NCBI GenBank assembly: GCA_903885795.1
Contig: CAISJV010000020.1
Coordinates: 1-64,000, forward strand
Source of the DNA: an uncultured delta proteobacterium
Lineage (GTDB): Bacteria > Desulfobacterota > Syntrophia > Syntrophales > UBA8958
Direction: 5' to 3'
Length of the DNA stretch: 64,000 nucleotides
Under the pieces are notes generated by a model, which was not told where the DNA came from, did not search any database, and saw only the letters and a list, made by a program, of their open reading frames with translations. Below are positions 1 through 64,000 of this stretch, piece by piece (the first letter of the stretch is position 1; each line of letters begins with the position of its first letter). Position numbers and translations under genes: made by a program.

Positions 1-1124
<1,124 letters not shown>

Positions 1125-1177
1125 AATTTTTTTACATCTTTACACAGTATGCAATTGTTAACAATACATAAGGATAT

Positions 1178-1293
<116 letters not shown>

Positions 1294-1300
1294 ATTATTT

Positions 1301-1333
1301 AAAAAACCCCTTCATCACTGAAGGGGTTTTTTG
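1301..1333 (+). terminator. Intrinsic terminator of the rRNA operon
   Basis: A perfect stem (AAAACCCCTTCA, short loop, TGAAGGGGTTTT) ends in a T run, seven bases after 5S. It closes the rRNA operon and separates it from yebC. Confidence 0.92.
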
Positions 1334-1396
1334 TTTTACAAGCAATGCCTCATATGCTATGAGGCGTCCAATATTAAATCATCAGGAGTCGGCAGG

Positions 1397-2146
1397 ATGT
1401 CCGGTCATTCAAAATGGAGTACAATCAAACACAAAAAAGGCGCCATTGATTCAAAAAGAGGTAAAATATTCACGAAAATCATTAAGGAAATCAGTCTGGC
1501 AGCGAGGCTCGGAGGTGGAGACCAGGAAGGAAACTCAAGACTTCGCCAGGCCATTATGGCAGCTAAAAGTGAAAACATGCCCAAGGATAATATCGATCGG
1601 GCGATAAAAAAAGGCATTGGCAGTGGAGAAGGGGCTGCCAGTATTGAAGAGATTGTATACGAAGGCTATGGTCCGGGGGGTGTAGCGGTTCTCGTCGAGG
1701 TCATGACTGATAACAAGAACCGGACGGTTGCGGAGATACGCCATATATTATCCAAGCACGGCGGCAATCTCGGTGAAAATGGCTGTGTGGCCTGGATGTT
1801 TGATAAAAAAGGTAGTATTCTGATCGACAAAAACACCATAACTGAGGAAGAACTCATGGAACTGGCCCTGGAAGCGGGGGCCGATGATGTGAGGGAAGAG
1901 GAAAATGAGTTTGAGGTTATTACCAGTCCCGCGGTGTTCGAAGACGTACATCGGGTGATTGAAAAAAAGGGGCTCAAACCCCTGGCGGCGAGCATCGGGA
2001 TGATTCCACAGAATACGATTGCCCTGGCTGAAGATAAGGCCTCACAGATGCTCAGGATGATGGAAAAGCTTGAAGACAATGAGGACGTCCAGAATGTATA
2101 TGCCAATTTTGACATTTCTGACGAGATTATGGAAAAACTGAGTTGA
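1397..2146 (+). CDS. yebC: YebC/PmpR-family protein (TACO1-like)
   Basis: A 249-residue YebC family protein. The N-terminus [15 protein letters not shown] is the family hallmark, which is why the ATG at 1397 is chosen over an upstream start that would add 22 unrelated residues. Members are described both as DNA-binding regulators and as factors helping ribosomes through proline-rich stretches; the sequence alone does not decide. It is the first gene of the yebC-ruvC-ruvA-ruvB cluster and its stop overlaps the ruvC start (TGATG), which suggests translational coupling. Confidence 0.95.
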
Positions 2147-2628
2147 TGCGGATTCTGGGCATTGATCCGGGCAGCAGGGTAACCGGTTACGGTCTTATTG
2201 AAAAAGGCATTAAAGGAATTGCCGGTGTGGATTATGGTGAAATCAAACCGCGGTCGGATGCTTCCCTGACTACGGCTTTGGCTACTGTCTATGATGCGCT
2301 GTCGCGTTTGATTGTGCAGATGAAACCGGATGCTATGGCCGTCGAGAATATCTTTTACGGGAAAAACGTTCAGAGCCTGATCAAACTTGGGCATATCCGG
2401 GGTGTGACCCTCTTGGCGGGGGCGCAGCAAGGGATACCAGTTTATGAATATTCCCCTTTGGAAATCAAGAAGGCGGTCGTCGGTTATGGTCGGGCGGAAA
2501 AGAGCCAGGTCCAGACGATGGTTAAAGCTATCCTACAATTAAGGGAGAAGCCGACCGCCGATGCGGCGGACGCCTTGGCCGTTGCCATTTGTCATGCCCA
2601 TTGTTCCGGGCCTTCTGCATCCACATGA
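2146..2628 (+). CDS. ruvC: Holliday junction endonuclease RuvC
   Basis: RuvC is the dimeric nuclease that resolves four-way junctions after recombination, working with RuvAB. This 160-residue protein is of normal length for the family. It shows the acidic catalytic set at D7 (in MRILGIDPG), E67 (AVENIFYG), D139 and D142 (TADAADALAVA). The ATG at 2146 shares its A with the yebC stop codon, and the stop overlaps the ruvA start as ATGA, so the three genes are likely co-translated. Confidence 0.96.
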   Translation: MRILGIDPGSRVTGYGLIEKGIKGIAGVDYGEIKPRSDASLTTALATVYDALSRLIVQMKPDAMAVENIFYGKNVQSLIKLGHIRGVTLLAGAQQGIPVYEYSPLEIKKAVVGYGRAEKSQVQTMVKAILQLREKPTADAADALAVAICHAHCSGPSAST

Positions 2629-3236
2629 TTGCCAGAATCAGCGGCATGCTTGTATACAAGTCCGTCCAGGCAATTACCCTGGACGTCCAAGGCATCGGTT
2701 ACCGTGTCTTTGTTCCCTTAACGACATTTTACGAGTTGCCGGAAGCAGGTCAGGCCATTACCCTGTATATCCATACCCACGTAAAGGAAGACGCCATCAA
2801 CCTGTTTGGCTTTCATACCCTTGAGGAAAGAAACATGTTCCAGGTGATGATCTCCGTATCCGGAATAGGTCCCCGTCTGGCCATGAATATTCTTTCCGGG
2901 ATAAACGTCGAGGATCTGGTGGATGCGATTACGGGCAGTAATCTGCGCCGCCTCCTGAACATCCCGGGAGTGGGCAGAAAAATGGCCGAACGGTTGGTTC
3001 TGGAACTAAAGGATAAAGTGCTGAAGTTGGACAGAGGACAGACTGCCCCGCGCGACCGTGCCGTTCCCCGTTCCCCGGAAGAGGCCGTCAAGGAAGACGC
3101 TCTTTCGGCGCTCATCAATCTCGGATACAAAAATGCTACCGCTCGCGACGTCATCGAAAAGATCATGAAAGATACGACAGAGATTCCTGCCCTGGATCTG
3201 CTTCTGAAAAGTGCACTACAGCAATTGTCCGGTTGA
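2625..3236 (+). CDS. ruvA: Holliday junction DNA-binding protein RuvA
   Basis: RuvA binds the Holliday junction as a tetramer and loads the RuvB motor. The 203-residue protein begins with the family start MIARISGML, which fixes the ATG at 2625 and a 4-nt overlap (ATGA) with ruvC. An N-terminal OB-fold is followed by helix-hairpin-helix segments (VSGIGPRLAMNIL and IPGVGRKMAERLV, about residues 70-125) and a C-terminal RuvB-contact domain (SALINLGYKN). ruvB starts 16 bp downstream. Confidence 0.96.
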   Translation: MIARISGMLVYKSVQAITLDVQGIGYRVFVPLTTFYELPEAGQAITLYIHTHVKEDAINLFGFHTLEERNMFQVMISVSGIGPRLAMNILSGINVEDLVDAITGSNLRRLLNIPGVGRKMAERLVLELKDKVLKLDRGQTAPRDRAVPRSPEEAVKEDALSALINLGYKNATARDVIEKIMKDTTEIPALDLLLKSALQQLSG

Positions 3237-3252
3237 ATAGGATAAAAAAACC

Positions 3253-4284
3253 GTGAAACCCACAAAAAAGAATCTTGTTGTCGATACGGCTGCTGGCGAG
3301 GAGGAAGAATCTTATGAGGTTTCCTTACGTCCAAAGGCACTGTCGGAGTATATCGGACAGGAAAAGATAAAAAACAATCTGTCCATTTTCATCGAGGCCG
3401 CCAAGACGAGGGGGGAAGCCCTGGACCATGCCCTGCTCTATGGGCCTCCCGGCCTGGGCAAGACTACCCTTGCCTATATCATGGGTAAGGAGCTAGGGGT
3501 CGATGTCAAGGTAACCTCAGGGCCGGTTATCGAGAGACCCGGTGATCTGGCGGCTATCCTGACCAACCTCCATGACCACGACATCCTTTTCATCGATGAA
3601 ATCCACCGCCTCTCCCATGTCGTCGAGGAGATCCTTTATCCCGCCATGGAAGATTACCACATTGACATTCTTATTGGCCAGGGCCCTTCGGCTCGCTCCA
3701 TGAAGCTTGGCATTCCCCGTTTTACGCTGATTGGTGCTACGACCAGAGCTGGGCTCCTTACCTCACCTCTGCGCGACCGGTTCGGGATGAGTTTCCGGTT
3801 TGAATTCTATAATCCAGAAGAACTGGCCATTATTATTAAACGATCGGCCCGGATCCTTTCCGTTCCTATCGATGAGGAAGGAGCGGCGGAAATGGCCCGT
3901 CGTTCACGGGGCACCCCGAGGATCGCCAACCGTCTGCTGCGCAGGGTCCGGGATTATGCCCAGGTGAGGGCGGATGGTTTGATTGACAGAGACGTCGCTC
4001 TGGCGGCGCTCGAACTGTTCGAAGTTGATCACAAGGGTTTTGATCAGATGGACAGGACGATTCTTTTGACACTGATCGACAAATTTCAGGGAGGACCGGC
4101 GGGAATAGACAATCTTTCCGCCGCTATTGGTGAAGAACGGAACACAATCGAGGATGTCTATGAACCTTATCTGATTCAGGAAGGCTATCTCCAACGGACA
4201 TCCCGCGGCCGCATCGCCACTAGGATTGCTTATGAACACTTCGGCCGGCCGTGGTCAGCGGGAAACCAGAAAGAGCTGTTTTAA
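3253..4284 (+). CDS. ruvB: Holliday junction branch migration ATPase RuvB
   Basis: A 343-residue AAA+ motor of branch migration. Walker A GPPGLGKT lies at about 64-71, Walker B DEIH at 115-118, sensor 1 GATTRAG at 161-167, followed by the arginine-finger region RDRFG and a C-terminal winged helix ([12 protein letters not shown]). The start is a GTG at 3253, the only sensible choice 16 bp after ruvA. The cluster order yebC-ruvC-ruvA-ruvB is standard for the group, so an operon is very likely. Confidence 0.97.
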
Positions 4285-4379
4285 ATTAGCTCATTCGCAA
4301 AAAGTCAAAAATCCTGTCACTCCTGCGAAGAGTGAACAATCAATCCTCCTTGGGTAACATTTATTCATAAGGCAACTGG

Positions 4380-4910
4380 ATGCGAATTCTACTCCATATC
4401 TGCTGTGCCCCCTGTACTATTTATCCCCTGCGGATTTTAAGGGAAGAAGGTTTCTCCCTCACGGGATTATTCTTTAATCCCAATATCCATCCATACCAGG
4501 AATATCTACGCCGTCAGGAGGCCCTCGAAAGGTTTTCCCAGGAAGAGCATCTGGAAGTCCGGTGGAGTCCCGATTATCCCCTGGAGGCTTTTTTGCGGGG
4601 CGTTGTCTTCAAGGAGCAGGAACGGTGTGACTGGTGTTATGAGATGCGCCTGAGACGAACCGCAGAGATTGCCAGGCAGGACAACTGCGATGGCTTTTCC
4701 ACGACTCTTCTTTACAGCAGATTTCAGAAACATGACCGCATTCGCAGCACCGGGGAAATGTTGTCCGAGGAATATGGCATCAAATTCATTTATCGGGACT
4801 TCCGTCAAGGCTGGGACGAAGGGGTGCGCATATCAAGGGAACGGAAGATCTACCGGCAGCCATATTGTGGCTGCATCTATAGTGAGAAGGAACGGTATAA
4901 AGCACCTTAA
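4380..4910 (+). CDS. queH: Epoxyqueuosine reductase QueH
   Basis: QueH (formerly DUF208) carries out the last step of queuosine synthesis in tRNA, reducing epoxyqueuosine; it is a non-homologous replacement of QueG. The 176-residue protein has the adjacent cysteines C8-C9 (HICCAPC), the CDWC pair C83/C86 and C163/C165 near the end (PYCGC), matching the metal/Fe-S cysteine set of the family. It sits 95 bp after ruvB in the same direction. No queuosine synthesis gene and no preQ1 riboswitch is visible nearby. Confidence 0.9.
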   Translation: MRILLHICCAPCTIYPLRILREEGFSLTGLFFNPNIHPYQEYLRRQEALERFSQEEHLEVRWSPDYPLEAFLRGVVFKEQERCDWCYEMRLRRTAEIARQDNCDGFSTTLLYSRFQKHDRIRSTGEMLSEEYGIKFIYRDFRQGWDEGVRISRERKIYRQPYCGCIYSEKERYKAP

Positions 4911-5078
4911 CCTCTACCTGTGGCATTATTGACACACTTCCTTATCCCCAGGATTTTCCGTGCTTCACCGCCTGCGGGGAAACAGCTAATATTTAAAGGA
5001 TTAAAATTATCTCAGGGGGATAGGCATGGCGGTATAGAATTTGCTGACTACCTGAACAATAATTTTGGATAAATATTC

Positions 5079-6011
5079 ATGTATTTGCAACGAACAATAA
5101 AGAGTGAAATTACCTGCCGAAGTATCGGTCTCCACACAGGACGGAAGGTCAATATGACCATTAGTCCCGCTGATGTTGATCAAGGTATAACTTTCATTCG
5201 CAATGATCTTGACGGGAAACCACGGATCAAGGCTGAACTCGGGAGCGTCTGCGATACGACCCTGGCGACGACGATCGGCGTCAATGGCGCCACCGTATCG
5301 ACGGTGGAACACCTCTTGTCAGCCTTCAGCGGGATGGGGATTGATAATGCTATCGTGGAATTGGACGCTCACGAAGTTCCGATCATGGATGGTAGTGCAC
5401 AGCCTTTCGTCAACATGCTCAAGGAGGTTGGCACCCAACCTCAGGGAAAATGTAAAAAGTTGCTCGTCATCAATAGCCCCGTTTCCGTTGCCGACGAAAA
5501 CGGATCCGCCGCTTTTCTGCCATCCAGGGAATTCAAGATGACCTACACCATTGACTTCAAACATCCGATCATTGGCCGTCAGACCTGTCATTTCCACTTT
5601 TCCGATGCGGCGTATGAACAGGAGATTTGTGCCGCTCGCACCTTTGGTTTTCTTAAGGACGTGGAGTATCTTCAGGCGATAGGTCTTGCGTTGGGTGGTT
5701 CTCTGAAGAATGCCCTCGTCCTGGATGATCACCGGATCATCAACAAGGGAGGGACGAGGTTTCCGGATGAATTTGTCAAACATAAGGTGCTGGATGCCAT
5801 CGGGGATTTGTCTCTTCTGGGGATGCCCATCATCGGACATTTTGTGGCTTTCAAGTCGGGTCACCGTTTGAATAACAATCTCTTGAAAGAACTTTTAATG
5901 CGCCAGGATTGCTGGGAGATCGTCAATAGCTATCCCATGGAGTCTTCTGCAAAGATGTTCAAAACATTGAAAATACCTTCTTTTGCCGTCCTTGATGCCC
6001 TGTCCGCCTAA
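5079..6011 (+). CDS. lpxC: UDP-3-O-acyl-N-acetylglucosamine deacetylase LpxC
   Basis: LpxC is the zinc deacetylase that commits UDP-GlcNAc to lipid A, so the organism makes a lipopolysaccharide outer membrane. The 310-residue protein has the expected zinc ligands H78 (STVEHLLSAF), H235 and D239 (KHKVLDAIGD) and the catalytic H262 (SGHRLNN). It stands alone here rather than beside cell-division genes as in enterobacteria. The start ATG has only a weak ribosome-binding site. A 125-bp repeat follows the gene. Confidence 0.96.
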   Translation: MYLQRTIKSEITCRSIGLHTGRKVNMTISPADVDQGITFIRNDLDGKPRIKAELGSVCDTTLATTIGVNGATVSTVEHLLSAFSGMGIDNAIVELDAHEVPIMDGSAQPFVNMLKEVGTQPQGKCKKLLVINSPVSVADENGSAAFLPSREFKMTYTIDFKHPIIGRQTCHFHFSDAAYEQEICAARTFGFLKDVEYLQAIGLALGGSLKNALVLDDHRIINKGGTRFPDEFVKHKVLDAIGDLSLLGMPIIGHFVAFKSGHRLNNNLLKELLMRQDCWEIVNSYPMESSAKMFKTLKIPSFAVLDALSA

Positions 6012-6037
6012 CCGCCTTCGGCTGTTCAGAGCAGATA

Positions 6038-6162
6038 ATTCCATTTCTAAATCAAAGCGCTATCTTCGTTGGCTTCGTCATCGGCTCCTTGACGTATAAA
6101 CAATACGCCTGCGTCGCCTCTTCCTTGCCGCCTTGATTTCATCTTTGATTTAGAAGCGGAAT
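6038..6162 (+). repeat. Dispersed inverted-end element, copy A
   Basis: A 125-bp element bounded by imperfect 20-bp inverted repeats, 6038-6057 (ATTCCATTTCTAAATCAAAG) and 6143-6162 (its complement with two mismatches). The core is shared with copies B (39698-39822, opposite strand) and C (54176-54291, same strand). Copies A and B have exactly the same length and differ at scattered bases. A small central hairpin (CGTAT/ATACG) is visible. It lies in the gap between lpxC and the DUF4390 gene. It codes for nothing evident. It looks like a non-autonomous mobile or REP-type element; no transposase is seen in the window. Confidence 0.85.
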
Positions 6163-6239
6163 AAGACTTGATTTTTCTTCGTTAGTTCCCTAGACTCCCA
6201 CCGTTGCTATCATCTTTTCAAAGGTTGGTATCCGTAGAA

Positions 6240-6797
6240 ATGATCCACAAAACAAAATTTTTGGCGGTCATCATTGTCGTCCTTATATGGTTCTCTCCGG
6301 CTTATGCCCGGGAGGCGGAGATCCGGGATGTCCTGGTGACTAGTCAGGGAGACGCGATCACCGTATATGCCAGGGTGACGAACTGTTTTACCAAAGGTAT
6401 GGAGTCGGCCATCATGGCCGGAGTACCGACAACTTTTACTTTTCTTCTAGATTTGAACCGGGAAAGGAACTTCTGGTTTGATAAAAGAGTTGTCGGATTG
6501 GTGATCAGACAAACGATTAAATATGACAGTGTGAAGAAGATTTTCTTTGTATCCACTACAGACGGCAAGGGAGCGACAGCGTTCCAGGATATCGAGAGCG
6601 CCAAGCGGGCAATGGCTGAGATAACCGGGATCCTCATTATACCCCGCAACGTCGATAATCGGCAAACACCCTTCTATGTCATGATCAAAGCCAAACTCGA
6701 TAAGGTCAGACTTCCCCTCTACATGGAATATGTCTTTTTCTTTGTTTCCCTATGGGATTTCGAGACTGACTGGTATCGTCAGGAGATCGCCTTTTGA
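6240..6797 (+). CDS. DUF4390 exported protein
   Basis: A 185-residue protein with an N-terminal signal peptide (MIHKTKFLAVIIVVLIW, cleaved near PAYA) and a mature domain resembling DUF4390, a family of unknown function found next to NtrY-type kinases. The ATG at 6240 puts the hydrophobic segment at the N-terminus; a start at 6204 would add 12 residues. The stop overlaps the kinase gene by 4 nt, so it is co-translated with the sensor kinase. It may act as a periplasmic accessory of that kinase; this is an inference from coupling only. Confidence 0.8.
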   Translation: MIHKTKFLAVIIVVLIWFSPAYAREAEIRDVLVTSQGDAITVYARVTNCFTKGMESAIMAGVPTTFTFLLDLNRERNFWFDKRVVGLVIRQTIKYDSVKKIFFVSTTDGKGATAFQDIESAKRAMAEITGILIIPRNVDNRQTPFYVMIKAKLDKVRLPLYMEYVFFFVSLWDFETDWYRQEIAF

Positions 6798-9037
6798 GAA
6801 GAGAAGGTTCGTCCATTTTTCTGGATGTCAAGGAACGCCGCCGTAGAAAAAGGGAGAGAATCCTGATTGTCGTAACGGTGTTCGTGATTGTCCTCCTGAC
6901 TTTCCTGGAGACCCATCTTACCAGGCAAGAAACAATTCTTCCTGTTTCCAGCAATGTCCTTATCTTCGGCCTTATCAATATCAATATCATCCTTATTATT
7001 CTGCTTATTTTTCTTATTATAAGAAATGTTGTCAAACTTGTGTATGAACGGCGACACGGAATCATCGGATCCCGGATCCGGACAAAACTTGTTGCCGCCT
7101 TTGTCAGTTTGTCTCTCATTCCTACGATTGTTCTGTTTCTCGTTTCTATTAACTTTTTGTCCTACAGTATCGAAAACTGGTTCAATCTCAGGATAGGAGA
7201 TGCCCTGAACAGCACCCTTGAAGTTGCACAGACTTCCTATCAGTACACATCGGACTATGCAAAATTTTATGCCCGGCAGATCAGCGGCGATATTGCCGAA
7301 AACCGCCTTTACGAGAAAGAGCGTGCCAAATATCTGAAAGCTTTGGTCGAACAGCGGCAGAAGATCTATAACCTGGGACTCCTGGAAGTGTACTTCGACA
7401 GCCAGCGCGAAAAGATCACCATCAGGGATCCGAATAACCCCAATGTGGTTCCCGTTACCCTCTCCCCAAAAACTATCGAAGAGGTCTTCTCAGGGAAAGA
7501 GGTTTCCACTGTTCAATCATCAGGCAGCGGCGACCTGGTAAGCGGCATTGCACCGATCTATGCGCGTCTCAGCACGGGAGAAGTAATCGGTATGGTCGTG
7601 GTCAGCTATTATATTTCCCGGGCCTTCGTTGATAAGCTGGCCATAATTTCCAAGACATCAGAAGAGTACAAACAACTAAAACTCCTGAAAAATCCGATTA
7701 AGTTCAGCTATATTGTGACCTTGTCCATCGTCACGCTTCTCATCATCTTTTCCGCCACCTGGTTCGGCCTTTTTCTGGCCAAACAGATCACCGTTCCAAT
7801 CCAGGACCTCGCCGAGGCTACCGGTAAGATTGCCCAGGGTGATCTTGATCACCGGATCGATATTACCGCTGACGATGAAATCGGCACATTGGTAAATTCT
7901 TTCAATTCCATGACGAAAGACCTCAAGAAAAGTCAGCAGAATGTGGAACAGGCCAATACTGATCTTGAACAGCGTCGCAAATATATGGAGACGGTCCTCA
8001 GGAATGTTTCTGCCGGGGTAATCTCTGTGGACAAGAATGACGTGATCACGATCATCAACCGGGCCGCAGAAAGAATGCTGGAAATCAAGACCGAAAAGGT
8101 CCTGTACCGACCCTATCAGGAAGTCCTGATGCCCGAACATATGGTCCTGGTTGAGGAATTGCTTGAGGAACTGGAAAAGAGTGAGCATGGGTTTGTCGAG
8201 AGACAGCTCGAGCTCAATGTCAAGGGACGCCTTCTCACGGTACTAATCACGACAACAATCATTAACGATGATGAAGGACACGATATGGGAATGGTACTCG
8301 TTTTCGAGGATCTCACCCAGATGCAGAAAGCGGAGCGGGCAGCGGCATGGCGAGAAGTGGCGCGGCGCATGGCCCATGAAATCAAAAATCCTCTGACGCC
8401 CATCCAGTTGTCCGCACAGCGGTTACAGCGAAAATACGGCGACCGTCTCAGTGAAGACGGCGAGATCTTTCATGAATGCACGAAGACTATCATTGGCCAG
8501 GTCGAGGTACTGAAGAATCTTGTCAACGCATTCTCACGTTATGCCCGCATGCCCGTGACCAATCCATTTATGAATGATTTGAATGAATCAATTGTCGACG
8601 CCGTTGTTCTTTTCCAGGATGCCCACAAGGATATAATCTTCGATTTCAAGCGGGGAGAGGACATTCCTCAACTTAATATCGATCCGGAACAAATCAAACG
8701 GGTTCTGGTTAATCTACTCGACAATGCCGTGGCCGCCTTGGCAACGGGAGAAGGACAGATCGAAATAAAGACGTCTTATAATCCCCAGCAGGGTCGGGCG
8801 GTTGTGGAAGTGACCGATAATGGCTGCGGAGTGCCGTCAAACTACAAAGGCAAAATATTTGAGCCCTACTTTTCAACAAAAAGAGCAGGAACAGGTCTCG
8901 GCTTAGCAATCGTCAGCTCAATCATCAATGATCATCACGGTACGATCAGTGTCACGGACAACCAGCCACGGGGCACAATCGTGAGATTTGAATTGCCAAC
9001 CCCGGAAGGAGAAACAGAGAAGGGAGCCCATGCGTAA
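6794..9037 (+). CDS. NtrY-type membrane sensor histidine kinase
   Basis: A 747-residue membrane sensor kinase. Membrane segments are at about 23-39, 54-80, 99-122 and 305-328; the long segment between the third and fourth is probably the periplasmic sensor. Then come HAMP (about 330-380), PAS (about 395-500), the dimerisation domain with phospho-acceptor H528 (RRMAHEIKNPLTP), and the ATPase boxes (NLLDNAVAAL, DNGCGVPS, GTGLGLAIV). The start is TTG at 6794, overlapping the upstream stop by 4 nt. It overlaps the regulator gene by 8 nt. The arrangement resembles NtrY of the NtrYX system; the signal sensed is unknown. Confidence 0.9.
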   Translation: MRREGSSIFLDVKERRRRKRERILIVVTVFVIVLLTFLETHLTRQETILPVSSNVLIFGLININIILIILLIFLIIRNVVKLVYERRHGIIGSRIRTKLVAAFVSLSLIPTIVLFLVSINFLSYSIENWFNLRIGDALNSTLEVAQTSYQYTSDYAKFYARQISGDIAENRLYEKERAKYLKALVEQRQKIYNLGLLEVYFDSQREKITIRDPNNPNVVPVTLSPKTIEEVFSGKEVSTVQSSGSGDLVSGIAPIYARLSTGEVIGMVVVSYYISRAFVDKLAIISKTSEEYKQLKLLKNPIKFSYIVTLSIVTLLIIFSATWFGLFLAKQITVPIQDLAEATGKIAQGDLDHRIDITADDEIGTLVNSFNSMTKDLKKSQQNVEQANTDLEQRRKYMETVLRNVSAGVISVDKNDVITIINRAAERMLEIKTEKVLYRPYQEVLMPEHMVLVEELLEELEKSEHGFVERQLELNVKGRLLTVLITTTIINDDEGHDMGMVLVFEDLTQMQKAERAAAWREVARRMAHEIKNPLTPIQLSAQRLQRKYGDRLSEDGEIFHECTKTIIGQVEVLKNLVNAFSRYARMPVTNPFMNDLNESIVDAVVLFQDAHKDIIFDFKRGEDIPQLNIDPEQIKRVLVNLLDNAVAALATGEGQIEIKTSYNPQQGRAVVEVTDNGCGVPSNYKGKIFEPYFSTKRAGTGLGLAIVSSIINDHHGTISVTDNQPRGTIVRFELPTPEGETEKGAHA

Positions 9038-10412
9038 AACCATCCTTATTATCGATGACGAAGAGAGTATTTGCCAGTCCCTCGGAGGTATACTCAGAGA
9101 TGAAGGTTACGATGTCATTACGGCGGGAAGCGGTGAGGATGCCCTGAAAATTATTGACGAAGAAATGCCGAATCTTGTCCTCCTCGATATCTGGCTTCCC
9201 GGTATGGACGGGATTGAGGTGCTTAAGACTATTCGCTCTGATTATTCCCATATTCGGGTGATAATGATGTCCGGTCATGGAACAATCGAGACTGCCGTCA
9301 AGGCTACCAAGCTTGGGGCTTATGATTTTATTGAAAAACCCCTTTCCATGGATAAGATCATTCTTTTGGTCAATCACGCGCTGGATATAATTAACCTCGA
9401 GGAAGAGAATGTCCTCCTCAAGCAGAAGGTGAGCCAACAGCACGAACTAACCGGATGCAGCGTATCCATTATGGAGCTCAAGGAGGCGATCGGCATTATT
9501 GCTCCCACCAATGCCTGGGTGCTCATCATGGGTGAGAACGGGACCGGCAAGGAACTTGTTGCGAGGTCTCTCCACAAATTAAGCCGCCGTAACGGGAAAC
9601 CCTTCATTGAGGTCAACTGTGCCGCTATCCCGGAAGATCTGATTGAGAGTGAGCTTTTTGGTCATGAAAAAGGAGCCTTCACCGGGGCTACTCAGAAGAA
9701 GCGGGGGAAATTCGATCTGGCCCATGAGGGAACCATCTTTCTGGATGAAGTGGCGGATATGAGCCTGAAAGCCCAGGCCAAGATCTTGAGGATACTTCAG
9801 GAAAAGAAGTTTGAACGGGTGGGAGGGACAAAGATGATCCATGTAGATGTCCGTGTGATCGCCGCCACGAACAAGGATCTGGAAAAGGAGATGGAGGAAG
9901 GTCGTTTCAGGCAGGATCTCTACTACCGCCTAAATGTCATTCCCTTGATGGTTTCCCCTTTAAGGGAGAGAATTGAAGATATTCATCCCCTCGTGGAACG
10001 CTTCCTCAACGATTTTTCCATGAAGGAAGGGGAAGATCCAAAACAAATTACTGATGAAGCCGTGGAGCTGCTCATAAATCATGACTGGCCGGGTAATGTA
10101 CGGGAGTTGAAAAACATTGTCGAACGTCTCGTCATTATGACGCCATCCAGAGTCATTACAGCAGGCGACATTCCATTGTTTGCCAAGGAGAGCAGTCACG
10201 AGATCGAAAGCAAGCCGCTTCTTTCCAAGACATTAGCGTCTCTGGAATCAGACAGTTTGCGGGCGGCAAGAATCGATTTTGAAAAACAGTATATATTGCG
10301 AAAGCTCCGGGAATATGAAGGCAATATCTCCAAGACCGCGGAGGCCATCGGTCTCGAGCGTAGCAATCTGCACAAAAAAATCAAGAGCTATGGCCTGGAT
10401 GTCGAAAAATAG
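9030..10412 (+). CDS. NtrC/NtrX-family sigma-54-dependent response regulator
   Basis: A 460-residue activator. The receiver domain has phospho-acceptor D53 (LLDIWLPGMDG); the AAA+ domain has Walker A GENGTGKE at 168-175 and the sigma-54 contact loop GAFTGA at 215-220; the C-terminus has a Fis-type helix-turn-helix (NISKTAEAIGLERSNLHKKI). It is expected to activate sigma-54 promoters when phosphorylated by the kinase encoded just upstream. The ATG at 9030 lies inside the end of the kinase gene. A sequence resembling a sigma-54 promoter lies about 1.5 kb downstream, on the other strand, at 11891-11906. Confidence 0.93.
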   Translation: MRKTILIIDDEESICQSLGGILRDEGYDVITAGSGEDALKIIDEEMPNLVLLDIWLPGMDGIEVLKTIRSDYSHIRVIMMSGHGTIETAVKATKLGAYDFIEKPLSMDKIILLVNHALDIINLEEENVLLKQKVSQQHELTGCSVSIMELKEAIGIIAPTNAWVLIMGENGTGKELVARSLHKLSRRNGKPFIEVNCAAIPEDLIESELFGHEKGAFTGATQKKRGKFDLAHEGTIFLDEVADMSLKAQAKILRILQEKKFERVGGTKMIHVDVRVIAATNKDLEKEMEEGRFRQDLYYRLNVIPLMVSPLRERIEDIHPLVERFLNDFSMKEGEDPKQITDEAVELLINHDWPGNVRELKNIVERLVIMTPSRVITAGDIPLFAKESSHEIESKPLLSKTLASLESDSLRAARIDFEKQYILRKLREYEGNISKTAEAIGLERSNLHKKIKSYGLDVEK

Positions 10413-10446
10413 GCAGTAAACGATGTTGCCTCGCCCCTGTGACCGG

Positions 10447-11424
10447 TCAACTATTTTCCTTGGTGGCTCCTCTGAGATCTGACAGGGAGAAGCGGTTGGC
10501 GGGGAGAAAAAGGAGTCCCAGCAGGACAACGATGCCGATGGACAGAAAATGGTAAACAATAGCGAATGAAAGGGCCTCTGTTTTGGGGATGCCGTAGATG
10601 GTCAGTCCCAGAATGCAGAAGAAATGCCAGTTACCCACGAAACCCGGTCCCGCGGGGATGGCGATGCCGATCATGAGAATAACCATGATGACGAAGGCGG
10701 CAATAAAGGGCAGGGTTAAATGGAAGGCCAGAAACATCAAGTAAATGGCCAGACCGTCAATGATCCAGAAGGCGAGGGACAGCAGGCCGACTTGGGCAAG
10801 TAAGCCAGGCTTAGCCATCATGCCGAACCCGTCGATAAATTGATGAAGCAGCCGATCCGCTTTCACGGTATAGCGATCCGGTAGCCGGCGAATGAGGGGG
10901 GCGAGCAATTTCAAACAGGCCTCCCTTTTAAAGAGCATGAAGATCATAAAACCTAGAATAACCAGGGTTAAAACAATAAAGAGGGCGCTGGAGCGGATCA
11001 GCCACGGGGGCACGGGGGTCATGAACATGGTGACGGTGAAGATGAAAAAGACTGTCAGACTGTCAAAGATCCGCTCAATAAAAATTGTTGCCAGGGCGGA
11101 ACTCATCCGGATGGGGGCTTTTTTCGTGATTAGGTAAGGCCTGGCGAATTCTCCCAGCCGGGCCGGGAAGGAGACAATGGCCAGAAACCCGACGTTGGTC
11201 ACGGAAAAAAGATCGAACTGACTGACCTTCTGAATGGGGCTGAGGATGACGCCCCACCGGACGGAACGAATCACCTGCATCAGCACCATGATCACGACGG
11301 CGATGGCTGCATATGACATGTCGATGGATTTGAAACCTTGCAGGACACCCCCGTAGTCGATTCCCCGGAGAGAGAAGTAGACCAGCAGCACGCTGATTAA
11401 GACACCGATAATGAGCTGTTTCAT
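10447..11424 (-). CDS. Lysylphosphatidylglycerol synthase-type (UPF0104/YbhN) membrane protein
   Basis: A very hydrophobic protein of about 325 residues with roughly eight membrane segments. It resembles the flippase-like membrane domain of the MprF/UPF0104/AglD group: conserved pieces include VSFPARLGEFARPYLI, the ERIFDSLTV segment and PAGPGFVGNWHF. Members move or modify lipids; no soluble synthetase domain is present, so the substrate is unknown. The ATG at 11424 is used; a GTG at 11442 would add six residues and neither has a clear ribosome-binding site. It converges on the response regulator gene with a 34-bp gap. Confidence 0.82.
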   Translation of the reverse strand: MKQLIIGVLISVLLVYFSLRGIDYGGVLQGFKSIDMSYAAIAVVIMVLMQVIRSVRWGVILSPIQKVSQFDLFSVTNVGFLAIVSFPARLGEFARPYLITKKAPIRMSSALATIFIERIFDSLTVFFIFTVTMFMTPVPPWLIRSSALFIVLTLVILGFMIFMLFKREACLKLLAPLIRRLPDRYTVKADRLLHQFIDGFGMMAKPGLLAQVGLLSLAFWIIDGLAIYLMFLAFHLTLPFIAAFVIMVILMIGIAIPAGPGFVGNWHFFCILGLTIYGIPKTEALSFAIVYHFLSIGIVVLLGLLFLPANRFSLSDLRGATKENS

Positions 11425-11479
11425 GAGGACGGGGCATAACACAAATCGGATGGATTCACAACGGGTGGCAAAAGAAAAT

Positions 11480-11521
11480 CAAAATAAAAACCCCCCTTAC
11501 GGAGCAAGCCGTAAAGGGGGG
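11480..11521 (-). terminator. Intrinsic terminator of the 91-residue membrane protein gene
   Basis: On the minus strand a G/C stem (CCCCCC-TTTACGG / CCGTAA-GGGGGG, one bulged T) is followed by TTTTTATTTTG. It lies between the small-protein gene (ending 11572) and the downstream UPF0104 gene, so the two are probably separate transcription units. Confidence 0.85.
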
Positions 11522-11571
11522 TGTCGGCAAAGGGGTATATTCAGGAGAGGACCACTGTCGGCGGTGTCGGT

Positions 11572-11847
11572 TCAGCTTACCCAGATCTTTATCGCGTCTA
11601 TTACCGGCGCCGTGAACAGCGCGACATAGAAGGTGTAGAGAGCGAAAGCCCCGACGGCTTCACCATCATACATCTTATCAAACTTCTGCTTGATCGAAAA
11701 GATGATCAGGCCGCCGATGATGACCAGACCCAGATGGAAATACGGGAAATTATCTCCTCCTGCGGCAGTGTATTCGGCAAAGCTGAAAGTAGCTGTCAGG
11801 AGCACAAAGATGACCACAACGATGATGGTAGATAATGTCTTTTTCAT
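11572..11847 (-). CDS. Small membrane protein of unknown function
   Basis: A 91-residue protein with an N-terminal signal or anchor (MKKTLSTIIVVVIFVLL, cleavage possible after FSFA) and two further hydrophobic segments (HLGLVIIGGLIIFSI and FALYTFYVALFTAPVIDAI). I do not recognise the family. It is a monocistronic unit: strong ribosome-binding site (GGGGAGGA) before the ATG, its own terminator 50 bp after the stop, and a sigma-54-like promoter about 45 bp upstream of the ATG. The neighbouring NtrX-type activator is an obvious candidate regulator, but this is an inference. Confidence 0.75.
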   Translation of the reverse strand: MKKTLSTIIVVVIFVLLTATFSFAEYTAAGGDNFPYFHLGLVIIGGLIIFSIKQKFDKMYDGEAVGAFALYTFYVALFTAPVIDAIKIWVS

Positions 11848-11890
11848 GGTATGTATCCTCCCCTTATTGTTTTCTTTTACTATGTGAACA

Positions 11891-11906
11891 TGAAAGAACC
11901 GTGCCA
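11891..11906 (-). promoter_or_regulatory. Candidate sigma-54 promoter of the small membrane protein gene
   Basis: On the minus strand TGGCAC (11906-11901), five bases, then TTTCA (11895-11891) fits the -24/-12 consensus TGGCAC-N5-TTGCA with one mismatch, which falls on the usually conserved G of the -12 element. Transcription would start near 11883, about 36 nt before the ATG, leaving room for the ribosome-binding site. A perfect inverted repeat (CCAGATA-TTTT-TATCTGG, 11904-11921) overlaps the -24 side and could be a binding site. Confidence 0.4.
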
Positions 11907-12042
11907 GATATTTTTATCTGGTCATAATCGCTAATAACTTGAATTTACACGAGATATTATTTCACCTTTACTCGGGAGTTAACAAAAGTTGAAAGATTCA
12001 TTCAAGAGATGTAATGAAATATGCATAAAAGGGGCTTATTCG

Positions 12043-12945
12043 ATGAATAGACGTGATTTTCTTAAGAATGCCGTCAGGTCCGGCGCCGCGCTTACCCTTC
12101 CCCTGGGGATAGAGCCCTTTCTATCAATAGCCGGAGGGGCTGACCGGCCGGATCTTGCCGTGGTGCGGGGGGCGTCGCCGGCCCGGGTTACCAGCGCGGC
12201 TGTGAATGAACTCGGCGGGATGCGCCGCTTTGTTTCCCGGGGAGATATTGTTGTTGTCAAGCCCAATATCGGTTGGGACCGGACACCCGAATATGCTGCC
12301 AACACAAATCCTGAAGTCGTTGCCGAGATTGTCCGGCTCTGCTACGGGGCGGGAGCCAAGCAGGTCAAGGTCTTCGATCATCCCGTGAGCGACGCCCGGC
12401 GGACCTACAAACAGAGTGGGATCGCCGTTGCGGCCGCGGCGGCGGGAGCGCAGGTATCCTTTATCGATGAGAGAAAATTCAAGGATATGGCCATCAAGGG
12501 GCAGCTTCTCAAAACCTGGCCCATTTATACGGAAATAATCGAGGCCGATAAGGTCATCAACATTCCTATTGCCAAGGTGCATGGGATCGCCACCCTGACT
12601 TTGGGAATGAAGAACTGGATGGGGATAATGGGAGGCTCACGGGGACGGATCCATCAGCGCATCGATGAGAGTCTTGTGGATCTTGCCCGCTTTTTAAAGC
12701 CGTCGCTGGTTATTCTCGATGCGGTTCGCATCCTTGTCGATAACGGTCCCCAGGGGGGAAGCCTCTCCGACGTCAGGCGCCTGGACACCGTTATTGCCGG
12801 GACTGACCAGGTGGCTGTGGATGCTTTTGGTACTACCCTTTTCGGTATGAAACCCGACACCCTCGGTTGTGTCCGCATCGGTCATAGCACCGGTTTGGGC
12901 AACATGAATATTTCCCGACTCCGGATCAAACGGCTCACAATATAG
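12043..12945 (+). CDS. DUF362 family protein with Tat signal
   Basis: A 300-residue protein beginning MNRRDFLKNAVRSGAAL, a twin-arginine signal, so it is exported folded. The rest resembles the DUF362 family (VVKPNIGWDR, GAKQVKVFDHP, INIPIAKVHG, LTLGMKNWMGI). These proteins often accompany Fe-S proteins, but a biochemical role is not firmly known. The ATG at 12043 is chosen because it starts the Tat signal; a TTG at 11989 is less likely. The polyferredoxin gene follows 22 bp later, suggesting a joint periplasmic redox role. Confidence 0.85.
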   Translation: MNRRDFLKNAVRSGAALTLPLGIEPFLSIAGGADRPDLAVVRGASPARVTSAAVNELGGMRRFVSRGDIVVVKPNIGWDRTPEYAANTNPEVVAEIVRLCYGAGAKQVKVFDHPVSDARRTYKQSGIAVAAAAAGAQVSFIDERKFKDMAIKGQLLKTWPIYTEIIEADKVINIPIAKVHGIATLTLGMKNWMGIMGGSRGRIHQRIDESLVDLARFLKPSLVILDAVRILVDNGPQGGSLSDVRRLDTVIAGTDQVAVDAFGTTLFGMKPDTLGCVRIGHSTGLGNMNISRLRIKRLTI

Positions 12946-12967
12946 GGAAAGGCTATAACCTTCAACC

Positions 12968-14542
12968 ATGAAACTGAAAAATCTTCGCCAGTTCAGTCAG
13001 GCCCTTTTCTTTTTGCTCTTCCTGTGGCTGTTTCTGCAGACGGAATCGAAGGGGGCCAATGAACTTGGTTATCCGGTAAAGATCTTCCTGGATGCCGATC
13101 CCCTGATCTGGCTGACGACGATCCTTGCCTCCCGGTCCTTTTACGGTGTATTTGCCCTGGCCCTGACTGTAATCGTTGCCACTGCCCTGCTCGGCAGGGT
13201 GTTTTGCGGCTGGATCTGCCCGCTGGGGACCCTGCATCATTTAGTGGGAAAACTAAAAAAAAGGACCGTCCCCAAAAAGGCAGCCGGCCTGCACCGAATA
13301 AAATATCTGCTCCTGATCTTCATAATTGTCCTGGCCATTTTGGGAGTCCAATTAGCAGGGATTTTCGATCCCTTATCCTTCTTGATCCGTTCTTTGTCAC
13401 TTGCCGTTTACCCTATGTTCAGCTATGCCCTGCGCAGCCTTTTCGATGGCGTCTACTCATCGAATATCCCCTATATTACAGGCAGTTCAGAGTTTGTATA
13501 CGGTCTTCTAAAAAAAACGGTCCTCCCCTTCAGTCAACCTCTCTTTCTCCAGGGGATCTTTGTCGGCTTGATCTTTTTTCTGTTCCTGGCCCTAAATCTC
13601 CGGGAGAAACGTTTCTGGTGTAAATATCTCTGTCCACTGGGGGCCTTGCTCGGCAGCCTGTCCCGCTATGCATTCATCAAACGTTCAGTGAGTGAGGATT
13701 GCGACGGGTGCGGCGCTTGTCTGCGAAATTGCCAGGGTGGGGCGTGTTTCGCCGGTGGCCCAGGCGGGGCTATCCTGGATAAGGTAAAAGAATGGGAAAA
13801 CACTGAATGCCTGATGTGCCTCAATTGCGACGATCCCTGTCCGAAAAACGCCGTTTCCTTTGGATTTTCCCGGAAACAGGAGCCTGCCGTCCTTGACCTT
13901 GGTAAACGACGCGTTCTCGGCTCCCTGCTGGCGGGTATTGCCGCGGCGCCCCTGCTGAGAATTACCCCCCTTGCAAAGGTTGGCGCCGCCGAACCCACCC
14001 TGATCCGCCCCCCCGGCGCTCTGGCAGAAGGGATGTTCCTCAAGCGCTGCGTCAAGTGCGGCGAATGCATGAAGGTCTGCGTCACCGGTGGTCTCCAGCC
14101 CACCTTCCTGGAGGCCGGTCTGGAGGGAATCTGGTCCCCCGTCCTCGTCCCCCGCATTGGCTACTGTGAATACCGCTGCACCCTATGCGGTCAGGTCTGC
14201 CCTACCGGAGCCATCAGAAAACTCAATCTCGAGGAAAAGGCCGCCACAAAAATCGGCCTGGCAATGATCGACAAGGGGAGATGCCTACCGTTTGCCCACA
14301 ACATGTCCTGCATAGTCTGCGAAGAGGTCTGCCCCACATCCCCCAAGGCTATCTGGTTCGAGGAGGTCCGCCTGATGGACCGTCATGGTAAAAAGACGCT
14401 CCTGAAACAACCACATGTAGATCTCTCCCTCTGTGTCGGCTGCGGGATTTGCGAGACAAAATGCCCGGTCCTCGGCCGCCCGGCCATTACGGTGTCAAAC
14501 CTCGGCGAGTCCCGGTCAAAGGACAATCAGCTTCTCCTCTAA
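12968..14542 (+). CDS. Fused NapH-like / NapG-like membrane polyferredoxin
   Basis: A 524-residue protein. The first part is NapH-like: membrane segments near 10-24, 58-77, 112-132 and 192-210, with the paired motifs CGWICPLG (80-87) and CKYLCPLG (218-225), then two ferredoxin clusters (C245-C255 and C281-C291 region). At 313-330 a second signal-like stretch (KRRVLGSLLAGIAAAPLL) resembles the Tat signal of NapG, and the rest (from C361) is a NapG-like four-cluster ferredoxin domain. In Nap systems these are two proteins passing quinol electrons to the periplasm. No nitrate reductase is nearby, so the acceptor is unknown. Confidence 0.85.
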   Translation: MKLKNLRQFSQALFFLLFLWLFLQTESKGANELGYPVKIFLDADPLIWLTTILASRSFYGVFALALTVIVATALLGRVFCGWICPLGTLHHLVGKLKKRTVPKKAAGLHRIKYLLLIFIIVLAILGVQLAGIFDPLSFLIRSLSLAVYPMFSYALRSLFDGVYSSNIPYITGSSEFVYGLLKKTVLPFSQPLFLQGIFVGLIFFLFLALNLREKRFWCKYLCPLGALLGSLSRYAFIKRSVSEDCDGCGACLRNCQGGACFAGGPGGAILDKVKEWENTECLMCLNCDDPCPKNAVSFGFSRKQEPAVLDLGKRRVLGSLLAGIAAAPLLRITPLAKVGAAEPTLIRPPGALAEGMFLKRCVKCGECMKVCVTGGLQPTFLEAGLEGIWSPVLVPRIGYCEYRCTLCGQVCPTGAIRKLNLEEKAATKIGLAMIDKGRCLPFAHNMSCIVCEEVCPTSPKAIWFEEVRLMDRHGKKTLLKQPHVDLSLCVGCGICETKCPVLGRPAITVSNLGESRSKDNQLLL

Positions 14543-14555
14543 TTCCGCGGGTGAG

Positions 14556-15560
14556 TCAGTCGTTGCGGTGGGAATTGAGAAGCTTATCAAGATCTGGAAA
14601 GACAGCCTGATTTTCCCGCCAAGTGTAGATCATAGTCATGACATGCAGGCGTCGCAGTTTCGCCGTCATGGCAGCATCGAGGGGTTTGGGTAGAGCTAGG
14701 ATCAGCCTGGGCGGATCGGGAAAATGGAGGCTGTTCACGAGGAGTTGCATTGCCCCTTCCTGGACGCTTTTGGGGAGATTATTGGTTTTGATCTGGAAAA
14801 CGGCTGCCACGCGCCTCTCCTTATCGATGGCCATGAGATCCCGGAGGCCGTCATTGCCGAATTTCCAGCGGAGTTCCTTCAGAGCGGCGGCGAGATCACG
14901 AATTACCAGGCCGTGATCACATTCCGAGGCCATATCCCGCAGTAACTCGCAATGGCGCATTCCCAATAATTCCTCCCGGAGGCGGAGGTCGTCGAAGCTC
15001 ATTTCCATTTGGGCGGACGGCGGGGCGGCCATGTCCTTTATCTTATCGATCTTGTTAACGAACTGAGACAACTGGCGGGCGAAACGGGGGGAGGTGAGGA
15101 GGCCGACAACGGCGACGGACGTCTCTTCCGCGCCGTCTTCCATATCGATCCAGACGCCCCGGTATTGCTTCTCGAAGAGTGCCTTGCCGATCCCCTTCCG
15201 ACCGCCGCCCAACTTGCCCCGGTGGACAACGAAGATCCGCCCCTTGCCGTCCGCGGCGAAGGCCCCGCCGATGCGCCGGTCGGTTCCCTCCTTGGGAAAG
15301 TTTATCTCGCAGGTGATGGACAGGGGGGCGTCGGGCTTGGGTCTATCCGTTCCGAAGGCGTTCCAGTAGCGGTTTTCTTCTCCCTTGCCGGGAAAAAACC
15401 ACAGCCCGAGTTCATCGGACCACCATACCTTGGCCTTGGCGCTTGCCCCCTGGTGGCCGAGCATAACGGGGATCTTTTCCCTTCCCCAGGTTTTTATGTG
15501 GCTGGTGAAGAGTTTCTGGCATTTGTGGATGGTCTTCTCGTCGGTTATAACCTTCAGCAT
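14556..15560 (-). CDS. Hypothetical protein
   Basis: A 334-residue soluble-looking protein I do not recognise. The N-terminal part has many aromatic residues (KVWWSDELGLWFFPGKG, ENRYWNAFG). The C-terminal part carries GNDGLRDLMAIDKERR followed by VAAVFQIKT, which has the spacing of a degenerate PD-(D/E)xK nuclease core with Q in place of the acidic residue; this is only a resemblance. The ORF is long and uninterrupted with typical codon structure and converges on the polyferredoxin gene. Start is the first ATG; no strong ribosome-binding site is evident. Confidence 0.7.
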   Translation of the reverse strand: MLKVITDEKTIHKCQKLFTSHIKTWGREKIPVMLGHQGASAKAKVWWSDELGLWFFPGKGEENRYWNAFGTDRPKPDAPLSITCEINFPKEGTDRRIGGAFAADGKGRIFVVHRGKLGGGRKGIGKALFEKQYRGVWIDMEDGAEETSVAVVGLLTSPRFARQLSQFVNKIDKIKDMAAPPSAQMEMSFDDLRLREELLGMRHCELLRDMASECDHGLVIRDLAAALKELRWKFGNDGLRDLMAIDKERRVAAVFQIKTNNLPKSVQEGAMQLLVNSLHFPDPPRLILALPKPLDAAMTAKLRRLHVMTMIYTWRENQAVFPDLDKLLNSHRND

Positions 15561-16061
15561 GTCAGAAAAAAAACCCCATGCCGGGAAAGTTGCGTCGATA
15601 ATTGTGGGGATCTAAGATCATCATACTTTTTCAAGTACAAAAAAAAGTACGGGCTGTCAAGGACAGACTCGGATTCCCGTCTCCCGCTGCTTACGAACGA
15701 TTGTCCCTATAGAAAAGTAACGCGCGGCATAAAATATTTGATGTCCCCTATTTGCAACAAACCCCAGAAGGGAATGTGGAAAAGTAAACCGCCTACAACA
15801 CATTGAAAACATGATGATTTATATGGGAAACTACTTCAAGAAAATATATTGGCAGATGCATGCTAACATACTCTGCGAAAATATTCAATATTGTGATTAA
15901 TTTTTGATTGTGATAATCGCGCAGCGTCTTCTCTTTAATCTGAGCGCGGATATGGGAAAAAGAATGAACCCGCAAGCGGTCCCAAGCATAATCGGAGTCA
16001 TTTTTTGGCCATGCAAGGCGGATAAAAAGGGAACAACAAAAAAATAGAGGGAGGTAGGTTA
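15561..16061 (+). other. Intergenic region with no gene seen
   Basis: About 500 bp, A/T-rich, between the divergent 14556-15560 gene and the CoA-transferase gene. No convincing coding frame or RNA gene is seen on either strand. A strong ribosome-binding site (gagggaggtagg) precedes the CoA-transferase ATG. A sigma-54-like string (TGGCAGATGCATGCT near 15850) has the wrong internal spacing. The length suggests a long 5' leader or regulatory region for the CoA-transferase. Confidence 0.6.
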
Positions 16062-17396
16062 ATGTCGTACGCAGAAGATTACAAAAGTAAGCTTGTTAGC
16101 CCGGAAGAAGCAGTGAAAGTGGTAAAGAGCGGAGACTGGATTGATTACGGATTCGGCCATACCAAGCCGGTTGGTCTGGACCAGGCCCTTGCAGCCCGTA
16201 AGAATGAACTGAAGGACATCAACATCCGCCATTGTTTGAGTTTGAGTGCCCAGGCCTGTATCGAAGCCGACCCTGAGGGAGAGGTCTTCACATTACAGAA
16301 CTGGCATTTCTCTGGTTACGATCGCAAGAAACACGATCTTGGCCGGTGCTATTACCACCCCATGATCTTCCGCAACCAGCCCCTGTTCTACCGGAAGAGC
16401 ATCAAGAGTGTCGACGTTGCCATGCTAAGGGTGACGAAAATGGACAAGGATGGTTTTTTCAACACGCACATGGGCAATGCGGCAGTGCGTGCGGTAATGG
16501 ACGTTGCGAAGAAGATCATCCTCGAAGTCAATCCGCTCCTTCCCTGGGCAATGGGTGGCGCTGAAGAGACGGTGCACATTTCGGAAGTCGATTACGTAGT
16601 CGAGTTTGATTCCAAGTTAGAGGTCATCCCCCCGGCGGCCCCGACGGAAATCGACAAGCAGATCGCCGCTCACATTGTCCCCTTGATTCCCAACGGCGCC
16701 TGCATTCAGCTCGGTATCGGCGGTCTGCCCAATTATATCGGCAGCCAGCTTGCCGAATCAGATCTCCAGGATTTGGGTTGCCATACGGAAATGCTCGTGG
16801 ACGCTTACTACCACATGTACGCGGCCGGCAAGCTGACCAACAAGATGAAGGGCATCGACAAGAAGAAGAGTGCTTATGCCTTTGCTGCCGGCAGCCAGTT
16901 CCTCTATGACTGGATTGACGAGAACCCCTCGCTGGCGTCCTATCCCGTTTCCTACACCAATGCGCCGCATATCATGGCTCAGAATGACAACATGGTTTCC
17001 ATCAACGCCTGTGTTGAAGTGGATCTGTTCGGTCAGGTTTCTTCCGAATCATCAGGACCGCGCCACATCAGCGGCACCGGCGGTCAGTTGGATTACGCCA
17101 CGGGCGCCTACATGTCTGATGGCGGCATATCCTTCATCTGCTGCAACTCCTCCTACAAGGACAAAAAGACGGGCGAGATCAAAACCAGGATCGTACCTAT
17201 GCTGCCCCAGGGTTCTATCGTGACGGTGCCCCGCACCCAGGCCCACCTGATCGTGACCGAATACGGCGTGGCTGATCTGGCGGGCAGGTCCACCTGGCAG
17301 CGGGCGGAAGCGCTGATCAACATCGCCCATCCGGACTTGCGTGACGGGTTGGTTAAAGAAGCGGAAAAAATGAATATCTGGCGGAAAAAACGGTAA
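16062..17396 (+). CDS. Acyl-CoA:acetate CoA-transferase (butyryl-CoA/4-hydroxybutyrate CoA-transferase family)
   Basis: A 444-residue family I CoA-transferase related to butyryl-CoA:acetate CoA-transferase and 4-hydroxybutyrate CoA-transferase. It has the oxyanion-hole motif LGIGGLPN (218-224 region), the catalytic glutamate E243 in GCHTEMLVDA, and the later block SGTGGQLDYATGAY. The enzyme would exchange CoA between acetate and an acyl group, a step in butyrate metabolism, fitting a fermentative or syntrophic anaerobe. It is monocistronic: strong ribosome-binding site, about 500 bp upstream gap and a strong terminator after the stop. The precise acyl substrate cannot be read from sequence. 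Confidence 0.88.
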   Translation: MSYAEDYKSKLVSPEEAVKVVKSGDWIDYGFGHTKPVGLDQALAARKNELKDINIRHCLSLSAQACIEADPEGEVFTLQNWHFSGYDRKKHDLGRCYYHPMIFRNQPLFYRKSIKSVDVAMLRVTKMDKDGFFNTHMGNAAVRAVMDVAKKIILEVNPLLPWAMGGAEETVHISEVDYVVEFDSKLEVIPPAAPTEIDKQIAAHIVPLIPNGACIQLGIGGLPNYIGSQLAESDLQDLGCHTEMLVDAYYHMYAAGKLTNKMKGIDKKKSAYAFAAGSQFLYDWIDENPSLASYPVSYTNAPHIMAQNDNMVSINACVEVDLFGQVSSESSGPRHISGTGGQLDYATGAYMSDGGISFICCNSSYKDKKTGEIKTRIVPMLPQGSIVTVPRTQAHLIVTEYGVADLAGRSTWQRAEALINIAHPDLRDGLVKEAEKMNIWRKKR

Positions 17397-17455
17397 CGGT
17401 AACTGTAAGTAATCGTTTCTTGAATCAAACAAGTTAGAGATCAATTTCCAAGTGA

Positions 17456-17495
17456 AAAGCCCCGGGGCAATTTTTTCGCCCCGGGGCTTTCTTGT
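17456..17495 (+). terminator. Intrinsic terminator after CoA-transferase
   Basis: A 13-bp perfect stem (AAAGCCCCGGGGC / GCCCCGGGGCTTT) closed by a short T-rich loop and followed by TCTTGTCT. It ends the CoA-transferase unit 60 bp past the stop. Confidence 0.9.
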
Positions 17496-17597
17496 CTATA
17501 AAGCATTATGTTTGCTGGGCGACTGGCAAACGCACCGGAAATCCACGCCGGCAAGATATAAAATAATCCCCTAAATTTTAAAATTTACTGTTGACAT

Positions 17598-17645
17598 CTC
17601 CTGCATATTGTGGTCAAGTGCACGCCATCATACTACATGTTGTAT
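17598..17645 (+). promoter_or_regulatory. Two NrdR-box-like sites upstream of nrdJ
   Basis: Compared with the 16-bp NrdR consensus acaCwAtATaTwGtgt, box 2 (17630-17645, ATACTACATGTTGTAT) is a near-perfect palindrome matching at 12 positions. Box 1 (17598-17613, CTCCTGCATATTGTGG) matches at about 10, with an intact right half. They are separated by 16 bp (centres 32 bp apart), the three-helical-turn spacing typical of paired NrdR boxes. They sit 47-94 bp before the start codon of the reductase gene, as expected for repression by NrdR. Confidence 0.55.
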
Positions 17646-17691
17646 TTGTCTATTTAACTCACTTGTAATTATCACCGAGGGGAAAAAGAGA

Positions 17692-19926
17692 ATGAAAAAA
17701 AAGACTTCCACACCGCCGGTTCCTGAATTCACAAAAAATGCCCTGACCGTACTGGAGAGACGTTATCTGAAACGGGATCAGGAGGGGGTTGTACTGGAGA
17801 CGCCGGCCCATATGTTCAGTCGCGTGGCCGGCGCCATTGCCGCTGCGGATTGGAAATTCGACAAAAAAGCCGATACGAAGAAATTGGGGGACAAGTTTTA
17901 CGATATCATGGCCCGTCTGGAATTTCTTCCCAACTCACCCACCCTCATGAATGCGGGGCGGGAACTGGGTCAGTTGTCGGCCTGTTTCGTCCTCCCCGTC
18001 GGTGATTCCATGGAGGAAATATTCGACGCCGTGAAATATACTGCCCTGATCCATAAATCAGGCGGCGGCACGGGCTTTTCATTCTCCAGTTTACGACCCG
18101 CCAATGATGTGGTCTTGACAACCACGGGCATCTCCAGCGGTCCCATTTCCTTCATGCGGGTCTTCGATGTGGCCACGGAGACCATCAAGCAGGGCGGTAC
18201 CCGCCGCGGCGCCAATATGGGCATCCTGCGGGTCGATCATCCAGATATCATGGACTTTATCATGTGCAAGGCTGATAATAAGCAGCTGAACAATTTCAAT
18301 ATTTCCGTTGGTCTGACGGAGGTATTCATGATAGCTGTTGAAAATGATGAGAATTATGACCTCATCAATCCCAGGAACGGCAAGGTCGCCGGGACGCTCA
18401 ACGCCCGGAAGGTCTTCAACCGGATTGTCACTCAGGCTTGGGAGAACGGCGAGCCGGGCATCATTTTTCTTGATCGCCTGAATCGGGACAATCCGACGCC
18501 TCATGTTGGAACAATTGAATCAACGAATCCTTGCGGGGAACAACCCCTTCTTCCCTATGAGTCCTGTAATCTTGGGTCCATAAATCTGGGCAAAATGGCT
18601 AAAGACGGGCAAATGGACTGGGCGAAACTTAAAGAAGTGGTTCACCTTGCCGTTCATTTTCTCGATAATGTCGTGGAAGTAAACAAATATCCCCTGCCGC
18701 AGATCCATGACATGACCCTGGGAAACCGGAAAATCGGTCTCGGAATCATGGGCTGGGCAGATCTGCTGATTCTCCTCGGCATCCCCTATGACGATAAGGA
18801 CGCCATCGTTCTTGCTGAGAAACTCATGCAATTTATTCATGATGAAGGTCACGCCGCGTCCCGGGAGCTTGCAAAAAAGCGGGGCCCCTTTCCGAATTTT
18901 AAGGGGTCCGTTTATGACCGGCGGGGCGAGGCGCCCATCAGGAATGCCACGATCACGACCATTGCCCCGACGGGGACGATATCCATCATTGCCAATTCCT
19001 CGTCCGGTGTGGAACCCCTTTTTGCCGTCTCTTACGTACGCCAGGTCATGGACGACGACATCCTGGTAGAGGTCAATCCCCAATTCGAAAAGATCGCCCG
19101 GGAAAGGGGATTTTACTCTCTCGAACTGATGCAGCGAATTGCCGAGCACGGAACCATTCGAGAGATGGCAGACATCCCACCTGATATCCAGAAAATATTT
19201 GTTACGGCCCATGATATTTCCCCGGAGGTACACATCGAGATGCAGGCCGCTTTTCAGAAGTATACGGATAACGCGGTGAGCAAGACGGTAAATTTTTCCA
19301 ATAGCGCCACTATCGATGATGTTGCCAAAGTGTATCATCTGGCCTACACGATGGACTGCAAGGGGGTGACGATCTACCGCGACGGGTCGAGAGACAAGCA
19401 GGTTCTCTCGACGCAGAAGCGGGAAGATCAGACTCAGCGGATGTCTGTCGATGAAGAAAAGACCGTGGTCAAACGGGAGCGCCCCAAGGTCCTGAAAGGA
19501 TGGACATATCAGATGCGGACCGGCTGCGGTCCCCTTTATGTAACTGTCAATGAAGATAAAGCAGGCATTTTTGAGTTATTCACGACCATGGGCAAGGCCG
19601 GCGGCTGTGCGGCGTCACAGAGCGAGGCCATCGGCCGCATGGTTTCCCTGGCCTGGCGCAGCGGGGTCCAGGCGCGACAGGTTGTCAAGCAACTGCAGGG
19701 AATCTCTTGCCATTCCCCTTCCGGATTTGGCGAAAACAAGGTATTATCTTGTGCCGACGCCGTGGCCAGGGCGATTCAATCCCATCTGGCGGACAATGGG
19801 GGGCAGGAAATAGTCAAAGAGAAGCTCGCCTTTGTCAAAGGGGCCTGTCCGGAATGCGGCGGCATTGTAGAGCATGAAGGAGGCTGCGCCGTCTGTCACT
19901 TGTGCGGCTATAGCGAGTGTCATTAG
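17692..19926 (+). CDS. nrdJ: Adenosylcobalamin-dependent (class II) ribonucleotide reductase
   Basis: A 744-residue class II ribonucleotide reductase, which makes dNTP precursors using a B12-derived radical. Visible are the substrate-site cysteine C98 (LSACFVLPVGDS), the radical/active segment STNPCGEQPLLPYESCNLG around 280-295, and the phosphate-binding PTGTISIIANSSSGVEP. The C-terminus has a metal-binding cysteine cluster (CPECGG...CAVCHLCGY). The ATG at 17692 has a good ribosome-binding site (gagggg); an upstream GTG would add an unrelated N-terminus. No cobalamin riboswitch is recognisable upstream, but NrdR-like boxes are. Confidence 0.95.
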   Translation: MKKKTSTPPVPEFTKNALTVLERRYLKRDQEGVVLETPAHMFSRVAGAIAAADWKFDKKADTKKLGDKFYDIMARLEFLPNSPTLMNAGRELGQLSACFVLPVGDSMEEIFDAVKYTALIHKSGGGTGFSFSSLRPANDVVLTTTGISSGPISFMRVFDVATETIKQGGTRRGANMGILRVDHPDIMDFIMCKADNKQLNNFNISVGLTEVFMIAVENDENYDLINPRNGKVAGTLNARKVFNRIVTQAWENGEPGIIFLDRLNRDNPTPHVGTIESTNPCGEQPLLPYESCNLGSINLGKMAKDGQMDWAKLKEVVHLAVHFLDNVVEVNKYPLPQIHDMTLGNRKIGLGIMGWADLLILLGIPYDDKDAIVLAEKLMQFIHDEGHAASRELAKKRGPFPNFKGSVYDRRGEAPIRNATITTIAPTGTISIIANSSSGVEPLFAVSYVRQVMDDDILVEVNPQFEKIARERGFYSLELMQRIAEHGTIREMADIPPDIQKIFVTAHDISPEVHIEMQAAFQKYTDNAVSKTVNFSNSATIDDVAKVYHLAYTMDCKGVTIYRDGSRDKQVLSTQKREDQTQRMSVDEEKTVVKRERPKVLKGWTYQMRTGCGPLYVTVNEDKAGIFELFTTMGKAGGCAASQSEAIGRMVSLAWRSGVQARQVVKQLQGISCHSPSGFGENKVLSCADAVARAIQSHLADNGGQEIVKEKLAFVKGACPECGGIVEHEGGCAVCHLCGYSECH

Positions 19927-19985
19927 CAAATTCGATCACCAAGACTGCGCTCTGCAAAGAAAGGGAGGTGACCTGTTCGGAGACC

Positions 19986-20223
19986 ATGTCTCTCAACAAG
20001 CTGCCCCAGGAGATTCGTGACGAATATCGCAAGGACCCCACCGTCCCGAAAAATATTCTTGTTGCCATCGCCCGGAACAAACTGGAACAAACAGGAGCGC
20101 AGCACGCTAACCCAGTGTAGGAAATACAGGGAACAGCAGAAACTGGCCGGTGTGAAAAAAACCCGCGTGGGCGGTAAGCGCACTAAGGCCGAGACCTTCG
20201 TCAACACCATGCAAGGGGGATAA
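19986..20223 (+). pseudogene. Frameshifted fragment of a small regulator-like gene
   Basis: Two reading frames join into one plausible protein: SLNKLPQEIRDEYRKD, then PTVPKNILVAIARNKLEQ in frame one, then QERSTLTQCRKYREQQK onward in the frame shifted by one base near 20088-20093. The segment resembles the region after the helix-turn-helix of XRE/ParB-like small regulators (resemblance from memory). The normal N-terminal DNA-binding part is missing and the shift breaks what remains, so it is probably a relic. It lies about 60 bp after nrdJ. Confidence 0.45.
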
Positions 20224-20391
20224 CGTCGCCTGCCAGGATGATCTTCTCGTCCTCCAGGGTAACAACATAGGCGCTATGTTCAACAAGTTCGGACAGATGT
20301 AGGTATTTGGCCATTTCCACAGGATCACTGGTTTTTCTGGCGATTTTATTTAAGGACGCGTAGGTAAATCCGTGCTTTTGACAATGTCCTC
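20201..20391 (-). pseudogene. Coding-like remnant without a start
   Basis: A minus-strand open stretch reads CQKHGFTYASLNKIARK, then TSDPVEMAKYLHLSELVE and SAYVVTLEDEKIILAGDV, before a stop at 20203-20201. It has protein-like composition but no start codon before an upstream in-frame stop near 20391, and it overlaps both the plus-strand relic and the end of the adjacent small gene. I do not know the family. It may be a decayed gene or an artefact. Confidence 0.3.
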
Positions 20392-20556
20392 AGCGAGTAT
20401 CGGCTCAGTTGTGTCTGAGTCTGCGTTGGGAGTGTGTGTTTTTAAATTAGCTTTCTGCTGTTTAGCCATTATGCGCTTTGAAGCCTTATCTATTTGTTTC
20501 TGCTGTCTTGCTTTTTCTTTCACCTGATTGCCAAAGTTGAACATGGACTTTCCCAT
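20350..20556 (-). CDS. Small basic protein next to the cold-shock gene
   Basis: A 68-residue, lysine- and glutamine-rich protein starting MGKSMFNFGNQVKEKARQQK and continuing QIDKASKRIMAKQQKANL. It is probably a helical, charged, cytoplasmic protein. I do not know a function. Similar short proteins beside csp genes in related anaerobes are recalled but not checked. The ATG at 20556 (or the internal ATG at 20544) is preferred over a start at 20625, which would run into the hairpin at 20613-20652. Confidence 0.6.
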   Translation of the reverse strand: MGKSMFNFGNQVKEKARQQKQIDKASKRIMAKQQKANLKTHTPNADSDTTEPILAEDIVKSTDLPTRP

Positions 20557-20612
20557 TTTTAAGTTCCTATTTTTGTCTTTATTTGCAATGTTGCCGAATA
20601 TGCTGAAAATGG

Positions 20613-20652
20613 AGAGGCGCTCCAAGATAGTATACCTTCATGGAGCGCCTCT
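20613..20652 (-). terminator. Hairpin between csp and the 68-residue gene
   Basis: A 12-bp perfect stem (AGAGGCGCTCCA / TGGAGCGCCTCT) with a 16-base loop lies 20 bp after the csp stop. Only a weak T-run follows on the minus strand (CCATTTTC), so it may be a terminator, a 3'-end stabiliser or both. Confidence 0.6.
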
Positions 20653-20671
20653 TTCTTTACATAAGGTTTAA

Positions 20672-20872
20672 TTAACTGGGTTTTACGTTTTCTGCGGCAG
20701 GGCCTTTTTTACCCTCGACAACATCGAAGCTTACAGACTGGCCCTCAGTTAAAGTCTTGAAACCAGCGGCTTGAATGGCACTGTAATGGACGAAAACATC
20801 CCCACCATCATTATTCTCGATAAATCCAAAACCTTTCCCCTCGTTAAACCATTTTACTTTACCTTCTGACAT
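20672..20872 (-). CDS. Cold-shock-domain protein (CspA family)
   Basis: A 66-residue CspA-type nucleic-acid chaperone with the RNP-1 motif [10 protein letters not shown] and RNP-2 VFVHYSAI. The ATG at 20872 has a strong ribosome-binding site (AAGGAGGA) and gives the normal family start [10 protein letters not shown]; a longer ORF start at 21028 is only the untranslated leader read through. The mRNA would have a leader of about 174 nt, see the promoter and leader hairpin entries. Confidence 0.95.
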
Positions 20873-20927
20873 AATTAGTATCCTCCTTTCTTGAAATTTA
20901 CCAAAAGTCGAATTACCAAGATGACAG

Positions 20928-20966
20928 AAATAAAAAAGCCACCAAGACTCTAAAGAGCATGGTGGC
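20928..20966 (-). promoter_or_regulatory. Terminator-like hairpin inside the csp leader
   Basis: On the minus strand GCCACCA...TGGTGGC (20966-20938), extended by an inner GCTC/GAGTC pairing, is followed directly by TTTTTTATTTC. This has the form of an intrinsic terminator, yet it lies between the csp promoter and the start codon. Together with a 5' hairpin (21041-21004, CTGTACCG/CGGTACAG) it suggests attenuation or a temperature-sensitive leader. Confidence 0.6.
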
Positions 20967-21052
20967 CACCTTTGCACTTCAAATTGTGATAACTCAACTT
21001 TAACTGTACCGCATTGACTTAAGACCACAGCGTCGGTACAGGATAGGCGGGG

Positions 21053-21081
21053 ATGATACTACGCCGTTTACAAGAAGTCAA
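21053..21081 (-). promoter_or_regulatory. Sigma-70-type promoter of the csp gene
   Basis: Minus strand TTGACT (21081-21076), 17-bp spacer, TATCAT (21058-21053). Transcription would start near 21046, exactly before the first leader hairpin, and give a 5' leader of about 174 nt. Confidence 0.7.
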
Positions 21082-21149
21082 GGTATTTTACATTATATTT
21101 CAATAATTTATACGAGAAACTCCTAATGCTCCGGAACGTTCGCTTTTAT

Positions 21150-21186
21150 ATGAGAATCCCCCCTTCACCAAAGTGGGGATTCTCAT
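21150..21186 (-). terminator. Hairpin after the CsgG-like lipoprotein gene
   Basis: An 11-bp perfect stem (TGAGAATCCCC / GGGGATTCTCA, 21151-21161 and 21175-21185) about 30 bp past the stop of the lipoprotein gene. There is no clear T-run, so it could be a REP-type palindrome rather than a classical terminator. Confidence 0.5.
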
Positions 21187-21216
21187 GCTTCGTTGGGCCC
21201 GTGCCGGGCATGGGTG

Positions 21217-22503
21217 TCAATCGCTGTAGAACCGGATCTTGTCGATCCACAGGGAACCTTTGGCGTCCCCATTCTGTGACTGATGGATGCCGATCTGAAA
21301 CCCTTCCACGCGCTCGAGGCGCATAACCTGGTCGCCGGGGTTTGCTCCGTACATGGAAGCCGCGCCGCCCTTGATCCAGCCCCTGGCGATCATCAACTTC
21401 GTAAAGGGGACGCGTATTTTTTCCCAGGTCTGATCGACTTCAAAAAATCCATGCCAGGCATCGATCCGGTTCGGGTCATCGGGCATAGACGTCATGAGCA
21501 TGACCTGGGCCTGAAAATTCCCCGTTGCCCGGGCGTAGAATTCGATCCCGTCATAGAGGGAGAGATCCCTTTTCTTGCGGTTGTCGATACGGGCCCAGCC
21601 GGGAGTTTGCCCGCGGACCAACTGATAATCGACCCGCATTGAACGCTTGGAAGTATCGCTTCCTTCCGTGCGGTCAATCTGCGACCGGAAAAAAGGCGCT
21701 GTTCGGCCGGTATTGATCATCATCCAGGACGATTCGATGGTGGGACTCTCAAAATCTTCCCGGAGTGGACCGGAGTCCCGGATCTCCGACGCCTTGAAAA
21801 GCCTTGTTTTCATATGAATAGCCGAAGTCGCCTGGGACGTCCGGACATTGACCAGCCTCAGGTTAATTTCCCATTCTCCCCGTGTTTCCGCGAGGGTTCC
21901 CGTCAGAATCAGATCCGCCATCATCAGCTTTCCCAGAATCTCCTCCGGTTTTTCCTGGGTCAGGCCGCTGCGGCTCAGTTCGAGTTCATTCATCACCGCC
22001 TTGAGTTTCGACCTTTCGACGACGTTGAATTGGCCGGAATCGATCAGGGCTGTGGTCAGGCCTTCGAGGGTAACTCTGCCGAGGTCCTTTTCCTTGCCCC
22101 GAATAACCTCGAAATCAGTGATGGCGATGTTCTTTTTGGGGATCGTTAATCGGACGGGTGCGCCGGCAGGATATGGCGCCGGTTTTTCCAACTCCACAAT
22201 AACGGCGTTTCCACGTACCTCCTTGATGACACCGGCTTTACCGTTGATTTCCGTTTTCATCCCGTCGATGACCAGGCTTTTTTGCACCAGCTCCTGGGCG
22301 ATCTCACCGATGGGCGATCCCGGGGTTTTTTTCAACTCGGGCATGTTCATCTGCAAGGTGACGATGTTTCCCGATTGGCTTTGCACGACGCCATCGATGT
22401 GCAGGAGACTCATCGGTTCCGTCTTCCCAAGTGGCGCCACGGTTGCACAGGACCATGTCAGCGTCGCAAGAAAAATGAAAAAAAGCGTCCTTAAATGATT
22501 CAT
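21217..22503 (-). CDS. CsgG/FlgO-like lipoprotein with C-terminal jelly-roll-like domain
   Basis: A 428-residue predicted lipoprotein: signal MNHLRTLFFIFLATLTW followed by lipobox cysteine C19. Residues about 130-245 resemble the CsgG/FlgO-type fold of outer-membrane lipoproteins (ITDFEVIRGKEKDLGRVTL, QFNVVERSKLKAVMNE, ADLILTGTLAE). The last 170 residues look like a beta-rich, CIA30/carbohydrate-binding-like domain (YDGIEFYARATGNFQ, TWEKIRVPFTKLM). A good ribosome-binding site (AGGAGGG) precedes the ATG. It lies 102 bp after the EcsC-like gene with a hairpin between, so it may be partly uncoupled from that operon. Confidence 0.75.
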   Translation of the reverse strand: MNHLRTLFFIFLATLTWSCATVAPLGKTEPMSLLHIDGVVQSQSGNIVTLQMNMPELKKTPGSPIGEIAQELVQKSLVIDGMKTEINGKAGVIKEVRGNAVIVELEKPAPYPAGAPVRLTIPKKNIAITDFEVIRGKEKDLGRVTLEGLTTALIDSGQFNVVERSKLKAVMNELELSRSGLTQEKPEEILGKLMMADLILTGTLAETRGEWEINLRLVNVRTSQATSAIHMKTRLFKASEIRDSGPLREDFESPTIESSWMMINTGRTAPFFRSQIDRTEGSDTSKRSMRVDYQLVRGQTPGWARIDNRKKRDLSLYDGIEFYARATGNFQAQVMLMTSMPDDPNRIDAWHGFFEVDQTWEKIRVPFTKLMIARGWIKGGAASMYGANPGDQVMRLERVEGFQIGIHQSQNGDAKGSLWIDKIRFYSD

Positions 22504-22594
22504 GAATTGGTCCCTCCTTTGATCAAATTTATCCCCATAAGGCTTCCCATTTCTATTCTATCACCCATGCCGGAAGCGGGCATAACAAAGCATA

Positions 22595-22643
22595 AAGGTC
22601 TCCCTTTACTCTCCTTTGCCAAAAGGGGGTAAGGGGAGACCTT
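22595..22643. repeat. Long REP-like palindrome at the end of the EcsC-like gene
   Basis: Outer arms 22595-22609 and 22629-22643 pair over 15 bases with one mismatch, and an inner stem (CCTTTGCC / GGCAAAGG type) continues it. The palindrome contains the stop codon (22606-22608) and encodes the last residues (LPLPPFGKGE) of the upstream protein. There is no T-run. It resembles the G/C-rich REP palindromes common in this group. Confidence 0.65.
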
Positions 22644-23238
22644 CATATAAACATTCGTTAATATCTTCAAAATCGAGCGCCTCTGCAAACAGCGCCATGG
22701 CTTCAGCGCCGATTTTTCTGGTCATTTTCTTCGAAAACAGGCCGAAGATGGGGGCAGCGATGATGATCAGCCATCTGCCCGCTATACGTTTGGTTATGCC
22801 GGCGGCGATCTGGAGGCCGATCCGTTGGGCAATTCTCTCGATGACCGGGGCGCTCAGTGCCTTGATGATTAACCGCACTCCGACCCGGCGGACAAGCTGA
22901 TTGCCGATGGTGAGACCCAGGGCGTTGGCGAAGATGAGCAGGACGATGGACTGGTTGATAGTTTCCATGTTCTTGTAATATTTGGCAATTTTATAGACGA
23001 GATTTATCTGGACCTTGGTCACGGCGCCGATTTCAGGTAGAATGGTCGCCAGGCCGAAAGGGGCGGGAACGGCGCTCAGGGTGGTGCTGATCCAGAAAGC
23101 TTTTTTCCCGGCCTCCTTGATCATTTCTTCGGGAGTTCCCGTGACGACGACCTCCTCCGGTTTGGGGGCAAACTTCACCAACAGGTCGAAAAACCAGTGG
23201 CCGCTTTTTACTTCTTCAAGTATTTGTCCTGATTTCAC
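22606..23238 (-). CDS. EcsC/DUF697-like membrane-associated protein
   Basis: A 210-residue protein with hydrophobic segments at about 50-72 (TTLSAVPAPFGLATILPEIG), 95-115 (SIVLLIFANALGLTIGNQL) and 155-170 (RWLIIIAAPIFGLF). The pattern of a P/G-rich segment followed by a basic, amphipathic VQINLVYKIAKYY resembles EcsC and DUF697 proteins, which often accompany dynamin-like GTPases. The start is GTG at 23238 with ribosome-binding site TAGGAGG, 14 bp after the hemerythrin gene. The extreme C-terminus is encoded by a palindromic repeat and is probably not functional sequence. Confidence 0.65.
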   Translation of the reverse strand: MKSGQILEEVKSGHWFFDLLVKFAPKPEEVVVTGTPEEMIKEAGKKAFWISTTLSAVPAPFGLATILPEIGAVTKVQINLVYKIAKYYKNMETINQSIVLLIFANALGLTIGNQLVRRVGVRLIIKALSAPVIERIAQRIGLQIAAGITKRIAGRWLIIIAAPIFGLFSKKMTRKIGAEAMALFAEALDFEDINECLYEGLPLPPFGKGE

Positions 23239-23252
23239 AGGGAATTTTCCTC

Positions 23253-23816
23253 CTACAGCGCCCGCCCGGCTTTGAATGCCTTTTCCCCGGTGAAAGATTC
23301 GACCAGCCGTTCATATTTTTCATGGATCATTTTCCTGTCAAAGTCCCAGAATTCCTGGAGCATCCGGTCCAACTCTTCCACACTGAAATACCGCTGGCAT
23401 TCATGGAAGAAGGTTTTGTCTTCCTTGGCAATGTGGAGGGGATAGAAAGTAGCCAGTTCCTTAAGCAAGGCGACGACTTCCATGACGGCCCCCTGATCTC
23501 CCTGGACGTACCGGTCTTTTGCGGCAACGAGCTTCCCCACGGTCTTGCGAGAGTAAATATGTTCCTGGAGGAGTTCGTCCATGATCCGGGCATGTTCGGG
23601 AGTCAGTTTCTTCTTTACCAGTTCCCGGAAGAGGATGTCCTCTTCCTTGCCGTGATGGGTACAGTCGGCGTAAATACGGATGAAATCGACGGCGGTGTCA
23701 ATGAAGACGGGATTCACCTTCCGGGCTTTTTCCATCTCCTCAGCCTCTTTGGTCACCACCTGCAGCATCTTTTCGATCAGGCGATGTTCCCACATCAATG
23801 GTCCAATCGGTTTCAT
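23253..23816 (-). CDS. Hemerythrin-like HHE-domain protein
   Basis: A 187-residue four-helix-bundle HHE protein. Likely di-iron ligands are visible in MWEHRLIEKM (H10), DCTHHGKEEDILF (about 52-60), LLQEHIYSRK (about 85) and YPLHIAKEDKTFF (about 130-137). Such proteins bind oxygen, nitric oxide or sense iron and redox state. It lies between the dynamin-like gene (82 bp upstream) and the EcsC-like gene (14 bp downstream), with a strong ribosome-binding site (AGGAGGAG), so it belongs to the same transcript. Confidence 0.9.
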   Translation of the reverse strand: MKPIGPLMWEHRLIEKMLQVVTKEAEEMEKARKVNPVFIDTAVDFIRIYADCTHHGKEEDILFRELVKKKLTPEHARIMDELLQEHIYSRKTVGKLVAAKDRYVQGDQGAVMEVVALLKELATFYPLHIAKEDKTFFHECQRYFSVEELDRMLQEFWDFDRKMIHEKYERLVESFTGEKAFKAGRAL

Positions 23817-23898
23817 GATTCACTCCTCCTGTGCATAACTATACACGTCAAGCATACTTCCGTCAATCCTCTTGCCAAGTTATGAAGAAGTTTTTCTT

Positions 23899-25575
23899 TT
23901 AACCGCTCGTCAGACGGCGGCCAGCCGTTTCCAGATCAGCCGTCAGCCGCCGGATATCTTCTGTACGCCCCGGACTCTGGGAGAGAAGGGCGTCGATAGT
24001 GGTCATTTCATCATGGATATAATTGGCCGCCTGTTTCCGCATCTCCTCGATGGCCCTGTTGATCCGTTCTTCCCACTGGGCGGCAAGACGGGAGGTGTTG
24101 ACATAGACCTGATTGGCAAGCTGACTTACAAAATGCCGTTCGAAATGGCCGCGAAAAATGGCCATGGGGATAAGAAACCACAACAGATCAAAATGAAAAA
24201 TGAAAACCTGACCGGTGCTGATGTCCGGGCGGGCGGGGGGCGTTACTTCAAGCTTCCATTCCGCCGGGGCCATTTTGACGCCCAGGACCCTTTCGATATT
24301 GGCGCCCAGGAGGGCGCGGAATGACTCCAGATAGCGGTCCAGACCGGCATGGGCCTTCATCAGGGTGCCGAAGAAGTGTTTGTGTTCCTTTGCGGAAATC
24401 TCATCGAGCTCAACGATCATATTCTCCCGCAGCCATTCCTCATAGCGGCGGGTAAGCTTCCACAGGTTCCCCCGCCATTGGGGCATTTCATGCTGTAAGG
24501 CAGCCACGAGCTTATCGTGAAGCGGCCGTTTGAAGCGGTCGAGATACTTTTCAATATTGGTGCGGGTGTGAATTGACTGATTGCGGGTTATGACGATCAA
24601 ATCTTCATGGATCTGCGTGTAGTTTCCCTTTTCTCCGAGGATCTGTTCTTTCAGCTCCTCCCGGTCCGTATCGGCCTGCCGGGAGGTCTTCAGGGCGATT
24701 TCCAAATAGCTCTGACAGCTCTTTGCCAGAGATAAGGCCTTATACTGAAGAATCCGTCCGAATTCCGCATCCCTGTTCGCCGACAGTTTATAGAGGAGTT
24801 CCATCTCCATCCGATGCTTGAATTTCTCCACGTTCTCCCGGTTCGAATAGAGGAAGATGGGGAATCCCTGTTTCAACTCCCGCTTCAGGGTGTCCTCGAA
24901 GAATTGGATGACCTCCCGCTGCTGGTCGGGTTGTAGGAGGTCCGCCTTGGTCAAAAGCAGGACGATGCGCGGCGTGTATTGGAGAAGATCCCGGATCAAA
25001 GCCAGGTCGTGCTCGGAAAGGGGGCGATCGGCGCTGATGGCCAGAATTGCCGCTCCCACCTCGGGCAGCCAGTTTTCCGAGGTCTCCATGTGATATTTAA
25101 AGACGCTGCCCAGGCCGGGGGTATCGACGAGACGGAGACCCGCGTAGTCTTCCAGGGAGGGGAGATCGATATCGACGACGGCGACGTCCTTCTGATTGCC
25201 GGGATTCTTGGCCTCCGAGGTGTATTCGACAAGATCGTCCAGGGAAATCTCCGCCTTTGACCCGTCGAAATGGGATACCACGGCTCGCTCTTGTTCTCCG
25301 TACTGGATGCGGGTAATAACGGTGGTGACGGGAATTACCCCCACGGGCAGGAGGCGTCTGCCGATCAGACTGTTAAGAAAGGAACTCTTCCCCGCCTTGA
25401 ACTGCCCCAGGATGGCAACGTCGATGAGGGGATTCTTGTGGACCAGGGAACGGCAGACATCGGTGGAACGTTTGAGGGAGAGGATTTGCAGAGTATCACA
25501 GACTTGTTGTACGATATCTAGGATCTGCCCGGAAGCCGTCTGGATCACATGAACATTCTGGGTCATCGCTTCCAT
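23899..25575 (-). CDS. Bacterial dynamin-like GTPase
   Basis: A 558-residue dynamin-family protein. G1 P-loop GQFKAGKS is at 57-64, the threonine-rich G2 VIPVTTVITRI follows at about 80, G3 VDTPGLGS at about 155 and G4 LLTKADLL at about 207. A helical stalk follows, and a hydrophobic paddle-like segment (FHFDLLWFLIPMAIF) lies at about 475-490. Such proteins bend or fuse membranes, some protecting cells from membrane stress. The ATG at 25575 follows ribosome-binding site GGAGGAG, which is inside a terminator-like hairpin of the riboswitch leader. It is the first gene of the fluoride-riboswitch operon. Confidence 0.9.
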   Translation of the reverse strand: MEAMTQNVHVIQTASGQILDIVQQVCDTLQILSLKRSTDVCRSLVHKNPLIDVAILGQFKAGKSSFLNSLIGRRLLPVGVIPVTTVITRIQYGEQERAVVSHFDGSKAEISLDDLVEYTSEAKNPGNQKDVAVVDIDLPSLEDYAGLRLVDTPGLGSVFKYHMETSENWLPEVGAAILAISADRPLSEHDLALIRDLLQYTPRIVLLLTKADLLQPDQQREVIQFFEDTLKRELKQGFPIFLYSNRENVEKFKHRMEMELLYKLSANRDAEFGRILQYKALSLAKSCQSYLEIALKTSRQADTDREELKEQILGEKGNYTQIHEDLIVITRNQSIHTRTNIEKYLDRFKRPLHDKLVAALQHEMPQWRGNLWKLTRRYEEWLRENMIVELDEISAKEHKHFFGTLMKAHAGLDRYLESFRALLGANIERVLGVKMAPAEWKLEVTPPARPDISTGQVFIFHFDLLWFLIPMAIFRGHFERHFVSQLANQVYVNTSRLAAQWEERINRAIEEMRKQAANYIHDEMTTIDALLSQSPGRTEDIRRLTADLETAGRRLTSG

Positions 25576-25609
25576 AAAAAAACTCCTCCAGGTTTGCTTC
25601 CTGCAGGAG
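25576..25609 (-). promoter_or_regulatory. Expression platform: terminator hairpin overlapping the ribosome-binding site
   Basis: On the minus strand CTCCTGCAGG (25609-25600), loop, CCTGGAGGAG (25592-25583) forms a 10-bp stem with one mismatch, followed by seven T and then the ATG. The 3' arm holds the ribosome-binding site of the dynamin-like gene. It can act as an intrinsic terminator or hide the translation start, as expected for a riboswitch output. A further stem (ATCAG/CTGAT, 25638-25611) lies between it and the aptamer. Confidence 0.7.
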
Positions 25610-25659
25610 CATCAGATTCCGCTTGCCGCTTTTCTGATTCCCGCCAGGATGGTCTTTCT

Positions 25660-25711
25660 TGACAGGAGTTATCAGCCGAGAGGGTGGTTGTCAGGTGAAC
25701 TCCATCACCTT
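25660..25711 (-). ncRNA. Fluoride riboswitch (crcB motif)
   Basis: The minus strand reads AGGTGATGGAGTTCACCT, then GACAACCACCCTCTCGG, then CTGATAACTCCTGTC. This matches the crcB/fluoride aptamer: P1 stem AGGTGA/TCACCT around the GATGG element, a pseudoknot between the P1 loop GGAGTT and the downstream AACTCC, the conserved AACC, and CTGAT before the pseudoknot strand. The P2 stem is short. It lies 85 nt upstream of the dynamin-like gene with a terminator hairpin in between. Fluoride would be expected to raise expression of the operon. Confidence 0.8.
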
Positions 25712-25851
25712 TCTGAGACATCTTCTCTATGATTATCGAATACTACAGACGCATGTTGCCTGTCAAGGCAAATGCCGAACAACTCTCTTGACACTGTAAT
25801 CAAGACTCGGTCCAGCAGTTTATGGAAGCGCAGGACGGCAGGGGTCAAAAG

Positions 25852-25886
25852 AATAAGGCCCGCAATTATTTTTTGCGGGCCTTATT
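25852..25886 (-). terminator. Terminator of the flavocytochrome c operon
   Basis: A 14-bp perfect stem (AATAAGGCCCGCAA / TTGCGGGCCTTATT) lies about 18 bp after the flavoprotein stop, with a T-rich continuation (CTTTTG) on the minus strand. It could work on both strands and insulates the unit from the riboswitch operon. Confidence 0.85.
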
Positions 25887-25903
25887 GATAATTATCGGTA
25901 TGG

Positions 25904-27418
25904 TTAGCCTTTTTTCGCTTTATTCTTCTTTTCCGACCCCTTTACGGCTGCCGCCTGTTGTCCCGCAATGCGTCCCATGACAAGACAGTTGGCCAGTGAG
26001 GCGCCGCCGATGTAGTCTTCGTAATAGAGGCCGCCGGCGCATTCCCCCGATGCGTAAAGACCGGAGATAACCTTACCGTCGGCTTCCTGGGCCTGGGCCT
26101 TTTCGGTGGTTTTGATGCCGCCGAAAGTCAAGGTAATCCCCGGAGACAGGGGATAAAAGGCATAGAACTTCGGTTTTTCAATCTTATAGGCGAAGGCGGC
26201 CTTGGCGGGTTGGGCGTCAAGAGCCTTACCGTCCTTTACCGCAGCATTGAAATCGGCAATGGTCTTATCCAGGGCCGTGGCCGAAACACCGATCTTGGTG
26301 GCCAGTTCACTAATGGTATCCGCAGATACGATATCAATCCCCAAGCCCTCAAACTGTTTGACCGAGGCGGCGACGCCGGGTTGTTTCTTGATCTCCTCGT
26401 CAAAAATCAGGGCCACCGTCTGGACGGGCTGTTTCATCGAGGCCTTGCCGTTGGCCACGTATCCGAGGGATTCGTCAACATATCGCTTCCCTTCCTTGTT
26501 GATCCCCAGGGTATAGGCGACGGCCATGAACGGATTGCCGGCCGCCGTATTCTTCGCCGAGACGGCGGCGACGTGCACGGAAGCCATCCCGCCCATGTTT
26601 ACCCACATCGCCCCGGCTTCCCGGGCCATGTTCAGTCCGTCGCCGGTGGCGGTCTTCACACCCCGCACCATCATATCGTCGGCATTGGGATCGACGAAGG
26701 TCTCCAGCATCTCGCGATTGCCTCCGTACCCGCCCGAGGCGATAATGACTGCATCACCCAGATAATCCTTAAGTCCTGCGGCGTCCTCCGCCCGGACTCC
26801 GACGACGGCGCCGTATTCGTTCATGATAAGTTGTTTGGCCTTCGTTTCGTAAATGATTTTACCGCCCTTTTTAGTCAGATTTGCTCGCAGCGTCTCCAGA
26901 CCCTTGGGCATACCTTTGTAGGCTCCGGGCTTGAAGATGACACACTTGACGCGATAACCGGCCACAGTAATGGGAGCTGTCAGCTCGGCGCCCAGAGATT
27001 TAAGCCATTCCACGGCATCGAGAGACTGTTCGGCCAGTACCCGGGAAAGGACGGCGTTTCCTTTGCCGGAGCTCTTCTTCATGAAGTCTTCAAAGTATTC
27101 TTCCTTGGCCTCACGGCTGCCGTCACGGGGTATGGCGATGAGGCCGCCGGCAAGGGCGGAGTTGCCCCCGACTCCCTTTTCTCCCATCTTTTCCAGGACG
27201 GCCACTTTGGCCCCGGCGTTCTGAGCGGCGTTGGCGGCCGCCATCCCCGCGAGTCCCGTGCCAATGACGACAACGTTAAATTTTTCGCTTCTTTTGGCCT
27301 TCGGGAGCAAGGCGGCCTGCGCCATGTCGATCTTGCCGATGGTAAGCAATCCCGCGCCAAGACCCAGGCCCCGAATGAACTGTCTCCTGTTTACGGTACC
27401 AAATTTACCTTTTTCCAT
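25904..27418 (-). CDS. Periplasmic FAD fumarate-reductase-like flavoprotein (flavocytochrome c type)
   Basis: A 504-residue FAD protein of the soluble fumarate reductase/urocanate reductase group. The twin-arginine signal NRRQFIRGLGLGAGLL directs export. The FAD dinucleotide motif is VVVIGTGLAGMAAANAA; other family blocks are GGNSALAGG, VIIASGGYGGN and, near the end, GLYASGECAGGLYYEDY. The tetraheme cytochrome that would feed electrons is a separate gene just upstream (90 bp). The acceptor, fumarate or another enoate, cannot be fixed by eye. A basic tail (KKNKAKKG) ends the protein. Confidence 0.87.
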   Translation of the reverse strand: MEKGKFGTVNRRQFIRGLGLGAGLLTIGKIDMAQAALLPKAKRSEKFNVVVIGTGLAGMAAANAAQNAGAKVAVLEKMGEKGVGGNSALAGGLIAIPRDGSREAKEEYFEDFMKKSSGKGNAVLSRVLAEQSLDAVEWLKSLGAELTAPITVAGYRVKCVIFKPGAYKGMPKGLETLRANLTKKGGKIIYETKAKQLIMNEYGAVVGVRAEDAAGLKDYLGDAVIIASGGYGGNREMLETFVDPNADDMMVRGVKTATGDGLNMAREAGAMWVNMGGMASVHVAAVSAKNTAAGNPFMAVAYTLGINKEGKRYVDESLGYVANGKASMKQPVQTVALIFDEEIKKQPGVAASVKQFEGLGIDIVSADTISELATKIGVSATALDKTIADFNAAVKDGKALDAQPAKAAFAYKIEKPKFYAFYPLSPGITLTFGGIKTTEKAQAQEADGKVISGLYASGECAGGLYYEDYIGGASLANCLVMGRIAGQQAAAVKGSEKKNKAKKG

Positions 27419-27508
27419 AAATACCTCCTGTCTTTAAAGAAATGCCAATATTCAGGGGATCTCCGGCAAGGATTGCAGACGGAATGTCCATCCTCCCAGT
27501 CCCGATAT

Positions 27509-27901
27509 TCAAGGCATTTTATACTTGAAATCCTGGTGACAACTGTAACAACTGACCTCCGAGGGTTTGTGGATATGATGGCATTCCTCACACTTAGGCT
27601 GTTCGCCGGTAGCTATATGGGGTGAGGCATGGGGGTTCGGGATGGCCTTGCTGCTCTTCTCAAGAAGTTTTTTCAGGTCTCCGTGGCAGGTCATGCACTG
27701 TGTGCCGGGGACTACGGCCTGCGGCGGTGATTCCTTGTGGCAGCTCTGGCACGTCAGGCCCGCCTTCTGATGTTTCTCGAGACCGGCAGCGGGTGAGGCC
27801 GCCTGCCCGGCGTTATGGAGGGATATTAACAACAAGGAACAAATGAATGTTAGAAAGACGGATAATGCAATAAAGTTCTTTTTTTCTCTTTTCCATTTCA
27901 T
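27509..27901 (-). CDS. Tetraheme cytochrome c (flavocytochrome c heme subunit)
   Basis: A 130-residue exported cytochrome with signal peptide (FIALSVFLTFICSLLLISL) and four CxxCH heme sites: CQSCH, CMTCH, CEECH and CYSCH. The spacing resembles the tetraheme domain of Shewanella-type fumarate reductase, where it is fused to the flavin domain; here the two are separate adjacent genes. The ATG at 27901 has ribosome-binding site GAGG; a start at 27931 adds ten residues. It would take electrons from a membrane quinol oxidase or another periplasmic carrier and pass them to the flavoprotein. Confidence 0.9.
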   Translation of the reverse strand: MKWKREKKNFIALSVFLTFICSLLLISLHNAGQAASPAAGLEKHQKAGLTCQSCHKESPPQAVVPGTQCMTCHGDLKKLLEKSSKAIPNPHASPHIATGEQPKCEECHHIHKPSEVSCYSCHQDFKYKMP

Positions 27902-28041
27902 AATCCGTACCTCACGGTTACTTTTTAGCACATTGTAAACCGAAGTTCAAGGACATGTCAAATCAGCGCACAGATCCGGAATATCTTCAATTTGATCCTT
28001 TATATTCAAGAATCAATGGTATAAATTTCAATTCTATCCAT

Positions 28042-30756
28042 TCAATTCTCCTTTTTGCGCCAGCGTGTATCCAGAATGACAACGAGGCCGTGATCTGTTT
28101 CGCTGCGGATCAGGCGGCCGATGCCCTGTTTCATTTTGATGGTGGCGTCATAGCGGTACCGGTGATTATATTCTGCCGGAGACATGGTCCGCTTGCGGGC
28201 TATCTGAAGTGGTTCGGCTGGACTGGCGTAAGGGATCCGGGTAATGACAACCTGCGTCAGCGTGTCGCCCTTGAAATCGACGCCGTACCAGAAAGTATCG
28301 ACCCCAAAGAGGACGCTCTCCTTCACTTCGCGAAACTCGTCACAAAGATCGGCTGTCGAGGCGCCCCTCCGTTGCACAAGGAGAGGAAATCCCATGGTCT
28401 CAATCACTTCACCGAGCCGTTCCGTCACCGCTTCGATGTCGCCATAGCTGGAAAAGAGGACAAGTGTCCGCCCCCGGTTGCGTTGAATCAATTCCGGCAG
28501 TATTTTGACCGTAGCATCAAGCCAGAGTTGTTTATTGTCGTATCTGCCGTTGACGGCCTCGGGATGGACGACGATCTCCATAACCTCCGGAGGAAAGGGA
28601 GAAGATATCTCGGCGAAGCGGAACTCCCGAAAGATGGCATGTTCTTCATCCAGACAAAAAGGGCGATCCAGGCCCACGATACGGCTGAAAGAATCAAAAC
28701 TTCCGGCATTGCAGATAGTGGCGGCAGTGTAGATAAGGCCTTTTGTGTCCCCGTAGAAGTTTTGCCGGATGAGCTCGGATACATCCACGGGGGTGGAATC
28801 GATGGACCAGTGCTTGACAAACAGCTCAAAGGCGGCGGTGCGGTTGGATGCCGCCACCATTTTAGCCATTTCCTTAAGGCTGTTTGCCTGATCATTAAGC
28901 ACATCCCGGGCATTCTTCATTCTCTCCCGGGTGCGACTCTGTATCTTCAAAATCCGGCAGATGTCATCTTCTTTGAGCCAGCGCAGATGCTCCGTAATGC
29001 GCAGAATTATCTCCTCCAGGGACTGAAGATGGGCTTCGATATGTCCATTCTGGTAAGCGGCATCGCTGGAGGGCAGACATTGGACCCCTTTGGTCGCTCC
29101 GTTATATGCTTTTATCTTTCTCAATGCTTGACCTAATTGTGATACTTCCCCCAAGAGATCTTCAATGGCCTTCAGCGCCCCTTCCACATCTCCCTCATTT
29201 TCGCCCGCCGACCGTTCTTTGAGCTTGGTTAGAGCATTGCGTAGATGGTCCACCGCCCCGGCGATATCCCGGGAGTTGATCTCAAGACCGTAGACGTTGC
29301 GACAGGCATTTTCAAAATGGTTTGCCTCATCGATGATGAAAATCTTGAAAAGTTTGCTAAAGGCAAGATCATACCCCAAGAGGGCCAGTTTGTGATGATT
29401 GGTAATCACCAGCCGGGACGCCCGAGCCTCGGAAGTAACAATCTGGGCGGGACATTGTGCGTGGGAAGCATCGCAGCCGCTCTGTGCGGAGACTTCGCGA
29501 TGAAGCTCGGTGAGAAACTGACCGCCGTCGAGAGCCTTACGGACCCGCTCCCCGATCCGGTCGCCATCGGTCTCCCGAAAATGGTAAATCAGATTGACGC
29601 AGTAGAGCCAGGCGAGGAGCGCCGCGCCCCGCCATGATTCATCATAGACATGGTCCAGCTTCCGGGCGCAGAGATAATTAGACTTTCCTTTCAGAAGGGT
29701 CACCGTAATTTTCCCGTAAGGCTTGATCGTCCTTTTCAGGAAAGCTACCTCCCGCTCAAGGATCTGGTTCTGAAGGCTTTTGGTGTAAGTGGAAATAACG
29801 GCGCGGGCTTTGGGGTTGCGATCCAGAAACGCGAATATGGGCAGCAGATAGCCCTGGGTCTTGCCTGTACCTGTACCGGCCTCTATAGTCAGGACTGCGG
29901 CGTCGTTCAGGGCTTCGGCTACATGACGGGCGTATGCCACCTGGCTGGTCCTATAGACGAAATCACGAACTTCCCTGGCGATTCCTTTATAGATGTCATC
30001 CAGAGAGTCAATTTTGATCCGGTGGTGGGGAGTGGTCGCAGCGTCGGTGTACCCCTTTTTTGTTTTTGATTCTTTAAGAAAGCTGATCCAGTTCGCCGTG
30101 TCGTCATCTCGGGGGATGCTGAAAAGGTCGCCGAAATAGCCAGAGAGTCGCTCGATTAAGTGTAAAAAAACATTCCCGAATAAGGTGTCGCTCTTTGCCA
30201 GGTAATGACGGAGGGCAGCCGCCCTCGGTAATTCTTTGTCATTGAGCTGGTAACAGCAGATATGGCGAATCAGATCAACAACCAGATTTGCCGCTTCAGT
30301 CGCTGTGAAGGATGTTCGCTGCCGCGGCTGGCGGTTAAGGTGCTCCCACAGGAATTTCGGGGAAAACGAATCAAGGGCAGGAAGAAAGAACTCAAGGGCC
30401 AAGCCGATATCAACGATCCGCCTCGCTCCGCATAGTTTCTTCAGGTCCGGGAGATTGTCCCGTTGCGGCCATGCCAGGACAAAAGGGGCGTCCCCCAAAA
30501 AATCATGGAGATCACGGATAACGTCATTCGCCTCCGGCGCCGTCTCCAGCTCCTGCCGGGACAGATTGGAATGATACCTGTCTCTGGCCGTAAAAAAACG
30601 ATACCGGGTCAGGGATGAAAATGTTCTCCCGGGACGGTCGGGTTGAAGAACAATGGCCGCAACGGAATATGCCCGGTTACCTCTGTCATCTTTGATACCC
30701 GTGTGTGCAAAGAGAATGGGAATATCCCAAATCTCCCGGTGGTAAGGATTCAGCAT
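28042..30756 (-). CDS. DinG/XPD-type ATP-dependent helicase
   Basis: A 904-residue superfamily 2 helicase of the DinG/XPD type. Walker A AGTGTGKT is at 293-300, motif II is IIDEANHFENA, and motif VI is MKQGIGRLIRSE near the end. Cysteines at C363 (NYLCARK) and in SGCDASHAQCPAQ sit where XPD-type enzymes hold an Fe-S cluster. The first 250 residues are not a clear exonuclease domain. These enzymes unwind DNA/RNA or forked DNA in repair. The gene stands alone. Many plus-strand ORFs across it are shadows. Confidence 0.88.
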   Translation of the reverse strand: MLNPYHREIWDIPILFAHTGIKDDRGNRAYSVAAIVLQPDRPGRTFSSLTRYRFFTARDRYHSNLSRQELETAPEANDVIRDLHDFLGDAPFVLAWPQRDNLPDLKKLCGARRIVDIGLALEFFLPALDSFSPKFLWEHLNRQPRQRTSFTATEAANLVVDLIRHICCYQLNDKELPRAAALRHYLAKSDTLFGNVFLHLIERLSGYFGDLFSIPRDDDTANWISFLKESKTKKGYTDAATTPHHRIKIDSLDDIYKGIAREVRDFVYRTSQVAYARHVAEALNDAAVLTIEAGTGTGKTQGYLLPIFAFLDRNPKARAVISTYTKSLQNQILEREVAFLKRTIKPYGKITVTLLKGKSNYLCARKLDHVYDESWRGAALLAWLYCVNLIYHFRETDGDRIGERVRKALDGGQFLTELHREVSAQSGCDASHAQCPAQIVTSEARASRLVITNHHKLALLGYDLAFSKLFKIFIIDEANHFENACRNVYGLEINSRDIAGAVDHLRNALTKLKERSAGENEGDVEGALKAIEDLLGEVSQLGQALRKIKAYNGATKGVQCLPSSDAAYQNGHIEAHLQSLEEIILRITEHLRWLKEDDICRILKIQSRTRERMKNARDVLNDQANSLKEMAKMVAASNRTAAFELFVKHWSIDSTPVDVSELIRQNFYGDTKGLIYTAATICNAGSFDSFSRIVGLDRPFCLDEEHAIFREFRFAEISSPFPPEVMEIVVHPEAVNGRYDNKQLWLDATVKILPELIQRNRGRTLVLFSSYGDIEAVTERLGEVIETMGFPLLVQRRGASTADLCDEFREVKESVLFGVDTFWYGVDFKGDTLTQVVITRIPYASPAEPLQIARKRTMSPAEYNHRYRYDATIKMKQGIGRLIRSETDHGLVVILDTRWRKKEN

Positions 30757-30910
30757 GCCATTTTGCTCTATATGTTTATGTCAAACTTTCAAGACATTGA
30801 TTTCGATGGGTCGATGCATAGCGGGTCCGATTTTGCTTGTCAATGGATATTACAGAAGTATCCCTTTGTTTTTTCTGAAGGGATGGTCATCCATCGATTG
30901 GATACTGTAA

Positions 30911-31549
30911 TTACATAGGGGTGTAACGGAAACGAAGTACCAGGATTAGAATGAGGATGACGAGGGTAAGGGGATAAATCACTTCCATGACCCAATTCTG
31001 GATTGCAAAGGCGTAGACGACCCAGAAGGCGGTGGAGATGATCAAGATGGCGATGAAGCGCGCATCGACCACACCGGCACTTTTTGTCCGCCACATTTCA
31101 TACAATTGCATTGACAGGGGTATGATGGTTCCGAAGAGCAGGGAGATCATCAAGAGGTCTTTCCAGGGGAGAAAAATCATCGCAGGAATCATGAGGGGGC
31201 AGATGGATAATGCCCCCTTTTCCAACTTCGTAAAGCCTTTGTGTTTCCATAAGCCGAACAGGATCGGTAAATGTAGAAATCCCAGCATGCCATTGAAGAT
31301 AGCAGCGATGCTTTTGATGTAATATCCATAGACAATGACAGTAATGAACAGGCAGCCGAAATAGATGAAAAGGCTAACTGAGATTGATTCTCCGGACTTG
31401 TTCCGCCAGATGGAGAGATTTTGCATCCAGAAACCCCATCCTTCGAGAACGGTAAAAACTGCTGTGGCGATGAAGCTGATTGTCAAAGCATTGTATCCCC
31501 AGCCTTGCCATTCAACAGTATTATTAAAGAAGCTAATGACATCAGTCAA
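30911..31549 (-). CDS. SWEET/PQ-loop-like membrane protein
   Basis: A 212-residue protein with about seven hydrophobic segments. The N-terminal block (FWMQNLSIWRNKSGESISVSLF) resembles the first-repeat signature of PQ-loop/SWEET proteins. A second copy-like block (KSAGVVDARFIAILIISTAFW) suggests two repeats. These families carry sugars or amino acids. The apparent start is TTG at 31549, with ribosome-binding site AAGGA seven bases upstream. The assignment rests on pattern only. Confidence 0.6.
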   Translation of the reverse strand: MTDVISFFNNTVEWQGWGYNALTISFIATAVFTVLEGWGFWMQNLSIWRNKSGESISVSLFIYFGCLFITVIVYGYYIKSIAAIFNGMLGFLHLPILFGLWKHKGFTKLEKGALSICPLMIPAMIFLPWKDLLMISLLFGTIIPLSMQLYEMWRTKSAGVVDARFIAILIISTAFWVVYAFAIQNWVMEVIYPLTLVILILILVLRFRYTPM

Positions 31550-31775
31550 TTTGCATATCCTTATTTTTCAAGATCTCTTTGGGGTCAATACACCAAATAT
31601 GAATATATGCCTATGTTTATTAGTCTTACTTCAATGAACGAAGAAGAGGTATGTTGCATCAACAATTGATGTGAACCCATTGAATAATTATGATATGTGA
31701 ACTCACACTGACGATATGAATGAAAAAGGACTGCTGGTTGTGTCAACGCTCCCCGCAGGCGGAGGGTGGTTATTT

Positions 31776-32867
31776 ATGAAGTCAAAGCTGATAATTTGCG
31801 TAAGATCATATCTTTTATGGATAATGATTTCAGCATCAATGCTGATCATAACCGCACCCGTAGCGGCCGATAAACCCGCCCCCTTGCCTAATATCAAAAT
31901 TCTTGCCCTGGGGGGAACCATTGCCGGCGCCGCCCCTTCGCCCATGGAAACTAAAGAATACAAGCCGGGCGTCCTCGATATCTCCACCCTTATCAGGTCT
32001 GTTCCTGGTCTTGACAGGATTGCAGATATTTCGGGTGAGCAGCTTGCGAATATAAATAGCACCAATATGACCAATGAAATTACGATTATGTTGGCCAACC
32101 GTGTGAACGAACTTCTGCTCAAGGAAGGAACCGACGGCATTGTCATCACTCATGGCACTGATACCCTGGAGGAGACCGCATATTTCCTGAATCTCGTGGT
32201 GAAGAGCGACAAACCGGTGGTAGTCGTCGGCTCGATGAGACCGGCAACGGCAGTGAGCGCTGACGGACCCCTCAATCTCTACAACGCGGTTGTCCTCGCT
32301 TCTCATAAAGCGGCAAGAGGGAAAGGTGTTCTGGTTGCCCTGAATGAGAAGATTCATGGGGCGCGGGATGTAACAAAGACAAACACAACGAATGTCGATA
32401 CTTTTAAAGGCTCTGATTTCGGTTGTCTGGGTTACATTTTAGACGGGAAGGTGTTCTTCTATCAAACGACGGTGAGACGTCACACCACGAACACGGAATT
32501 CAACATTGACGGTTTAAAAACACTGCCCCGCGTGGAGATAATCTACGGTCATGGGCACGGGAACAGGGACCTTGTTGATGCCGCCGTAAAGGCCGGGGCG
32601 GCAGGAATCGTCCATGCCGGTTCCGGAGACGGGAGCGTTTTCTCAATAACGAAAGAGGGTCTTCTGGACGCCAGGGGAAAAGGGGTGGTCGTGGTTCGCT
32701 CCTCCCGGGTGGGAAGCGGCGTGGTTACCCATACTGCTGAGGATGGCATCAAAGGATTTGTAACGGCAGATACCCTCAACCCCCAGAAAGCGCGAATCCT
32801 TCTGATGCTGTCCCTGACCAGAACCAGTGACATCAAGGAAATTCAGCGGATCTTCGATGAATACTAG
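31776..32867 (+). CDS. Periplasmic type II L-asparaginase
   Basis: A 363-residue asparaginase hydrolysing asparagine to aspartate and ammonia. A signal peptide (LLWIMISASMLIITAPVAA) precedes the domain. Active-site signatures are ILALGGTIAG (first threonine) and GIVITHGTDTLEETAYFL (second threonine with D). The ATG at 31776 follows GGAGGG; a start at 31716 would hide the signal peptide. The gene stands alone. Glutaminase activity is possible. Confidence 0.93.
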   Translation: MKSKLIICVRSYLLWIMISASMLIITAPVAADKPAPLPNIKILALGGTIAGAAPSPMETKEYKPGVLDISTLIRSVPGLDRIADISGEQLANINSTNMTNEITIMLANRVNELLLKEGTDGIVITHGTDTLEETAYFLNLVVKSDKPVVVVGSMRPATAVSADGPLNLYNAVVLASHKAARGKGVLVALNEKIHGARDVTKTNTTNVDTFKGSDFGCLGYILDGKVFFYQTTVRRHTTNTEFNIDGLKTLPRVEIIYGHGHGNRDLVDAAVKAGAAGIVHAGSGDGSVFSITKEGLLDARGKGVVVVRSSRVGSGVVTHTAEDGIKGFVTADTLNPQKARILLMLSLTRTSDIKEIQRIFDEY

Positions 32868-32888
32868 GGGGAAAACAGGAAATTTATT

Positions 32889-34439
32889 TTAAAGCGCCAT
32901 CTCAATAAGATGGGGCCCTGGCTCTTCAAGCGCCCGTTGCAGCTCCTCGGCTAGATCTTCGGCCATGGTCACCGATACGGCAGGCACGCCCATTCCCTGA
33001 CTGATGCTAACCCAGTCGATGGAAGGATTCCCCAGATCACTCAGTGACAGTGATTTAGGCCCTGGCGCGGCACACCCGGCCCGCATCATTTCCACCTGCA
33101 GGATGAAATAACTCCGGTTCGAACAGATCAGCGTTGTCACATTCAAGTCTTCTCTGGCCTGTGTCCAGAGCCCTTGAACGGTGTACATGGCGCTGCCGTC
33201 CGCCTCGAGATTGATGACGGCACGGTCGGGACAGGCCACGGCGGCCCCCGTCGCGCAGGGAATGCCCTGACCTATGGCCCCCCCGGTGATGGTGATGAAG
33301 CTGTGCGGTGCAACCGTTGCCGCTTGCGGGTAATAGGCAAAAGCCGACGTCAGGCCCTCCTCGACAATGATGGCGTGATCCGGCTGTAGCGCCGCGAGCA
33401 CAGTGCAGGCCTTCTCTGCGGTCAGCTTTCCCGCGGGGACTGCGGGTCGGCCGTGAATAGAAACCATATCCATGAGGTCATTTTCTGCTCGTGGTGCATG
33501 CAGGGCATCCGCCAGGACTTCCAGAGCAACAGCGGAATCCTGGCCCTCTCCGGCAATACGTACCTTGCGGCTGGCCGGGTCCAACAGATAGCTTGCCCCG
33601 TTTTCATATCCGAAGAAGGCCACGGGCTCTCTTGCACCGGCCAGGATCACTGCATCGTATGGAGACAGCGCCGCTATAGCCTGTTCCGGAAAATAGGGAA
33701 CCCTCGGCAGGAAAGGCAGGCCGGCGCCCCGATCCATATATGCCGGAAATGTCACGGACATGAGATCGCACCCGGTGGCCGCTTTGATGCGGGCAGCGGC
33801 ATGGAGTCCCCTTTTCCTCAGGGCTTTTCCATCCATAAGGATGACTGCTTTCCTTGCCGACTTCAACAGCCCGACGGTTAACTCGATACGATCAAAATCT
33901 ATGGGCACATAAGATACCAGCGGTGGGGCAACCGGATCTTCGCTACTCTGCATCCACTGATGGTCGTGGGGAACAATAAGGGTGGCTATCTGTCCCTGGA
34001 GTGAGGCCTCAACGGCATCGGCCATATCCCGGGAAATGCTTTCGGCATCCCGGCTTGTACACAGCCATCCGGAGACGGTTTCTGCCAGCCCCTCAATATT
34101 CATGGCCAGGGGTGCATCCGCTTCCCGGTGCCAGGTGGCATGATCGCCGACAACGTTGACAATGGGTGTCCGGGCGCGCCGCGCATTGTGAAGATTGGCG
34201 ATGCCGTTGGCAAGTCCCGGTCCCAGATGCAGCAGGGTCATGGCCGGATATTCCCGCATGCGTCCGTAACCGTCCGCGGCGCCGGTACACACTCCTTCAA
34301 AAAGACCCAGAATCGGCCGAATGCCGGGTACGGCGTCAAACGCCATTACGATGGGCATCTCCGTGGTGCCCGCATTGGCGAAACAAACATCGATGCCGCA
34401 CGCAACCGCAGTATTTACGAGCACTTCCGCACCATTCAT
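32889..34439 (-). CDS. ThDP-dependent enzyme, acetolactate synthase large-subunit-like
   Basis: A 516-residue thiamine-diphosphate enzyme of the acetolactate synthase/benzoylformate decarboxylase family. The ThDP-activating glutamate is in LFEGVCTGAADGYGR; the metal/ThDP motif is EADGSAMYTVQGLW with the downstream ICSNRSY. The usual GDG is replaced by ADG. No regulatory subunit or branched-chain amino acid gene is nearby, so a catabolic role is as likely as a biosynthetic one. The ATG at 34439 starts the family core MNGAEVLVNT; a longer start at 34535 adds 32 residues of low-complexity sequence. Confidence 0.8.
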   Translation of the reverse strand: MNGAEVLVNTAVACGIDVCFANAGTTEMPIVMAFDAVPGIRPILGLFEGVCTGAADGYGRMREYPAMTLLHLGPGLANGIANLHNARRARTPIVNVVGDHATWHREADAPLAMNIEGLAETVSGWLCTSRDAESISRDMADAVEASLQGQIATLIVPHDHQWMQSSEDPVAPPLVSYVPIDFDRIELTVGLLKSARKAVILMDGKALRKRGLHAAARIKAATGCDLMSVTFPAYMDRGAGLPFLPRVPYFPEQAIAALSPYDAVILAGAREPVAFFGYENGASYLLDPASRKVRIAGEGQDSAVALEVLADALHAPRAENDLMDMVSIHGRPAVPAGKLTAEKACTVLAALQPDHAIIVEEGLTSAFAYYPQAATVAPHSFITITGGAIGQGIPCATGAAVACPDRAVINLEADGSAMYTVQGLWTQAREDLNVTTLICSNRSYFILQVEMMRAGCAAPGPKSLSLSDLGNPSIDWVSISQGMGVPAVSVTMAEDLAEELQRALEEPGPHLIEMAL

Positions 34440-34556
34440 AGTTGTCTTGTCCTCCTCTCCACCATTTCTATGGGGGTCATAGCCAATCTCCTTCTCTGGA
34501 TGAGGTGATCTTGAATCCACCGAGTCTGTTGCCAAAGAAATAGATCAGTGTCAATG

Positions 34557-36428
34557 TTAATTCCGTGTCAAGCGGGCGATTCTCGCTTCCTCAACGCCTG
34601 CCTGGCGCAGGTCATCAACTTCGGCTCCACCCCGTTCATACATCCTGCAAAGAATTAACCGCAGATACTGCTGCCATCCCTCGCTGATATTGCTGAGCGG
34701 ATCGGTCCCCCATTTTTTACGGGGATAGGGAATAATCGATGCGAGGAATGCCGATTCCACAGGTGTCAGCTCTGTCGGAGATTTCTTGAAGTAGTGTTGC
34801 GCCGCCGGGCCGATACCATAAATATCGTCACCCCATTCGATAATGTTCAGATAAATCTCCATGATCCGTTCTTTCGAAAGGGTTTGCTCTAAAGCCATGG
34901 TAATAAATGACTCTTCGAACTTTCTGCTGAAGGTTCTTTCGGGTCTCAAATAGAGATTCTTGGCGAGCTGCATCGTAATGGTGCTTGCCCCCCTCACAAC
35001 TCGACCTGCCTTCAGATTTTCCACAAAAGAATCTCTGATCGGCAAGGTGCTGAATCCCTTGTGCTTGAAGAAACCACCGTCTTCAGCAGTTATTACGGCA
35101 GGGACCACGGATGCAGGCATACTGTTCAGCGGGATATAATCCGGATTTTTTTCACCGACGATAAAGGATACCCGTTTTCTGTCCGGGCGACGGACGGTGT
35201 GCTGGAAAGGTGAGGCGAGAGCCTTGATATTTATTTTCGTACCAAGGGAGAGCACCCTGATGGGTTCGTATTTCCCGTCAAAGACATACTGGAGAGTTTG
35301 CGGGTCCTCCACATCCATGAAAAAATGGAATTTGCCGCTCAGATTCCCCCTTACTTTCAACCCTGTTAAATCCGGATAAAATTGCGCCGGGATGGCGTCT
35401 ACAGCTTTCCCAATCGAGAAATCAGGAAAACTCAGAAGCAAATCGATTTGGGGCCTTCTCTTGTTTGTGACCCGCCCGTTGATGGAAACTGATTGCCCGC
35501 CAATGGTGAATTCGCCATTCTTGATATCCGTCTGATCTTTATCGATTTTCCCCCTTGCCTCAAACTTTACCAGGGTATCTTTTTTTAAGAAATCAGGGAA
35601 CATGACCTTTTTCTTTTCATGAAATGAAAAGACGCCGGACAGAGCAAAGGATAAGGGGCCGTTTTTATCCGGGGTTCCCTTCGCATCAGCAGTTATATAA
35701 ATATCATCAAGAGGAACGCTGCTGCCAAGAAAAGGTGAGAGCAGGGCAAGACGAAAAGACTCGGCCTTGGCTTCGAAAGCACTTGATTTTCTTTGAAAAG
35801 AAACATTGAGGCGTTCATCGCCATCGCCTGCAAGCTCGAAATAGCCTTCGCCATAGTCAGGGCTGGTCCGGATCACCATCTTTGTATAGGATTGTTTTAC
35901 TTCACGTTTATCTGTACGAAAAAATAGTGTAAGATTATTGACGGTCGCCTTCATCGAACGGTTTTCAGTGGTTGAAGGTGCGGTTTCCGATCCGGGGGGG
36001 GGATGCGGAACTCCTGATAAATCCCAACCATTGGCATCCTGATGATAAAAAAACGCTTCGAGATTGTTCGCCTCCACGCTGCTCACGGCTTGGGAAGACA
36101 ATTTCCCGGACAGAAGATAATTCAGGGGGCTGATTCGTGCCGTAATATCTGTTGCTTTAAGCCATAAGCGATTATCGGCCCTGGAAATGATGATATCAGA
36201 TGCCCTGATGCTGAAAGGAAATACATAGTGCAATCCCCCAATCGTGCATGGCAGTCCATATCTTTGTTGGACATGAGCAATGAGGTCAGGGGATTTGTGG
36301 CTTACATAGTTGTCAAGCGCGCATGTGGCATAAATCAACCCTCCCAGGACCAGAATCCCGGCAAGCAGGAGGGGTGGTTTTACGAAGCGCCGGACTTGAC
36401 TCCAGGACGCTCTTAAAATGCCGGCCAT
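34557..36428 (-). CDS. AsmA-like / GT51 peptidoglycan transglycosylase fusion
   Basis: A 623-residue protein anchored by a membrane segment at about 18-38 (KPPLLLAGILVLGGLIYAT). Residues about 50-400 resemble the beta-rich AsmA type repeats. About 430-600 is a glycosyltransferase 51 domain: AEDGGFFKHKGF with the catalytic glutamate, RGASTITMQLAKNLYL, the second glutamate region ERIMEIYLNIIEWG and GPAAQHYFKK. There is no transpeptidase domain, so it would be a monofunctional transglycosylase with an unusual periplasmic N-terminal part. Confidence 0.82.
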   Translation of the reverse strand: MAGILRASWSQVRRFVKPPLLLAGILVLGGLIYATCALDNYVSHKSPDLIAHVQQRYGLPCTIGGLHYVFPFSIRASDIIISRADNRLWLKATDITARISPLNYLLSGKLSSQAVSSVEANNLEAFFYHQDANGWDLSGVPHPPPGSETAPSTTENRSMKATVNNLTLFFRTDKREVKQSYTKMVIRTSPDYGEGYFELAGDGDERLNVSFQRKSSAFEAKAESFRLALLSPFLGSSVPLDDIYITADAKGTPDKNGPLSFALSGVFSFHEKKKVMFPDFLKKDTLVKFEARGKIDKDQTDIKNGEFTIGGQSVSINGRVTNKRRPQIDLLLSFPDFSIGKAVDAIPAQFYPDLTGLKVRGNLSGKFHFFMDVEDPQTLQYVFDGKYEPIRVLSLGTKINIKALASPFQHTVRRPDRKRVSFIVGEKNPDYIPLNSMPASVVPAVITAEDGGFFKHKGFSTLPIRDSFVENLKAGRVVRGASTITMQLAKNLYLRPERTFSRKFEESFITMALEQTLSKERIMEIYLNIIEWGDDIYGIGPAAQHYFKKSPTELTPVESAFLASIIPYPRKKWGTDPLSNISEGWQQYLRLILCRMYERGGAEVDDLRQAGVEEARIARLTRN

Positions 36429-36654
36429 GAAAAGCTACCTTCAAAAAGTCATGTGATGGGAATATGCCTATCCTATTCCGCTGAAGACGGTCAATGAAAA
36501 TCCCGATAATCGTGTCGTAATTCGGAACGTTGCAGGTGCTATACTTTCAGACAATCAGCATCCCAGAGATGAACAAGATAAGTCATTGATCATGTTACAT
36601 AAGTTTCTATAGCAGCCATGAACAAAGATGTCAACTTTGACCCAACAAAAGCAA

Positions 36655-36878
36655 TTATTTGTCCAATAAATTGATGTGAGTTGCCTTGTCAAGAACTTCT
36701 AAAGCCCATTGGTTAAGGCTTTTCCCTGAAGCCTTTGCTACAATGAGGTCCTCTACGGTATCTCCATGGAAAGTGATGCTGTGTCCTCAATTCCCATAAC
36801 TTTACCAAAAAAAATACTGTCCCGTGGATCGAATTCAATACGAGCCATATACCCCTTGTATGTCATTACGTTTTTCAC
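36655..36878 (-). pseudogene. hicB: hicB antitoxin relic
   Basis: A GTG start at 36878 with an intact ribosome-binding site (TTGGAGG) begins VKNVMTYKGYMARIEFDPRD, the HicB opening, continuing to FGKVMGIEDTA. A frameshift follows: frame one stops soon at a TAG, while the next frame continues ITFHGDTVEDLIVAKASGKS and LNQWALEVLDKATH. The usual middle part between the HGDT strand and the C-terminal ribbon-helix-helix is also missing. So this is a decayed HicB antitoxin gene, both shifted and internally deleted. Confidence 0.75.
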
Positions 36879-36922
36879 GGAATTACCTCCAAATATTTGA
36901 ACCACTCGCGCAATTCTTCGAC
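36875..36922 (-). pseudogene. hicA: hicA toxin remnant (3' end only)
   Basis: Only about 15 codons remain, reading VEELREWFKYLEVIP and then TGA. The stop overlaps the hicB GTG as GTGA, the arrangement expected for hicAB. An in-frame stop just upstream ends the fragment. Confidence 0.45.
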
Positions 36923-36947
36923 TCATAACGACATCCCCCCGACAAAT

Positions 36948-38810
36948 CTAAGGAAATTTGATCCGGAATTCTGTTCCGTTGTCTCGCCTTACCTCAATTT
37001 GACCATCAAGCTGATTACTCACAAGTCCGTTCACCAGATACAAACCAACAGTCCGGGATTGATGGATATCAACATCGTCGGGCAGACCCAAACCATTATC
37101 CCGGACAACGATCTCTATTTCTTTGTTTTTCGTTTCGTGGATGATGATCCGCAATTCACCCGGTCCATCGCCGGGAAAGGCATGTTTAAGGGCATTGGAA
37201 ATCAATTCATTCAGAATCAAGCCACAAGGGATTGCCTTATTAATATCCACATGAACTTCACCGCCGTCGGTTTGGACGATCAGATCTATTTCCCCCGGAT
37301 TCATTTCGTGGAATTGAATCAGCTCATTTGACAGGGCTCTCACATAATCGGCCAGGTTAATTCTTGCGAAATCCTTTGACCCATAAAGTTTTTCATGGAT
37401 CAGGGCCATAGATCGAATTCTTCTCTTGCTCTCGTTCAACATTCCAGTCAGCTCCGGACTCCCGCTTGACCGCGCCTGAAGATCGAGAAGGCCGGATATC
37501 ACCTGCATATTGTTCTTCACCCGGTGATGGACTTCACTGAGGAGGATCTCCTTCTCCCGGAGGGATGCATGAAGCCTTTCTTCCGTCTGCTTACGTTCGG
37601 TGATATCCGTAGCAATTTCCATTCGGACAATACGACCATCCGGCCAATAAATGGCCTTGTCCCGACAATCGTACCACCGGTTGTTAACAGTGTTCTGAAA
37701 TTCCCAGACAATGCTCTTTGTCGGCTTCCCATCTGGCCCAATGAGCTGACTATTCGTGCAAAATTCACAGGGGGCTGCCTGGCCTTCCTGGATCTTCTGC
37801 CAACAGATTTTTCCCTTTATATCACCCCAGATATTTTTCCCGTACGTGTTAATGAAAAGGATCTCGTATGTATTCATATCAACCACATAGACGAGCGCGT
37901 CAAGGCTGTCTAAAACTTCTGAGAATGTCTTATTTTGGATCCGCAGCGCCTCCTCCGCCTGCATGCGCTCGGTGATGTTACGTGCAATACCCTGGACCCC
38001 AATAATTTCTCCATGCTTATCCCGGTAAAATTGGGCATTGGTGGATACCCAAACCTCAGCCCCGTCTTTCGCTCGCAAGGGAGTTTTAAACCCTTTGATC
38101 TCTCTCTTTTCCCTTAAAATCGAGAGAAATTGATTCCGCTCTTCAGGATTTATATAGAACTCAATTAGTTTCTTCTTCCCGATGACTTCATCAGGTATAT
38201 ACCCCAATAATCGTTCAATGGAGGGAGAGACGATGAGTAATAACCCTTCATTGTCCGTTCTGTAGAAGACGTCTGCTATGTTTTCAAATATCTCTCTATA
38301 TCTTTTCTCGCTCTCCTGCAGTGCCTTCTCTCCGAGTTTTTGCTCTGTCACGTCGTGGGCAACGATAAGAACCCCGGATGGTTTTCCATTCTCCGTCAAT
38401 AGGGAAGAATGAACATCCATAATCATGTTCCTGCCGCTGTCCGGTGCCGTAAGCTCCCATTCGAAAGCAAAGATTGAGTCGTCCCCTTCTCTGCGCTTCC
38501 GGAGAAGTTCCGGGATGTTCTGTAAAAAATTCGCAGAAGTAATATCCAGCATTGACAGGCCAAGCAGGTTCAGTGGGCTGGCCAGATCAGACGCAGCGCG
38601 ATTTGCGTACCGGATAATGCCATCTAAGTCCAGGGACAGAATAGCGTCATTAGCGTTCTCGGAAAGTTGACTGTATTTTTCTTCGCTCTTCCGCAGCACC
38701 TCATGCACTCGCTTAAGCTCTGATTCCGAGTGTTCCAATTCCTTGATTCTCTGATTTAAGAAGAAATTATCTTTGAGCAGTTCTTGATATGTCCTGGGTG
38801 GATCTGTCAT
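36948..38810 (-). CDS. Multi-PAS sensor histidine kinase (HisKA_2 type)
   Basis: A 620-residue soluble kinase with no obvious membrane segment. Three PAS-type domains are seen (about 45-165, 170-290 and 295-405), the third containing a CEFC pair. Then comes the HisKA_2 phospho-acceptor in SEVHHRVKNNMQVISGLL and the ATPase domain (NELISNALKHAF, VRDNGLGLPDD, TVGLYLVNGLV). The ATG at 38810 starts MTDPPRTYQEL and follows an AGGGGG site; the longer start at 38852 has no support. No response regulator is adjacent, so it is an orphan kinase. The signal is unknown. Confidence 0.9.
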   Translation of the reverse strand: MTDPPRTYQELLKDNFFLNQRIKELEHSESELKRVHEVLRKSEEKYSQLSENANDAILSLDLDGIIRYANRAASDLASPLNLLGLSMLDITSANFLQNIPELLRKRREGDDSIFAFEWELTAPDSGRNMIMDVHSSLLTENGKPSGVLIVAHDVTEQKLGEKALQESEKRYREIFENIADVFYRTDNEGLLLIVSPSIERLLGYIPDEVIGKKKLIEFYINPEERNQFLSILREKREIKGFKTPLRAKDGAEVWVSTNAQFYRDKHGEIIGVQGIARNITERMQAEEALRIQNKTFSEVLDSLDALVYVVDMNTYEILFINTYGKNIWGDIKGKICWQKIQEGQAAPCEFCTNSQLIGPDGKPTKSIVWEFQNTVNNRWYDCRDKAIYWPDGRIVRMEIATDITERKQTEERLHASLREKEILLSEVHHRVKNNMQVISGLLDLQARSSGSPELTGMLNESKRRIRSMALIHEKLYGSKDFARINLADYVRALSNELIQFHEMNPGEIDLIVQTDGGEVHVDINKAIPCGLILNELISNALKHAFPGDGPGELRIIIHETKNKEIEIVVRDNGLGLPDDVDIHQSRTVGLYLVNGLVSNQLDGQIEVRRDNGTEFRIKFP

Positions 38811-39203
38811 CTGGCGCCCCCTGTCGTGATAAGCGGTGCAGGCTGGAAACAAAAATGGACAGTATTTGATGAATGAATTAACCCTTATAAAAACTAACAG
38901 TTATCCATTGAGATTTCAAATGTAAGGTGGGCTATCAGATACTGATAACTGTTCCAAATGTTGGATACCCGTCAAAATTACCGGATACTGCATTACAGGA
39001 AGTCGCAAATGCCCCCGACTGCCAGAAAATAACCTTCTATAAATAGCATGTTACATACCAGTTATCATCAAAGACTCATAAAATCCAGTAAATTGTTTTG
39101 TCATGAGAAATATAAAGCCGTCAATCCCTAATAAAAAAGATCATTCCAGAAATTAGGCGCCCGTGTTATGGTGCCGCTCAAAAAGAAGGAACAGGATTTG
39201 AAG
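38811..39203. other. Intergenic region with an inverted repeat
   Basis: A divergent promoter region between the kinase and rnhA, about 390 bp, A/T-rich, with no gene seen. A perfect 10-bp inverted repeat (AACAGTTATC at 38896-38905, GATAACTGTT at 38944-38953) spaced by 38 bp could be an operator or loop site. No promoter is clear enough to call. Confidence 0.5.
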
Positions 39204-39686
39204 ATGCCGGTTACGAAACCCGTTAAACAGGTAAAAATATACACAGACGGTGCATGTCTGGGAAATCCCGGCCCGGGGGGATATGGGGCGGTGTTACTTT
39301 ATGGGACACTGCGGAAAGAGTTGTTCGGCGGATTTTGTTTGACCACGAATAATCGGATGGAACTCATGGGGGCGATTGCGGCTCTGCAATCCCTGAAAAC
39401 CATCTGTGAAGTTACCCTGCTTACAGACTCTCAGTATGTGGTAAATGGTATTAATAAAGGCTGGGCACGGCGCTGGCGGCAACAGGGATGGATGCGGAAT
39501 AAGACGGAGAAGGCCGTGAACCCTGACCTTTGGGAATTGCTGCTCAATCTGTGTGAACGCCACCAGGTGACGTTCGTCTGGGTCCGGGGTCACGCCGGCG
39601 ACCCGGAGAATGAACATTGCGACGAGTTGTCAAAGCAGGCGGCAATGGCGAAAGACCTGCCCGTGGATAAGGGTTACCTTCCGTGA
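39204..39686 (+). CDS. rnhA: Ribonuclease HI
   Basis: RNase HI cleaves RNA in RNA-DNA hybrids. The 160-residue protein has the acidic catalytic residues in [17 protein letters not shown] (D), [10 protein letters not shown] (E), LLTDSQYVV (D) and NEHCDELS (D). The ATG at 39204 has an AGGA site seven bases upstream and gives the normal length; an ATG at 39168 would add 12 residues. Repeat copy B starts 11 bp after the stop and fills the gap to ugd. Confidence 0.95.
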
Positions 39687-39697
39687 TATTTGTTTTT

Positions 39698-39822
39698 ATT
39701 CCGGTCCTAAATCAAAGATGAAATCAAGGCGGCAAGGCGGAGGCGACGCAGGCGTATTTTTATACGTCGAGGAGCCGATTGCCGATGCCAACGAAGATAG
39801 CGCTTTGATTTAGAACCGGAAT
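39698..39822 (-). repeat. Dispersed inverted-end element, copy B
   Basis: Reverse-oriented copy of the element at 6038-6162, again exactly 125 bp, with 20-bp inverted ends (39698-39717 and 39803-39822) differing at one base. It occupies the entire gap between the convergent genes rnhA and ugd. Its right end supplies part of the ugd stop codon (39824-39822): the gene reads TAATTCC at the junction, TAA being shared. It may act as a two-way terminator because of its self-complementary ends, but this is not shown. Confidence 0.88.
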
Positions 39823-41198
39823 TACACCTCGAAGTGGGTCAGCGGCGGCTTGCCGATCGGATACACGTTAAAGCCGATCTCAAAGCAACGCTTATGGTCG
39901 AGAATGTTTCTCCCGTCAAAGATAAAGGCCGGTTTGTCCATCTTATCGTAGATTTTCTCATAATCGAGGGTGCGGTAGAGGTCCCATTCCGTCATGACGG
40001 CGAGGGCGTGACAGCCCTTGGCCGCCTCGTAGGGATCTTCTACGTAATGAAAGGCGCCGTCAATTTTGGCAAGGTCCAGGCGAGCATTGCCCAGGGCCTT
40101 GGGGTCGGATATGACCACCTCGGCATGTTCTTCGGCGAGACGCCTGGCGATAAAAATTGCGGGGCTCTCCCGGGTGTCCCCCGTATTGGCCTTGAAGGCG
40201 AATCCTAACAGGCAGATGCGCTTTCCTGCCAGGGTGTTGAACATGGCCGTCAGCATGCTCATGATAAAGCGTTCCTGCTGATAAACATTGATCCCGACGA
40301 CCCGTTCCCAGTAGTCCGCGACCTCCTCAAGGCCATAAAACCGGCAGAGATAGACAAGGTTAAGGATATCCTTCTTGAAACAGGAGCCGCCGAAACCGAC
40401 GCTTGCGTTGAGAAACTTGGCGCCTATCCGGCTGTCCATGCCGACGGCGCGGGCTACTTCCGCGACATCCGCTTCGGTTTTCTCACACAGGGCGGAGATG
40501 GTATTGATGGATGATATCCGTTGGGCGAGGAAGGCGTTGGCCACCAGCTTGGAGAGCTCACTGCTCCAGATATTGGTGGTGAGGATTCTCTCTTTGGGAA
40601 TCCAACGGGCGTAGATTTCCAAAATAGCGTTTCTCGCCTGTCGCCCCCTATCCGTTTCCCGAGAACCGATCAGGACGCGGTCCGGGTTTTCCAAATCCCG
40701 AATGGCTGATCCTTCCGCCAGGAATTCCGGGTTGGACAGGACTTCAAAGGAGATGCTGTTAGCCTGGCTGTTCAGGATTCTCTCCATGGCCAGGGCTGTT
40801 TTGACGGGCAGGGTGCTCTTTTCAATGACGATTTTGGAAGACTGGGCGTTCTCCAGAATCTGACGGGCCGTCTTTTCCCAATACTGCAGATCGGCGGCCA
40901 TTCCGGCCCCGGCCCCGAAGGTCTTGGTAGGCGTGTTGACGCTCACAAAGATGATGTCGTTATCCCTAATGGCGCCTTCCACATCGGTGCTGAAAAAGAG
41001 ATTCTTTCCCCGGGTTTCCCGGACCAGATCATCCAGACCTGGCTCGTAGATCGGCAGGTCGTTGGAGTTCCAGGCAGCGATGCGCTGGGGATTGATATCC
41101 ACAACCGTAACCCGGTAATCGGGGCACTTGCTCGCAATCATGGCCATGGTGGGTCCGCCTACATAACCGGCGCCTATGCAGAGAATGGTCTTGTTCAT
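39822..41198 (-). CDS. ugd: UDP-glucose 6-dehydrogenase
   Basis: A 458-residue NAD enzyme oxidising UDP-glucose to UDP-glucuronate. The Rossmann motif is GAGYVGGPTMAM at the N-terminus; the catalytic cysteine is in NASVGFGGSCFKKD (about residue 275); the UDP-binding C-terminal part includes GFAFKANTGDTRESP. The length and the NTPTKTFG segment resemble the longer, eukaryote-like Ugd group. It is the last gene of uxs-oxidoreductase-ugd with a 4-bp gap. Its stop codon lies at the border of repeat copy B. Confidence 0.93.
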   Translation of the reverse strand: MNKTILCIGAGYVGGPTMAMIASKCPDYRVTVVDINPQRIAAWNSNDLPIYEPGLDDLVRETRGKNLFFSTDVEGAIRDNDIIFVSVNTPTKTFGAGAGMAADLQYWEKTARQILENAQSSKIVIEKSTLPVKTALAMERILNSQANSISFEVLSNPEFLAEGSAIRDLENPDRVLIGSRETDRGRQARNAILEIYARWIPKERILTTNIWSSELSKLVANAFLAQRISSINTISALCEKTEADVAEVARAVGMDSRIGAKFLNASVGFGGSCFKKDILNLVYLCRFYGLEEVADYWERVVGINVYQQERFIMSMLTAMFNTLAGKRICLLGFAFKANTGDTRESPAIFIARRLAEEHAEVVISDPKALGNARLDLAKIDGAFHYVEDPYEAAKGCHALAVMTEWDLYRTLDYEKIYDKMDKPAFIFDGRNILDHKRCFEIGFNVYPIGKPPLTHFEV

Positions 41199-41202
41199 TT
41201 GA

Positions 41203-42396
41203 TTATTTCCCGTCCTTGATAAAATTGTCTTCTATATGCCTGGCAATCGCCAGGCAGGCGGTGAGACCGGGGGACTCAATCCCGATCAGGTTGATGAATC
41301 CGGGGTAGCCATAACTCTCCTCTTCCCGAATGATAAAATCCATCACCGGATCGCCGGGCCCCTGAACCTTGGGGCGAATGCCGCTCATATCCGGATGCAG
41401 AGCTGCGGTGTCAAATCCCGGCAGATATTTGCGGATTGCATTACCGAAGGCTTCTTTATGGCCTTCATCAACCTTGTACAAGTTGAGTGCGGATTCACGG
41501 GGTAGGCCATTGCCGTTTTGGCTGTTGGTCAGGCAAAGGATTTCCTCCTTGTCCAGGTAGCGACTGTCCGGACCGAACCGGACCCGGCCGGTCAGATCCA
41601 GGGTGGCGTGGATGCCCAGACCGACATTGTTTTTCATCGGTACGGGGTACACAAGTCGTCTTAGCCTCGGGGCGGGAGAGGCACTGAAATAGTTTCCCTT
41701 GCATGGTTTCAGGCGATATCCCCGGGCGTCAATGTCAATTCCCGCCAGGGCGGCGATTTGGTCGGCATGGAGGCCGGCGCTGTTAATCACGGTTTTCGCC
41801 TTAATCCGGTACTTTCCGTTATTGATCTCCAGTTCATAACCAGCGCCGTCAAACCTGATGGCCGTGACCTTTGCCCGGCAGGACATCAACGCCCCTTCAT
41901 CTTCGGCGGCCAGGAGCAGCGACTGCATGAGGCGATGAGAGTCAATTATGCCGGTGGTCGGGGAGAGCAGGGCGGCCAGTGCTGAAACCTCCGGTTCTAT
42001 CGACAGGAGCTGCTTTTTTCCCAGCAGCTCCAAGCCAGGAACGCCGTTTTGTTCCGCAGTGGATCGGATAGCCTCCAATGAGGATGCCTCCTCTTCGGTT
42101 GTCGCGACGATGAGTTTGCCCATCCCGGCATGGGGAACATTATGCTCCCGGCACCAAGAATATAGGAGGCGATTCCCCTCCACGCATAAGCGGCTCTTCA
42201 GGAAATCCCCGGGGTAATAGATGCCGGCGTGAATGACCTCGCTGTTTCGCGAACTCGTTTCCTGACCAAAGCTGTCATGTTTTTCCAGGACCGCCAGTTT
42301 CCGGTCCCGGCGGGCAAGCTTTTGGCCGATAGCGAGGCCGACGACGCCGGCGCCGATGATGATCACATCGAACGTCATGTCCGGGGAGATTCTCAT
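41203..42396 (-). CDS. LhgO-like FAD-dependent 2-hydroxyacid oxidoreductase
   Basis: A 397-residue DAO-family flavoprotein with dinucleotide motif [15 protein letters not shown] and the LhgO-like blocks [15 protein letters not shown] and [20 protein letters not shown]. LhgO oxidises L-2-hydroxyglutarate to 2-oxoglutarate in the respiratory chain. Here it is embedded between uxs (4-nt ATGA overlap) and ugd (4-bp gap), so its true substrate might be linked to nucleotide sugar metabolism. The family is clear; the substrate is an open question. Confidence 0.85.
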
Positions 42397-43340
42397 AGGG
42401 AGTTCAGTGCGCCTTTGAAGTACTGAATTGTCTTTACGAGGCCATCGGCAAGGGGTATCCCGGGCGTCCAGTGGAGCAGCTCTTTCGCTTTGGAGATGTC
42501 TGGTCGACGCTGGGTCGGGTCATCCTGGGGGAGGGGATTGAAAACAATCCGGGAAGAAGAACCGGTTAGGCGGATGACGTTTTCGGCTAATTCCAGGATC
42601 GTAAATTCCGATGGATTTCCTAGATTTACCGGACCGATGACATCGTCCGGTGTTGCCATCATCCCCATTATCCCTTCGATCAGGTCATCGTAATAGCAGA
42701 AGGAACGAGTCTGGGAGCCGTTGCCATAGACCGTTATGTCCTCCCCTTTGATAGCCTGGACAATGAAATTGCTTACCACACGACCGTCGTTGATGGCCAT
42801 ACGGGGACCGTAAGTATTGAAGATCCTGACAATCTTGATCCTAACGCCGTTCTGGCGATGATAATCCATCATGAGGCATTCGGCGGCCCGTTTCCCCTCG
42901 TCGTAACAGCTCCTGATGCCGATCGGGTTTACCCGTCCCCAGTATTCTTCCGGCTGGGGGTGGATCTCCGGGTCGCCGTACACCTCGGAGGTTGATGCCT
43001 GGAGGATCTTTGCCTTGACCCGCTTGGCCAGTCCCAGGGTGTTGATGGCCCCCATGACGCTGGTTTTGATGGTTTTGATGGGATTGTACTGATAGTGCAC
43101 CGGGGAAGCGGGACAGGCCAGATTGTATATTTCGTCAACTTCCAGAAATATTGGCTGAGTGATGTCGTGTCTGATGAACTCGAAGTTGGGATGGCCGATA
43201 AGATGGCGGATGTTGTTTTTGCTGCCCGTATAAAGATTGTCCAGGCAAAGGACGTCATGCCCCTCGCCGAGGAGCCGGTCGCACAGATGGGAGCCGAGAA
43301 ACCCCGCTCCACCCGTAATAAGAATCCGTTTCATTTTCAT
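42393..43340 (-). CDS. uxs: UDP-glucuronate decarboxylase (UDP-xylose synthase)
   Basis: A 315-residue extended short-chain dehydrogenase with the NAD motif [17 protein letters not shown] and the YxxxK pair in [11 protein letters not shown]. Blocks [12 protein letters not shown]-like ([16 protein letters not shown]) and the decarboxylase signature around [15 protein letters not shown] are typical of UXS. It would turn UDP-glucuronate made by ugd into UDP-xylose for a polysaccharide. The ATG at 43340 is preferred; an extended start at 43430 adds unrelated residues. It is the first gene of the three-gene unit, divergent from rsmI. Confidence 0.92.
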
Positions 43341-43459
43341 GATGGTAATCTCAATAATTTTGGGATATGTAGAACATCGCGTTTTTACTGTCAAGAAAAT
43401 TCGGGCTCCAAGGGTCAATGTCGGCGCCATATAGAACCTGCTGCGAAGGCATCAGAGAG

Positions 43460-44299
43460 ATGGGAATAGGGATGCTTTATATCGTGGCAACACCGATCGG
43501 GAATCTGGAAGACATCACCTTGCGGGCCATCCGGATTTTAAGAGAAGTGGATGAGATCGCCGCAGAAGACACCCGGCGCACGAAGAAACTCCTGAAAGCC
43601 TATGATATCAGTACTCCCATCACGAGCCTTTATGACGCCGTGGAAAAGAAAAGAAGCGGCCCCCTGATAGAAAAGATGGCGACCGGAAAGGACATTGCCT
43701 ATGTGTCCGATGCAGGAACACCGGGAATATCCGATCCCGGTTTCCATCTCATCAGAGAGGCAATTCAGGCAGGAATTCGCGTGGTTCCCATTCCCGGCGT
43801 GTCAGCGGTCGTGGCGGCCCTGAGTGCCTCAGGATTGCCGATGCAAAACTTTGTGTTTCATGGTTTTCTACCCTCCAAGATTACGCAACGCCTTGATATC
43901 TTGAAGATGTGCGAGGCAGAGAAGAGGACGATGGTCTTTTATGAATCGCCCCAAAGGCTCAAGGCATGTCTGAAGGATATACGGGAGATCATGGGTCCTC
44001 GCCGTCTGGTAATAGCCCGGGAATTAACGAAAATTCATGAAGAATTTATCAGGGGAACTATTGATGACGTCGAGAAGGAACTTGGGGAGAGAAAAATCAA
44101 GGGGGAGATTACTCTGATTATAGAGGGAAAGACAAATAATTCCAAAGACTATTCTAATGAAGAGATCCTGGGCAGGCTTGCGGAATTGACAGGAGACCCC
44201 CTGCTCAGCCTGAGAGACAGGGTACAGTGTGTAGCTGAAATAACGGGGTGCTCCCGAAAGAAAATCTATCAAATCGCTTTAACAGGCAAATTTTCTTGA
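43460..44299 (+). CDS. rsmI: 16S rRNA (cytidine1402-2'-O)-methyltransferase RsmI
   Basis: RsmI methylates the ribose of C1402 in the ribosomal P-site. The 279-residue protein has the family N-terminus MLYIVATPIGNLEDITLRA, the AEDTRRTKKLL block, SDAGTPGISDPG and GFLPSK. Starts at 43460 (MGIGMLY) or 43472 (MLY) are both possible; a GGGA site lies just before the second. It is divergent from uxs with a gap of about 120 bp that must hold both promoters. Confidence 0.94.
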   Translation: MGIGMLYIVATPIGNLEDITLRAIRILREVDEIAAEDTRRTKKLLKAYDISTPITSLYDAVEKKRSGPLIEKMATGKDIAYVSDAGTPGISDPGFHLIREAIQAGIRVVPIPGVSAVVAALSASGLPMQNFVFHGFLPSKITQRLDILKMCEAEKRTMVFYESPQRLKACLKDIREIMGPRRLVIARELTKIHEEFIRGTIDDVEKELGERKIKGEITLIIEGKTNNSKDYSNEEILGRLAELTGDPLLSLRDRVQCVAEITGCSRKKIYQIALTGKFS

Positions 44300-44352
44300 A
44301 CTATCAAAGCGTGTATGGTAGCAGGGGCAGTAATAGTGAGGGAGGCAGCGAT

Positions 44353-44595
44353 ATGAGCGAACGGCTTATGCGACCGGGAGAGGAGATCTATGATCTTCTT
44401 GATGTCGTTGAAGAAGAAAGCAGGGAATTCATAGATATTCCCGAGAAAAGGACCATGGTCGCCCTTGTTAATCCCAACATTCAGGAAGAAATGATCAGGA
44501 AGGTGACGGAGACAACGGAGAGGATAGCAAGAGAGATGTTTCCCGCCATTGCCGAACGGGTCATCCGGGAAGAGATTAATAAACTTAAGCAATGA
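44353..44595 (+). CDS. Small acidic helical protein
   Basis: An 80-residue acidic protein starting MSERLMRPGEEIYDLLDVVE. The C-terminal half (VTETTERIAREMFPAIAERV, then IREEINKLKQ) resembles the C-terminal oligomerisation helices of PopZ/DUF2497 and of some response-regulator-like proteins in this group, by eye only. A strong ribosome-binding site (GGAGG) precedes the ATG. It follows rsmI by 53 bp and leads into the lipoprotein gene, so the four genes to pgsA may be one transcript. Confidence 0.65.
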   Translation: MSERLMRPGEEIYDLLDVVEEESREFIDIPEKRTMVALVNPNIQEEMIRKVTETTERIAREMFPAIAERVIREEINKLKQ

Positions 44596-44649
44596 TGGTT
44601 GTTATTCTGCGTTTTAGGACGCACGTCAACGGGAAATGAAAAAAAGGCT

Positions 44650-45261
44650 ATGCCCTATTATAAAAGAAGACGGATTTTAAAATATTACCCCTTTATCCTG
44701 ATCCTGCTGACGTTTCTTGTGTCGGGCTGCGCAAAGAAAATTCCTCACTTTCTCGCTCCTGAGTTTGAAAAAAGGGGGGTAAGACTGGTTGCCGTACTTC
44801 CGGTGTCGAATCAGTCAAAAAACATGGAAGCTTCAATCCTGTTTCGTGATAAGGTCCTTGAAGCCATCTATTTCAAAGGCTATCCGAAGATACCTCTGAA
44901 TGTTATTGATGAGAAACTATCTAAAATGTACAAAGATTATCAGCAACCAAGCGTGGAATCAGTTTCCCCCGGAAGTGTCGGCGAACTGCTCGGCGTTGAT
45001 GCTGTCCTCTATGTGACCCTCAAGGAGTGCGACACATCCTTCGTGCTTCTTTATGCGACGACATCAGTTTCTGCTACTTTCGACTTGCGGAGCGCCCGCA
45101 CGAATGACAGCCTGTGGAGTACCAAATATAGCGTTACGGAAAGAAACTTCGAGATTACGAAGGAAAGGCTGAGGATGAAGAGCTTTCAGGTCTTTGAACC
45201 AGCCATGCAGGAAATTTTGAAAAAGGTAATGCAGACGCTACCCGAAGGACCGGATGGGTAA
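44650..45261 (+). CDS. Lipoprotein, DUF799-like
   Basis: A 203-residue protein with signal peptide (YPFILILLTFLVSGC) whose lipobox cysteine is about residue 27. The mature part starts AKKIPHFLAPEF and contains VAVLPVSNQSKNMEAS and LLGVDAVLYVTLKECD. It resembles the DUF799/GNA1162 family of outer-membrane lipoproteins, often found with CsgG-like components. ATG 44650 is chosen so that the signal is terminal. It overlaps the next gene's long form; with the start at 45278 the gap is 16 bp. Confidence 0.75.
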   Translation: MPYYKRRRILKYYPFILILLTFLVSGCAKKIPHFLAPEFEKRGVRLVAVLPVSNQSKNMEASILFRDKVLEAIYFKGYPKIPLNVIDEKLSKMYKDYQQPSVESVSPGSVGELLGVDAVLYVTLKECDTSFVLLYATTSVSATFDLRSARTNDSLWSTKYSVTERNFEITKERLRMKSFQVFEPAMQEILKKVMQTLPEGPDG

Positions 45262-45277
45262 AGCAAGGAGGTCATTC

Positions 45278-46030
45278 ATGAATAGAAATCTGATTTTGTT
45301 GCTGTTGTTATTGACAGTAAGCTGGATGTCTCCCGTTGATGTCCAGGCCAAGAAGTCCTTACAAGTTAGTATTGACAAGGGCGAGGCCCGCATCGGTTAT
45401 CTTGATGGAACGGTCCAGGTGCTGCCGAAGGGAACACAGTCCTGGCGAGCCCTGAATATGAAGGATGCCCTGCGGGGAGGAGATGAGGTAACCGTCGGGC
45501 GCAAATCACGCCTGGAACTGCTATTGCCGGACCAATCACGTGTTCGCTTCGCCGATGATACGCGTTTTACGATCCTTCAAGCTGGAGATGGAAATACTCA
45601 GGATGTCAAGGTCCATCTAGCCGTTGGCAGGACTTGGGCAAATGTAAGCAAATCGGTGGGAATCAAGAGAAAATTTGAAATTTCCTGTGATAACGCAGTT
45701 GCGGGTGTACGCGGGACGATCTACAGGATGAATGTTGATAAGGATGCCTCGGCACTGGTCCGCGTCTATGACGGCGAGATAGCTGTTTCGGGGGCAACGA
45801 AACCCCTGGAGGCCCCGAAGGCAATCGGACCTCCGACGAAGGTAGCGGGACCGAAGAAAATTGCCGGACCAACAAAGGTTACCATGGAAGAGTGGACGGT
45901 GATCATCCGATCAATGCAGCAGATCAGTATCGGTCCGGACGGGGCGGCCTCCAAGCCGAGAGACTTTACGGAGCAGGAAGACCGCGACGAATGGGTCGAC
46001 TGGAACAAGGCAAGGGATACGGAACGTTGA
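45278..46030 (+). CDS. FecR-domain exported protein
   Basis: A 250-residue protein with signal peptide (NLILLLLLLTVSWMSP) and a FecR domain at about 30-150: IGYLDGTVQVLPKGTQSW, LRGGDEVTVGRKSRLEL, VAGVRGTIYRMNVD and LVRVYDGEIAVSG. A proline/glycine/lysine linker with three near-repeats (IGPPTKV, AGPKKI, AGPTKV) follows. FecR domains here probably act as structural or polymer-binding modules rather than sigma regulators, as no sigma factor is adjacent. The ATG at 45278 has a perfect AAGGAGG site. The stop overlaps the next ATG as TGATG. Confidence 0.82.
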   Translation: MNRNLILLLLLLTVSWMSPVDVQAKKSLQVSIDKGEARIGYLDGTVQVLPKGTQSWRALNMKDALRGGDEVTVGRKSRLELLLPDQSRVRFADDTRFTILQAGDGNTQDVKVHLAVGRTWANVSKSVGIKRKFEISCDNAVAGVRGTIYRMNVDKDASALVRVYDGEIAVSGATKPLEAPKAIGPPTKVAGPKKIAGPTKVTMEEWTVIIRSMQQISIGPDGAASKPRDFTEQEDRDEWVDWNKARDTER

Positions 46031-46587
46031 TGGATGCCGGACGTATGAATATTCCCAATGCCCTGACCGTAATGCGAATCATTTTCGTACCCGTGATTGT
46101 GATCCTGCTCATGCAGGGAGATTTCTTCAAGGCATTGATATTATTCGCTTTGTCAGGGATATCAGATGGACTGGACGGCTTCCTTGCCCGTATCCTGAAC
46201 CAGCAGACCGAACTGGGGGCCTATCTTGATCCGATTGCCGACAAGGCCCTCATGATCAGTTGTTTTGTGACCCTCTCCATCAAGCACATAATTCCGGGCT
46301 GGCTGAGCGTAATTGTGGTGAGCAGGGACTGTATCATTCTGCTCGGTGTCGCGGTTTTGGCTATTATGTCTGTTTCGTTTCAGATCCGTCCGACGATGAT
46401 TAGCAAATTGACTACCGTATTACAGCTTTTGACTGTTTTTCTTGTTTTGGCCGTCCATTCCCTGTCTCTCGAGGGGGATCTGAAGACGGTTCTTTGGGGA
46501 TTTTATGTTGTTACCGCGATATTGACTATTGCTTCCGGGCTGAATTATATTTTTAAAGGTATTCGTTGTATCAATTCGACGACGTGA
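46030..46587 (+). CDS. pgsA: CDP-alcohol phosphatidyltransferase (PgsA-like)
   Basis: A 185-residue membrane enzyme that condenses CDP-diacylglycerol with an alcohol, normally glycerol-3-phosphate, making phosphatidylglycerol phosphate. The family signature DGLDGFLARILNQQTELG followed by AYLDPIADKAL is complete. Four or five hydrophobic segments are visible. The start at 46030 overlaps the previous stop (TGATG); ATG 46045 is an alternative. The PgsA assignment is likely, but cardiolipin synthase of the same family cannot be excluded. Confidence 0.83.
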   Translation: MDAGRMNIPNALTVMRIIFVPVIVILLMQGDFFKALILFALSGISDGLDGFLARILNQQTELGAYLDPIADKALMISCFVTLSIKHIIPGWLSVIVVSRDCIILLGVAVLAIMSVSFQIRPTMISKLTTVLQLLTVFLVLAVHSLSLEGDLKTVLWGFYVVTAILTIASGLNYIFKGIRCINSTT

Positions 46588-46660
46588 AATATCGATATTT
46601 GCCTTGACATGAAAGGTTTTTCCTGTTAGATGCATGGCCCGTTCGCAAAGAGAAACATTT

Positions 46661-46735
46661 AGGCACGTAGCTCAGGGGGAGAGCGCCATCCTGACGCGGT
46701 GGATGTCCAGGGTTCAAATCCCTGCGTGCCTACCA
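46661..46735 (+). tRNA. tRNA-Val(GAC)
   Basis: A 75-nt tRNA including the encoded CCA. Acceptor AGGCACG pairs with CGTGCCT; D-arm GCTC/GAGC; anticodon stem CCATC/GGTGG with loop CTGACGC, so anticodon GAC (valine, codon GUC); T-arm CAGGG-TTCAAAT-CCCTG. It precedes thrS. Confidence 0.96.
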
Positions 46736-46745
46736 TGACATTCGG

Positions 46746-46787
46746 AAAGGGCATCAGCGAAGTTGAACGTGATGCCCTTTCTTTAGT
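46746..46787 (+). terminator. Terminator after tRNA-Val
   Basis: An 11-bp perfect stem (AAAGGGCATCA / TGATGCCCTTT) followed by CTTTAGTTATT. It lies between the tRNA and thrS, so it ends the tRNA transcript or serves as a leader attenuator for the thrS operon. Confidence 0.75.
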
Positions 46788-46802
46788 TATTATAAAGGTA
46801 AC

Positions 46803-48722
46803 ATGATGAGTGAGATAAACATCACCTGGCCGGACAACAGGCGGGGAACTTTCCCCGGCGGGATAACGATCAAGGACGCTATCGGCTCCTGGAAGCCCGA
46901 TGTTCTTGGTTCAACAGTGGCAGCAAGGGTAGATGGAATACCAGTAGATCTGGGGTTTCGTCTCGAAAAGGACGCTGTCGTCGAACCGATCGATGTTGCG
47001 ACAAAAGAGGGTCTCGGAATCCTTCGTCACAGCACCTCCCATGTCATGGCCCAGGCTGTTCAGGATACCTTCCCCGGGGCAAAGGTCAGCATTGGTCCTT
47101 CCATAGAGGAAGGGTTTTATTACGATTTCGAGTGCGAAGCCAACTTTACCCCCGAAGACCTTCAGAAAATTGAAAAACGGATGCAGGAAATTACGGCAAC
47201 AGATTCCATCTTTTCCCGTCGAGAGCTTTCCCGGGCGGAGGCCGTTGCCCTGTTCAAAGAAAAGGGAGAATCCTATAAGGTCGAACTGATCAACGATCTT
47301 CCCCCGGATGTCGAGACGGTCAGTCTTTACTCCCAGGGTGGATACGTCGATCTTTGCCGGGGGCCTCACCTTCCTTCCACGCAAATGATCAAGGCATTCG
47401 CGCTCCTAAAAGTTGCAGGCGCCTATTGGCGGGGAGATGAGCATAATAGGATGCTTCAGAGGATATACGGGACCTGCTTTGCCACGCAGGAGGCCCTGGA
47501 TGATTATCTCCGGATGATTGAGGAGGCGAAAAAACGCGATCACCGCCGTCTCGGCCGGGAGCTGGATCTCTTCCAGCTTAACGACGAAGCGGGACCGGGG
47601 CTGATCATTTTTCATCCCAAGGGAATGATGCTCAGATACATCATCGAAGAATGGGAACGGAAGGAGCATTTAAAGCGCGGGTACGACATGGTGATGGGTC
47701 CCCAGATTCTCAAGGATGACCTTTGGAAAAGATCCGGCCACTTCGATCATTACCGGGAAAACATGTATTTCACCGAGGTAGATGGACAGGGGTACGGAAT
47801 CAAGCCCATGAACTGCCTTTCCCACATGCTCATCTACAAGTCCAAGATTCGCAGCTACCGAGATCTGCCCCTGCGTTACTTCGAGTTGGGAACCGTCCAC
47901 CGTCATGAAAAGACCGGCGTTCTTCATGGTCTGTTGCGAGCCCGGCAGTTTACTCAGGATGACGCCCATATCCTCTGTACCCCCGATCAGCTCAATTCCG
48001 AGATCCGTGCTATTGCCGATTTTGTGGCTTACGCGATGAAAATATTCGGTTTTGAGTATGAAGTCGAACTGAGTACCCGTCCGGAAAATTCCATTGGCTC
48101 TGACGCCGATTGGGATCTGGCGACGTCCGCCTTGGAAGGGGCTCTTAAAGACAGCCGGATGGTGTATGAAATCAACGAAGGTGACGGGGCGTTCTATGGA
48201 CCGAAGATTGATTTCAAACTCAAAGACGCCCTGAAGCGGAAGTGGCAGTGCGCTACCATTCAGTGCGACTTTACCCTCCCGGAACGTTTTGATCTCTCGT
48301 ACATCGGTTCGGACGGTGAAAAACATCGTCCCGTAATGCTTCACCGCGTCATCCTTGGGGCCATTGAGCGCTTCATGGGCGTCCTCATCGAACACCATGC
48401 GGGGGCATTTCCCGTTTGGCTTTCCCCGGTACAGGCCTCGATTCTGACGGTAACAGAGAAACACATCCCCCACGGAGAAAAAGTTTATCAACAACTTCTG
48501 GATGCCGGCGTTCGTGTAGAGAAAAGTTTTTCCAATGAAAAACTGGGTTATAAAATCCGGGAGGCCCAGATGCAGAAAACGCCCTATATGCTGATCATCG
48601 GTGATCGTGAAATGGCAGAAGATGCAGTTTCTCCCAGACAGCGTGACGGGAGTAATCTTGGTTCCATGTCCATCACGGATTTTATCAATATCATTCAGGA
48701 GCGGAATCGCAATTACCAATAA
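46803..48722 (+). CDS. thrS: Threonyl-tRNA synthetase
   Basis: A 639-residue class II synthetase. The N-terminal TGS domain (about 1-65) and the editing domain with [11 protein letters not shown] (about 75-85) precede the catalytic core, where [32 protein letters not shown] (zinc cysteine) and the class II motifs [18 protein letters not shown] and [13 protein letters not shown] are visible. A C-terminal anticodon domain follows. Start at 46803 or 46806 (two ATG in a row). It heads the thrS-infC-rpmI-rplT-pheS-pheT-ihfA operon. Confidence 0.97.
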
Positions 48723-48830
48723 CTTATTATCCATATCCTCATTTCAGGGAGAGCGGATGATTATTGAAAATCAATCCGGGAAACAAGATTGGGCCATCTT
48801 ATTCAATGAGCAAATAGCTGGAGGTGACGT

Positions 48831-49337
48831 ATCGCTAAGGAGTTAAGCATCAATGAAGAAATTAGGGCCGCTGAAGTCAGGCTGATTGAAGAGGGACGGC
48901 AGTTGGGGATTATGCCTCTCAAAGAGGCCCTTGACCTTGCAGCTAAAGCTGGCCTTGATCTTGTGGAAATCTCACCCACTGCCAGCCCTCCGGTCTGTCG
49001 GATCATGGATTATGGCAAGTTTAGATACCAGCAGAGTAAGAAAATTCAGGATGCAAGAAAAAGTCAGACGACGATACAGATAAAGGAAATACGATTGCGG
49101 CCGAAGACGGAGGAACATGATCTGGAAGTTAAGATCCGTCATATAAAAAAGTTCTTACAGCAAAACGACAAGGTTAAGATAACCATGATGTTTCGAGGAC
49201 GAGAAATTTCCTATGCCGACCTTGGGAAGAAGGTCATGGAAAAACTTCGGGATGCCCTCATGGATGTGGGGGTTATCGAAACGCACCCCCGACTTGAAGG
49301 CAGAAGTATGATTATGGTTATTGTGCCGAAAAAATAA
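48831..49337 (+). CDS. infC: Translation initiation factor IF-3 with ATC start
   Basis: IF-3 keeps subunits apart and checks the start codon. The 168-residue product contains the whole N-domain (INEEIRAAEVRLIEEGRQLG), the linker and the C-domain (RHIKKFLQQNDKVKITMMFRG). The reading frame is closed by TGA at 48825-48827, and no ATG/GTG/TTG lies upstream of TTG 48903, which would cut off the first 24 residues. A perfect Shine-Dalgarno GGAGGTGA (48820-48827) is placed for ATC at 48831. A non-canonical start is well known for infC (AUU in E. coli), where it allows autoregulation by IF-3. Confidence 0.9.
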   Translation: MAKELSINEEIRAAEVRLIEEGRQLGIMPLKEALDLAAKAGLDLVEISPTASPPVCRIMDYGKFRYQQSKKIQDARKSQTTIQIKEIRLRPKTEEHDLEVKIRHIKKFLQQNDKVKITMMFRGREISYADLGKKVMEKLRDALMDVGVIETHPRLEGRSMIMVIVPKK

Positions 49338-49367
49338 AATTCTTTTATACCGAGGAGAAAATCGACC

Positions 49368-49565
49368 ATGCCAAAAATGAAAACACATCGGGGCGCCGCC
49401 AAGCGCTTTTCCCTGACAGGTACGGGGAGGGTAAAGCGGGCGAAGGCCTTTGCGAGTCATATTCTTACGTCAAAATCATCAAAGCGGAAAAGGAATATGA
49501 GAAGGTCGGCAGTTGCGGACAAAACTAATGAGGCAGCCCTCAAACGTTTGCTTCCCTATCTGTAA
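49368..49565 (+). CDS. rpmI: 50S ribosomal protein L35
   Basis: L35, 65 residues, starting [18 protein letters not shown] and rich in lysine and arginine. Ribosome-binding site GAGGAG. It lies 30 bp after infC and 85 bp before rplT, in the usual order. Confidence 0.97.
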
Positions 49566-49650
49566 ATAACCGAGAATACAATGTAAACTTAATGGTGATA
49601 AGATACGGCGTTGCCGGCATCAGCAAGACATTTGAAGGAGACAGGAAACC

Positions 49651-50013
49651 ATGCCAAGGGTAAAGAGGGCCGTTACGGCCAAAAAAAAACGTAGAAAGAT
49701 ACTTAAACTAGCAAAAGGATTTTTTGGCGCCCGGAGCCGGCTGTTGAGGACGGCAACGGAGGCGGTAAACCGATCCATGAAATATGCGTTCCGGGATCGC
49801 CGGGTTCGTAAACGTGACTTCCGGAGGCTTTGGATTGCCCGGATAAGCGCCGCCGCCCGGATGAATGAGATCAGCTACAGTCGTTTGATTAACGGCATGA
49901 AAAAGGCTGAGGTCATGATCGACCGCAAGATTCTGGCCGATCTGGCCGTTCATGATCCTAAGGCCTTCACTGAGATCGTAACCATGGCTAAAGGGAAACT
50001 GCCTTCATGCTGA
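49651..50013 (+). CDS. rplT: 50S ribosomal protein L20
   Basis: L20, 120 residues, needed for early 50S assembly. Starts [19 protein letters not shown], with the conserved [13 protein letters not shown] and [13 protein letters not shown]. In many bacteria L20 represses this operon by binding its mRNA; no specific site was worked out here. The stop lies inside the first codons of pheS (7-nt overlap). Confidence 0.97.
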
Positions 50014-51023
50014 AGACCCTCAACGAGCTTGAAAATAAGGCCATGCTGGAGTTGCCGGGAGCGACTTCGGAGGATGCCTTGAACGAGCTGCGCACCAGGT
50101 ATCTGGGCCGCAAGGGTCTATTGACGCAAATGCTCCGTCAGATCAGTGGTGTAATTGCTGAAGAGAGACCTCTCTTCGGGAAACGGAGCAATGAAATCAA
50201 AGAAAGCCTTTCTCACGCCATCGACGAAGCCTTGGAGAAGCTCAAGGCTTCTTGCAAGAATGATGTCCTTCTCAAAGAAACCATTGATGTTACCCTGCCG
50301 GGACGGGCAGTGAGACTCGGCCATCTGCATCCGATTACCAGGGTCTCTCAGGAAATCTGCCGTATTTTTGCCCGGATGGGATTCAACGTTGTCGAAGGTC
50401 CGGAAGTCGAGACGGATTACTACAATTTTGAGGCGTTGAATATTCCCAAAGATCATCCGGCCCGGGACATGCAGGATACATTTTATGTGGAAGACAACAT
50501 CGTCCTGAGGACCCATACTTCGCCGGTCCAGATCCGGACCATGGAAAAAATGAAGCCGCCGGTGCGAATCCTTTCCCCCGGGCGGGTTTATCGTCCCGAT
50601 TCCGATGTGTCCCATACCCCCATGTTTCATCAGATAGAGGGTCTCATGGTGGACAAGGGTGTAACTTTTGGAGATCTGAAGGGAACCTTGACCTACTTTC
50701 TGAAGCAGATCTTCGGAGATGACATTCTCCTCAGGTTTCGGCCCAGTTTTTTCCCCTTTACAGAGCCCAGCGCGGAAGTGGACATTAAGTGTGTAATGTG
50801 CGGAGGCAAGGGATGCCGGGTATGCGGACAAAGCGGCTGGCTGGAAATACTGGGCTCCGGAATGGTGGATCCGGCGGTATTTGAAAATGTGGGATACGAT
50901 CCGGAGGAAGTAACGGGATTTGCCTTCGGTCTGGGCGTGGAAAGAATCGCCATGCTCAAATACGGTATATCGGATATTCGCCTTTTCTTTGAGAACGATT
51001 GGCGCTTTTTGGAGCAGTTTTAG
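50007..51023 (+). CDS. pheS: Phenylalanyl-tRNA synthetase alpha subunit
   Basis: The catalytic alpha subunit of the tetrameric PheRS, 338 residues. An N-terminal coiled-coil (about 1-80) is followed by the class II core: [45 protein letters not shown] and motif 3 [17 protein letters not shown]. The ATG at 50007 overlaps rplT by 7 nt. pheT starts 3 bp after the stop. Confidence 0.97.
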
Positions 51024-51026
51024 AAT

Positions 51027-53441
51027 ATGAAGGTAAGTCTCAAATGGCTGCGGGACTACGTTGATGTTGATCTGGAGCCGTCATCTTTGGCCGACTGTCT
51101 GACGATGGCCGGTCTGGAAGTGGATGCCGTGGAAGAGGCGGGTCCGGCTTTCGATCAGATTGTGGTAGCCAGAATCACTTCGGTGCGCCCCCATCCCCAG
51201 TCAGAGAAACTGTTCCTTTGCGAAGTCACCACGGGGACGGAGATCCTGCCTATTGTCTGCGGAGCCCCCAATACCCGGTCCGGTGACACAGTCGCCCTTG
51301 CCAGGGTCGGGGCAACGATTCCCGGTGGATTTGTCATCAAGAGTTCCCGTATCCGTGGCGAGATATCGGAGGGGATGCTCTGTTCGGAAGAAGAGCTTGG
51401 CATCGGTGAAGACGATGCCGGGATCATGGTCCTTTCGCCGGATCTTACCCTCGGCATGGATCTGAAAGACGCCTTGGGGCTGAAAGATACCGTACTGGAC
51501 ATCGGCGTTACTCCCAACCGCGCCGATTGTCTGTCCATCATCGGTATTGCTCGGGAGGTGGCTGCAATCACAGGGAAAGCAGTCCGCTATCCCAAAACTG
51601 ATATCACCGAGAACAGCGAAGAAATCGGCGGTATAACCTCCGTTTCAATCATGGATCCCGACCTTTGTCCCCGTTACACAGCCCGGATCATCAAGAATGT
51701 CACCATTAAGCCGTCGCCAGCCTGGATGCGGGAGCGTCTGGAGGCCGTCGGGTTGCGGGCAATCAACAATATTGTCGATATTACGAATTTTGTGATGATG
51801 GAATTGGGCCAGCCCCTTCATGCCTTTGATTTCCGCTTTCTTGAAGAGGGCCGCATCGTGGTGCGGCGATCCCGGGAAGGTGAGCACTTTGTTTCCCTTG
51901 ATGAAAAGGACCGGCTTCTAAGGTCGGATACCCTGATGATCTGCGATGGCGTCAAGCCGGTAGCTATCGCCGGAATCATGGGTGGTTTGAACTCGGAAGT
52001 AAAAGACGACACAAGTACGATTCTTCTGGAGAGCGCCTATTTCCATCCACCGTCAATCCGCCGCTCTTCCCGTTGGCTTGGTATGGGAACCGACGCCGCT
52101 TTCCGGTTTGAGCGGGGCATTGATCCGGAGGGGGTGGTGCGGGCCTTGAACAGGGCGGCCCAGCTCATGGCGGCCCTGGGGGACGGAACAGTGTGCAGAG
52201 GGGCTATAGATCAGTATCCGCGGCAGATCGAGACAGCCAAAGACATCCCGTTACGGCCCAAAAGAGCCAATGAGTTTTTGGGAATTGATATCCCGGCGGC
52301 GGAGATGGTCAAGATTCTGGAAAAGCTGGGGATGACCGTCTTACAGTCGGATGATGCACATTGTCTGGTGACGCCGCCGACGTTTCGTGTGGATATTGCG
52401 AGAGAGATCGACCTGATTGAGGAGATTGCCCGTATTTATGGTTTTGATCATATACCCGTGACCATGCCAGGCGCCGCTGGTGTGCCGGCGGGAGAAAATC
52501 CCGAGCAGATTCTGGAGAGCGCCCTGCGCTCTGCAATGACTGGAATGGGCTATATGGAGGTTATTACCTACAGTTTTATAAACCCCGTGTCGGCTGAACA
52601 GCTCGGGTTAAAAGATGACGACCCCCAGAGGGACTTCGTTAAAATACGTAATCCCTTGACGGAAGAGCAGTCCGTTTTGCGGACGGGACTTGTCTATAAC
52701 CTCCTGGATGTAATGAACCGGAATGCACGGGTCGGTTGCGCCGATCTCAAGATATTTGAAATCGGTCGCGTCTTCTTTCGACATCAGAAAGGGGAATTGC
52801 CCGAGGAGAGGGCTTGCGTGGGAGGTCTCATAACCGGTAACCGTTATGACGGTTCATGGCATAACAAGGGGGTAAGCGCGGATTTTTATGATCTCAAGGG
52901 TTGTATGGATGCCCTCTTTGCGGATCAGAAAATACAGCCGGTTCGGTTTGTGGCGGATTCATCGCAGCCGTTTCTCCATCCCGGCCGTTCATGCCGGATT
53001 CTTGTGGGCCAGGAAACGGTAGGATTTCTCGGTGAAATTCATCCCGATGTTCTTGAGCGAATGGACCTTAAAAACCGCGCCATTGTGTTTCAACTGGACT
53101 TGGAAGCCCTTAGGTCGTACACGAAGGTCGAAATTGACTTCAGGGAAGTATCGAAGTTTCCGTCCAGTTCAAGAGATGTGGCGTTTCTCGTTCCTGTTGC
53201 CGTGGAAGGAGAAACACTCTGCCGAACCGGATATGAGCAGCATGAAGTATTACTTGAAAATGTTGCAATATTTGATGTATACACGGGTAAGAATCTGCCT
53301 GAGGGGATGAAGAGTTTAGGATTGCGCTTTGCGTATCGATCCACCGAAAGGACCCTGACGGAAGAGGAGATTAACGTGGCCCATAACCGGATCGTTAAAA
53401 CCATGGTTGAGGCGACAGGGGCAAAGATCCGGGGAGAATAA
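51027..53441 (+). CDS. pheT: Phenylalanyl-tRNA synthetase beta subunit
   Basis: The large beta subunit, 804 residues, normal length. N-terminal tRNA-binding OB domain (about 40-150, LCEVTTGTEILPIVCGAPN), B3/B4 editing domain (about 200-390, HAFDFRFLEEGRIVVRRS), B5 domain (about 400-475), a catalytic-like core, and the C-terminal anticodon-recognising ferredoxin-like domain (about 710-804, EVSKFPSSSRDVAFLVP). It follows pheS by 3 bp. Confidence 0.97.
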   Translation: MKVSLKWLRDYVDVDLEPSSLADCLTMAGLEVDAVEEAGPAFDQIVVARITSVRPHPQSEKLFLCEVTTGTEILPIVCGAPNTRSGDTVALARVGATIPGGFVIKSSRIRGEISEGMLCSEEELGIGEDDAGIMVLSPDLTLGMDLKDALGLKDTVLDIGVTPNRADCLSIIGIAREVAAITGKAVRYPKTDITENSEEIGGITSVSIMDPDLCPRYTARIIKNVTIKPSPAWMRERLEAVGLRAINNIVDITNFVMMELGQPLHAFDFRFLEEGRIVVRRSREGEHFVSLDEKDRLLRSDTLMICDGVKPVAIAGIMGGLNSEVKDDTSTILLESAYFHPPSIRRSSRWLGMGTDAAFRFERGIDPEGVVRALNRAAQLMAALGDGTVCRGAIDQYPRQIETAKDIPLRPKRANEFLGIDIPAAEMVKILEKLGMTVLQSDDAHCLVTPPTFRVDIAREIDLIEEIARIYGFDHIPVTMPGAAGVPAGENPEQILESALRSAMTGMGYMEVITYSFINPVSAEQLGLKDDDPQRDFVKIRNPLTEEQSVLRTGLVYNLLDVMNRNARVGCADLKIFEIGRVFFRHQKGELPEERACVGGLITGNRYDGSWHNKGVSADFYDLKGCMDALFADQKIQPVRFVADSSQPFLHPGRSCRILVGQETVGFLGEIHPDVLERMDLKNRAIVFQLDLEALRSYTKVEIDFREVSKFPSSSRDVAFLVPVAVEGETLCRTGYEQHEVLLENVAIFDVYTGKNLPEGMKSLGLRFAYRSTERTLTEEEINVAHNRIVKTMVEATGAKIRGE

Positions 53442-53469
53442 ACAATAGCGGAAGACAGGAGGTAGAATT

Positions 53470-53745
53470 ATGACGAAAATAGATATTATTCAGGATGTTT
53501 ACGAGAAGCTTGGTTTTTCAAAAAAGGATTCGGCAAGGATCGTGGAATCGGTTTTCGATATCATGAAGGATTGCCTGGGCCGGGGCGAAAAGATAAAAAT
53601 ATCCGGATTTGGGAACTTTGTAGTGAAGGAAAAGAAGTCCCGGCGCGGCCGGAACCCCCAGACGGGTAAAGAAATCGAGATTTCTGCGCGCCGCGTTCTC
53701 ACTTTCAAATCAAGTCAGGTTCTGCGTAAGGCACTGAACGTTTAG
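53470..53745 (+). CDS. ihfA: Integration host factor alpha subunit
   Basis: A 91-residue DNA-bending HU/IHF protein with the beta-arm motif GRNPQTGKEIEISARRVLTF and the N-terminal helix pair (MTKIDIIQDVYEKLGFSKKD). Its place after pheT is the classical ihfA location. It acts in nucleoid organisation and in sigma-54 activation by NtrC-like proteins. Ribosome-binding site AGGAGG. Confidence 0.95.
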   Translation: MTKIDIIQDVYEKLGFSKKDSARIVESVFDIMKDCLGRGEKIKISGFGNFVVKEKKSRRGRNPQTGKEIEISARRVLTFKSSQVLRKALNV

Positions 53746-53782
53746 TTCCGCATCGCAAACCCGGTAATGTGGGGCGCCTGGT

Positions 53783-54124
53783 ATGGATGTGTCGATTCCT
53801 GACAAGACCTATTTTCGGATTGGCGAAGTCAGCAGTATCCTCGGGGTGGAGCCTTATGTGGTCAGATACTGGGAGACGGAGTTCAAATCGGTCAAGCCCG
53901 TCCGCACGAGATCAGACCAACGACTTTACCGGCGTAAAGATCTGGAGGAGCTGCTGATCATAAGGGATCTGCTCTATAAAGATAATTTTACGATTAGGGG
54001 CGCCAGAACTCAACTCTCCAGAAGGGGATCGGTTGCCTCTCCAGAAGGAGCCGCGGACCAGGAAAAGCAACTCCTGACTGATGTGAAGGTCACACTGCGG
54101 CAGATCAGAGAAATACTTTCCTGA
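53783..54124 (+). CDS. MerR-family regulator
   Basis: A 113-residue MerR-type protein with winged helix YFRIGEVSSILGVEPYVVRYWE and SDQRLYRRKDLEELLII. The C-terminal part is short, without a metal-binding cysteine set, so the signal is unknown. This gene commonly follows ihfA in this group of bacteria and may be the last in the translation operon. A strong hairpin overlaps its stop. Confidence 0.9.
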   Translation: MDVSIPDKTYFRIGEVSSILGVEPYVVRYWETEFKSVKPVRTRSDQRLYRRKDLEELLIIRDLLYKDNFTIRGARTQLSRRGSVASPEGAADQEKQLLTDVKVTLRQIREILS

Positions 54125-54168
54125 CAAAGGGAGTCCGTAATGGTGGTGTTACGGACTCCCTTTGTCGT
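54123..54168 (+). terminator. Terminator at the end of the translation operon
   Basis: An 18-bp perfect stem (GACAAAGGGAGTCCGTAA / TTACGGACTCCCTTTGTC) with an 8-base loop, followed by GTTTGTCTT. The stem begins inside the stop codon of the MerR gene. Confidence 0.85.
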
Positions 54169-54175
54169 TTGTCTT

Positions 54176-54291
54176 ATTCCAACTCAAGGTCAAAGCGCTT
54201 TCTTCGATATCGGCAATCGGCTTCCCGACGTATGAAAATATGCCCGCATCGCCTCTGCCTTGCCGTCTCAATTTCATCTTTGATTTGGAAT
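54176..54291 (+). repeat. Dispersed inverted-end element, copy C (degraded)
   Basis: A 116-bp copy in the same orientation as copy A. It is more diverged, and its right end has lost several bases (TTTGATTTGGAAT). It fills the gap between the MerR terminator and the convergent PxxKW gene, and its right end again forms part of a stop codon (54293-54291). Confidence 0.8.
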
Positions 54292-54584
54292 TATTTCTTC
54301 TTTTTCGCGCGGCTTGCCCGCTTTGATGCCTTCAGCGGATTTATTTTCTGAGCAGCCTCTTGGATTTCAAGTTTTACGTGGGTTGCGGTAACACAATTTC
54401 CGATGATCCACTTACTGGCCGGGGCCATATAAACCTTGCAGTAACGGCCCGTTTCCAGATCGATGATCCGGTTGCATCCTTCGCATTTTTCAATAATGGT
54501 TTTACAGGCGCCGTCTTTGAAATCACATCCCTTGTGCTTCATAAAGATACAATCCGTGCCCGTTCTGATGGTCTGACAAATCAT
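54291..54584 (-). CDS. PxxKW cysteine-rich protein
   Basis: A 97-residue protein resembling the PxxKW family: MICQTIRTGTDCIFMKHKGC, KCEGCNRII, the PASKW motif and a basic lysine-rich tail (NPLKASKRASRAKKKK). Eight cysteines in the first 65 residues suggest metal or Fe-S binding. The family is typical of anaerobic Deltaproteobacteria and its role is unknown. The stop codon coincides with the end of repeat copy C. Confidence 0.82.
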   Translation of the reverse strand: MICQTIRTGTDCIFMKHKGCDFKDGACKTIIEKCEGCNRIIDLETGRYCKVYMAPASKWIIGNCVTATHVKLEIQEAAQKINPLKASKRASRAKKKK

Positions 54585-54730
54585 TTTTTCACCTCAAAAA
54601 AAAAGTCGAAATAACTAACAAATAATCATAACCCTGTCAAGGATAAAGGGGAATGAATTGACTTAACAGGATTTCCGTGGTAGGAACATAATGTTTGCAG
54701 GCCTGTATCGGCAGGGAGAGATGAGGAAGG

Positions 54731-55471
54731 ATGAAGGCATCAGATTTGGCCGGCTTTTTTTTACGGTCCCTTTTTGTTATGGCGTCGCTGAATTTCCAGA
54801 GAATGCAAAACTTGGGATTCGCCTTTGCCGTTCTTCCTCTTCTTCGGGGAATGGGAAAAGATGAAAAAAGCATTTCTTCATTTCTTGTCCGACATCTTGG
54901 ATATTTTAATACTCATCCTTACTTATCCGGCGCCGTACTCGGTTCGGTCATCAGGTTGGAGGAAGGTAATGGGCATCATGACCAGACCTCGGACATATCA
55001 AGATTGAAAAAATCCCTCATGGGTCCTTATGCTGCCATTGGAGACAGTTTTTTCTGGGGAAGTCTGCGACCTCTAGCTGGTATCACCGCTGCTGCTATGG
55101 CCTATCAAGGTTCTGCCTGGGCACCTTTTGTTTTGTTACTCATCTTTGATCCTCTACATGCCTGGATCCGCCTGAAAGGCTTCCTTGAGGGTTACCGGCA
55201 GGGTTGGCAGGGGATTACCTATATCCAGTCGTGGGATTTACCGCGATTGGCGCATTTCATGCGGTGGGGGACCATTTTTTGCCTTGCCGTTGCCGCTGCG
55301 TGTCTAAGCCAGGGAATCGCCAATACCTACTTAGGGATATGGATGCAATCACTCGTCGGTATCGCGGTGCTCGCGGCAGTGCTCCTTTCTTTTCTTGCGG
55401 TGGAACGAGGTCTCTCTCCTCTTACCATCCTTTATGGCATGACGGCCGGATGCGTGGCGCTAATGATTTGA
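54731..55471 (+). CDS. PTS mannose-family EIID component
   Basis: A 246-residue membrane protein resembling the IID subunit of mannose-type phosphotransferase systems (SLNFQRMQNLGFAFAVLP, LVRHLGYFNTHPYLSG, GPYAAIGDSFFWGSLRP). It is followed directly by HPr and EI genes, but no IIA, IIB or IIC gene is in the window. In such incomplete systems the parts may serve regulation rather than sugar uptake. The ATG at 54731 follows an AGGAAGG site. Confidence 0.88.
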   Translation: MKASDLAGFFLRSLFVMASLNFQRMQNLGFAFAVLPLLRGMGKDEKSISSFLVRHLGYFNTHPYLSGAVLGSVIRLEEGNGHHDQTSDISRLKKSLMGPYAAIGDSFFWGSLRPLAGITAAAMAYQGSAWAPFVLLLIFDPLHAWIRLKGFLEGYRQGWQGITYIQSWDLPRLAHFMRWGTIFCLAVAAACLSQGIANTYLGIWMQSLVGIAVLAAVLLSFLAVERGLSPLTILYGMTAGCVALMI

Positions 55472-55472
55472 C

Positions 55473-55742
55473 ATGCAGGAGATAAGGATCTTTGAGGTTA
55501 GAAACAATTTAGGAATCCACGCGCGGGTGGCGGCAAAACTTGTGGCGACGTCCAATCGCTTCAAGTCCCGAATATTCTTCGAATACGATGGGCAAGAGGT
55601 CAACGGCAAGAGTCTTCTTGGTATCCTTACACTGGCTTGTTCCCGAGGTGGATTTATAACCGTAAAAGGGGAGGGCAGCGATGCCGTCGAGGCCATGACT
55701 GCCTTAGAAAGTTTGTTTGCAGACAAGTTTGGCGAGGATTAA
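55473..55742 (+). CDS. ptsH: Phosphocarrier HPr
   Basis: An 89-residue HPr with the phospho-histidine in NNLGIHARVAAKLV (H16) and, at the regulatory serine region, VNGKSLLGILTLA. The residue after HAR is V instead of the usual P, a mild departure. It starts 1 bp after the EIID stop and passes phosphate from EI. Confidence 0.92.
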   Translation: MQEIRIFEVRNNLGIHARVAAKLVATSNRFKSRIFFEYDGQEVNGKSLLGILTLACSRGGFITVKGEGSDAVEAMTALESLFADKFGED

Positions 55743-55762
55743 TAAGGAGTAGAATCTTTCAT

Positions 55763-57544
55763 ATGGTACCAGAACAAAGCATGAAAAACATTGTTCTCAA
55801 AGGAATTGGCGTATCGCCGGGGGTAGTGATCGGTAAGGCCTATCTGTTTGATCGTCGTGATTCTCAGATTTCTTTTTACAAGCTTGGTAAGGCCAGTCTG
55901 TTAACAAAGGAAATTAAGAGGTTTCGAGATGCCCTGCGGGCCTCGGAAGCGCAATTGCGTGATGTAAAGAGCCGTCTCAGTGAAGTAGCAGGGCTAGAAC
56001 CGCTATATATTATGGATGTTCACATCATGATCCTAAAGGACCGTTCCTTCGTCCGCAATGTTGTGCAGCGGATTAAGGATATGTCTATAAACGCCGAATG
56101 GGCCGTCAGCATGACCATTGACAAATACCGGGAACTGTTCGAGAAAATGGAGGATGAGTACCTCCGGGATCGCTTCAGTGATATCCGTTATGTGGGGCAA
56201 ATGATCCTCAGGCATCTCGCCGGCAGGCGGCAAGAAACCATCTCTCCTCTGGGAGAACGAGTCATTGTCATAGCCTCGGATTTGTCTCCCGCTGATACGG
56301 CCCAGATGATGATTGACAAGGTTCTCGGTTTCGCAACTGATATCGGAAGCAAGACATCCCATACCGCTATTGTAGCACGTTCCATCGCCATTCCCGCCGT
56401 TGTCGGCCTGGAGAAGGTCACCCGTCTGGTGCGAACCAACGATGATATCATTATCGACGGCGCCGCCGGACTGGTCATTGTCAATCCGGATCCCGAGATC
56501 CTCCATCGCTATGAAGAAAAGAAACGTCTTTATCAAACGGCCCGGGAAGTATCCCTGAAATTTGCAAAATTTCCGGCGGTTACTAAGGACCGTTATAAAA
56601 TTCAAGTCGGCGGCAATATCGAATTCATTGAAGAAATCCCTTCCGCCATCGCCCATGGGGCCGAAGGGATTGGTCTATACCGCACCGAATTCATTTATAT
56701 TAATCGCGAAGAGCTGCCGACGGAAGAGGACCACTTCGCAAATTACCGGCGTGTGATTGGTATCGAGGGTTTGCTATGGTCCACCATTCGCACCTTTGAT
56801 CTGGGGGGGGACAAATACTTTTCCGATCCAAAGTTAGCCAAGGAGATGAACCCTCAGATGGGATTGCGAGCCATCCGTTTCTGCCTGAAAGAGATCAACC
56901 TGTTCAAGGTGCAGCTCCGGGCGATCTTGCGCGCCAGCGCCTTCGGGAAAACAAGGATACTTTTTCCCATGATCTCGGGAATAGAAGAAATTCGCGCCGC
57001 CAAAAAAATTCTCGCTGAGGTTAGGGACGATTTAAGTCTAGAAGGGGCTGACGTGGGTGAGGATATAGAAATCGGTGCTATGATTGAGGTGCCTTCCGCG
57101 GTGGTCATCGCTGAGGTCCTTGCCAGGGAGGTGGATTTCTTCAGCATCGGGACAAATGATCTCATCCAGTATGTTCTGGCAATCGACCGGATCAATGACC
57201 GCGTAAACTACCTTTATGAGCCGCTGCATCCTGCCGTCCTAAGGATGATCAAGCAGGTTGTCGATATAGGTCATCGGGCCGGCATCCATGTCGCCATGTG
57301 TGGTGAAATGGCCGGAGATCCTTTATATGCGATGATTCTTCTGGCCCTGGAACTCGATGAACTGAGCATGAATCCCTTGGCCATTCCGAAGGTTAAAGAA
57401 ATCATCCGGGCAGCGACCCTGAAGGATTCGAAAAAACTACTTAAAGAAGTAATGGAGATGTCCTCGGCCACGGAAATCAGGGAGCTTGTGGAAAAGACCA
57501 TGCGAGAAAAATTTCCCGCTGCCTTTGCCGGAAACGGTTCATAG
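55763..57544 (+). CDS. ptsI: PTS enzyme I (PEP-protein phosphotransferase)
   Basis: A 593-residue enzyme I that takes phosphate from PEP and hands it to HPr. The phospho-histidine is in GSKTSHTAIVARSIAIPAV (about residue 200). The PEP-binding TIM barrel shows GLYRTEFIYI, MNPQMGLRAIRF, FSIGTNDLIQYVLAIDR and MCGEMAGDP. The ATG at 55763 is chosen (AAGGAG 14 bp upstream); ATG 55781 is the alternative giving the usual start MKNIVLKGIGVSPG. Confidence 0.94.
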   Translation: MVPEQSMKNIVLKGIGVSPGVVIGKAYLFDRRDSQISFYKLGKASLLTKEIKRFRDALRASEAQLRDVKSRLSEVAGLEPLYIMDVHIMILKDRSFVRNVVQRIKDMSINAEWAVSMTIDKYRELFEKMEDEYLRDRFSDIRYVGQMILRHLAGRRQETISPLGERVIVIASDLSPADTAQMMIDKVLGFATDIGSKTSHTAIVARSIAIPAVVGLEKVTRLVRTNDDIIIDGAAGLVIVNPDPEILHRYEEKKRLYQTAREVSLKFAKFPAVTKDRYKIQVGGNIEFIEEIPSAIAHGAEGIGLYRTEFIYINREELPTEEDHFANYRRVIGIEGLLWSTIRTFDLGGDKYFSDPKLAKEMNPQMGLRAIRFCLKEINLFKVQLRAILRASAFGKTRILFPMISGIEEIRAAKKILAEVRDDLSLEGADVGEDIEIGAMIEVPSAVVIAEVLAREVDFFSIGTNDLIQYVLAIDRINDRVNYLYEPLHPAVLRMIKQVVDIGHRAGIHVAMCGEMAGDPLYAMILLALELDELSMNPLAIPKVKEIIRAATLKDSKKLLKEVMEMSSATEIRELVEKTMREKFPAAFAGNGS

Positions 57545-57577
57545 GTTTGTCCTCAGAGAGGTAATTACATTCATCAA

Positions 57578-60217
57578 ATGATACCGCTATTGGGAAAGAT
57601 TGAAAGATGGATCAAGGAGTCTTGTAATTACAAACGGGAAAGTTTGTATGCTGAGGGTAATTTCCCCTTGAACTGGCTTGTTAAGAAGGTCCTTTCCAAA
57701 ATACCGTTTGACATGGAAGCCGTCGATTTTATCAAAAGACTGAGCGGTGAGGGGCTGGTCGTCTATGTTCTGAAGGATCGCAGTCAGCTCAACAGTCTTA
57801 TCATAAGAGACTTGGCCTTACGGGAAGGTATTCCGAAGCCCGCCTACAGCCATGATGTCAATATGACCCTGTGGCAGCCCTTGCCCATAGCCTTGCGTGT
57901 CACGGCGTCGCTTCTATTTCGCTTTTTTTGTCGCCGTGAAGAATCGGAAGAGGACACCGGCAATCCACTCCACAGTCATCTTGCCGCCGGTCATGCTTTG
58001 ATCATTCATCTTGGCGGCTCTGAATTCTTCGAAAACAGGAAAGTTGAAGAAGCCCTGAACTCACTTATGGCGGCGCAAAAGGTCCTTGACAGGCCGATAT
58101 ACCTCGTCCCCGTCCTGGTGACGTATGGGAGGAGGAGAGAAAAGGAAAAAGAAAGTCTGATGAACATCCTCTTCGGTCAGACGGATAATACCATGTTCCT
58201 CCAGCGATTGATCACCTTCCTCCGCTATGCCAACAAAATCTTCGTGATGCCCACGGAAGCTATGGAATTGTCTCAGTATAGCAAGGAAAATGCTGAATTG
58301 CCGGCCATGGATACGATTCAGAATCTGCGGCGGGAGCTGATCGAAAGGATCGACGAAGAGAAAACCGTCGTGGTGGGCACTTTCCTGAAATCCCGGCAGG
58401 AACATATCAGCATGGTCCTAAAAGAACCGGGGCTTATCAGTTATATGGAAAATATGGCCGCGGCGGGGAAAAAGGACTATCCTGCCCTGGTCAGGGAATC
58501 ACGAAAATATCTGAATGAAATAGCCGCTGATTATAGTAATGTTCTTATTGAGGTATGGGCGCGGATTCTGTCCTGGCTGTGGAACAATATCTATGACGGC
58601 GTTGTAGTCGACCGCGAGGGAATGGCAAGAATTCGCAATATATCCAAGAAGATGCCATTTGTCATCATTCCCTGTCACCGCAGTCATATCGATTATCTGC
58701 TGCTATCTTATATCTTTTATGAACATCATATCCAGTTGCCCTTCGTTGCCGCGGGGACCAATATGGCCTTCGGCCCTTTCGGTTATATCTTCCGAAAATC
58801 CGGCGCTTTTTTTCTGCGACGGAGTTTTCGGGGGAATCCCCTTTATTCTGAGGTATTTGCGAAGTACCTGGAAATTTTGATCAAGGAAGGATTGCCGATC
58901 GAATTTTTCATTGAGGGGGGTCGTAGTAGAACCGGCAAGATGGTGATGCCGAAATACGGTCTGCTGTCGATGATCATTCAGGCCTTTCAGCAACAGGCCA
59001 CGGAAGATCTCGCCGCCATACCCATATATATTGGATATGACCGCGTTATCGAGGAGAAATCCTATTTAAAGGAATTGGGAGGGGCTCCCAAAGAACAGGA
59101 AAAAACGACGGATGTCATCAAAAGTTCCAAAGTGCTGCGCAAGCGTTATGGCAGCGTCTATGTGAACATTGGCGAACCGGTATTTCTGAAATCCTATTTA
59201 GAGGGCCAGGATAAAGTCTTTATTGACATGAATGTTGAAGAAAGGCAGCGTCTCTACAGACGGATCGGTTATGAGATTGCCTTGTCGATCAATAAAGTGT
59301 CCGTCGTCACACCATTTGCCCTCATTTCCGCAGGGCTTTTATCCCACGATCGTCGTGGTGTCAGTCATGATGAACTGATGGAGATCCTAACGGAGTTTTA
59401 TGAATACCTGATTCATCGAAAAGTGAGTCTGGCTGCAACATTTATACACCGGGAAAAGGCTATTCATGACGCCCTGCACCTTTTCGACCAGTCAGGGCTG
59501 ATTTCCAGGATGGGGGAAGAAGATGGGGAAGAATCGGACCTGGAAGAAATCGTCTATAGCCTCGACGACGACAAGCGCCTTAACCTCGAATACTATAAAA
59601 ACAACATCCTCCATTTCTTTTTGCCCCTGAGTTTTGTTGCCACCTCCATGCTTGCCCATCCGGAAGATGAGATTCCCCTTGGATTGATTCTTGATGATTA
59701 CCGATTTCTCAAACGGCTTTTCTGGAACGAATTCATATTCGATCAGGAGCGGGAGGACGGAGAGGACGTGAACGGAGCCCTTTCCTATCTCCATGGTCGG
59801 GGAATGATTGCTGTGGAAAGGCGGGGCGATAATGGAGATGCATGTTTTGAAGTGAAAGGCAGAGGCAGGACAAACTTGCGACCATTTGCCGGTCTGATCG
59901 AAAACTATATCCAGTCTTACTGGATTGTCATCCGGGCCAGCGCATACCTGCGAAAAGGACCGAAATCAGAAAGGGAATGGCTGAAAAACATCCACAAGCT
60001 CGGTTCGAAGATGTTCAAAAAAGGGGAGGTCTGCCGGGCCGAAGCCCTTTCCCAGGCAAACTACCAGAACGCCATGGTAGCTCTCCAGGAAGCCGGGATT
60101 TTAAGCCTGTCGGAAGCCGGCGATAAGAAAGACAGGAAGGAAGGAAAGACATATTCTCTCACCTCAGACCGGCGGGCCCAGGAATCCCTGAGAAGGCGGT
60201 TATTCCGTTTCTTGTAG
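57578..60217 (+). CDS. plsB: Glycerol-3-phosphate acyltransferase (PlsB family)
   Basis: An 879-residue member of the long PlsB family, which makes lysophosphatidate. The acyltransferase motifs are HX4D in IPCHRSHIDYLLLSY (about 366), GAFFLRRSF, FFIEGGRSRTGKM and AAIPIYIGYD. The long N- and C-terminal regions match PlsB rather than the short PlsC. It follows ptsI by 33 bp and converges on eno with a gap of 7 bp. Confidence 0.92.
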   Translation: MIPLLGKIERWIKESCNYKRESLYAEGNFPLNWLVKKVLSKIPFDMEAVDFIKRLSGEGLVVYVLKDRSQLNSLIIRDLALREGIPKPAYSHDVNMTLWQPLPIALRVTASLLFRFFCRREESEEDTGNPLHSHLAAGHALIIHLGGSEFFENRKVEEALNSLMAAQKVLDRPIYLVPVLVTYGRRREKEKESLMNILFGQTDNTMFLQRLITFLRYANKIFVMPTEAMELSQYSKENAELPAMDTIQNLRRELIERIDEEKTVVVGTFLKSRQEHISMVLKEPGLISYMENMAAAGKKDYPALVRESRKYLNEIAADYSNVLIEVWARILSWLWNNIYDGVVVDREGMARIRNISKKMPFVIIPCHRSHIDYLLLSYIFYEHHIQLPFVAAGTNMAFGPFGYIFRKSGAFFLRRSFRGNPLYSEVFAKYLEILIKEGLPIEFFIEGGRSRTGKMVMPKYGLLSMIIQAFQQQATEDLAAIPIYIGYDRVIEEKSYLKELGGAPKEQEKTTDVIKSSKVLRKRYGSVYVNIGEPVFLKSYLEGQDKVFIDMNVEERQRLYRRIGYEIALSINKVSVVTPFALISAGLLSHDRRGVSHDELMEILTEFYEYLIHRKVSLAATFIHREKAIHDALHLFDQSGLISRMGEEDGEESDLEEIVYSLDDDKRLNLEYYKNNILHFFLPLSFVATSMLAHPEDEIPLGLILDDYRFLKRLFWNEFIFDQEREDGEDVNGALSYLHGRGMIAVERRGDNGDACFEVKGRGRTNLRPFAGLIENYIQSYWIVIRASAYLRKGPKSEREWLKNIHKLGSKMFKKGEVCRAEALSQANYQNAMVALQEAGILSLSEAGDKKDRKEGKTYSLTSDRRAQESLRRRLFRFL

Positions 60218-60224
60218 CCACTGT

Positions 60225-61556
<1,332 letters not shown>

Positions 61557-61717
61557 TCAGCGGCTTATGACACAAAACATGTGAGGTTTGCAAGGAATTA
61601 TGCCTTGTGTCTATCAGGCATGAAACATGTGCCGGCAGGATGTCGCGAAACATATCTTGATCGAAAGAGCTTTCTCATATAAGCTCTTAGGCAATCGTTC
61701 AAGGAAAGGCATTTTAA

Positions 61718-62455
61718 ATGCCGATACGAAGACAATCAAAACTTTATCATCATCTGAAAAAATGGCTGGAAAAGGCCATCCTGGATCACCGGATGATTGA
61801 AGAAGGGGACCGGGTCCTCGTAGGAATCTCGGGTGGTGCTGACAGTTTCGTGCTTCTCGACCTCCTCGCTTCATCCATGATCTTCACCCCGAAATTCTCT
61901 CTGGCAGCGGTCCACATCGATCTCGGTTTTGAAGGGCATGAGGGGGATGCGGAAATTATCGAAGGGGAGCTGAAAAAGCGCGGCCATGATTTTATTGTTG
62001 AAAAGACGGATATAGGTCCTCTGGCCCATAGTGACTTCAACCGTAAGAATCCCTGTTTTCTCTGTTCACGCCTTCGCAGAAAAAGGATCTTCGAGATTGC
62101 GGATGCCCAGGGATGCAACCAGATTGCCTTTGCCCATCATCGTGACGACATCATCGAGACCCTGTTGCTCAATTTATTTTACGGACGGGAAATCAGTACA
62201 ATGAAGCCCAGTCAGTCCATCTTCAAGGGGGCCATGCACATTATCCGTCCTCTGGCCTATCTGGAGGAGGAACTGATTAAAAAATATGCCGGGGAATGCG
62301 GATTTAATGTTGTTGCCAACCGTTGCCCGACAAGCAAAACCTCACGGCGGCTTTATATAAAGGAACTATTAAATTCCCTGGAGAAGGAAAATCGGCAGAT
62401 CCGTCATAACATCTGGACGGCTATGCATCATGTCAAGACGGATTATCTCCTGTAA
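61718..62455 (+). CDS. TtcA-like PP-loop tRNA 2-thiocytidine synthetase
   Basis: A 245-residue PP-loop ATPase with the motif SGGADS (38-43), the cysteine pair in [11 protein letters not shown] (about 112-115) and a later cysteine (ANRCPTSK). This matches the TtcA group, which uses an Fe-S cluster to thiolate C32 of some tRNAs. It may alternatively be a TilS/TtuA relative. It lies just before smpB (12-bp gap). Confidence 0.85.
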
Positions 62456-62466
62456 GGTTAATATCT

Positions 62467-62940
62467 ATGACGGCGAAAGAAAAGAGTGCGGAAAAGATCA
62501 TTGCTCAGAATAAAACGGCGCGACTCCACTATTTTATCGACGAGACCTATGAGGCGGGTATCGTCCTGGTTGGGACGGAGGTAAAATCCCTGCGGGAGGG
62601 GTGGGCCAATCTCAAGGACAGCTATGCCATGGTCAGGGAAGGGGAGGTGTTTCTCCACGAACTCCACATCAGTCCCTATACCTTCGGAAACCGCTATAAT
62701 CATGAACCTCTGCGGGTCCGGAAGCTCCTGCTCCATAATCGCGAAATCAAGCGGCTATATGGAAAATCCCGGGAGAGGGGCTTAAGCATTATTCCACTGA
62801 AGCTGTACTTCAAGCGGGGCAAGGTGAAGGTGGAAATCGGCGTCGGCCATGGCAAGAAGCTCTACGACAAACGGGAAGAGCTCAAGAAGCGGGATGATCG
62901 CCGGGACATGGCCAGAGCCATGTCGGAGAAGAACCGGTAA
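62467..62940 (+). CDS. smpB: SsrA-binding protein SmpB
   Basis: A 157-residue SmpB that brings tmRNA to stalled ribosomes. Family blocks: [39 protein letters not shown] and the basic tail ([12 protein letters not shown]). The ssrA gene follows 125 bp downstream, the common arrangement. The start is the first ATG after the TtcA-like gene. Confidence 0.97.
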
Positions 62941-62967
62941 GTGTTCCATCCCTGAAAGTCCTTTTTC

Positions 62968-62996
62968 TTGACTTTCCCCGATTCAGGGTTTAGTAT
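62968..62996 (+). promoter_or_regulatory. Sigma-70-type promoter for tmRNA
   Basis: TTGACT (62968-62973), 17-bp spacer, TAGTAT (62991-62996). The start would be near 63003, about 60 nt before the mature tmRNA 5' end, leaving a short precursor for RNase P. Confidence 0.6.
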
Positions 62997-63064
62997 GTAA
63001 TCGTGTTTGTGTTTTGCTCTTTGGCATCAGACCACTCCCCAACGCGTATTCATCATACCATTAT

Positions 63065-63417
63065 GGGGGCGTCTCGGTTTCGACGGGGATAGTTGAAGCT
63101 GTAGCAGCGTACCGAGGTTCCTACAGGCCTCGTTAAACAGGTAGGAAAACCATAATCGCAGACAACTACGATTACGCCTTAGCCGCGTAAGACGGCTAAC
63201 GTCCTCCTGATCATGCCTGCCGGGTCAGACGGGGCGCAATACAGGTAGGATAGCTGAACTCCCAGGCCTGGGGGGAGGGAGGCGAAATCTCTCAGGATAG
63301 TCACGGTTCATCCTGCCTTTGGGAGGGGCTGTCGGCGAAAGCAAATCAAAGGCTATGTACGTAGAACCTGCAGTGGAATATTTCCGGACGGGGGTTCGAT
63401 TCCCCCCGCCTCCACCA
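63065..63417 (+). ncRNA. ssrA: Transfer-messenger RNA
   Basis: A 353-nt one-piece tmRNA. The tRNA-like ends pair (GGGGGCG with CGCCTCC) and CCA is encoded at 63415-63417; the T-arm GGGTTCGATTCCC is intact. The resume codon GCA is at 63158 and the tag reads ADNYDYALAA before TAA (63188-63190). Rescued proteins thus receive a tag ending in ALAA for proteolysis. smpB is directly upstream. Its 3' end is the likely attachment site of the integrated element to the right. Confidence 0.97.
63390..63417 (+). other. Probable attachment site (att) at the tmRNA 3' end
   Basis: The tmRNA 3' end, including the T-arm and CCA, lies 13 bp from the end of a tyrosine recombinase gene. tmRNA 3' ends are common integration sites. 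The matching direct repeat would lie to the right of the window, so the site cannot be confirmed here. Confidence 0.4.
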
Positions 63418-63430
63418 TAAAATCAAGTGG

Positions 63431-64000
63431 TTAGCTCGTTTTTGGCAGTATCAAAGCAGTATCAGTATCAGCGGGAGTATCAATAGAAATCACTTCCGCG
63501 CTCTGGCGGTAAACAGATCGGAGATCGTCATCCGTATCCTTGCCCATGTATCGCTCAAATGCCTTATTTGTCTCACTCATGGCAGCACGTTTGATTTCTT
63601 CGGGGGAACGATATTTTCTTAATGCCCTGACGGATGAGTGTCTCGTGCCACCGTATAGGTCAACTCCTTTTATGCCGAGATTATCACAGGCTTTTACCCA
63701 CCATTTGTAAAAATACTTTTCCCCGAAAGGTGCATTTTCAGAAACACCCGATATACCACTGCCATGCCGGAAAAAGGGCATTTCAGGGAAGGGGGACAAG
63801 GCGAATGTTTTGAGAGTATTGATGTCATCCGGTATTAAGGGGATCGATTTATATTCGGTCTTCGAATCGGATGCAGGAATATAAAGATACCCATTTGCCG
63901 TGTCAATATTCCCCTCTGTTAATTTTATAAGTTCTCCTGGTCTTACGCTGATATATGTTGCCAGCCATTTAATGCCGAGATAAACTTTCTCATTCGCACA
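63431..64000 (-). CDS. Tyrosine recombinase / phage-type integrase, partial
   Basis: The C-terminal 189 codons of a tyrosine recombinase; the N-terminal part and start are beyond the right edge. The open frame runs to the window end (CANEKVYLGIKWLATYIS then VRPGELIKLTEGN holding the first arginine). The later box GGTRHSSVRALRKY carries the RH pair and FERYMGKD the nucleophilic tyrosine. It would insert DNA at the tmRNA gene. An ATG-based start at 63799 would be wrong because the frame continues upstream. Confidence 0.88.
   Translation of the reverse strand, partial: CANEKVYLGIKWLATYISVRPGELIKLTEGNIDTANGYLYIPASDSKTEYKSIPLIPDDINTLKTFALSPFPEMPFFRHGSGISGVSENAPFGEKYFYKWWVKACDNLGIKGVDLYGGTRHSSVRALRKYRSPEEIKRAAMSETNKAFERYMGKDTDDDLRSVYRQSAEVISIDTPADTDTALILPKTS

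Follow-up and report, generated by a model that had tools for sequence, protein, structure and literature searches.

A fluoride riboswitch aptamer in the leader of a dynamin-like GTPase gene in a Syntrophales genome and its recurrence across the Desulfobacterota

The window analyzed here comprises positions 1 to 64,000 of contig CAISJV010000020.1, part of the 4.02-Mb draft genome of an uncultured member of the order Syntrophales (phylum Desulfobacterota). On its minus strand it encodes a dynamin-like GTPase of 558 amino acids (23899 to 25575; PF00350, Dynamin_N, 85.7 bits, E = 5e-24), as the original prediction had read this gene. An 82-bp gap separates it from a gene for a hemerythrin-domain protein (23253 to 23816, minus strand; PF01814, E = 1.2e-10), which is followed after 14 bp by a gene for a 210-amino-acid protein (22606 to 23238, minus strand), and both are possibly cotranscribed with the dynamin gene. 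The 210-amino-acid protein had no match in Pfam or NCBIfam, and the name EcsC was unsupported by any library searched. The original prediction spoke of an operon, and beyond the dynamin gene this did not hold as a conserved unit: the hemerythrin and 210-amino-acid protein genes adjoin the dynamin gene in one of seven related loci only (L106), where the aptamer described below has been lost. Elsewhere, the window carries the end of a 23S rRNA gene with a 5S rRNA gene (1 to 1294), a tRNA gene (46661 to 46732), and a tmRNA gene (63065 to 63417), and it looks like ordinary chromosome. A plasmid collection held no close relative (27% identity at the best place and no record with 80% coverage).

Upstream of the dynamin gene, the minus strand matches the Rfam fluoride riboswitch model (RF01734) from 25718 to 25656 with 45.3 bits against a gathering score of 34 (E = 2.4e-9 for 64 kb and 4,227 families). 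The model is covered over its whole length (1 to 64), the match is the only one in the entire draft genome, and its 3' end lies 80 nt from the dynamin start. A crcB (fluoride) aptamer in this leader had been proposed from its parts, with a covariance-model search as the check; that search gave the significant match above, and each of the named parts is present. The stem AGGTGA/TCACCT (25710 to 25705 and 25698 to 25693) is the first Rfam stem, the pseudoknot strands GGAGTT (25698 to 25703) and AACTCC (25665 to 25670) pair with each other, and AACC and CTGAT are both found. All six pseudoknot pairs are formed in the window, and each is retained in 92 or 93 of 93 dynamin-linked aptamers, among which the pseudoknot covaries through compensatory changes from GC to AT at pair 2, AT to GC at pair 3, and TA to CG at pair 6. 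The linked aptamers number 94 in all, including a weak decoy match (22.8 bits) in L082 that was left out of the pairing counts and is still counted as linked. The L082 leader, from genome G083, has AACCGCC and GCTGATAACTCC about 190 nt apart rather than the normal distance of about 12 nt, and its aptamer seems, from this arrangement, to be interrupted by an insert.

One base, on which the original prediction did not remark, sets the window copy apart. At the base of stem P3, position 25685 (minus strand) is G in 93 of the 94 linked aptamers and A in the window alone, opposite a C at 25675; this pair is nonstandard in the Rfam alignment, so that the window P3 keeps two standard pairs only. A standard closing pair is a consensus feature of the Rfam model rather than a requirement for a match, and the family model still accepts the window aptamer, at a score below the 49.8 and 53.2 bits of its congeners. 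The unique A may mean that the window copy is weakened, or it may be an error of the draft assembly.

Bacterial dynamins are widespread, and we know of few that have a known trigger. The window protein carries the motifs GQFKAGKSS, DTPG, and one of the TKxD type; across 21 sequences, GKS and DTPG are invariant, and T209, K210, and D212 are invariant or nearly so. Its best sequence matches are BDLP, IniA, and a DLP pair (PDB 2j68, 6j72, and 5owv), which are also the top Foldseek matches of a structural model of moderate confidence (mean pLDDT of 69.7 and pTM of 0.64, built on 8 sequences). The model resembles BDLP, IniA, and mitofusins at 11 to 16% identity in the fold alignments; the comparisons with BDLP (Z = 13.5 over 431 residues, 13.2 Å) and mitofusin 1 (Z = 15.3 over 303 residues, 6.3 Å) both lie near the range usual for helical bundles. 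The most hydrophobic stretch, LLWFLIPMAIF (residues 464 to 474), falls between predicted helices at 371 to 431 and 471 to 531. BDLP and IniA contact membranes at about the equivalent place, and in the model this stretch would be positioned as a membrane tip would be. Two named families were tried and rejected: the NCBIfam equivalog for DynA scored 42.9 against a cutoff of 1,600 bits, and LeoA in PADLOC, a library without a cutoff, gave 37 bits with its best stretch at residues 45 to 73 only. Judged by its sequence, the protein fits no tested named family below the superfamily level.

A survey for the same pair in other genomes, which the original prediction had suggested, found it in at least 104 of those searched. 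The samples comprised 155 genomes of the order and 395 of the phylum (including 8 dynamin genomes of the order), and the searches were genome-wide within this phylum. In the order, 73 of 155 genomes have an aptamer and 57 have the dynamin; the aptamer is present in all 57 dynamin genomes compared to 16 of the 98 others. Directly behind an aptamer stand 54 of the 66 matches to the dynamin profile, and the same 54 account for close to half of the 119 aptamers listed, 6 of which fall below the Rfam cutoff (one of these, in G083, is among the 54 linked). Of the 80 dynamin genomes in the phylum sample, 75 have an aptamer, compared to 83 of the 315 others, and at least 48 of the 150 aptamer matches listed precede a dynamin gene. 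Outside the order, at least 42 of 80 profile matches are linked among the matches listed, and closer scanning added 13 (11 from loci L147 to L166 and two from L184 and L185, with positions compared by hand). Of the remaining 25, which were not shown to be linked, 13 were scanned: 12 have no aptamer in the stretch and L183 has only distant aptamers. Taken over the order and the phylum sample, there are at least 109 linked matches in 104 genomes, representing 108 genes because G430 was counted twice. The profile (A1) derives from linked genes and so favors linked matches. Three genomes (G232, G362, and G531) have aptamers 226 to 301 nt from the dynamin match on the opposite strand, and G423 and G478 carry at least eleven and seven fluoride aptamers, respectively, among the matches listed.

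Within a set of 60 genomes (the window's own and 59 relatives), 50 aptamers were listed and 48 were placed on fetched regions, leaving out the window's own aptamer and a weak match in G011. Directly behind 23 of these 48 lies the dynamin gene, a remnant of it, or a part cut by a contig end; eight loci duplicate genomes of the set (among them L031, L032, and L033, which are G001, G006, and G003), and each such genome was counted once, under its G label. The general Pfam dynamin model, which does not derive from linked genes, found 44 genes in the 60 genomes, of which 22 are linked, all belonging to this subfamily by hand count. Fourteen dynamins of other subfamilies in the order had no aptamer in the fetched stretches; 13 of them have at least 530 nt of upstream DNA, and the fourteenth (L177) has only 64 nt, so that this control stands at 0 of 13. 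On a tree that takes in 105 linked proteins and a subset of 28 of the unlinked ones (133 together), prepared after dropping the partial proteins L056 and L105, the label "has riboswitch" changes 6 times compared to 25.7 times when shuffled, a contrast inflated by near-copies on a quick tree that lacks bootstrap values and drew a long-branch warning. The window's branch is linked in 69 of 70 rows and the second branch in 36 of 46, with ten unlinked rows nested inside the latter; such a pattern would fit an ancient linkage that was lost here and there.

Neither CrcB nor a CLC protein was found in the window's genome; in the order, CrcB occurs in 5 and CLC in 51 of 155 genomes. A single aptamer of the 119 precedes CrcB, and none of the 57 CLC matches in the order lies behind an aptamer. 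Neither exporter was found in 39 of the 57 dynamin genomes of the order, some of which are incomplete drafts. An anticorrelation of the dynamin with CLC was considered and dropped (17 of 57 compared to 34 of 98; Fisher P = 0.60).

The fetched stretches of the 94 linked loci contain, on either strand, genes for enolase (29 loci), an HIT protein (19), an Na+/H+ antiporter (18), an AAA-like NTPase (13, under the Pfam cutoffs), a prenyltransferase-like protein (12), a Usp protein (10), and a histidine phosphatase (8), each named from the Pfam match of one member. In 41 of the 94 loci, the dynamin gene is followed within 200 bp by the start of one of these seven genes, so that there the dynamin need not be the key gene; the other 53 have none within that distance, some of their stretches ending at contig ends. 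We know of neither the prenyltransferase-like protein (an alpha-alpha toroid-like fold in L068 and L057) nor the HIT protein (L076) as a fluoride gene, and both recur beside fluoride-linked dynamins. In L048 (genome G001), four fluoride aptamers lie within 6 kb (3029 to 8950), compared to one in the window's whole genome, and precede the dynamin, a MutS-like pair (named by eye), enolase, and the AAA-like protein, forming a fluoride gene cluster. Antiporters are, after exporters, the next commonest targets of fluoride riboswitches in the available part of the review PMC11139923, and the available portion of PMC5533749 places enolase, Usp, and phosphoglycerate mutase in a proven fluoride-riboswitch operon of Enterobacter cloacae.

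How the window leader might switch is the weakest part of the case. Upstream of the aptamer, a promoter-like element was read by eye at 25766 to 25740 (TTGACA at 25766 to 25761 and TAGTAT at 25745 to 25740, 15 nt apart); TTGAC and TAGTAT are kept in the alignment with relatives G001 and G003, and TAGTAT also in G007. A consensus promoter scan of the leader demanding a spacer of 16 to 18 nt reported none. Downstream, a minimum-energy fold begun at the pseudoknot strand gives an apo hairpin of 8 pairs (25667 to 25660 with 25646 to 25639) that shares bases with the pseudoknot, and inspection and folding give a terminal hairpin with 9 of 10 pairs (25609 to 25600 with 25592 to 25583), whose 3' arm holds the ribosome-binding site GGAGG. 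Seven T follow (25582 to 25576) and lead into the ATG at 25575. A hairpin with seven T overlapping the ribosome-binding site, as originally predicted, thus stands on inspection and fold, although a consensus terminator scan of the window leader found 0 terminators and left this hairpin unreported.

By a loose pattern, 52 of the 94 linked leaders have the same layout, with a ribosome-binding site plus U-run right before the start codon. A platform that would preclude folding of the aptamer is plain in many relatives. Where the leader is short, the 5' arm of the terminator is the pseudoknot strand itself, the 3' arm is the ribosome-binding site, and the U-run continues into the start codon; in distant relatives the two arms change jointly, e.g., GACTTCTGCC with GGCAGAAGTTTTTT in L134. 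Over 93 leaders, the longest pairing run between the pseudoknot strand and this platform averages 8.1 compared to 4.6 after shuffling, and for 48 leaders fewer than 10 of 200 shuffles matched the run. The window belongs to the long-leader set, in which the apo hairpin intervenes between aptamer and terminator, and its run of 7 was matched by 30 of 200 shuffles. A simple "bound" fold opened the terminal hairpin in 3 of 15 leaders folded (L048, L063, and L070) and left that of the window formed. By inspection, the strand at 25644 to 25639 is complementary over six bases to the 5' arm of the window terminator (25608 to 25603), a pairing that the energy fold does not show. Dual terminator and ribosome-binding-site platforms are already known, as the accessible part of PMC2258182 describes; the leaders here differ from those in that the U-run passes directly into the ATG and that long leaders add the apo hairpin.

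We propose that, when fluoride is absent, the pseudoknot's 3' strand would pair downstream and that the hairpin would act both as a transcription terminator and as a cover of the ribosome-binding site, keeping the gene off. With fluoride present, the pseudoknot would retain its 3' strand and the gene would be read. In the long leader of the window, the freed strand at 25644 to 25639 could pair with 25608 to 25603, permitting fluoride-dependent read-through during RNA synthesis. The leader RNA would be expected to bind fluoride, and fluoride is very probably the ON signal for the dynamin gene.

Close relatives of the window species have lost parts of the arrangement. In G006, a Syntrophus-like genome whose dynamin is 95% identical, the terminal hairpin and ribosome-binding site are kept and unrelated DNA replaces the aptamer, with the break inside the leader (L106 upstream of 5046; the same contig as L032, 3700 to 4000). 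In G007 (L059, 7628 to 8066), the aptamer and the first dynamin codons are intact and are followed only by residues 494 to 558, which reads as an internal deletion leaving the C-terminal 65 residues. Neither aptamer nor dynamin was found in congeners G002, G004, and G005. A fluoride aptamer of G006 precedes an antiporter that had no match in the window's genome.

Taking together the computed aptamer, gene family, recurrent linkage, covarying pseudoknot, and company of known fluoride genes, we consider it probable that the leader is a fluoride riboswitch inducing a dedicated fluoride-response dynamin, which likely acts on the inner membrane. The resemblance of the leader to a fluoride aptamer could in principle be accidental, and the broken P3 pair, with nothing else beside it, would fit such an accident; the chance of this is very small, as the E value of 2.4e-9 and the linkage in more than 100 genomes, in the same position before related genes, rule it out together with the covarying pseudoknot. 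A weightier objection, though still an unlikely one, is that in the window species the aptamer has been impaired or inactivated through the P3 change and that the dynamin is heading for fixed expression or loss. The unique A at 25685, the score below those of both congeners, and the fates of G006, without an aptamer, and G007, without a full dynamin, all accord with such decay. Yet neither the pseudoknot nor the first stem is disrupted, the score exceeds the cutoff, the dynamin reading frame is uninterrupted and retains its GTPase motifs, and a single-base error in a draft is possible.

Two further readings accept the riboswitch and question the dynamin. Metal fluorides mimic phosphate in GTPases, and the dynamin could be a fluoride-sensitive GTPase that cells simply overmake when it is inhibited, as they are assumed to do with enolase and pyrophosphatase; the protein would then not itself be protective. 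Enolase is so regulated, and riboswitches frequently target pyrophosphatase (PMC11139923, in its available part). This account is improbable, since a housekeeping enzyme would be expected in genomes without the riboswitch as well, and in the order the subfamily is confined to genomes with an aptamer (57 of 57) and was not found in the other 98, a distribution that favors a dedicated role over mere replacement of an enzyme that fluoride inhibits. Least persuasive of the two is the suggestion that the dynamin is a passenger and that the riboswitch serves enolase, HIT, or antiporter genes behind it. The 41 loci with a named gene close behind would suit this idea, but the dynamin is constant where its neighbors vary, 53 of 94 loci lack any named gene within 200 bp, and the neighbors in the window itself are kept in one of seven relatives; we regard it as very doubtful.

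A dedicated fluoride-response protein, rather than a housekeeping GTPase, therefore remains our preferred reading of the dynamin, and its part in fluoride tolerance is probable to much the same degree. Hydrogen fluoride crosses membranes, and fluoride build-up lowers the proton motive force, according to the available text of PMC11139923. The original prediction took the pair to suggest that membrane remodeling forms part of the fluoride response. Our best guess is a membrane-guarding role, in which the dynamin would hold, seal, or reshape the inner membrane while HF brings acid and fluoride in. Repair of the membrane is perhaps the means by which it acts, a suggestion that we would place somewhat short of an even chance.

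Compared with fluoride riboswitches in general (RF01734), the system shares the aptamer structure, the pseudoknot, a platform predicted to re-pair the pseudoknot strand, and neighboring genes for enolase, an Na+/H+ antiporter, and Usp, and it is unlike them in that the commonest target found here is a dynamin-like GTPase rather than CrcB or CLC. To our knowledge, BDLP, IniA, and the DLP pair are not under fluoride control, and DynA of Bacillus subtilis, which unlike the window protein consists of two fused dynamin halves, is not under a riboswitch. The DLP pair (PDB 5owv) also differs from the single dynamin gene found behind the aptamer. DynA is likewise a dynamin, of a stress type thought to gather at damaged membranes, that clusters on addition of a pore-forming antibiotic (PMC8844932, in the portion available), a behavior in line with the membrane-guarding role guessed above. 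The fluoride-resistance operon of E. cloacae FRM shares a fluoride riboswitch before eno, uspA, phosphoglycerate mutase, and other genes, and it differs in having crcB and pyrophosphatase; the words dynamin and GTPase are missing from the accessible text of that paper (PMC5533749).

The original prediction knew of no dynamin-like GTPase among the targets of fluoride riboswitches, and the open-license literature searched agrees: no paper in it joins a fluoride riboswitch with a dynamin or large GTPase, supplementary gene tables lying outside that search. In the founding paper on the motif, the genes listed are mutS and those for K+ or Cl- transport and formate hydrogen lyase; the word dynamin is absent from the main text of that paper, as far as accessible (PMC2864571). 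Proteins behind fluoride riboswitches are named in PMC13273304, according to the part of its methods available, and the dynamin link may be recorded unremarked in downstream-gene tables such as these. The RNA class is known, and no paper that the searches reached has the dynamin as its target.

The wide recurrence of the pair in the phylum suggests that dynamins contribute to fluoride survival, a role so far unreported. An RNA sensor of known ligand before one group of dynamins across a phylum offers a ready inducer and makes the function of these proteins testable. It brings an unexpected kind of protein into the fluoride response of bacteria among which the textbook exporters were found in a minority of genomes, and would tie fluoride toxicity to the integrity of the membrane. 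We offer as a bolder conjecture, tentative and on balance doubtful, that in much of the phylum a dedicated dynamin subfamily, and not an exporter, is the main product of fluoride riboswitches and that defense is achieved chiefly at the membrane, by remodeling or sealing it to keep HF out or by shedding its loaded parts. If true, this would add a principle of defense to those now recognized, namely, export, pH control, and enzyme replacement.
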